Assembly (NCBI GenBank): GCA_009869945.1
Contig: WIXG01000594.1
Coordinates: forward strand, 1 to 34,735
Direction: 5' to 3'
Length of the DNA: 34,735 bases
Origin: Mesaphorura yosii
Taxonomy: Eukaryota; Arthropoda; Collembola; Poduromorpha; Tullbergiidae
Each line of letters begins with the position of its first letter. The stretch's first letter is position 1. The notes beneath the pieces are model-generated. The model saw only the letters and a program-made list of their open reading frames with translations. It did not search any database and was not told the DNA's origin. The position numbers were made by a program, and so were the translations under genes. This document shows positions 1-34,735 of the stretch, one piece after another.

Positions 1-1165
1 TCATATCCAGCGAAGACGAAGAAGAGCAGCCAGAAGGGAAGAAAATCTGCAGACTCAAGAAACAGGAGGAATTGGAACAAGAAAAAACAGAGTTCAGAAA
101 AGACAAAGAAGAATTTAGAAAAGAGAAGGAAAGATTCTGGCGTGAAGAAGGAGAATTAAAGACCGAGCGAGACGAATTGAAGAAAGAAAGAACAGAAATA
201 GGCCGAGAACGAATGGAATTGAAAGTGGACAGGGAAGATTTGAGAACAGAAAAAGAAAATTTAAGCAAACAGCTAGAACAAACCAAACATCAGAAGGAGG
301 AGATTAAGCGACAGGAAGAAAAGTTAGAAGGAGAGAAAGCAGAAATTAGTTCACAAAAAGAACGACTAGAGAAAGAGAAGGCAGAATTTGAAACAGAGAA
401 GAAAGAACTACGGAAACAAAAGGAAGAAATTGAACTACGAGAAGAGGTATTTCAGAAGGAGAAAATAGAAAATCAGAAATTAAAGGAAGAAATATCGGAT
501 ATAAAGAGAAACAGGAAATTAGGAGAGGGAAGGAAGGAAAAGGCTACTAAGTCTGAGAATGAAGAAAAGGAAGAACGGAAGGGACAAGTGGAAGAAGAAG
601 CAGGTGACGCTGCTTCAGTTAAGGATTGTAGCGACGAGGAGGAGGAGAAAGCGGCAGGAGCAGCAAGAACGCACAAATGCCACGAATGTGGTAAAGTCAT
701 GATCATAAAACAATTTCAAAAAATTATTAGTAAATAATACATGTCATTTCAGGTAAAACATACTCGCAACGGCCGGCATTGCTCCGTCATGCCAAGAGTC
801 ACAACCCTGAATCGTTGCAGCACACATGTGAAGCCTGTGGCAAAATTTTTACCCGCCGAGAAGGCCTTAAGAAGCATAATTGCAAGTAAGCCACTCATAC
901 CATCCATACCAGTCATACCACCCATACCAGTCATACCACCAATATCAGTCATACCTCTCATACCACCCATACCAGTCATACCACCCATACCAGTCATACC
1001 ACCCATACCAGTCATACCACCCATACCAGTCATACCACTCATACCACCCATACCAGTCATACCACCCATACCACCATACCACTCCTACCACCCATACCAG
1101 TCATACCACCCGCGTAAGAAATGCAAATTGTTTATTTTATTTTCAGGAAAGAAGCGGTTCAATAG
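1..1165 (+). CDS. Coiled-coil protein with C-terminal C2H2 zinc fingers (5' end missing)
   Basis: The reading frame is open from the first base, so the start lies outside the window. Proposed exons are 1-690, 753-885 and 1147-1165. Exon 1 encodes about 220 residues made almost only of Glu, Lys, Arg and Gln with heptad-like spacing, a long charged coiled coil. A 62-bp GT-AG intron splits a zinc finger: CHEC at the end of exon 1 joins GKTYSQRPALLRHAKSH in exon 2, giving a normal C-x2-C-x12-H-x3-H finger. A second finger, CEACGKIFTRREGLKKHNC, ends in Cys instead of the last His. The third exon is optional: the TAA at 887-889 overlaps a GTAAG donor at 886-890, and splicing to 1147 would replace it with five residues and a TAG. 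A nuclear DNA-binding or scaffold role is inferred from the fingers. I do not recognise an orthologue. Confidence 0.7.
895..1111. repeat. CATACCACC/CATACCAGT 9-bp minisatellite inside an intron
   Basis: The array is built from 9-bp units CATACCACC and CATACCAGT, mostly alternating as an 18-bp higher unit, with a few variants such as CATACCTCT and CACCAATAT. Because 9 is a multiple of 3, several frames stay open and would read as Ile-Pro-Pro/Ile-Pro-Val or Ser-Tyr-His/Pro-Tyr-Gln; these are not taken as protein. It begins about ten bases after the GTAAG donor at 886 and ends before a TTTTATTTTCAG acceptor at 1146, so it fills the last intron of the zinc-finger gene. The same unit fills an intron of the neighbouring transposase gene. 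Confidence 0.9.
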
Positions 1166-1167
1166 AA

Positions 1168-1173
1168 TTTATT
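1168..1173 (-). terminator. Poly(A) signal of the transposase gene
   Basis: AATAAA on the minus strand, about 52 bases past the transposase stop codon. It lies directly after the proposed last coding exon of the zinc-finger gene, so the transcripts of the two convergent genes would overlap. Confidence 0.45.
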
Positions 1174-1213
1174 CATATAAATTAAATTAATGTAAACATG
1201 AATTATTGCTCTC

Positions 1214-1219
1214 AATAAA
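1214..1219 (+). terminator. Poly(A) signal of the zinc-finger gene
   Basis: AATAAA on the plus strand, 49 bases after the TAG at 1163-1165. It supports 1147-1219 as a terminal exon and sits only 6 bases from the stop codon of the convergent transposase gene. Confidence 0.55.
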
Positions 1220-1224
1220 TTGTA

Positions 1225-2735
1225 TTACAAATTTATAAACTTATTTGGTCCTGGATATACTGCCTTAATATCATTAAAGAAGTCAAGAAGTTGTGGTCCA
1301 TAATTATGTTGTCCAAGCCTGTTGTCCAATTCAAGCCGATACAGGAACTCAGCGATATACTGATCCACAGATTCTGCATAGCAAAAAATGAATTTCAGTG
1401 TAAAATAACAATACAGGTGCAATGATCTATAAGAATACCGTCACTTCCAGTACGTTTCACGAACTTCTTGAACTTAGACCACATGCATTCAATCCCATTC
1501 GTAAACACTTCTGGGAATAACGGGTTGACAAAATTGTACTTGTGTGTGACGGTCTCATGAGCAGCAAATCCAAGCTTCTCAACGCCAATGTAACTTTTGT
1601 GGTCATCAGTTATGAGAATGGTGCCTGGCAGGACGTACTTCTTCAGAACAGGCCACAATGTCTTTTGTTTTCTGTTGGGTACGCGGACGATAAAGCGTTG
1701 TTTAGTTTCCCGGCAGATTCCACCGAAAATCCAAACACTTTCACCGCGAATTCGATGTCCCCTGTTGTACTTCCTACGAAATAAGTGTGCTTCATCTACT
1801 TCAACCCATTTTCCAGGTCCCCCAATTTTAGCCCAGCGTGCGCACATGACAGCTCGGCAAACCTGTTTAATTAGTTACAACGCGATTACTCTTCGGCCAG
1901 AAACACTGCTTAAAAGTTGTTTGGCTAACCTCTCTGCAAGTCGATGTCCAGTTTACAATGGTGTGCTCCGGCAGCTTTGTATCAACCATGGTAAGCGCAA
2001 ATGGCATTCGGTAAAACCAGTGGATTATGAGCTCAAAATTCTATCCACAAAGATTATAATAAATAGTACATTGCTCATAGCATATACCACCTTTACCACT
2101 CGTGCCACCATACCACCCATACCACCATACCACCCATACCACCATACCACCCATACCACCATACCACCCATACCAGTCATACCACCCATACCAGTCATAC
2201 CACCCATACCACCCATACCACCCATACCACCATACCACCATACCACCATACCACCATACCACCCATACCACCATACCACCATACCACCATACCACCATAC
2301 CACCATACCACCCATACCACCCATACCACCATACCACCCATACCACCCATACCACCCATACCCACTCACACCGTTCATATCATTCATACAAGGCATTCCA
2401 CACAGCCATGCCCTTTCGCGATACAAATATGCCTTTACCTTGAGGAATCCGAGGTGGCTTCTTTCAAACCATGTGTTTTTTGTTGGGCTGAATCTTTTCC
2501 CGCAACTTCTGGCAGTGCAATACCACCTGAATCCGAGCTTACTTTGTGCATCCATGTGCCTAAGCAGGAACTTGCTTCCACATACGCATTTGGCTTTCAT
2601 TGGTATCAAGTCGAGGTGTTCAAAAAGTCGTCGAGCTGATTCGTTATCACTAATTGCACGAGCCAAGTCCGTAATTCCGCACCCTTTCTTCCCAGACTTG
2701 AATAAATTTCCAAAATCAATTTGATTTTGAGCCAT
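1225..2735 (-). CDS. Merlin/IS1595-type DDE transposase, four exons
   Basis: Exons on the minus strand are 2735-2439, 2040-1930, 1862-1439 and 1373-1225, joined by GT-AG introns of 398, 67 and 65 bp that all keep frame, giving about 326 residues. Exon 1 holds a zinc-ribbon-like part (CVCG about 38 residues in, then WYCTARSCGKRF) followed by a WFERSHL segment. Exons 2-3 read as one helical linker. Exon 3 carries the RNase-H-like catalytic core: D159 in WVEVDEAH, D222 or D223 in ITDDHKSY, a THKYNFVNP block, and E261 in NGIECMWSKFKKF. Exon 4 gives the YIAEFLYRLE tail. This matches the cut-and-paste Merlin superfamily, the eukaryotic relatives of bacterial IS1016/IS1595. The length is normal, the DDE triad is complete and no stop or frameshift is seen, so it may be active or domesticated. 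Terminal inverted repeats were not identified. The first intron is packed with minisatellite. Confidence 0.82.
2106..2372. repeat. CATACCACC/ATACCACC minisatellite inside transposase intron 1
   Basis: This array mixes 9-bp CATACCACC and 8-bp ATACCACC units with two CATACCAGT units near 2170-2195. It lies within the 398-bp intron (2041-2438) of the transposase gene. On the sense strand of that gene the array reads as G-rich GGTATGGTGG units. The mix of 8- and 9-bp steps means no frame is kept through it, in contrast to the strictly 9-bp array at 895-1111. Long Trp-Tyr-Gly/Met-Gly readings on the minus strand are repeat translation, not protein. Confidence 0.9.
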
Positions 2736-2966
2736 TTCTACGTCTTTTGATCCACGGACAGTGAAAATTAAAGTTAAATTTAGGGCAGGTAACAAAGTTT
2801 TACAAAGTATCGCAAAGTAAACGAAACACAAATAATGGTATTGTTGAATTTCACACAACAATATTTGCCACGATAAATTCAAAGTTCCGCGCCGAGCACG
2901 TGCATAGTCTTCAACATAAAGAGAAATAAGTTTATGCAACGGCATAGAGAGGCAGGAGTGTGTCCG

Positions 2967-2998
2967 TCCATACCCATACCGCATACCACCCATACCAC
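2967..2998. repeat. Short third block of the CATACC repeat
   Basis: About three to four degenerate units (CATACCCATACCGCATACCACCCATACC-like, in the same orientation as the two larger arrays). It sits about 230 bases upstream of the transposase start codon. Confidence 0.7.
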
Positions 2999-3071
2999 TT
3001 TGCACTTTGCCGGATAACTGCAACTCAGCCGATTTTATATTACCATTTTATATTACTTAACAACGTATAAA

Positions 3072-3332
3072 CTATTCAACCAGGAGTGCCTTTTTGGAAA
3101 GTGCATGTCTGCCGCGCTTGCGTTTTTGCCCGATTGGCACTGCTTTGGCCTCAGGTGGAGGGACAGCCCATTTCTCAGAGTTTGGAAATGAATTTGTGTC
3201 CAATCTAGTCCTGTCTTTCTTGCTTTCTGTTTTGGTTCCATTTACGGCTTTGGACGTTTTTGTGAAAAGCCGGCACAGAAGCACAAACTCAGCCCGAATA
3301 CTCAGAGAAAGTGCATCTAATACGACTTTGAT
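3072..3332 (-). CDS. Possible C-terminal exon of a basic, probably nuclear protein
   Basis: A minus-strand frame is open from an AAAG/CTGCGG position near 3345 (a possible acceptor) to a TAG at 3072. It begins with a hydrophobic, regular stretch (IEIKVVLDALSLSIRAEF) and ends in a basic tail with QKRKRGRHALSKK, which looks like a nuclear localisation signal. No ATG, partner exon or known family was found upstream. It could be the last exon of an unseen gene, a relic of a mobile element or chance. Nothing further was found between 2740 and 3072 on either strand apart from the short repeat block. Confidence 0.22.
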   Translation of the reverse strand: MKVVLDALSLSIRAEFVLLCRLFTKTSKAVNGTKTESKKDRTRLDTNSFPNSEKWAVPPPEAKAVPIGQKRKRGRHALSKKALLVE

Positions 3333-3755
3333 TTCGATTCCCAGCCGCAGCTTTGATCAACGTGTTCCGAAAATTAAGAAAATGTTGCGCAGAAACACAC
3401 AGTGTTTGGTTTCTTGTAAGTTACGGTTCGACTGCAAAGTTTGATCTTTTGCAATCTGAACACGAAATGAGAAGCAATACTACTAAGATAAAAACATTTC
3501 TACTGTACGCAGGCAGATCCTCGTCATTTCATGAAATCTGCAAAACACACGATGGAAAAGTGTACCATACTTATACCTATACTTACTTGAATTAGAAAGA
3601 TGTGTAAAATTTTAGCTGCTCTTATATTTGGTTCTCTCCTAATGTACTTGCTGCATGCGTAATCTCTCGGGTATTCTGTTAACTATTATTGTTGTACTTA
3701 AGGCTCTAATAGAATATTTACAAGTCTTGCTTTTTTCCTTTAAGAATGCACCGCA

Positions 3756-4055
3756 ATGGCAGAAGCCCTGCCAGCATTGACAAAACTACAAACTGAGGTC
3801 TTGACGATTACCAACGAGATTAATAATTTGATTACTCTCATCGTGGCCCACGTGCAAACACCAGCCAAAGCTTCACCGGGCGCTGATTACAGGCGCAATT
3901 TATTCGGTGGTCTCAGCAGTTAGAAAGACAAGCGCAAAGCGCTCAATCCTTTCCCGAGTATCCTACTAAGTACTCCCGTGGATCTCGGCGCACAGCTCAA
4001 CCCTTTCAAGCCCCACAACCGTTACATATTGACTCTGAAGCCTGGGCGATTTTGA
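3756..4055 (+). pseudogene. Small ORF with an in-frame TAG, possible element relic
   Basis: From ATG 3756 a frame of 55 codons (starting MAEALPALTKLQTEVLTI) reaches TAG at 3921-3923. The same frame then stays open for another 43 codons to TGA at 4053-4055. The first part looks like an amphipathic helical segment and the second is rich in Pro, Leu and Lys (NPFKPHNRY). The pattern resembles the start of a retroelement capsid-like ORF broken by one stop, but no family is recognised. A genuine short gene ending at 3923 or chance are alternatives. Confidence 0.2.
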
Positions 4056-5000
4056 TTTGACATGAAAACCCCGCCAGCTGAGTATCGAAGTAGGACTGGA
4101 AACTTATACCGGGTGATAGGGCATCCCGAAAAATAATCGTGTGCCAATTCGTAGATCTGGGAAATGAAGTGCCGAATTTTTAGAGCAGTTCAAAGTTTCC
4201 ATTCTTGCATTAAAGCAATGCATTTAGTAACAAATAAGCAAGCAAAACAATTTATTTAAAAAAATAAATAATTAAATTAAATTGTTTTGCAGGATGTTCC
4301 GCTATTCGTTCGATTAATCCGCTCACTTAGTTGTGAATTTAAGAGGAAAATTAGTCTTGTCGTATTTATTCAAGTAGCAGAATGCATTTGGGAACTTCAA
4401 ACCATTGATTTAATTGATCTACAGCTTAAGATCAGCAAGTCTATTGAAACCCGCTGCTCCATTGCGTCTGGTAGGGCGGTGGAGGTGTCCCTGGTTTCTC
4501 ACCACACACCGACTGGAATTGGGAGCTGCCCCCAACTCCTGCGAAATTGAATTTTGTACGAGCCGAATCCGATGATCTGGAATTGATTAATGCATTAATT
4601 ATAATAACATGAAGTTTGCTGGACTGCTAAGATTAAGACACGCATATGAATTCAAATTATGTTACATTAGTGTTTAAGTCATCGACCATTATTATCAAAT
4701 CAGAATCAATAATACTTAAAATTGTAAATGTGTACATTAAAATACGCGAATTGTCAGAAACAGAAGTTCACTTTACATGATGCGCGAAATTAGATTACAG
4801 ATACACAAATTTATCGAAAACCAAAGTTTGAAAACTTTACGGCGCCAGCATATAAACGTTAACTTCAAAATCTCGCTTCTGGCCGGATTCTGTAAACCAA
4901 AAATAAAGGCATTACACGTTACGCTTTGTCAGGTTTTAACGATTGGACCTTGTTCATTCTTCGCAGGCAGGAAAATGTCGCAGGTTGAACAGAAATAAAC
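4056..5000. other. No gene recognised
   Basis: AT-rich sequence. An open frame at 4287-4550 (plus) and one at 4777-4998 (plus) show no family features, no splice partners and no usual composition, so neither is called. The 3' end of the membrane-protein gene begins at 5001. Confidence 0.5.
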
Positions 5001-6179
5001 TCACATGCGAGCACGTGACGGGAAAGCATATGTATTAAGTGGAAATGCTTGGGCTGCTGCAGGTTGTGCAGCTGGAGGGGACCGAGAACGAAGGCGGCAA
5101 ATACAGATCCAGGCCCCAAGTCCTAGTCCAAGTCCGAGTATTGAGAGTCCAACGTGTAACGCTGTGTAGATTTCGCCTCGATCATCTACGCCCGCATTTA
5201 CAGTTTCCTCCTCCCGTTCCCGCCTGTAAAGCAAAAGTTATTACAGGGTACGTTTATTTCAAATAAATTCTGACAAGTTTGTTGTTTGCTGTAGTACTCG
5301 TTCTGTACCTTGGTTTGAGGGCATAATTCAAATTTGGCGCTGGAGGAGCAGCGTGTGCAGCTTCGACTGATTTAATCGTCGTGACTTTAACAGCTTCCAC
5401 TGGACTCTCACTTGTGTCAGACTGTGTTGAGGCCGAAGATTCTACTACGCTCGAGGTCGGCCGAGGACCATTCGTACGTTTAGTTGCTGCTACGAGCATT
5501 GAATTAGAACCAGCAATAGCAGCACTAGCGGTTATTCCTTCAGGAGCACGGCGAGGATATGAAAGACTTGGCGGAAACCTGGAGTACGAAACAGTGTTTA
5601 TGTTAATGGAACAAAAGTTTATCAAATACATTAACTGGGTCAAAAGCTCAGTCAGGCGCCGTGCTTACCCAAAATAGTAGACATTACCATACGAAACATT
5701 ACTATACGAAACGGGAGCGTAAATCCAAGATCCATGGCTATTGTTTGGACCTCGATCCTTGGCAGGAATCCTTGAAGTCGGGCCGTGTTTAGTTGGCGCA
5801 AAACCGGAAGTTGACCTAATGTCATGCGTCAGTCCTGTGTGAACTTGCCACCTGCAATAGAGCAGCAGTATACATTTCACTACTTTCAACCTGTGTAATT
5901 GATATCCATCAGAGTTGGAGGAGGCGATTACCAGAACCAAGGGCCGCCGTCCAGTGAGTAGGGCTAGGTTTGACCTTTGAGACTGAAAACTTACTCGCGA
6001 TAAGCAGATCCTGCCTCCTTGACCAGTCTTATCACTGCACTAATTAATTTGTCTATTTCGTAGACCGTCGACTGAGACTGCTGCTGCTCCACGGGTTGTA
6101 TTGTTGTCGCAATTATGAAGCCCGGTGCCAGCAGCGTGACTACTACCATTAAACTTATCAGAATTCTCCCGTTGGACAT
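5001..6179 (-). CDS. Unrecognised type I membrane protein, four exons
   Basis: Exons on the minus strand are 6179-5995, 5851-5669, 5578-5309 and 5223-5001, all joined by GT-AG sites in matching phase, giving about 286 residues. The start was chosen because MSNGRILISLMVVVTLLAPG forms a clean signal peptide. The ectodomain has a short helical part (IDKLISAVIRLVKEAG), a Ser/Asn/Tyr-rich part with likely N-glycosylation sites (NNS, NVS), and a Thr/Ser/Ala-rich, mucin-like stalk in exon 3. Exon 4 carries an acidic juxtamembrane stretch, one membrane helix at about residues 233-255 with an alternating Leu-Gly core (ILGLGLGLGAWICIC), then a short basic, Pro/Ala-rich tail. There are almost no ectodomain cysteines. 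A 5' UTR acceptor (AAACAG) lies 15 bases before the ATG. The exon 3 donor, GTACAG, is the weakest site. Function is unknown. Confidence 0.55.
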
Positions 6180-7172
6180 TCTACGCGTCAACTTTCTGTT
6201 TAAATTAACTGGAACTTGAAAAGAAAAATATTGAGCCTCGAGGCCACTTGTGGAAGTGCAGTCAACAAGATACGAAAACCGCTCACTTACTAGTTGCAAT
6301 CCAATTGCTTTGAATCTTGCGGTCGAGCCAAGGCAAAGGGAGCATGAAGTGTCCCTTTGTTCAGGGCTGATGAGACTTAGATCTTCCTGTGCCAGTGTCA
6401 ATCAACGTAGCAGCGCTTCAAATTGGTATACAAAAAACCTTACTTGCTGGTCAGTTATATTCGTATTCTCGTAATTCTGCATTTTGTCACTGTGCCCTGC
6501 CGTCAGGCTTTCCCGCAGTCCTCCGAGTACGTAAATCGCATCGTCTCCGTCGCAAGCTGCCATCGGTGGGAGTACGTGAGACGTGCGTCGGTGACCACGA
6601 CGTTCAGCGGTTCACCCCAAATCAGCACCAGGTGCGACGCGAATAAAACAAAGATATTTCGAATAGTTTGATGTAAGCGTCCAACTGAAGTTTGACGAGG
6701 TCTTTCTGTTTGCTTGAACTATTGCGCGATTAGTTACATGCGTAATTTCGCAGTTCGGACTTGGACATCCACGCCAGATCCTCGTCCCTCGTTCCCAACA
6801 CACTCGCAATCATTTCGTCACGTGTCTCCCATCCGGAAGACTTGCCTGGTTGGAACGGAGGGCCCTGCTGGCTCGGGCTCAAGTTTAATCAGTTTACCTT
6901 CTTGACTCATTTGTCAGCAGTCGTGGATAATTAAAACACTGCGCTGTGCTATTTCGTTTTAGTGTGAATCAATTTGCATTGGCAAATGCTTGAGTTTGAG
7001 TTTATTCATGCAGCATTCAACATTGCAGCTGCAGCGCAGAGTCGAGAAACACCTGAGGCCAGCCGACCGAGCTCGATGGAGATAAAAATAGGCAAACGTA
7101 CATTTCCGAATACAAATACACATTTTACACATAACGCATCTCAAACTGCTAGCAATATACGCAAACTCAAAC
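6180..7172. other. Intergenic and probable 5' UTR; no gene recognised
   Basis: Minus-strand splice-like sites near 6192 (acceptor) and 6292 (GTAAGTG donor) suggest a non-coding first exon for the membrane-protein gene. AATAAA on the minus strand at 7001-7006 can serve as the poly(A) signal of the gustatory receptor. Open frames on the plus strand here look random. Confidence 0.45.
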
Positions 7173-8387
7173 TTAGAATGTGAGCGTAGAATTGATCGTG
7201 ATGTCGAGGGTGATGCGGAGGAATGTGAACATGGTTGATTTCTTCACTCCGTAGAAACTCCCGATCTCGATCGTCAGGGGGCGGCACGACCGGAGAGCCT
7301 GCGCGCTCAGACGAAGATCCGCCGCTGCGGCTGTGGTGGTCGGCCCCCAAAGGCACCCGACGCCGTCGCCACCGCTGGTCGCGACCGCACCTTTCTTGCA
7401 ACGGGCCACGAGATCCGTCGAGAGCCCCCGCATTTCGTTGGAGGGCGGCAGGAGGTTGAGGGCGAGGCCGAGCACGCCCGTCGCCGCGAACGCGAATCCG
7501 AGCACTCCGGCCAGGCCCACGTTATGGTACGTCTTGATGGCCGAGTAGAGACTGAGGGAAATGACGGAGATGAAGATGGCGACGAGGAGCGGGAGGATGA
7601 GGCTCTGGAGGAGGTTGTGGAAGCCGCGGTTGAGGACCTGCAGCTGGCGGTAGGCTCGTACGATGACGAGCGGAGGGAGGCTCCGGCCCCCAGCCTCAGC
7701 GATGGTCAGCATCTCCAGCGAGGCGATGGTGCTTCGGACGTACAGAATGAAGAGAAACATGTAGAATAGGATGATCTGGCCTACGTTCACGGAGACGAAT
7801 GCCTCAAAGAGCCCGATAAGCAAGCGCAGGCGTGACGCAGCCTGCCGGGGAAGGGCGTCCCAGTCGAAGAAGCCGTACCAGTACTTTGGGTTCGAGTTGG
7901 CGTTGCGGAACGCCACGAAAAACTGGAGGCTCGTGAAAGTCCAGATTGGAATCAGAATCCGGCGGATGATTGACTTGCGGGCGTCTGCACTTTCCTTATA
8001 AGACTCGAGGCACCACCGGAAACGGGCTTGCAGTCGGCGGTTGGCGGTCATAAGGCTCTCGACGAAGGCGACTACGCCGTTCCCACACAGGTGGGCGTGG
8101 AGGTAGAAAGTGGAGGCGATTGCGTGCGTGATGACGTTAAATAGGTTCAGAAACAGTTCCCCATAAGAAAGCTGCATGCAGCAGACCGCCTGGACCCAGC
8201 GGACGACCATGAAGACCCAGTTGCCAAGCGTGTACAGCGCCACGAACCATGAAAGGGTCCGTTTGTAACGAGAGCGGCTGTGGACTAGAGTGCTGTCGGT
8301 CGTCCAGCTGAAGGGAATGGCGCCGGACACACTGGAGACGGTGCAGAGCCAGCGGAGGGCTTTGATGGCCTGCACGGGGTAAAGCAT
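7173..8387 (-). CDS. Gustatory receptor (insect GR-type seven-helix ligand-gated channel)
   Basis: A single open frame of 404 residues, a normal length for GRs (about 350-450). The start is the ATG at 8387, just before YPVQAIKALRWLC; an earlier in-frame TTG at 8396 is not needed. About seven hydrophobic segments are visible, among them LSWFVALYTLGNWVFMVV, ILIPIWTFTSLQFFVAF, LFYMFLFILYV, LILPLLVAIFISVISLSLY and VLGFAFAATGVLGLAL. The intracellular loop has the family's basic LQVLNRGFHNLL-like part, and the C-terminus FYGVKKSTMFTFLRITLDI matches the last GR helix, although the insect TYhhhhhQF motif is not kept. The protein would sit in the dendritic membrane of taste neurons; the ligand cannot be guessed. 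It has no introns in its coding region, unlike most genes here. Assignment to the GR superfamily is good; the subfamily is unknown. Confidence 0.8.
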   Translation of the reverse strand: MLYPVQAIKALRWLCTVSSVSGAIPFSWTTDSTLVHSRSRYKRTLSWFVALYTLGNWVFMVVRWVQAVCCMQLSYGELFLNLFNVITHAIASTFYLHAHLCGNGVVAFVESLMTANRRLQARFRWCLESYKESADARKSIIRRILIPIWTFTSLQFFVAFRNANSNPKYWYGFFDWDALPRQAASRLRLLIGLFEAFVSVNVGQIILFYMFLFILYVRSTIASLEMLTIAEAGGRSLPPLVIVRAYRQLQVLNRGFHNLLQSLILPLLVAIFISVISLSLYSAIKTYHNVGLAGVLGFAFAATGVLGLALNLLPPSNEMRGLSTDLVARCKKGAVATSGGDGVGCLWGPTTTAAAADLRLSAQALRSCRPLTIEIGSFYGVKKSTMFTFLRITLDITINSTLTF

Positions 8388-10045
8388 TTTCGGCAAGACA
8401 GACCGACTGGTGGAGCGTCTGCGGTGTGAGTCTTGACTAGAGATGCCACTTCTCGCAAATGAGGTCTAAGGACGTTGACGACCTGCGTAATTAAGCCAGG
8501 GATTCCACGATCTGCCTCTGCTGCTGATAACGATCTAGCCCGGGATTCCAGGCCATTGGCCATCTGAATTCTTCATGACACAAACACAACCACTATTTTT
8601 GGAATTTTAGTCATGTCATTTCAGGCTTCAGGCAACTTGCGTGTCGCGTGCATGTCCGATCGCAATTAAACGTGACCCTAGCAAAATCAAAATAGAACGA
8701 GGCCTTTGTTTTGGCACTTTATTTTAGGTAATTGCTAATTAACTATTAACCTGATAGCCGTATGAGTATTTGAGGAGTCGAGATTAGAATCAGCATACTT
8801 GATTGATGATTGTTGACTGGTGACATACGTGAAACACGTACGAGAATGTATCGAATGAAATTGAAAGTTGGAACTTGGAAGTCGGGGTTCGTGACCCGGG
8901 CAATAATTCATTTTGCTGGGAGCCTACGTACGAATGCGAAAGAAATTAATAAATAGTGAAAAACTGCCGTTTTGTACTTGTTTTCTTGACTCTTCTTCAG
9001 GCGAAGTCCGAGCGTCGCCAAAAACGTCGCGGTTTTGTGGCTTCTTCGAAATTTGGCCAGCAGAATTACAAATTTACGCTCGCCTGGCACGCAGCAGTCA
9101 AGAATTTCATACATTTTTTCACGGATATCGACGCGGGAACGGGAATGCCTGCAGAAAATGCTATAAAATGTTACAAATACGATTTTAATGAAGACTTGTA
9201 AATTTCCCCATTCTATCCGTTTGGCTTTTGCGGTAAATTTTATTATCATCACTGTCCCACAAAATTACAGCCTCTGCCTATTGACCACTCGCTACTTAAA
9301 CTTCTTCCACACCTTCTTCGTTGCGCTGCATCGATGCAAGATTAATAGCCTGCCTAATACCTGTCGATCCATGCCTCCATGTCCTTTATAACCATTTATA
9401 ATAATTCATGACCACGACCACGCCGCACGCCGACGCCCCGTCAATTAAGCCTTGTTGGATTGGACGGCTGACGGCTGACGTGACCCTCAACAAAAGCTGC
9501 CTGTTTATCGACCAAAATGCCAGAAGCCAAAACCTGTCCAAGTCCAAACTCCAAATCCCGTCCCGACCCACTGCGATTTAAAATGATGAAAATGGCAAAT
9601 CATGAAAGTTGTCGATTTAATATCACGGCTGCTTTTGCTTGCATTTTTGCATTTGCTTTCACAAGACAACCACGAAAAATATCTAAAAGCCTTCTGCTTC
9701 TTATTTTCGCACTTGGCGATGAAGTGGTTCGGCACTTTCTTCATGTAAATGCAAATGCAAAGCAAAATAATTCATCAGCTGCCGGCTGAATTCGATTGAG
9801 TGTAAAAAAACTTCAAGGCTCAAGTGTTTGAATTTCATTAGGAAACACTTAAAATCAGAATCAAAGTGTTGTACTCAATCGTGAAGTCGTAATCGTTGTT
9901 AGTTCCTTATTAATTCAACCAATTCAAGTGACAGTGGCAGCTGGAACCATTAGAATATTGTGCCAGTTGTGCCATTAGAATGTTGTGCTCATCTGGACTG
10001 GTTCAGATCCAGAGTCTACAGTGTCCCAGTACGGCCATAACCGTC
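8388..10045. other. Intergenic; no gene recognised
   Basis: Contains the 5' flank of the gustatory receptor and of the ionotropic receptor, which are divergently arranged. Open frames at 8908-9252 (minus, 114 codons) and 8913-9201 (plus) overlap each other and show no domain, signal peptide or splice context. The 9400-9980 part is AT-rich with runs such as GCAAATGCAAATGC. Confidence 0.5.
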
Positions 10046-12275
10046 ATGGCTCCATCATCATCGACGGCGCTAAGAATCAGACTCCTTATCGCCCTGGCAC
10101 TTTTCCCGGCGATATCAAAAGCAGCAGACGAATCTCTGCAGGGCGGCCACAGCCACGCCTCCTGCGGTCCGAATCCACTCCGTGAATTCACGTACAGCTT
10201 ATGCCACAATCAAATGATTTACTACATCGCCTCCGCCCGACCCGGGAATTCTACGTGGGAGTGGCTGGAGGCACGTGTACGTCTGTCGGAGCTCCTGCGA
10301 AAGGGCCACGGGGAAGTTACTGTTTTCGATCAAACCCAGCCCAAGCCCAAGCCTGAAGCTGAAGTTGATGCCCAGTCGTGCATCCTCAACGAAGGGCTTA
10401 ATGTATCAGCCACCGCAGAAGCTGTGGACATTGCACCCAACAACGACCCAGTTTATTACGCCATCGCGAAGCGGCGTGCGTCGAGGTTGCCCTACCAATC
10501 ACTCCTTGTCCTGGGCTTCGGGGATTTGAGCACGATCATGACTACGATGTCAAAGGTGAGCTGAGCCTCGATCGGCTCGTAATTCAGGAATCTGACCAAT
10601 CCAATGTTACCTAATTTCGTAATTTCAGTGCCTGGGCACATTTCGACGTTCCTCGACCGTCTGGGTTCTCAGGCCTGACGACGGCAAAATCGACGTCGGG
10701 CGTCTTCAGAAGCTGGTCGACGGGCTCCCATGCAAGTTAGAGCTTATGGATAATGTCTACATCGTTTCGGGCTCGGGTGATGGTGCTGGTGGCAGCAGCA
10801 ACAAGTCTGTCATCTATGAACTTTATGGGTTGAAGGGCAAAACCATCGTGAGGCTGGTGCATCCACAAGAAACAACAGAGAACTCGACCAGCAGCAGATC
10901 AGAACGAGCCACATTGATTTCTAGCGCACTACTTCGGCGACGGGATTTCAATTCCTCAGCCATCGACGTGGCTCACGTTCAGCGGCCGAGCGTGTACACC
11001 CGGAGCGGCGAGGAAACGCTCCGCGTCGCGAAAGCCGGGTCGCCCGATCACTTGACGTACGACATGTTTGCGTTCATGCAAGATTTCCTGCATTTTGACA
11101 CGCAGTTCTACAACACAAGCACGTGGATCTACCACGGGCTGAACGCCGAGGACTACAGTATGACGGACCTTCTCAACACTGGCACAGTCGACCTTGGGCT
11201 CTCCCCCGTCGGCATGTACGCCATGGCCAACTTCAGCTACCCTTTCCCGACGAGGGTTTATAAGGAGATATATATTTATTACCACGCCTCCGAGCAGTCG
11301 ACGAACCTCAACCTGTTCCGGGACATTCTGGGCGTCAACAGCCTCCTTTGCCTTCTCGGGCTTGTGCTTGTCGTGTTTCTCTTCTCGACCCTCTTCTTCT
11401 CTGGAGCCCGATCCGACGAACTCTTCATGTGGTGCGGTTCCGTCTTCACGCAGCAGGGAATCGAGCCCGAGTCCCAGCCGAAGACGAGGTACGAGACGGC
11501 GAGCCGCGCCTACTTTCTCGCCGTGGCGTTCGGGTGCATCTTGTTTTACACGATTCTGTCCGCGTTTCTCCTTGCCAAATTCTCGTCTGTGACGGGCATT
11601 GGCGGGCTGGCGGACCTCGTCGCTCGGGGCTTCACATTCGGCACTGAGGAAGAGGGTTCGATCGACTCGGGGTTCAAGTACGGCTACTACTCGTCATCGT
11701 CTCCACTCTGGCCTATACGGAAGTCTTTGGTTCGGAGGTACAAAGCCGAGGCGGTTGGAATCACAGACGTCGTGAATACGCCGCGGTTTGCGTACGCGAC
11801 GATGCAGAATTCGTTCATCAGCTTCAACGCGCAACTCAACGGCATCTTCAGTAATCCAAACTGTGCCAGGCTAAGATACATGATTCTGGTCGGGGACAGG
11901 CGCTGGGGCTCGGCGCTCCTGAATGTCGGCTCGGAACTGAGGGGCCACTTCAACTACGCCCGGCTCCTGATGACCCAGACGGGGCTCACGAGTCGGGCGC
12001 TCCGTTCTGTGCTCAGGGAGGAGACGGAGACGAAACCCACATGCCGGATTTCGGCGGAGGACGAGGCGGCGGCGGGCGCGAACTCCAACCGTGGGCTGTA
12101 TTTGCAGGAACTTCTGCTCGTGTTTTACATCCTCGGCGGGGGAATTGTCTTGAGTGGGTTGCTGCTTTGTACGGAGTATGCGCGGTCAAAGTCGGCAAAT
12201 GCTCGATCCGCTGGGACAAGGAAGGGTTGGGGGTGGGCGCTGAGCCAGCAAGGAAACGAATACTGGCTTCAGTGA
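10046..12275 (+). CDS. Divergent ionotropic receptor (IR, iGluR-related chemoreceptor)
   Basis: Exon 1 is 10046-10555 and exon 2 is 10629-12275, joined in phase 0 (AAG/GTGAGC donor, AATTTCAG acceptor), giving about 718 residues. The ATG at 10046 is preferred to the in-frame ATG at 9980 because it starts a signal peptide (LRIRLLIALALFPAISKA). The first 300 residues form an extracellular domain with many NxS/T sites. Residues about 300-400 fit the S1 half of the ligand-binding domain (DLLNTGTVDLGLSPVGMYA, then SYPFPTRVYKEIYIYY). TM1 is at about 402-425, the pore loop carries FMWCGSVFTQQGIEP, TM2 is at about 464-490 (FLAVAFGCILFYTILSAFLL), and after the S2 half TM3 lies at about 660-685 (LQELLLVFYILGGGIVLSG). 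This order defines the IR/iGluR family. It is not one of the conserved co-receptors (IR8a, IR25a, IR76b) and looks like a lineage-specific tuning receptor. Its 3' end abuts the convergent ML-like gene. Confidence 0.82.
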
Positions 12276-12283
12276 TCAGCTTC

Positions 12284-12289
12284 TTTATT
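12284..12289 (-). terminator. Poly(A) signal of the ML-like gene
   Basis: AATAAA on the minus strand, about 50 bases past the stop of the ML-like gene and only 8 bases past the stop codon of the convergent ionotropic receptor. The 3' UTRs of the two genes therefore probably overlap. Confidence 0.5.
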
Positions 12290-12338
12290 CATCAATTCAT
12301 CTGGCGTAGCTCAGCGTTAAACTAGAATTAATTATTAA

Positions 12339-12824
12339 TTAGTCTACAATCTTGCACACTTCCACCTTCTCTGGCTGGTAGATTTCGACTCGAACTTCGG
12401 GCGGGGACGGCAGTTTGCTGCGTTCGAGAGTGATCTCTGAAGTGTACTGCTGCTCTGTCGTGAATTTCGTGTCCGGGATCAGGCCTTCGATTATGGGTGT
12501 CCAGGTGCCGTTCTTCAGGACGAGGAGGCGCACGTGCAGGGAGTCGTGGTTGGTGCCAGGGACCCAATCCAGCTGGATGGGGCAGGTAGCCGCAGTCGTG
12601 TCATTGGCGCTGGCGGTGCATCCGTTTCGAACAGAGACGATGCGCCCGATGCCCGGACTTTCTGCGTAGGCAGTTGCATTAGACTAACACTAGTGCACTT
12701 AGTTTCAAGTTGAGTAAAAAGCGAGCACGAGTTCCTTACCGCATTCTTTCTCTCCACAATTGACGACGCCCACCAGGCAGCAGCTGGCGACGAGGGCGGT
12801 GGCGGTGGTCAGAAGGAGCTTCAT
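12339..12824 (-). CDS. Small secreted protein, probably ML/NPC2-like lipid-binding
   Basis: Exons are 12824-12740 and 12661-12339 (GCG/GTAAGG donor, ACGCAG acceptor), giving 135 residues. Residues 1-24 (MKLLLTTATALVASCCLVGV) are a signal peptide. The mature part has Cys near its start, then CTASANDTTAATCPIQ, a beta-rich middle (LHVRLLVLKNGTWTPIIEG), and a C-terminal strand pair VRVEIYQPEKVEVCKIV. Strand order, length and the Cys near the last strand fit ML-domain proteins such as NPC2, which bind sterols and other lipids and in arthropods can carry odorants. The middle disulfide of NPC2 is missing. Two N-glycosylation sites (NDT, NGT) are present. A TATA box lies 90 bases upstream. A different small beta-sandwich family is possible; the secreted nature is more certain than the ML name. 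Confidence 0.6.
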
Positions 12825-12913
12825 GTCGAGAATTGTCTGCTCTTGCAATGCAGGTTAGCTTGGACGTTGGACGGCGAAATTAGGCACTGATTCGCGTGGT
12901 GCTCCTGCTGCCG

Positions 12914-12921
12914 TATTTATA
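12914..12921 (-). promoter_or_regulatory. TATA box of the ML-like gene
   Basis: TATAAATA on the minus strand, 90 bases upstream of the start codon, leaving room for a 5' UTR of about 60 bases. The sequence and distance fit a focused core promoter of a highly expressed secreted protein. Confidence 0.55.
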
Positions 12922-13813
12922 CAGACCCGATGAGAATTAAAATTAAATGCGCAAAGGCAAAACGCAAAAAAGTTGCGTATTTCAAATGGAAATCTTCGTC
13001 CTCTGCACTGCGAAGATCTTTTCCTTAATACATCAACGTCTTTGTAGGTGTACATTCACTCTTCATGCTGGCAACAGTCAATTTCAATTCATTCATCCGC
13101 GCGAAGGCTCGCTTGCCTTCACGAAGGTCGTTTGATCACACGAAACTCGATGAATTGCTCAACGATTTGCTCTGTCGCCAATTAAATACAATGGCAATGA
13201 TTAATTTTCAATGCAATGCAATGGAAATTTTGGGAAAGGCAACCATTTTTCAAATGCGAGCGAGGTTAGCAGAACAGAACTGAACTTGGCTTTGGTTTCT
13301 TTGATCGATGAATATCAATGCACTGCTTTGATTGGTTTATTCAGTTTTCGTTTTCAGTTTCTCGTGCAGGAATTAAAAATTAAAAGGACAGCACAAATTC
13401 GCAAATCTTACCCTATCTTAATACTTAATACGTACGTGTAAAAGTAGTTTGTCTTAAAATTAAACGCGAAGGCATGCACTAAAATCCCTGATTAGAAGTT
13501 ACGAATTGAAGTACCCGATTGGCATTTGCGATTATAGTATACGTTTACGAATTACAGATTGCACTTTGACGTATCACCAGACGTTAGTTGAATTGTTACT
13601 AAATTAAGAGCTAGCATGAGTTTAAAATTAGAATTCCACGTGACATGACGTTAAAAAGTTAAAATGACGCGCTGCGTTACGCCAAGTAGAATTAGAATTA
13701 ATTAAAAGTAAGTTGAAAAAATAAAATCATACATTTATCGTATCGTTATTGTTAATTGTATTGCTGTTGTGTGTGATGATTGGCTGTGGCTCACGCCGGT
13801 TCCGGCTCCAGCT
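12922..13813. other. Intergenic; no gene recognised
   Basis: AT-rich spacer between the ML-like promoter and the stop codon of UAP1. No coding frame with splice or domain support was seen on either strand. It should hold the 3' UTR of UAP1. Confidence 0.5.
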
Positions 13814-16367
<2,554 letters not shown>

Positions 16368-19300
16368 GACAAAGCAGTAACAGGCGGGCGCGGTGAGGGT
16401 CGAATTACCTGCAAGGTGCAAAAGGAAAAGACGTAAGAAAACAGAAAATCAGTCAATTAAACGAACGAGCACGGATTTCTGTGATATCTGCCTGCGAGCT
16501 TACAAGATTCCAAATATGGCAATGCGAATTTGCTAATTGTTTTGTCTTTGTCCTGCTCTCTTCCCGATCGTCGAAGCAACAGAATTCAAATCAAAATGCA
16601 ATGCAAATTCAAACTGCAAGGTAATTTGTAAATGAGCAATGGAATCACAATCACAATCACTTCACCAGAAATACACAAACCAAAGCAGGCAGTGAGAACC
16701 GCAGCTTGGAGTCAGTCAGTCAACCGCACAGACAGCGAGCCAAGCGTGAAATGAGAGCAGGCAGGGCAGGACGGAGGACGAAAATCTCAATCGTCAATCG
16801 TAGTCTATCTGAATGAAGTCACCAACGCCAAGCCAATACGACCAATAGCCTAGCCATGGAATTATACTTCGCTCTATAAATGTACGGTTATCTGCATTAT
16901 TATCAGTCCCACTGCCTGCCTGTCCTGCAGTCTTTCTCCTCTCACCAAGCCACCACAACAGCAGCAATTCAGCAATGCACTGCACAAAGCTTAACAATGA
17001 CCCATTTAAGACGTGGCTAATAATAAACTGCTTACGCTTGGTTACAATTACTTTGATTTTGATTGTGGTAGACTTTCCCTTTTCTTTATTCTTTTGTCTG
17101 CCCTGCCTGGTGGACCAAAACAGAAAACACCAAAATCACTCCTCGCAGTGCATCGACTGCTGACTGCTGCTGCTAATTTGCATATCATAAATTGCATGAA
17201 GACAGTGGTAGTTTAGCCAAAGATTCGTTCGAAAACCGGTTGTGCTATGCTAACAACATTCTTTCGTGAGGTTGGTCGCTTAGACTGGTTGGCAATCGTA
17301 TCTTGAGTAAATATTTGTCTGCTACTACTGGTGGATGTCGATTCGCGATTCAGATTCAATGGAAATGGGCATGGATTCTGATTCTGATTCCTGACAATGT
17401 CAATCAACTGATTAGTGAATAAGTCCTTTGTATGAAACTGAAACTGATCTCGATCCACGTCCACGTCGAGTTCGAGTCGAGTAGATGGTGGACTCATTCA
17501 ATGACTGAATGGCGAATGGAATTTGGCTCGCTTGAGTCAGCAACAGCTGCTGATAAGCGCTGACGCCAAGCCAAGCCCGGAGCCAGAAGAGCATGTAATC
17601 AATCACTTGGATTTGAATACGCGTACGCGCATCGCTAAAATTAGTACGCTAACCCAAAAAAGGGGCTGAAAAATTCCAGATTAATAATTCGCTCCAGAAA
17701 TTTGTGTTTAATCCCTGGCAGAGGGACCTCGGTTAATTCTCGGGTCGGTAATTTGTGAGAAAGTCCTTATCTTCATTTTGTCAGCTGGCAGCTGGAATGT
17801 GAACTGTGACCGATGGTCACAAAGGCAAGGTGAGGTCGAGCCTAAGATTTATGAGGTTGACCTCTTTATTATACACACGGCGAGCGCATGGGTCAGAGAT
17901 CAAGATGCCAGAGATCGAGATCAAAGGGAGTAGCGAGTAAGCAACCTCGTGACCAGCCGATGTTAATGTTTAATGGAATTATTCTCCTTAGCTCAGGATT
18001 ATTGACGGTCTGATGGCGCCCGCGCCTTTTGCTGCCTGTCACAGTCAAAAGTGTCAACTGTCATGTCAAAGTAAATGAATTTGGATTAGCCCAGCATTTT
18101 GCGTAGTTTTCGCTTAGGCTTAGCTTTTACGATGCCTGCCAGCCCTCACAAAGAAAAGCGGTCCAAGGTCTCTGCCCCAATAAATTTCATCTCGTCACTC
18201 GTGGCCACAACTCACAGTTACTCACAAGAAAGAAAAGAAACCCAAAATCATGCGCTTAAGGAAGAAATCGAGAAATACGAAGGCAAGGCAAGGCGAAAGG
18301 GTTAACAAAGGATGGCCATGAGATCATCTGTAAATAAAACGCAGAGCAGAGCAGGAAATGACCTTAGATCAGAAGCTGAATGATGAAAGCGAAAGTGGCA
18401 CTGTTGACCAAAGCTAAAAGCTCGGCTAAAAGCCAAATGCACATGTACGCATTGGAATTTGTCGCAATTCTCGGAATGACTCCTGACATTGCTGATAGCT
18501 GATAAGGCGTATTACTGAATAAGATCATCAAATGACGTTGTTGGATTACAATTGAAGGTTCGAAGGTAAACCAAGCCAGGTAATTTCCAAAACCGCGAAC
18601 GGCGAACCGCGATTACGTGGGCAAATGTTTTACAAATGCAGATGCAAATTGGAATCATGCGAAAACGGACCTCCGGCTAGCTCTTGAACGCGATACGTGG
18701 ATTGAATTGAATTGATTGACGTAGTCGCTACTAGTATTTGCTGATAGCAAATAAATATGCAGTGCTACAATGTAGTACCAGTAGTCAGTGCAATATACGA
18801 TTTATGAATAAGCCAAGGCGCCGGTCGCTCATGCTGGAATTTGCCATTGAAGCTCAATGACATTCACTCCGCCTGTGCCTGTCCGCTCAAAGTTCGACAA
18901 GCTTATTACTGATTGGATCTCATTCTCAGCGATACTGCGACCGTGATGCCATTCTCATTGGATTGAATTGGATTCATGAATCAGTGTGATGAATGGAATA
19001 ATTCGAATAATGCATTCACCCGCCTAACTCATTTCCTCATTTGCTATCAGTGGTCTTCGTCTCCCAACCCCCACAATGCTTCAATCATTGGACGGAGCGA
19101 AGAGCGAGTGAATCGATCCGAACTCCTTACATGAATTAATGAGCGTTCATGAGCATTGGCTCTACAGATGACGGTGAACACCAGAACACCCTGTGCAGAT
19201 AACATTCCATGATCGTCATGCAATGGTTGCCTTATCAGCTCCTGAATTAATTGTGACTTCAACTATTTAAGCACTTGATCAAATACTTACCTGTGTAAAC

Positions 19301-20014
19301 CAGCTTTTGCCGTGCTACGTCAATTGTCAGTTCCACCGTTCACGCGAGGCACTTGTTCACTGGAAAGTAATTCACGTCATGCAAACTGTCAATTAACTTT
19401 TTAACTTGTGAATCTGCCACTCGCGGACCGATTGAGCGACGGATCCTGCCTGCTGGCTCCCGACTGATGTCATTCCCCTTCCCTCGCTGAGCATATGGAA
19501 AATTTCCTTTTCACTTTCGTGAATATAAACTCGTTTCCACCGCGCTGCAGCTGCTCAAGGAAGTCTCAACCTTCGATTTCTTGCGGGCTTATCAGTAATT
19601 AGATTCGAATCGGACAAACTTCATTCGCAGTCGCATTCTGACTCTTTTATTTTCAAAACCCCGCAATAAAATGCATCCTCAATACAATAAAATATCAAAT
19701 ATCGAATGCCTTGACCTTAGTTAACAGTTAAACATTAAATATCCATCATGCTTCGTACTTCTTGCAAATAATGCGTAGCATAACATGTGAATGAAAAGGA
19801 TAACAGACGAAGATAACGAAGGAAAGGAAAGGGTTGATGGAGCTCTGAAATTCCATGTTATTGTACTTATCAGAATTGCATAAAATCTGGACTCATTAAT
19901 TACATATTGCATCTGCGTCTGTTAATACTTAAACTTAATTAACTGCAGGCAGCCGTGCTTAATACCTTTGCTTAATTAATGCTTGGTTCTTCAGTGCTGT
20001 GCCGTGTCGTCTTA
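16368..20014. other. 3.6-kb non-coding region with recurrent CTTATCAG/TGATAAG sites
   Basis: No supported gene. It lies upstream of UAP1 and downstream of PNUTS, so it probably contains UAP1 5' UTR exons, introns or enhancers. GATA-type sites recur: TGATAAG at 17551 and 18500, CTTATCAG at 19231, 19588, 19866 and 20011 (the last covers the PNUTS stop codon). A minus-strand AATAAA at 19646-19651 may be the PNUTS poly(A) signal. Short open frames such as 18099-18305 (plus) show no family features. Confidence 0.5.
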
Positions 20015-23000
20015 TCAGCTTTCTCCATCGCCGAATTCAATGGGCCCATGTTCCGTGCTCGAGCCAAAGTCTGGTTCGGGCGATGCGGGGCTGGTGTCCT
20101 GCTGGTTTTCGTTTTGGTAGTCTCGCTCGCGCCCGGATTCGCTGGGGTAGCCTTCGTCAGAGCCACCGCTGCCGCCGTCTCTTCGTCTTGGGGGTCCCCG
20201 TGACTGTTGCCATTCGTTTATCCCGCCGCCACCACCACCGCCGCCTAGGTTATTAAACCGACCTCCTCGATTCGGGCCATTGATGCCAGGGTGCAGAAAA
20301 TCACAGCCGGGGCCTGCTTTGCAGGTGCCTTGAGCAAAGAATTTACAGAGAACTGTTCGACCAACTGAAAATCAAGTAAAATGGCAGACATGAGTCAAGG
20401 GTACAATCCAATAATGAATATTCAGAATTATCGGAGTGGTTCGTCACCTACCACGTCCTCGTTCCCGTTTAGGAGGCCCTCCCCCATCGTCGTGTGCGTG
20501 TGTGTGCCCTCCTCGTCCGCCTCTGAAGTCTCGTCCTCCACGCCCTCCGCCACCGCCTCCTCCGCCGTCTCTGAAGTTGTGGTTCCCCATTCGATTATTG
20601 CGCCGGTCACCTTGTCCTTGCCTGTCGTCTCGATCACGATCCCAGTCACCTCTTCCACCGCCACCGCCTCCCCGACCCTGGACTTGGTTTCTTCCACCGG
20701 CGCTGGTGTCGAACCGCGAAAACTGCCGTCTACCTCCTCCTCGCCCTCTGCCGCCGCCTTGTCCATGGTTTCTGAACGACGACGTCTGGTCACCTGCACC
20801 GCTACCGCCGCCGTAGTCGTCGTATCCTTGGTTCTGTCCTTGGTACGGGTTTGCGAAGCTGGAGCCGAGGAGACTCGGAGGAGGTTGCTGGAAGGGCTGT
20901 TGCTGTTGCGCCGCGGCGGCGGCCCAGGCGGCGGCTGCCGCGCCGCCGTCGAGCCCTCCGTTCGCTCCTGCTTGAGTCGCGTTTGCAGACGCGGCGAGCG
21001 CCATGGCCAGTGCGAACGGATTTGGGGCGACGGGCGCTCCGCCTGCGGCAGCCGCAGCTGCAGCGGCTGCTGCTGCTGCTGCTCCAGCACCCCATAAATT
21101 GCCCAACGCCTGCTGCTGCTGCTGAAGATTGAATGCTCCTCCAAACTGCTGCTGAAGCGCCGCCGCAGCCGCTTCCTGCTGTTGCTGAAGCAGCAGCTGC
21201 TGATGCTGCTGATCTTCGGGGGTTTCGACCCTCGTGACCTTCGTGACTCCAGGCACGTCCTCAAACGGGATCACAGTCATCGGCTCTAGCACCCGGTTGT
21301 GGTGAAAGTGCTCCACGACCGCCATGCTCTCGTCGGGGCAGTCGGGAATGTCGTGTTTCGTGAAGTAGAAGACTTGCAGCGTGCCCTTCTCGCGCTCCTC
21401 CTGCACCGCCACCTGCTGGCTCTCGACTACGCACTCCTGCACGAGCCCCTCCAGGTCGATCTTCCTCGGCTTGGTCCACTCGATCTTCTCCTCCATGACA
21501 TCCACCGCCCCAAACAGCCCCCGCCGCTTGACGAGCTTCTTTTCCTGTGCCTTTTCCATCTGCTTCATCTCGGCAAAGTTCTTTGGCTTCGCTGCGGTCG
21601 TAGTCGAGGCGCTGTCGCTTTCGGCGGCGGCGTCGGCCTCCGCCTCGGCGAACCCGAACCCGAATCCTCCGAGCACGCCCATCCCCGTCGAACCTCTTGT
21701 GACGTTGACCCGCTCCGTTTCGTCCAGCTCGAAGTAACAGTAGGAATTGAGCTTTTCGTCTTCGACCCACTGCACCGCTTTCTTTGGCTTGGCGCCCGCG
21801 TCCCCGCTGCCGCCGGTTACCCGATGCACGTGTAGAATGGATTTGAGCGGCGACGTGAAAGAGCCGGATGACTTGGATCGAGGCTTGATTAGTATTGCGG
21901 GCTTCAGAGCCGTCGGTGGTGGGGTCGTCTCCATATCTTCTGGCTCCGCTTCGGCTTCTGGCGTCCCGGGAGAGGTCGGCCCCACCCCCGCGTTTTCTTC
22001 TTCAACGCCTACGCCGTCTCCGTCCCCTTCCGTGAGCGTTTCGCGGTAAAAATTAAACACCGGTTTCGGAGGAGGCGTTTCAGGCTCCGTTGTCGTTTTA
22101 TTGTTATTCTTCGTCGTCGTTGCCGATGGCGCTGTCGCCGTTGCTGTGGCCTCGTTTGCAACCGCAGACGATGAACTCCTTCTCTTCAGCCTTCGCTCCC
22201 TGCCGCGGTCACGGCTCGAGGTTGACGCCGTCGTAGCCGTCAGCGCGTCCATAAACAGTGAAGACTCCTGCAGCCCGATGACCTTCCTGGCACCGCTGGC
22301 GGGAGTCGGCGTCACAGGTGTGTCTGGAGCTGACGCGGACCCGGGCTCCTCGTCAGTCTCCATGATAACTGTCGAGTCGTCGCTCAGGCCCAGGCTCAAT
22401 CTGGGTTTCTTCGGTTCGTTGATGTCTGGTGTCGAAGACTCCGAACTCGTCCGTTTCTTCTTAATTTTCGACGCCGAAGTCGCAGTTGAAGGCGATTCGC
22501 CACCTGAACCCGACTTGGAGCCAGATTTTGATTTTGAAGCCTCCACCGACGCCGCCGAAGTTTCCTTGTTCTCTTTTTCCTTACTTTTGTCCTTGTCCTT
22601 TTCTTTTTCCCTGTCTGAGCTTCGTGTCTTTGGGCCCTCCGTCGTCCCTCCGGGGGTGGGCGCAGTGGCCGTCATATCCTCGATCAGGCCCTGCCCCCTT
22701 GTTTTCGTCGTAACTTTGACTTTCGGGTGGCTGATGACTCGCTGGCGGTCTCCGCCCAAATTTGTTCCCACTCCGACTGCGCCAGATTTCTTGTCTTTCT
22801 CTTCCTGGCTGTTTTGCCTCTTCACGCTGCTGCTTGACTTGCTCGCACTCGTCTTTTCGCCGCCCGCTCCCGGAATTCCGATCGCGTCCGCAAAGCTCAT
22901 CACCGTCGTCGGGCGCTTCGGAATTTTGCCCATCGGCTGCGTCTTTGTGCCAAGAGCAACGAGGTTGAGCGACTTTAGCGTCTCTTCGTCCCGCTGCTTC

Positions 23001-24382
23001 TGCGCCTTTAGCAGTGCTTCTTGTTCGGCCTTCTTTCTCCTTTCTTCTGCGATCCGCTTCTGTTCTTTGACTTTGATTCGAAGCTGCCGCTGCTCTTCGA
23101 GCTCGCGCTGGGATTTCGTGAGACCTGCGCTTGATTTGTTGCTGCTGGGCGCTGGCTCGCCAGGCTTGGAACTGGATTTCTTCTTTAATGCGCCTTTATC
23201 CTTGTCTTTTTCATGGTACTTTTCTTTCTCCTTCTCCTTTTCAGGGCGGCTGGGGCTGGGGCCCATCGGTGGCTTGCCACCCTTTGCCTTAGCTTTCGGC
23301 GAGACCTTGGGCATAGGCGCCTTGTCAGTTTCAGCTTCATTCGTCGTTGCTGTGCTCTTCTTTGGCGGTGAGTCTTCATACAAATGCTCGTACGTCCGCA
23401 TCGGCGGCTTCCCGCCAGGCACTTTCTTAATCGTCGGGTCTTTCCTCGATCGCTTTTTGTCTCCAGTCGTCGTCGAAGTCGAAATGGCTGTTTCTATCGT
23501 CGTCGTCGGTTCCGTGGCGGTGGATTCTTCGCTTGTCGTGTCATTTGCTTGGCGTTGGCCTTCGTTCTCTTTCGCGCCTTCGTCACTCGGCCGGACTTTA
23601 ATGTACATTTTCCCGTCTCGGTTATTCAGTTCGTAGTGTTGGTCATTCACGTTGGAGTTGAGCGTCTCAGAGTCAATCACGGCGAGCGTCTCAGAGTCGT
23701 CAAACTTTGCCGGGTCTCCATCGACTTGGATGATGTCACTCACTTCGACGCCTTCGCCTACGCCGACGCCCCTCGGCGCCGAGCCCAGCGAGTCGAGAGC
23801 CATGTTGAAGGTGTCCGGGTTGAATTGGAGGGAGTTCAGGTCCTTCAGGTCGAGAAGATCGGTCAGGTCGTCAATTTCGGTTGTGGCAGGTTGTAAATTG
23901 TCCATTGCCTGCTGCTCGGGAGGCAGCTGCTGATGCCCCTGCGGCGGGTTGACGATGGTCATCCACTTGCCCACGAGTTGCTTCGCGTTCTCCTGTAGCA
24001 CCGGCGGCATTCCGCCGTCCTTTGAGAGCGCCTTGACCATCCTGCCAATCTCAAATTGCTTCAGTCTCTCGACGCTCGTAGGCACCAGGTCGAGTAAGCT
24101 CAGGAGTTCGGCGAGCAAGGCGCAGTTTCTGTTGTTGATCGCGTCAGTGAGCCAGCCGTTGAGCATTTCCCATCCACCGCGGTTCATGAAAAGGTCCAGG
24201 AGGGCCGGTGGAGTCACTCGAAGGATGTTGATGTAGATGCACTTGCTGACTAGTTTCCGAGAGTATTTGCTCATCAACCCGTACAGTTTATCGACCTCGC
24301 GTTCGGATTTGATGGCGCCGGTTCCCACGTCGAGAAGAGGGGACAGGCATTTGAGGAGTCGGACCGGATCGATCAGGGGCAT
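20015..24382 (-). CDS. PNUTS homologue, PP1 regulatory subunit 10
   Basis: Exons are 24382-20452 and 20364-20015 (GTAGGT donor, TTTTCAG acceptor), about 1,426 residues, longer than human PNUTS (940). It is a nuclear scaffold that targets protein phosphatase 1 to RNA polymerase II termination and chromatin through the PTW complex. Residues 1-140 are a TFIIS N-terminal (LW) domain: MPLIDPVRLLKCLSPLL, KLVSKCIYINIL, GGWEMLNGWL. A long Lys/Ser/Pro-rich disordered part follows. At about 867 the PP1-docking RVxF motif KAVQW is kept, followed by YFELDETERVNV, nearly as in vertebrates. Then come EEREKGTLQVFYF, polyGln and polyAla runs, an RGG-rich region, and a C-terminal CCCH finger at 1317-1335 (C-x7-C-x5-C-x3-H) with HPGINGP. 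The ATG was chosen by alignment of IDPxxLLK with known PNUTS; a TTTTAG acceptor 18 bases before it suggests a spliced 5' UTR. A 511-codon antisense ORF here is a codon-bias shadow. Confidence 0.93.
20890..21215 (-). repeat. Coding polyGln/polyAla tracts in PNUTS
   Basis: CAG/GCN-type triplet runs in the PNUTS reading frame encode several short polyGln blocks (LLLQQQQ, LQQQQQ, QQQQPFQQ) and an Ala run of about 13 residues near 21045-21085. They lie in the disordered part between the PP1-docking region and the RGG/CCCH tail, and are likely to vary in length between individuals. Confidence 0.75.
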
Positions 24383-26371
24383 CGTCCGGGTTAATCCATC
24401 TAAAACTGCGACCAACAAACGGGTTCAATCATTAGTTAATTAATTAACTATACATTTCATAACTTAATTCATCATTTGTCATGGATCTACGATCTTAATT
24501 CGCCCCAGCAGACGCCCAGGACGCTCAGCAGCAATTTCCAGTGTATTTTAGGCTTGAATTCGCATGTTAAATGTATAAAAACGTCTCAATCTGCCTCAAC
24601 GTTATAAATATAGGCAAGTAGGCATTGATCTACCAACTGGCAGCCCATACGCTCGAATTACAGAGCGAGAGCAGAGTGAGGGACTGATCTTTGCTAAGAA
24701 AAGAACACCAACAGCGTGAGTCCGAGTATAATCGATCTACTGCGTGGCTGGTACGACTGGTAGGTTTATGCTCGAGTTGAATGAAAACTATACATTTATA
24801 CAGGCAGAAAACGTTAACTGGGTAGAGTAGTTGGGGCTCTTTCCTAGCGGCTTTTATACAAGCTGCTGCCTTTAGCCTTTTCCTCGACTCGACTGGTAGC
24901 TGGTGGGAGTTGAATTACACGTACATATACATGAATTCGCGTATACGTGCGCGTAATGGGCTTTTATTTTCTAACTTGATTGAGAACGAGCAGCACCAAC
25001 GGGCGATGGCTATCGCCATGATGGAAAAGTTAATGAGCTCGTGCTGCTGCTCTGCGCTGCGTATGGCTAATCTTCGATTAAATGCCCACTTTTCGCCGTT
25101 TTTCGCTTTATCACGCTTGGGGTCTGATCGATCAAGGGCCCAGGCCTGTTATACCTACGCTGCCGCTGCTGCTGCTGAGCTCCTGTTATACCTATCCCGA
25201 TTCGGATTTTATAACTGCTCAAGACCCCAACCTACTTAAAGAATGCTTTCGGTGGTCAGTTTTATTTTTTGTACTAAATTAAGTCGCCAGACGAACGCCA
25301 GCCGCCAAAGGAGCTCTTGCACGCACGAACAGCCAGTCTTGAATTCTTGATTCGATGCAGGAGATGAAGATTGATAATTGATGCCGATCTTGGCAATTCG
25401 CAATCTTGGTTGAGGATGATGACGATGATGAATGATGCAGATTTAAGGTGCAGACGCAGAGCAGTAATGGAAAGGGGCAGGGCAGATCATCATTTCAAGG
25501 GACATCATTCCTGCGTGTAAAACAAAAGAGGCACACGATCGTCTTCGTATCAATTGTCAGCTGATTAAGTCACTGATTAACGAGCACTATGCGTAATTTG
25601 GTGGACTTACCTAACAAAATTCCTCTTCTTGATCACGGACACTCAAATTAGAATTGGAATAAAGAATACTGAAGTTAAATGACAGCCTACGTTACATTAA
25701 TTAATTAAATACTGACTGAACTTTACGTATATTGAATTAAATTCAATTGGGATCGTCCCAATTAGAATTGGAAAGAGGAATTCATGCAGAAAGATGAAAA
25801 TAAAATAAAATGAATGAATTGCAAAATGCAAAGGCAAAAGTCGTCTTCTTCTTTACGCGATTGCATTGCAGTCTAACACAAGGCAACGCAATGTGAAAGA
25901 GAACACTAAAGCTCGATTACCGTAATTTTCGTTCATGAGCCCATGAATTTTTCTCTGACAAAATCGAATTCAAGCAAATATTTATGCCAAAATTCTTTAA
26001 AAGACACGTTTACAAAATTTTAATGGCTGTAAAATTACTGTCCAACGCGAACTTGTGGTGAAAATATACCTAAATTTCGTCCACAGTCAAAATTTTGAAA
26101 GTACGGGCACGTGCGTTGAGATTTACAGTATTTGCCTACACGTCACATAACGCAATGCATATAGCCAAAGCCTTTCATAATATCATACTTCCAGCAAAGT
26201 AATACAGAGTCGCGGCTTCTTTGAACACCGATTTTGTGGCACTACAATTCGTGTCATAAACTCAGCACTGCACTACGCGCAGCCGGAGCGATCGCGATCA
26301 TTTGTCATTTCCGTCAAGCTGTTCCGAAATCTAGGCACCAGTTTTTGTAATTGTATTTGCGAGTGACTGTG
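24383..26371. other. Intergenic; promoter region between PNUTS and ZIP7
   Basis: The two genes are divergent, so both promoters should lie here. TATAAAAG on the minus strand at 24851-24858 could be a core element for PNUTS transcripts with a spliced leader, but this is speculative. No coding frame has support. Repeated ATTAATTAA and GAATTG words give an AT-rich middle (25600-26200). Confidence 0.4.
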
Positions 26372-28035
26372 ATGAGTAGCAAGTCGCCGGTGTCGACAGC
26401 GGCGTCATCGATATCGTGGAGCTTCTGGGTCCGAGTTATCGTCACGTGCCTGATAGTTTTATGGGTTTTCCAAAGTCAGATCCAGCCAGTCGGCTCGCAT
26501 GCCGGGCACGGGCACAGTCATGACCATGCAGGGCAAGGGCATGGCCACGGTCACGGTGGGCATGGGCATTCGCACGACCATTTCGACGACGAGGAGGACC
26601 TTCCACCTCCTTCAGCAGCGTACAAATACTCTCGAGAAGCTAACGAGGCAGCCGCTGCCGCCAAGCAGGCACACCAGCAGCAACAGACGACGGTAATTAA
26701 TAATTAAGCTCCTCCAGCGTTTTGGCTTCGGCCTCTATTCAGGCACGTTAATCCTAATTAATGTGATTCCTTTGCAGTCTAAGCCTCCTGCAGCTACAGC
26801 TGAAGGCAGCCACAGCCACCAGCATCACCACCATGACGAGCACGAACACGAAGCCTATGCTCAAAAGCCAAAGATTCCGGTTCCCGCAAACCCCAACATT
26901 TGGTTCGAAGCGATTACCAGCACCCTCCTCATTTCTGCAGCTCCGTTCTTCATCCTGTTCCTGATTCCGTTGGATGGATCGAAAGAGAAGGAGCCGTTGC
27001 TGAAAATCTTGCTGGCTTTCGCATCCGGCGGTCTGCTAGGTGACGCTTTTCTCCACCTGATTCCTCACGCACTGATCGCGAAGGCTGAAATAGATGCGGC
27101 AGCGGGTAAAAGCAAAAGTGGAGGGCACCACGGCCACTCACACGGCGGAGGCTCACACGGTCATTCCCACGACGAACTCGGAGGGCACGACCTCAGCGTC
27201 GGAATTTGGGTGCTCATTGGAGTTCTCACGTTTTTACTCGTTGAGAAGTTTATCAGAATTGTGCAGGGAGGTCACGGACACTCACACTCCCATCACGACT
27301 CCGAAGACGAGAATTCACATTCTCAAGGTAAAGCCAAAGATAGCGAGCAAGAAGATGCGGAGATGGAAAATCCTGTGCAGAATCGGAAGGACAAAGGGAA
27401 GGGAAGCCCCAAGAATAAAGACAAGAAGAAGGACCAGAAATCCACTGCCAAGACCAAACCTGCTGCAGCTGCTCCAGCACCCGCACCAAGGAAAGAGATC
27501 AAAGTGTCTGGCTACCTGAACCTCGCCGCTGATTTCACTCACAATTTCACCGACGGACTCGCAATCGGTGCTTCTTACCTGGCGGGCCGTTCCATCGGTC
27601 TCGTGACAACATTCACAATTTTGCTACACGAAGTCCCACACGAGATTGGAGATTTTGCGATTCTTATCCAGTCGGGTTGTTCCAAGAAGAATGTAAGCCG
27701 TTAGAAAATTAGTATTTCGGCGTTTGGAAATTTAATTGCTAATTGTAAATTTAATCAAATACTATTTTTCTGGGTTTCAGGCTATTTTTCTGCAGTTGAC
27801 AACTGCGCTCGGTGCTCTTTCGGGTACAATCGTGTCATTGCTCGCTGCAGGCGGCGTGAACGACGCAGCCACGGTATGGATCCTTCCATTCACAGCCGGC
27901 GGCTTCATTTATATCGCAACTGTATCTGTGATCCCCGAACTGCTCCGGGAGTCTACGTTTAAGCAAAGCGTGTACGAAGTGATTGCTCTCCTCGGTGGTG
28001 TCTACATGATGATACTGATAGCAGAGTTTGAGTAG
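26372..28035 (+). CDS. Catsup: ZIP7-type zinc transporter (SLC39A7/Catsup), three exons
   Basis: Exons are 26372-26692, 26778-27692 and 27781-28035, all phase 0, giving about 496 residues. ZIP7 releases zinc from the ER/Golgi lumen to the cytosol; Drosophila Catsup also affects catecholamine synthesis and Notch/EGFR trafficking. Residues 15-35 form a signal or first helix. His-rich stretches follow ([10 protein letters not shown] near 50-75, [13 protein letters not shown] near 115, [16 protein letters not shown] and [13 protein letters not shown] in the middle), as expected for lumenal and loop metal-binding segments. The core signature is complete: [13 protein letters not shown] in helix 4 and [17 protein letters not shown] in helix 5, where the His and Asp/Glu residues line the zinc path. 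The intron in front of [15 protein letters not shown] joins the remaining helices, and the C-terminus has [15 protein letters not shown]. The ATG at 26372 is the first in frame. Confidence 0.95.
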
Positions 28036-28109
28036 CTTAGTCTTTTTTAATTACTACTACCAAATTAACTAAATTTAACGTTTGCCAATGTATTTATAGC
28101 TACACTAAC

Positions 28110-28115
28110 AATAAA
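28110..28115 (+). terminator. Poly(A) signal of ZIP7
   Basis: AATAAA 74 bases after the ZIP7 stop codon, followed by a second overlapping ATAAAA. It lies about 50 bases from the end of the convergent ionotropic receptor remnant. Confidence 0.6.
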
Positions 28116-28163
28116 TAAAATTCGCGCACGAGTTGCAGAACATAATTCCAAGAATTTATCAAG

Positions 28164-29380
28164 TTATGATGATACGAGAACTGATACGGAGTCATCTTGT
28201 ATCCCATTTAACCATCGACACTCGGTCCACTTTATGGTGATCTTTCTAATTACCGTGAAGTCTTCCGGGATGTGTCGAGCGTAGAATAATTCTGCCATCA
28301 ACACAACGAAGCTACGTGTAAGACCACCACCCAAGAAGAGGTTCATAAACATGCGAAACCTCGACGAAAAGTCGAGGAGACGACCCAGGCGAGACGGGTC
28401 AGACGCAGGAAAATCAGCACTCCAGTGCTCGAGAGATAAATTCCTACGCACATGCATTAAATCTTCAAGGTATCGACCGTTTCCCTCCCAAAATCCATAA
28501 ATTCTTGACTCAATCAAGCGACTGCTTCCCCGAGCAAACTTTTGCTTAAGGTGAAAAACGAATTCTCCCATGCCCACGGTGTCTTTGAACATTTCAGGCA
28601 CGATCTCGCAACTCGGGAAATGGCGGAGGAGCTCACCCATGTAGTATTTGACGACGTACTTGCTTGTGAGCGTGGCTAGGTGCGTGTGTCTCCATGTCAC
28701 GGTGTGGACTTTGTAACCCTCCAGAATGTTATGGAACTCGTAATCGCAGAAGAGAAGCTTGTCCCATACTTCTCGCGGGATTTGAACCGTATCAGCTCGT
28801 ATTCGTAGTACAAGTGGGTGTGGCAGTTCAGGTGACTCCAGCCGTTGGCCAATGAAACGTACATTCGATAGCTTTCTTCCAGAAGCAGCTGGTGATTCGT
28901 CTCTATGCCGGCCGGACGTGCTGGCTCGATGATGGACCTCGTGACGAAGGTTTCGTACGCGCCGAGCAGTGCGATGGCCGTCAGCGACAAGATCAAGTGC
29001 ATTCCAAGGACATGGGCCAAAGCCATGCTTGCCGAAGCAGAATGGCGAGGCTCTAAAATAAACTGCCTGCTGGCCATATTTCTCCGAGCACCATGGAGCA
29101 TAGGCATAAAGCATGAAAAGCATGAATTCAGGTGTAGTGGAATCCATGACTTTTACCACCCGACAAAATCTAAATGCTACTGGCCAATGTTCACCTACGA
29201 CAAAATCCACCCGTACCAAATGCCACCCATGCCAAGACAATGCAAAATACTGTCGGTCTGCTCTCGCAACATGAACTGGCCAAAACAGTGCAGGTCCACT
29301 AACGGGTAAGTCTCTATTTCGGACCCAGGAATGGAAGGAATGAAGGATGGAAAATTTGTACATGCCACTGCTCCCAACAC
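28164..29380 (-). pseudogene. Ionotropic receptor remnant with frameshifts
   Basis: Receptor-like sequence runs across two minus-strand frames. The 3' frame (stop at 28164) holds an S2-lobe-like part (TLTSKYVVKYYMGELLRHFP, VPEMFKDTVGMGEF, RGSSRLIESRIYGFWEGNG) and a last membrane helix (FRMFMNLFLGGGLTRSFVV). The frame at 29107-28697 holds the preceding helix and start of S2 (GMHLILSLTAIALLGAYETF, then ETNHQLLLEESYRMYV). The switch between them is near 28790, and a second switch near 29060 returns to the first frame, which has a pore-like CSEKYGQQ. A piece at 29380-29195 again uses the second frame. No start codon, signal peptide or N-terminal half was seen. I read this as a decayed IR copy; sequencing error is the alternative. 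The family call rests on helix order and S2-like motifs. Confidence 0.5.
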
Positions 29381-30570
29381 CCACTATCTGTACAAAATAC
29401 ATTATCAGTACTATGTACAGAAAATGTGGACTACAGTACACATGTGCAAGTAGGGAATATAAAAGTAAACAGAATTAAATGTTTTACTCGTTGTGAGCCA
29501 CTCCAAGTAAATACTCGGTTCTTTGTATTCACTGACAATCTTCAGGTGTGCGGCAGTTTGCTTGTATTATGCTTGGCCTGGAGTGGCCCCAGCTCTACTC
29601 ACAAGCTTCTCAATCTTGGATCTTGTAATTTCTGCATCTTGGGAGAGACTAATAATTTGAACACTGTTGAATGGGCAGTTCCAAGCATCGAGTTGCTTGA
29701 TCGATTGTGGTTAGCCGATTCCATCAGCACTTGGACAGGATCTCCGTTTTCCGGGATGTACTCGGAACTGTGGACACGACCGAGGCAGTCAGGATTTCGG
29801 TTTTGAGTGCAGAGCCAGATTTTTTTCTCAATTCTGTTCTTGTGGAAATTGTAGGAGTAGCCTTAATTAAAAGTATTTTTCCACCCTTCTGACTTTTGAT
29901 CTCTTGTGCCATTTCGCGTTCACTGCACAGTGCTTCTTCCAAATTAAAATATTGTATAATGATAAAACAGTAAAATATATGACAGTAAAACAGAATAATA
30001 ACACAAATGTTCAATTAGTCAACGATTCGCCTTAAAATAATCAAATTCAATTAAATGGTAAAATATTGGCTCAAATAAATAAAATGAAGTGTTTAAAATT
30101 CATGCTTGACGCTAACTTGGCACGTGAAGTTGCTTCGCTTTGTTCAAAAGTTACCTTAATTATCACAGTGCAGCTGTACCAAATCCAACGTTCGGCAAAT
30201 TTTTTTCATGCTCAGACTTTCGCAAATCAAAAGGTCATGGAATTCTAAGACAGTTTTACTTCTTGTCATTTTCCTGTTTCCAAGCTATGCTGGAAATAAA
30301 TTTCGAGAATCACGCGAACCTATCCGGAGTTAATACTCTTCGAAACGGTTCTCCTACTGACTCAAGATTTGCCTCATGAAGAGATAAGAATTTATTCCTC
30401 ATAATCTATTCTTACGAGTCCTTCCGAATTCAAATATGATAAGCAAATAAGCACAAGCACAACTTTACTACTACTAAGCACCAATTCTTATTGATGCAGA
30501 GTACAAGTCATCACGAATGGTACATTTGGTATGGGTGGTAAAAGTCGTGTTACGGGTGAATTGTGCGGCG
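29381..30570. other. No gene supported; one short ORF of unknown status
   Basis: A minus-strand ORF at 29912-29724 (62 codons from ATG, MAQEIKSQKGGKILLIKATP, Lys/Ser/Thr-rich) is open but lacks domain, splice or promoter support; it could be a relic of a mobile element. The rest is AT-rich. At 30526-30540 the words GGTATGGGTGGTA repeat the minisatellite motif of the left end in the opposite orientation. The 3' UTR of the dehydrogenase gene ends here. Confidence 0.35.
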
Positions 30571-31705
30571 TTAAAGTGCGAGTTGGGCTGGCATCTCCTC
30601 GTCCAGCAACCCGGCAATGATGTTCCTCGCCGTGAGCAGCGCCATGTCACGTTCCACCTCCACCAGCATCGTCCCGATGTGCGGGGTCAACACTAACGAA
30701 GGACAAAAAAGGATACAATTACACAATCAACCAGATGTCTCTTCGATAAATGCCCAGGGCCTGGCAAATGGCTGGGTAAACACTCACCGCACTTGCTCAG
30801 CCCCCGCAGGGGATCGTCGGCTGGCAATGGTTCGGGAGTCATCACATCCAGTCCGGCCGCTCGAATCTGCCCCGTACTGAGCGCCCGCACCAGCGCCTCC
30901 TGCTGCACGAGGCCACCTCGACTCGTATTGACGAAGATCGCGTCCGCCTTCATTCGGGCAAAGGCGGTATCGTTGAAGATTTCTCGCGTCTCCTCCGTTA
31001 GAGCCGCCGTGACGACCAAAAAGTCAGAGTCGCGAAGCAGACGGTCGAAGGGGACGAACTCAGCTCCAATCACTGCAAGCAAAGGAAACAACCAATAAGC
31101 CAATCAGGCGTTTCGGTGATCGCTTAGGTATTTACTCCCTCACCTGCCGGTTTGGGGGTCCTGCCAGAATACAAAAACTTGGACACTCCGAAGGGGGCGA
31201 GTCTTGCCATCACTGCTTGGCCAATTCGTCCCAGCCCAAATATGCCCACAGTTGCCCCTTTCAGGCTCTTGCCTTCCAGCCAAAGGGGGTTGGACTCCCA
31301 TCGACCCTTCAGCAGCTCCCGGTTGCCCTCCACGATACGTCGAGCCGTGGCCAGCAGGAGCCCGACGGTGAGTTCTGCGGTCGCGTCAGTCACGACGTCT
31401 GGTGTGTGCCCAACGCGGATGCCCCGCTCCTTGGCTGCGGCGAGGTCGATGTGATTGTAGCCCACTGAGTCGGTCGCGATCACCTTCAACCCAGGACCAG
31501 CCGCGTCAATGAGGTCCAGGTCGACGGAGAACGCTGGAGAGCAGAAAATTGCGTGCACACCTCGTGCCCGCACCAGGCGCAGACTTTCCTCACGAGGAAC
31601 GGCCGGGTGCTCCTGGATCACAAGCTCCAGACCTCGCTGCCTGAGGAGGTCGACAGCTTCCTGGTCAAAGTCGGATCCAGACAGAAAAACTCGGAATTTG
31701 TCCAT
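30571..31705 (-). CDS. GRHPR: Glyoxylate/hydroxypyruvate reductase (D-2-hydroxyacid dehydrogenase)
   Basis: Exons are 31705-31144, 31072-30788 and 30692-30571, all GT-AG and in phase, giving about 322 residues, against 328 in human GRHPR. The enzyme reduces glyoxylate and hydroxypyruvate with NAD(P)H in the cytosol, limiting oxalate formation and linking serine and glycolate metabolism. Residues 1-100 form the substrate domain (VGYNHIDLAAAKERGI). The Rossmann motif G157-x-G159-x2-G162 lies in VGIFGLGRIGQAV. The catalytic set is complete: Arg in FVNTSRGGLV, Glu in DVMTPEPLPADDP, and His in LTPHIGT at the start of exon 3. The tail AARNIIAGLL-like segment and LxEEMPAQL end matches GRHPR more closely than CtBP or PHGDH. 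The ATG at 31705 opens directly into the first beta strand. It could be a second paralogue of the family, since arthropods often have several. Confidence 0.9.
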
Positions 31706-31903
31706 GCCGGCCGAGAAAATGACGTGAATTTTGAAGAGGTAGTTTGAATTCTAGTCACGCGCCGACCGACCTTTGTTTGCAATGCACGGTTTATTAAATG
31801 CTCAACCGTTAATCAGAGATTAAAGACAAGGCAAAGGAAGGATTCGACAGTAAAAGCTGTTCGTGGGGTTGCGTATTTCGTAAATCGCATTTAGCAATTT
31901 AGT

Positions 31904-32452
31904 TTAGCAGTCGAGGCACTGCCACTCAACGACACCGGAGCCGGTGCCGAAGCGTTCGCGGGTGTACTTTTCAACGTCGATGAGGAATCCGGTGGGGGCG
32001 GCGTTGCGGGTGCAGCAGCCGTTGCAGTCCGAGTCGGCGCACTTGTCGTACACGACGGCGTCAATCGTCCTGCTGCCCTGTCGGAGACGGAAGGTCTTGA
32101 GCGCGTAGCGGGAGTCGCGTTCGTGGACGGCGATGATGTTGTTGGCTCGGACCCACGACTCGGGTTTCTTCCCGTTGACGAACGCGAAGTAGCCGGCCCA
32201 CTGGCACCCGTTGTAAATGACGCACTCGTCAGAGTTCGGGTCGGGGTAGGATTCGAACCACGTCAGAGTCGCGTTGCGCCATTCTGCGAGCGAAAGGAAA
32301 CGGGCAAGAACATTAAAATCAAGCACCGGGCATTATTTCGAGGGTCAGAAGGTCAGACTCCTCCGAAAGACCAGAAAATGAGGCTTAGGCTTACGTTGGG
32401 CAGACGCGACGGAAAAGCAGAGGACGACGCAGAGGAGGACGATTTGATTCAT
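31904..32452 (-). CDS. Secreted cysteine-rich protein, expansin/RlpA-like barrel candidate
   Basis: Exons are 32452-32395 and 32283-31904 (CAAC/GTAAGC donor, CTCGCAG acceptor), giving 145 residues. Residues 1-18 (MNQIVLLCVVLCFSVASA) are a signal peptide. The mature chain opens with ATLTWFESYPDP, like the start of expansin and RlpA-type double-psi beta-barrels. It then has ECVIYNGCQWAGYFAFVNGK, VRANNIIAVHE, a strand with LKTFRLRQGSRTIDAVVYDK, a cluster CADSDCNGCC, and ends GVVEWQCLDC: eight cysteines, all likely in disulfides. DAVVYDKCADSDC resembles the conserved VxVxDxCxxC core strand of these barrels. I recall similar proteins from bacteria and oomycetes, which would suggest horizontal transfer, but I cannot check this. 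The intron and TATA box show that it is a resident eukaryotic gene now. The barrel assignment is inference; the target polymer or ligand is unknown. Confidence 0.65.
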
Positions 32453-32513
32453 CTTGCAGACTGTATTTTCCCGGGAAAAATGGGACTGTGCAGCTCACGC
32501 CCACGCTGCTTCA

Positions 32514-32521
32514 TATTTATA
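32514..32521 (-). promoter_or_regulatory. TATA box of the secreted barrel-like protein
   Basis: TATAAATA on the minus strand, 62 bases upstream of the start codon, which leaves a 5' UTR of about 30 bases. It is the same octamer found before the ML-like gene. Confidence 0.6.
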
Positions 32522-32951
32522 CCCTTCGCCTTTGTTGAGGATGGCGGTGGCGTGGCCGTCCAGCCTTCTCAGTCAGTCCAAATACTGTTGCCTAAGCTAT
32601 CTTTGGGGTAGATTTGCTAAGCGCTGCGGTTTGCATTGCGGTTTACCCTTTGCGCAGCGCGAAAAATTAACCTTGGCTTGGACAAAGGGCAGGCAGGGCA
32701 GGACAGCTGTGCGCGTGGCGTGTGCAGAGCACGAAATTTGCCATCTGAATCAACACAAGATCCAGAAATCCCAGAAATAAACAAGGTCAAAGTCAGGCCA
32801 GGCAAAAAGCAAATCCGCAAAGTCAGCAGGCAGCAGTAAATTTGATTTACATTATTGTTGTATTTATTTTCGATTGTGAAATTGCTTGAACAAGTGCTAA
32901 AACTGAAAAACATTATTAAAGTATTAAGTTTCAGTTTCAGAGGCTCAAAGC
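32522..32951. other. Intergenic; no gene recognised
   Basis: Upstream flank of the secreted barrel-like gene, rich in GGCAGGCAGGGCAGG-type and AGTCAGCAGGCAGCAG-type short words. No supported coding frame. Confidence 0.45.
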
Positions 32952-33902
32952 TCAAATCAGGATGAATTTAATTTGAGTAAATGTCGCCTTCAGATTCTTC
33001 CACCCATCTTCTCCTAACCCAATGCCAAACACTTCTTCTGCGTCAGCCTTAGCAAGTTCAGCCTGATCTTCAGGTTTCAGTAAGTGTGACGAATGAAGTT
33101 CGACCTGCCGCAGTGACGAAAGCCGGATCAGATGCTCTAAAGTTAAGTCAAAACTTGTGTCGGCCAAGTCCAAGTGCTTCAGGAACCAGTTTTCGCTCCG
33201 CTCGATTCTCAGCGATTTCAGCCCTGCAATTTTGTAGGTTTTTGACGATTTAGGCGAATTCTTATTATTTACCACGGGAGTTAAATTCTTAATGTAATCT
33301 GCAATATTAAAGTTTATCCAAGAACTTGCCATCCACCATGGTGTCTTTGGCCTGGATCAAGCGACTCAGAAATCCATAATAGGCATTCTTGAGCTCCACA
33401 CATTCCAGCTGCTCAAAATATGATAGAAATCTGTTCCCAATTCGTAGGACTATTCGCTTGTTGTGAGGCTTGGGAATAAATTGATTGCAGAGTCAAAATT
33501 TGCGAATGTTTTGGAACGAGATTCTGAGCAATTTTGAGATGTTGGTGTTTTCATCCCCATCAAGGTGGTCAAACTCCAGGTGAAGATGGTCCAAGGAGAT
33601 GTTCAATTCAGTCACGCTCGGGCACGTCACCTGAATTCTCAGGAGCGAAGCTAATTCTAGACGAAACGAGTGCGTTACTGTGCTAAACTCAAGAAAAATT
33701 AGCCTGAAGTAGAAAAAATGCAGAGCCGACGTGTTGATTGACACCGTGTCCAGATGCGCAAAACGGAATGGGACCATATGTGGTTCAGGTGGACGAAAAG
33801 CATCAACGGCATCTGTGTTCTGTTATTCATCATATGGTGAGAGCCAGCCTTCACCACGAACTTCAGATGCTTCAGAGTTGGCAACGCAGTAAAAGATCGC
33901 AT
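32952..33902 (-). pseudogene. Broken leucine-rich repeat (F-box/LRR-like) gene
   Basis: LRR-like text continues across several minus-strand frames. 33902-33770 has ALPTLKHLKFVVKAG. 33777-33493 has FAHLDTVSINTSAL and CPSVTELNISLDHLHLEF. After an in-frame TGA at 33493 the same frame goes on to 33307 with YFEQLECVELKNAYYGFL. 33332-32952 has LKSLRIERSENWFLKHLDL and LTLEHLIRLSSLRQVEL. The repeats are the irregular type of F-box/LRR proteins, which act as substrate receptors of SCF ubiquitin ligases; no F-box is visible. Some breaks may be introns: TTGCAG occurs before GGCTGAAATCG near 33215, but I found no donor in matching phase. A decayed copy is therefore favoured over an intact multi-exon gene. 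Confidence 0.45.
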
Positions 33903-34073
33903 GTTTACTTTTTGGTTGGTAATGGTGTTGGTGCTTCGTGCTTGGAGCCATGGAGGATCCCAGCGTATCTGAAGATAATATGAAAGGTTTAACTGGAACT
34001 GGAGTGGTCAGCCACCGCCGATGTCAAGGTACTGATTCAACTACAATTTATGACTTGACTGATCTTATTCACG

Positions 34074-34706
34074 TTGATTACCGACATTCGAACTCACCAT
34101 CAGACTGTCCACCCGGACGAAGCTGCCCCCACTGCTGCTGATTTCCCAGACGCATTTTCGAAGTTTACGCCCCCAATACGACCGACACCGTTACCCGACG
34201 GACCAGCCACGTGCCTTCATTGTTTCCTGCAGGTCACAGGCTCGAAAGCAACGTCAAAGTCGAAGGTGTTCAACCAACACTTGCTCACACACGAAACCTC
34301 ACGCCTACTCCGTGGAAGGTTGTGGGGCTCGGTTCAGCATGCAACTCCATCTACATTCGCACTGCATCCGCTTCAAACCAGAGTTGGGCGTGCACCCTGC
34401 CTTCCCTTGTCCTCAGCGCTCCTTCGTTTCCAACCAATCGAAAGCATTCACTGCTCACATCAAAGTGAAAGATCAGAGTTCCCTCGAAAGCTTGAGTGTC
34501 TGCGCCGCTCCTGGCTGCACGTTTCGGGGTCCCAACCTTGGAACCTGGAGCAACATGTGAAGCTAGTGCATGAAGGTAGGAAAGACTTCTCGTATACAGA
34601 ATGTGAAAAGGCGTTTGTGACGTACGGGGAAACTCGCGCTCTGCCTAACGAAAGTCGTCACCTATTGGGCCCGTCGCCTGGCCCTCAACCGAGATCTTTA
34701 CTTTAA
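34074..34706 (+). pseudogene. C2H2 zinc-finger sequence with frameshifts
   Basis: Finger-like blocks are split between frames. The frame ending at 34706 has CLHCFL with HLLTH at its start and, near its end, NLEQHVKLVHEGRKDFSYTE and CEKAFVTYGETRAL. The middle lies in the frame of 34312-34560 with a finger-like YSVEGCGARFSMQLHLHSH, SKAFTAHIKV and CAAPGCTFRGPN. Frame changes near 34290 and 34545 are needed to read it as one array. The first Cys of the second finger is replaced by Tyr and other fingers lack ligands. It is a decayed C2H2 array rather than a working gene, unless the frameshifts are sequencing errors. It may share origin with the zinc-finger gene at the left end, but no close similarity is visible. 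Upstream, 33950-34070 has a possible ATG (MEDPSVSEDNMK) with no clear link. Confidence 0.45.
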
Positions 34707-34735
34707 TTTTAACCCCAATTATTTTAACTGGCAAG

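Follow-up and report, generated by a model that had tools for sequence, protein, structure and literature searches.

An end repeat of a Merlin-type transposon, probably copied into introns of two genes of the same element and amplified there, in Mesaphorura yosii

The window, a 34,735-nucleotide stretch of the springtail Mesaphorura yosii (contig WIXG01000594.1, herein referred to as C594), opens with two convergent genes in which the same short tandem repeat occupies introns on both sides. This locus raises the question of how two separate introns came to hold one repeat. The following features were found in the window:

1–3030, no strand assigned: right-hand part of a Merlin-type DNA transposon; the left end lies off the contig and 1–1190 presumably belongs to it
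3–1165, plus strand: coiled-coil/C2H2 zinc-finger gene, 5' part missing; exons 3–690, 753–885 and 1147–1165 (stop), from the spliced translation
691–752 and 886–1146, plus strand: introns of the coiled-coil/C2H2 gene
891–1111, plus strand: CATACC array in intron 2 of the zinc-finger gene; 18-mer, 12.8 copies, score 281
1225–2735, minus strand: Merlin transposase gene; exons 2735–2439, 2040–1930, 1862–1439 and 1373–1225; 326 aa
2041–2438, minus strand: transposase intron 1, mostly array; donor GTAAAG, acceptor GGATAG
2084–2362, plus strand: CATACC array in transposase intron 1, placed by tandem-repeat scores; decayed units to about 2400
2951–3030, minus strand: right terminal inverted repeat (TIR); core 3002–3030, reading GGCTGAGTTGCAGTTATCCGGCAAAGTGC inward, then four GGTATG units (2969–2996)
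3031–3038, no strand assigned: expected right-hand target duplication GATTTTAT, read from the flank; its partner is not in the assembly

The first-pass annotation had described arrays of one type in both introns, in the same plus-strand orientation and close to the splice sites, and coordinates and unit counts confirm this. Exact CATACC was found 56 times on the plus strand of bases 1–3030: 22 times in intron 886–1146, 30 times in intron 2041–2438, and 4 times in a third block at 2969–2996. The rest of the window has a single further CATACC (14899), and the other-strand form GGTATG only at 27873 and 30528. The second array (2084–2362) scores 397 as a 9-mer with 32.6 copies and 418 as a 17-mer with 16.3 copies. 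The first array starts 5 nt inside its donor and ends 35 nt short of its acceptor; the second lies 76 nt from its donor (with decayed units to about 2400, read by eye) and 43 nt from its acceptor. The third block, previously reported as another short array, is real, with four units, and turns out to be part of a transposon end (2951–3030). A tandem-repeat row at 29203–29235 was dropped, its resemblance to the unit being loose.

The coiled-coil/C2H2 gene matches Pfam zf-C2H2 with 33 bits (cut-off 25.2), and its intron 886–1146 has donor GTAAGC and acceptor TTTTCAG. Removal of intron 2041–2438 and two small introns yields an uninterrupted transposase of 326 aa. The only Pfam family found in this protein was DDE_Tnp_IS1595 (PF12762; E 8.8e-16, 58.7 bits, cut-off 27), and Zn_Tnp_IS1595 was absent from its Pfam matches. 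The nearest named homologues belong to the springtails Orchesella cincta (52% over 80% of the query) and Allacma fusca. The intron limits fit GT–AG, and splicing of both genes is predicted from homology. The unspliced transposase frame (2025–2735, minus strand) is open through the array and would give 236 aa with a tail rich in Gly, Tyr, Met, Trp and Val; this openness is possibly due to chance, since the repeat unit has no stop in any minus frame. The array was rejected as coding sequence: the read-through frame exists, yet the complete DDE domain requires splicing.

The repeat was searched in the whole assembly (93.0 Mb). The exact 18-mer CATACCACCCATACCACC gave 14 matches (12 in C594, one each in C321 and C887; reversed control 0), and a 24-mer with up to 3 mismatches gave 22 (18 in C594, two each in C321 and C887; control 0); these counts are lower bounds, because arrays may be under-assembled. 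Every one of these matches, the 14 exact and the 22 near ones, falls in C594 or in one of two further fragments that are ends of the same element. Thus, the arrays are not common everywhere; had they been, this would have spoken against the earlier proposal of a common origin and a link to Merlin. The proposal holds, with all matches confined to copies of one Merlin element. A host minisatellite occurring outside the element is ruled out in this assembly by the same matches. That a general host minisatellite reached both introns by chance is highly improbable: the arrays do resemble ordinary minisatellites, assemblies lose arrays and nothing further was found, but every match lies in copies of this Merlin element. 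Bases 1–1170 of the window have only self-matches in the assembly, besides array matches in C594, C321 and C887.

The outer and inner parts of the third block co-occur five times in the assembly with at most 1 mismatch (C321, C427, C560, C594, and C887). A second search for the TIR parts returned the same five exactly and, at 3 mismatches, three more (control 2). Of the five ends, four are no more than about 170 bp from where their contig stops. The right-type ends (C594, C427, and C560) are identical at 166 of 167 and 106 of 106 bases and stop sharply at ..CTCAGCC; the sequence that the window copy shares with C427 and C560 reaches base 3030. The left-type ends (C321 and C887) stop at ..GTACAGCC. 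The flanks of C321 and C560 share 8 of 8 bases, GCTTTTTG, and the other five left/right pairings share 1–5 of 8; a simple calculation puts the odds that six pairings yield one full match by chance at about 1 in 10,000. For the window copy, neither the left end nor the duplication partner was found in the 93.0-Mb assembly, and GATTTTAT agrees with the two left flanks found at 5 and 2 of 8 bases. At both end types, the CATACCACC unit (GGTGGTATG inward from the right end) sits just inside the TIR core.

These ends agree with the Merlin superfamily, for which TIRs of 24–462 bp with GG ends, 8- or 9-bp duplications, and DDE_Tnp_IS1595 without Zn_Tnp_IS1595 are expected. The TIRs start with GGCTG.. 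at both end types and measure about 80–105 bp including the units; 8-bp duplications were found for the C321/C560 pair (8/8) and in two-ended relatives (9/9), the window copy itself lacking a partner; and the transposase has the expected domain composition. GG ends and 8-bp duplications do not agree with CACTA/En-Spm, which has CACTA ends and 3-bp duplications.

The two convergent genes probably travel in a single element, since no TIR core was found between them and relatives of the left-hand, zinc-finger gene lie just inside Merlin-type TIRs elsewhere. Alignment of the TIR core to window positions 1–2000 gave scores of 14 (plus) and 19 (minus), within the range of 200 shuffles, which averaged 15.6 and reached at most 23; a positive control scored 62. 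A small element nested in the introns was likewise rejected: no TIR core was seen by eye beside the arrays and none aligned in 1–2000, positions 2001–2438 being read by eye. The coiled-coil gene has its best relative in the terminal part of contig C141 (46% over residues 3–93). This contig has a Merlin-type TIR with a GGCTCA array, followed by a J-domain/coiled-coil gene in the expected direction (Pfam DnaJ, E 1.6e-12), whose coiled coil is 48% identical to window positions 12–263 over 84 residues. C141 stops inside the gene, so its zinc fingers and second TIR are out of view. Additionally, a J-domain exon was found inside a 625-bp element with an 8/8 duplication (C420), and in C410 a disrupted J-domain gene adjoins one TIR-like sequence. 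By comparison with C141, the window gene itself may begin with a J-domain.

Some observations count against the two-gene reading. No contig spans a whole element, and the left end and duplication partner of the window copy were not found. In addition, a 993-bp element with an 8/8 duplication (C415, L014:1251–2243) carries transposase exon 1 and a C2H2-like piece on one strand, unlike the convergent order in the window; this piece is below the Pfam cut-offs (20.4 vs. 25.2 bits and 20.7 vs. 40). If the element held the transposase gene alone, the zinc-finger gene would be a host gene or captured fragment alongside, as the left end off this contig and the other orientation in C415 would allow. 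We consider this unlikely, given the missing TIR core between the genes, the zinc-finger gene relative beside the Merlin-type TIR in C141, the J-domain exons located within or next to elements (C410 and C420), and the CATACC unit shared by the zinc-finger gene's intron. The first-pass view of two separate neighbouring genes probably does not hold. The two seem to belong to a single transposon, one encoding a DDE transposase and the other a coiled-coil/C2H2 protein with a relative that has an N-terminal J-domain; the third block is this transposon's terminal repeat. This very copy presumably holds both.

Outside this genome, no J-domain homologues were found with residues 1–110 at E ≤ 1e-3; with residues 8–90, 6 proteins were found at E ≤ 10, the top one at 1.8e-6 with 48% identity, and no springtail was named among them. 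Further Merlin families are represented by C165:58554–59255 and C419:30822–31601 (38% and 31% identity to the window transposase), and no J-domain, coiled-coil or zinc-finger relatives were found in the 3.7-kb stretches searched.

Another short motif, GACTAGA, is repeated through the introns and 5' region of the J-domain genes and always lies on the strand of the gene. It was found 10 times on the plus and 0 times on the minus strand in C141 (L071:382–1086; simulated mean 0.12, maximum 2 of 1000), with none in the C141 exons seen, and 5 and 0 times in C410 (L073:300–1110; simulated mean 0.07, maximum 2).

The two intron arrays have a 52-bp identical stretch in common, and the CATACCAGT unit occurs in both introns and in none of three TIR arrays compared. 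Both facts support exchange between the arrays, proposed earlier as local gene conversion. The opening 21 bases of the first array also recur unchanged within the left TIR array. In two transposase relics (C415 and C490), the same codon carries the donor and the repeat is absent, so the transposase intron is older than its array. The first-pass suggestion that the introns were born from the repeat therefore lacks support for the transposase intron. An introner-like origin, in which introns are born from or inserted as a tandem repeat, would suit arrays that nearly fill both introns and end close to splice sites; it is very unlikely, however, considering the repeat-free relics, which bear on the transposase intron only, and an Allacma protein, marked partial, that begins at exon 2. 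Introns of relatives were searched for their own TIR unit in six stretches (C415, C490 for the first 300 nt after the donor, and two each in C141 and C410). It was found in none, and the intron arrays thus seem a trait of the window element's family rather than of the whole group.

A degenerate TIR-core pattern was used to survey related families. It matched 63 places with up to 3 mismatches (control 4), of which the 41 with up to 2 were examined and the 22 with 3 left out; the 41 are not independent, with both ends of an element and several copies per family counted. As read by eye from the listing, AGTGG(C/T) lies within 26 bases of the core in 16 of 41 places and GGCTC-type units occur in 18. 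Neither type is present in seven: C415 twice, C776, C666, one C554 end, C14, and C697, the last two of which look like chance matches. Short-period repetition was significant (p ≤ 0.05) in 20 of the 41, against an expectation of about 2; six of the 20 had a best period of 5, deeper in small elements. The three right ends of the window element's family failed this test (p 0.37–0.44), being too short. All nine two-ended elements among the 41 have perfect 8-bp duplications. Small non-autonomous relatives of 126–302 bp with perfect 8-bp duplications are C38, C227, C33, C259, C553, C554, C608, and C1114. Related TIRs thus often bear differing short repeats just inside a conserved core: the place of the end repeat recurs, and its letters differ between families.

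We hold with reasonable confidence that the intron repeat is an end repeat private to this Merlin element, which was carried into one intron of each of its two genes and multiplied there. The element would comprise, in order, the left TIR (off the contig), the J-domain/coiled-coil/zinc-finger gene directed rightward, the transposase gene directed leftward, and the right TIR. The CATACCACC subterminal units would probably serve as clustered docking sites, bound by a protein of the element that helps join the ends; such a role, and the binding itself, is suggested by analogy. Under a simple finger-code rule the predicted site is GNGGNA, which fits GTGGTA; it is a lead only, because GNGGNA also fits 18% of shuffled units. 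Copying would have run from TIR to intron, gap repair or slippage carrying end-repeat copies into the two introns, where they expanded. The intron arrays, by the same analogy by-products of repair or slippage, may persist because splicing removes them, and would then have exchanged sequence with each other.

Neutral slippage without docking or copying is a real possibility, though short of probable. A GTGG(T/C)-type seed by the TIR core would expand and the arrays would have grown separately, as the 16 bp by which the C887 end array exceeds that of C321 and the relatives without intron arrays would suggest. This account has difficulty with the 52-bp stretch and unit variant common to both introns, the 21 bases common to the first array and the left TIR, and the recurrence of the end-repeat position in many families.

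A bolder version of the favoured docking reading is doubtful. Here, a TNPA-like J-domain/coiled-coil/C2H2 protein would bind GTGG(T/C)-type repeats that are specific to each family and evolve together with its fingers and, through the TIR copies, pair the ends with the transposase; the intron arrays would serve it as internal sites for restraining transcription or splicing of both genes.

The DDE_Tnp_IS1595 transposase, GG ends and 8-bp duplications are those of the Merlin superfamily (PMC8101967). The same paper reports internal tandem repeats in several Merlin families and, for one Symbiodinium family, a C-terminal ZZ zinc finger in some copies and an antisense ORF judged to be chance. The present element differs in having a separate coiled-coil/C2H2 gene, which probably includes a J-domain, and a single repeat common to ends and introns. 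A limited open-literature search, with Repbase and subscription papers outside its scope, turned up no case of a Merlin element paired with a J-domain or C2H2 gene; as far as this search shows, the separate partner gene and the shared repeat are new. CACTA/En-Spm elements (PMC2613891) likewise combine subterminal repeats of family-specific sequence, divergent between families, with a second protein, TNPA, which recognises these repeats, needed for transposition; repeat binding in the present element is putative. Unlike here, they have a different transposase, 3-bp duplications and different ends. Subterminal repeats are usually read as docking sites, and those of piggyBat restrain activity (PMC11707139). 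The Tetris foldback transposon of Drosophila virilis also has tandem repeats within its TIRs that amplify, but its units are about 220 bp, its satellite-like arrays lie outside genes and it is apparently non-autonomous (PMC4079207).

Since sister elements carry an end repeat in the same place with different letters, Merlin here may be a two-protein transposon with fast-changing docking repeats. If this is right, Merlin would join CACTA in having a second protein together with fast-changing end repeats, and a single genome would offer many families for a comparison of repeat and partner protein. The locus would also show a route from a transposon end repeat to an intronic minisatellite.
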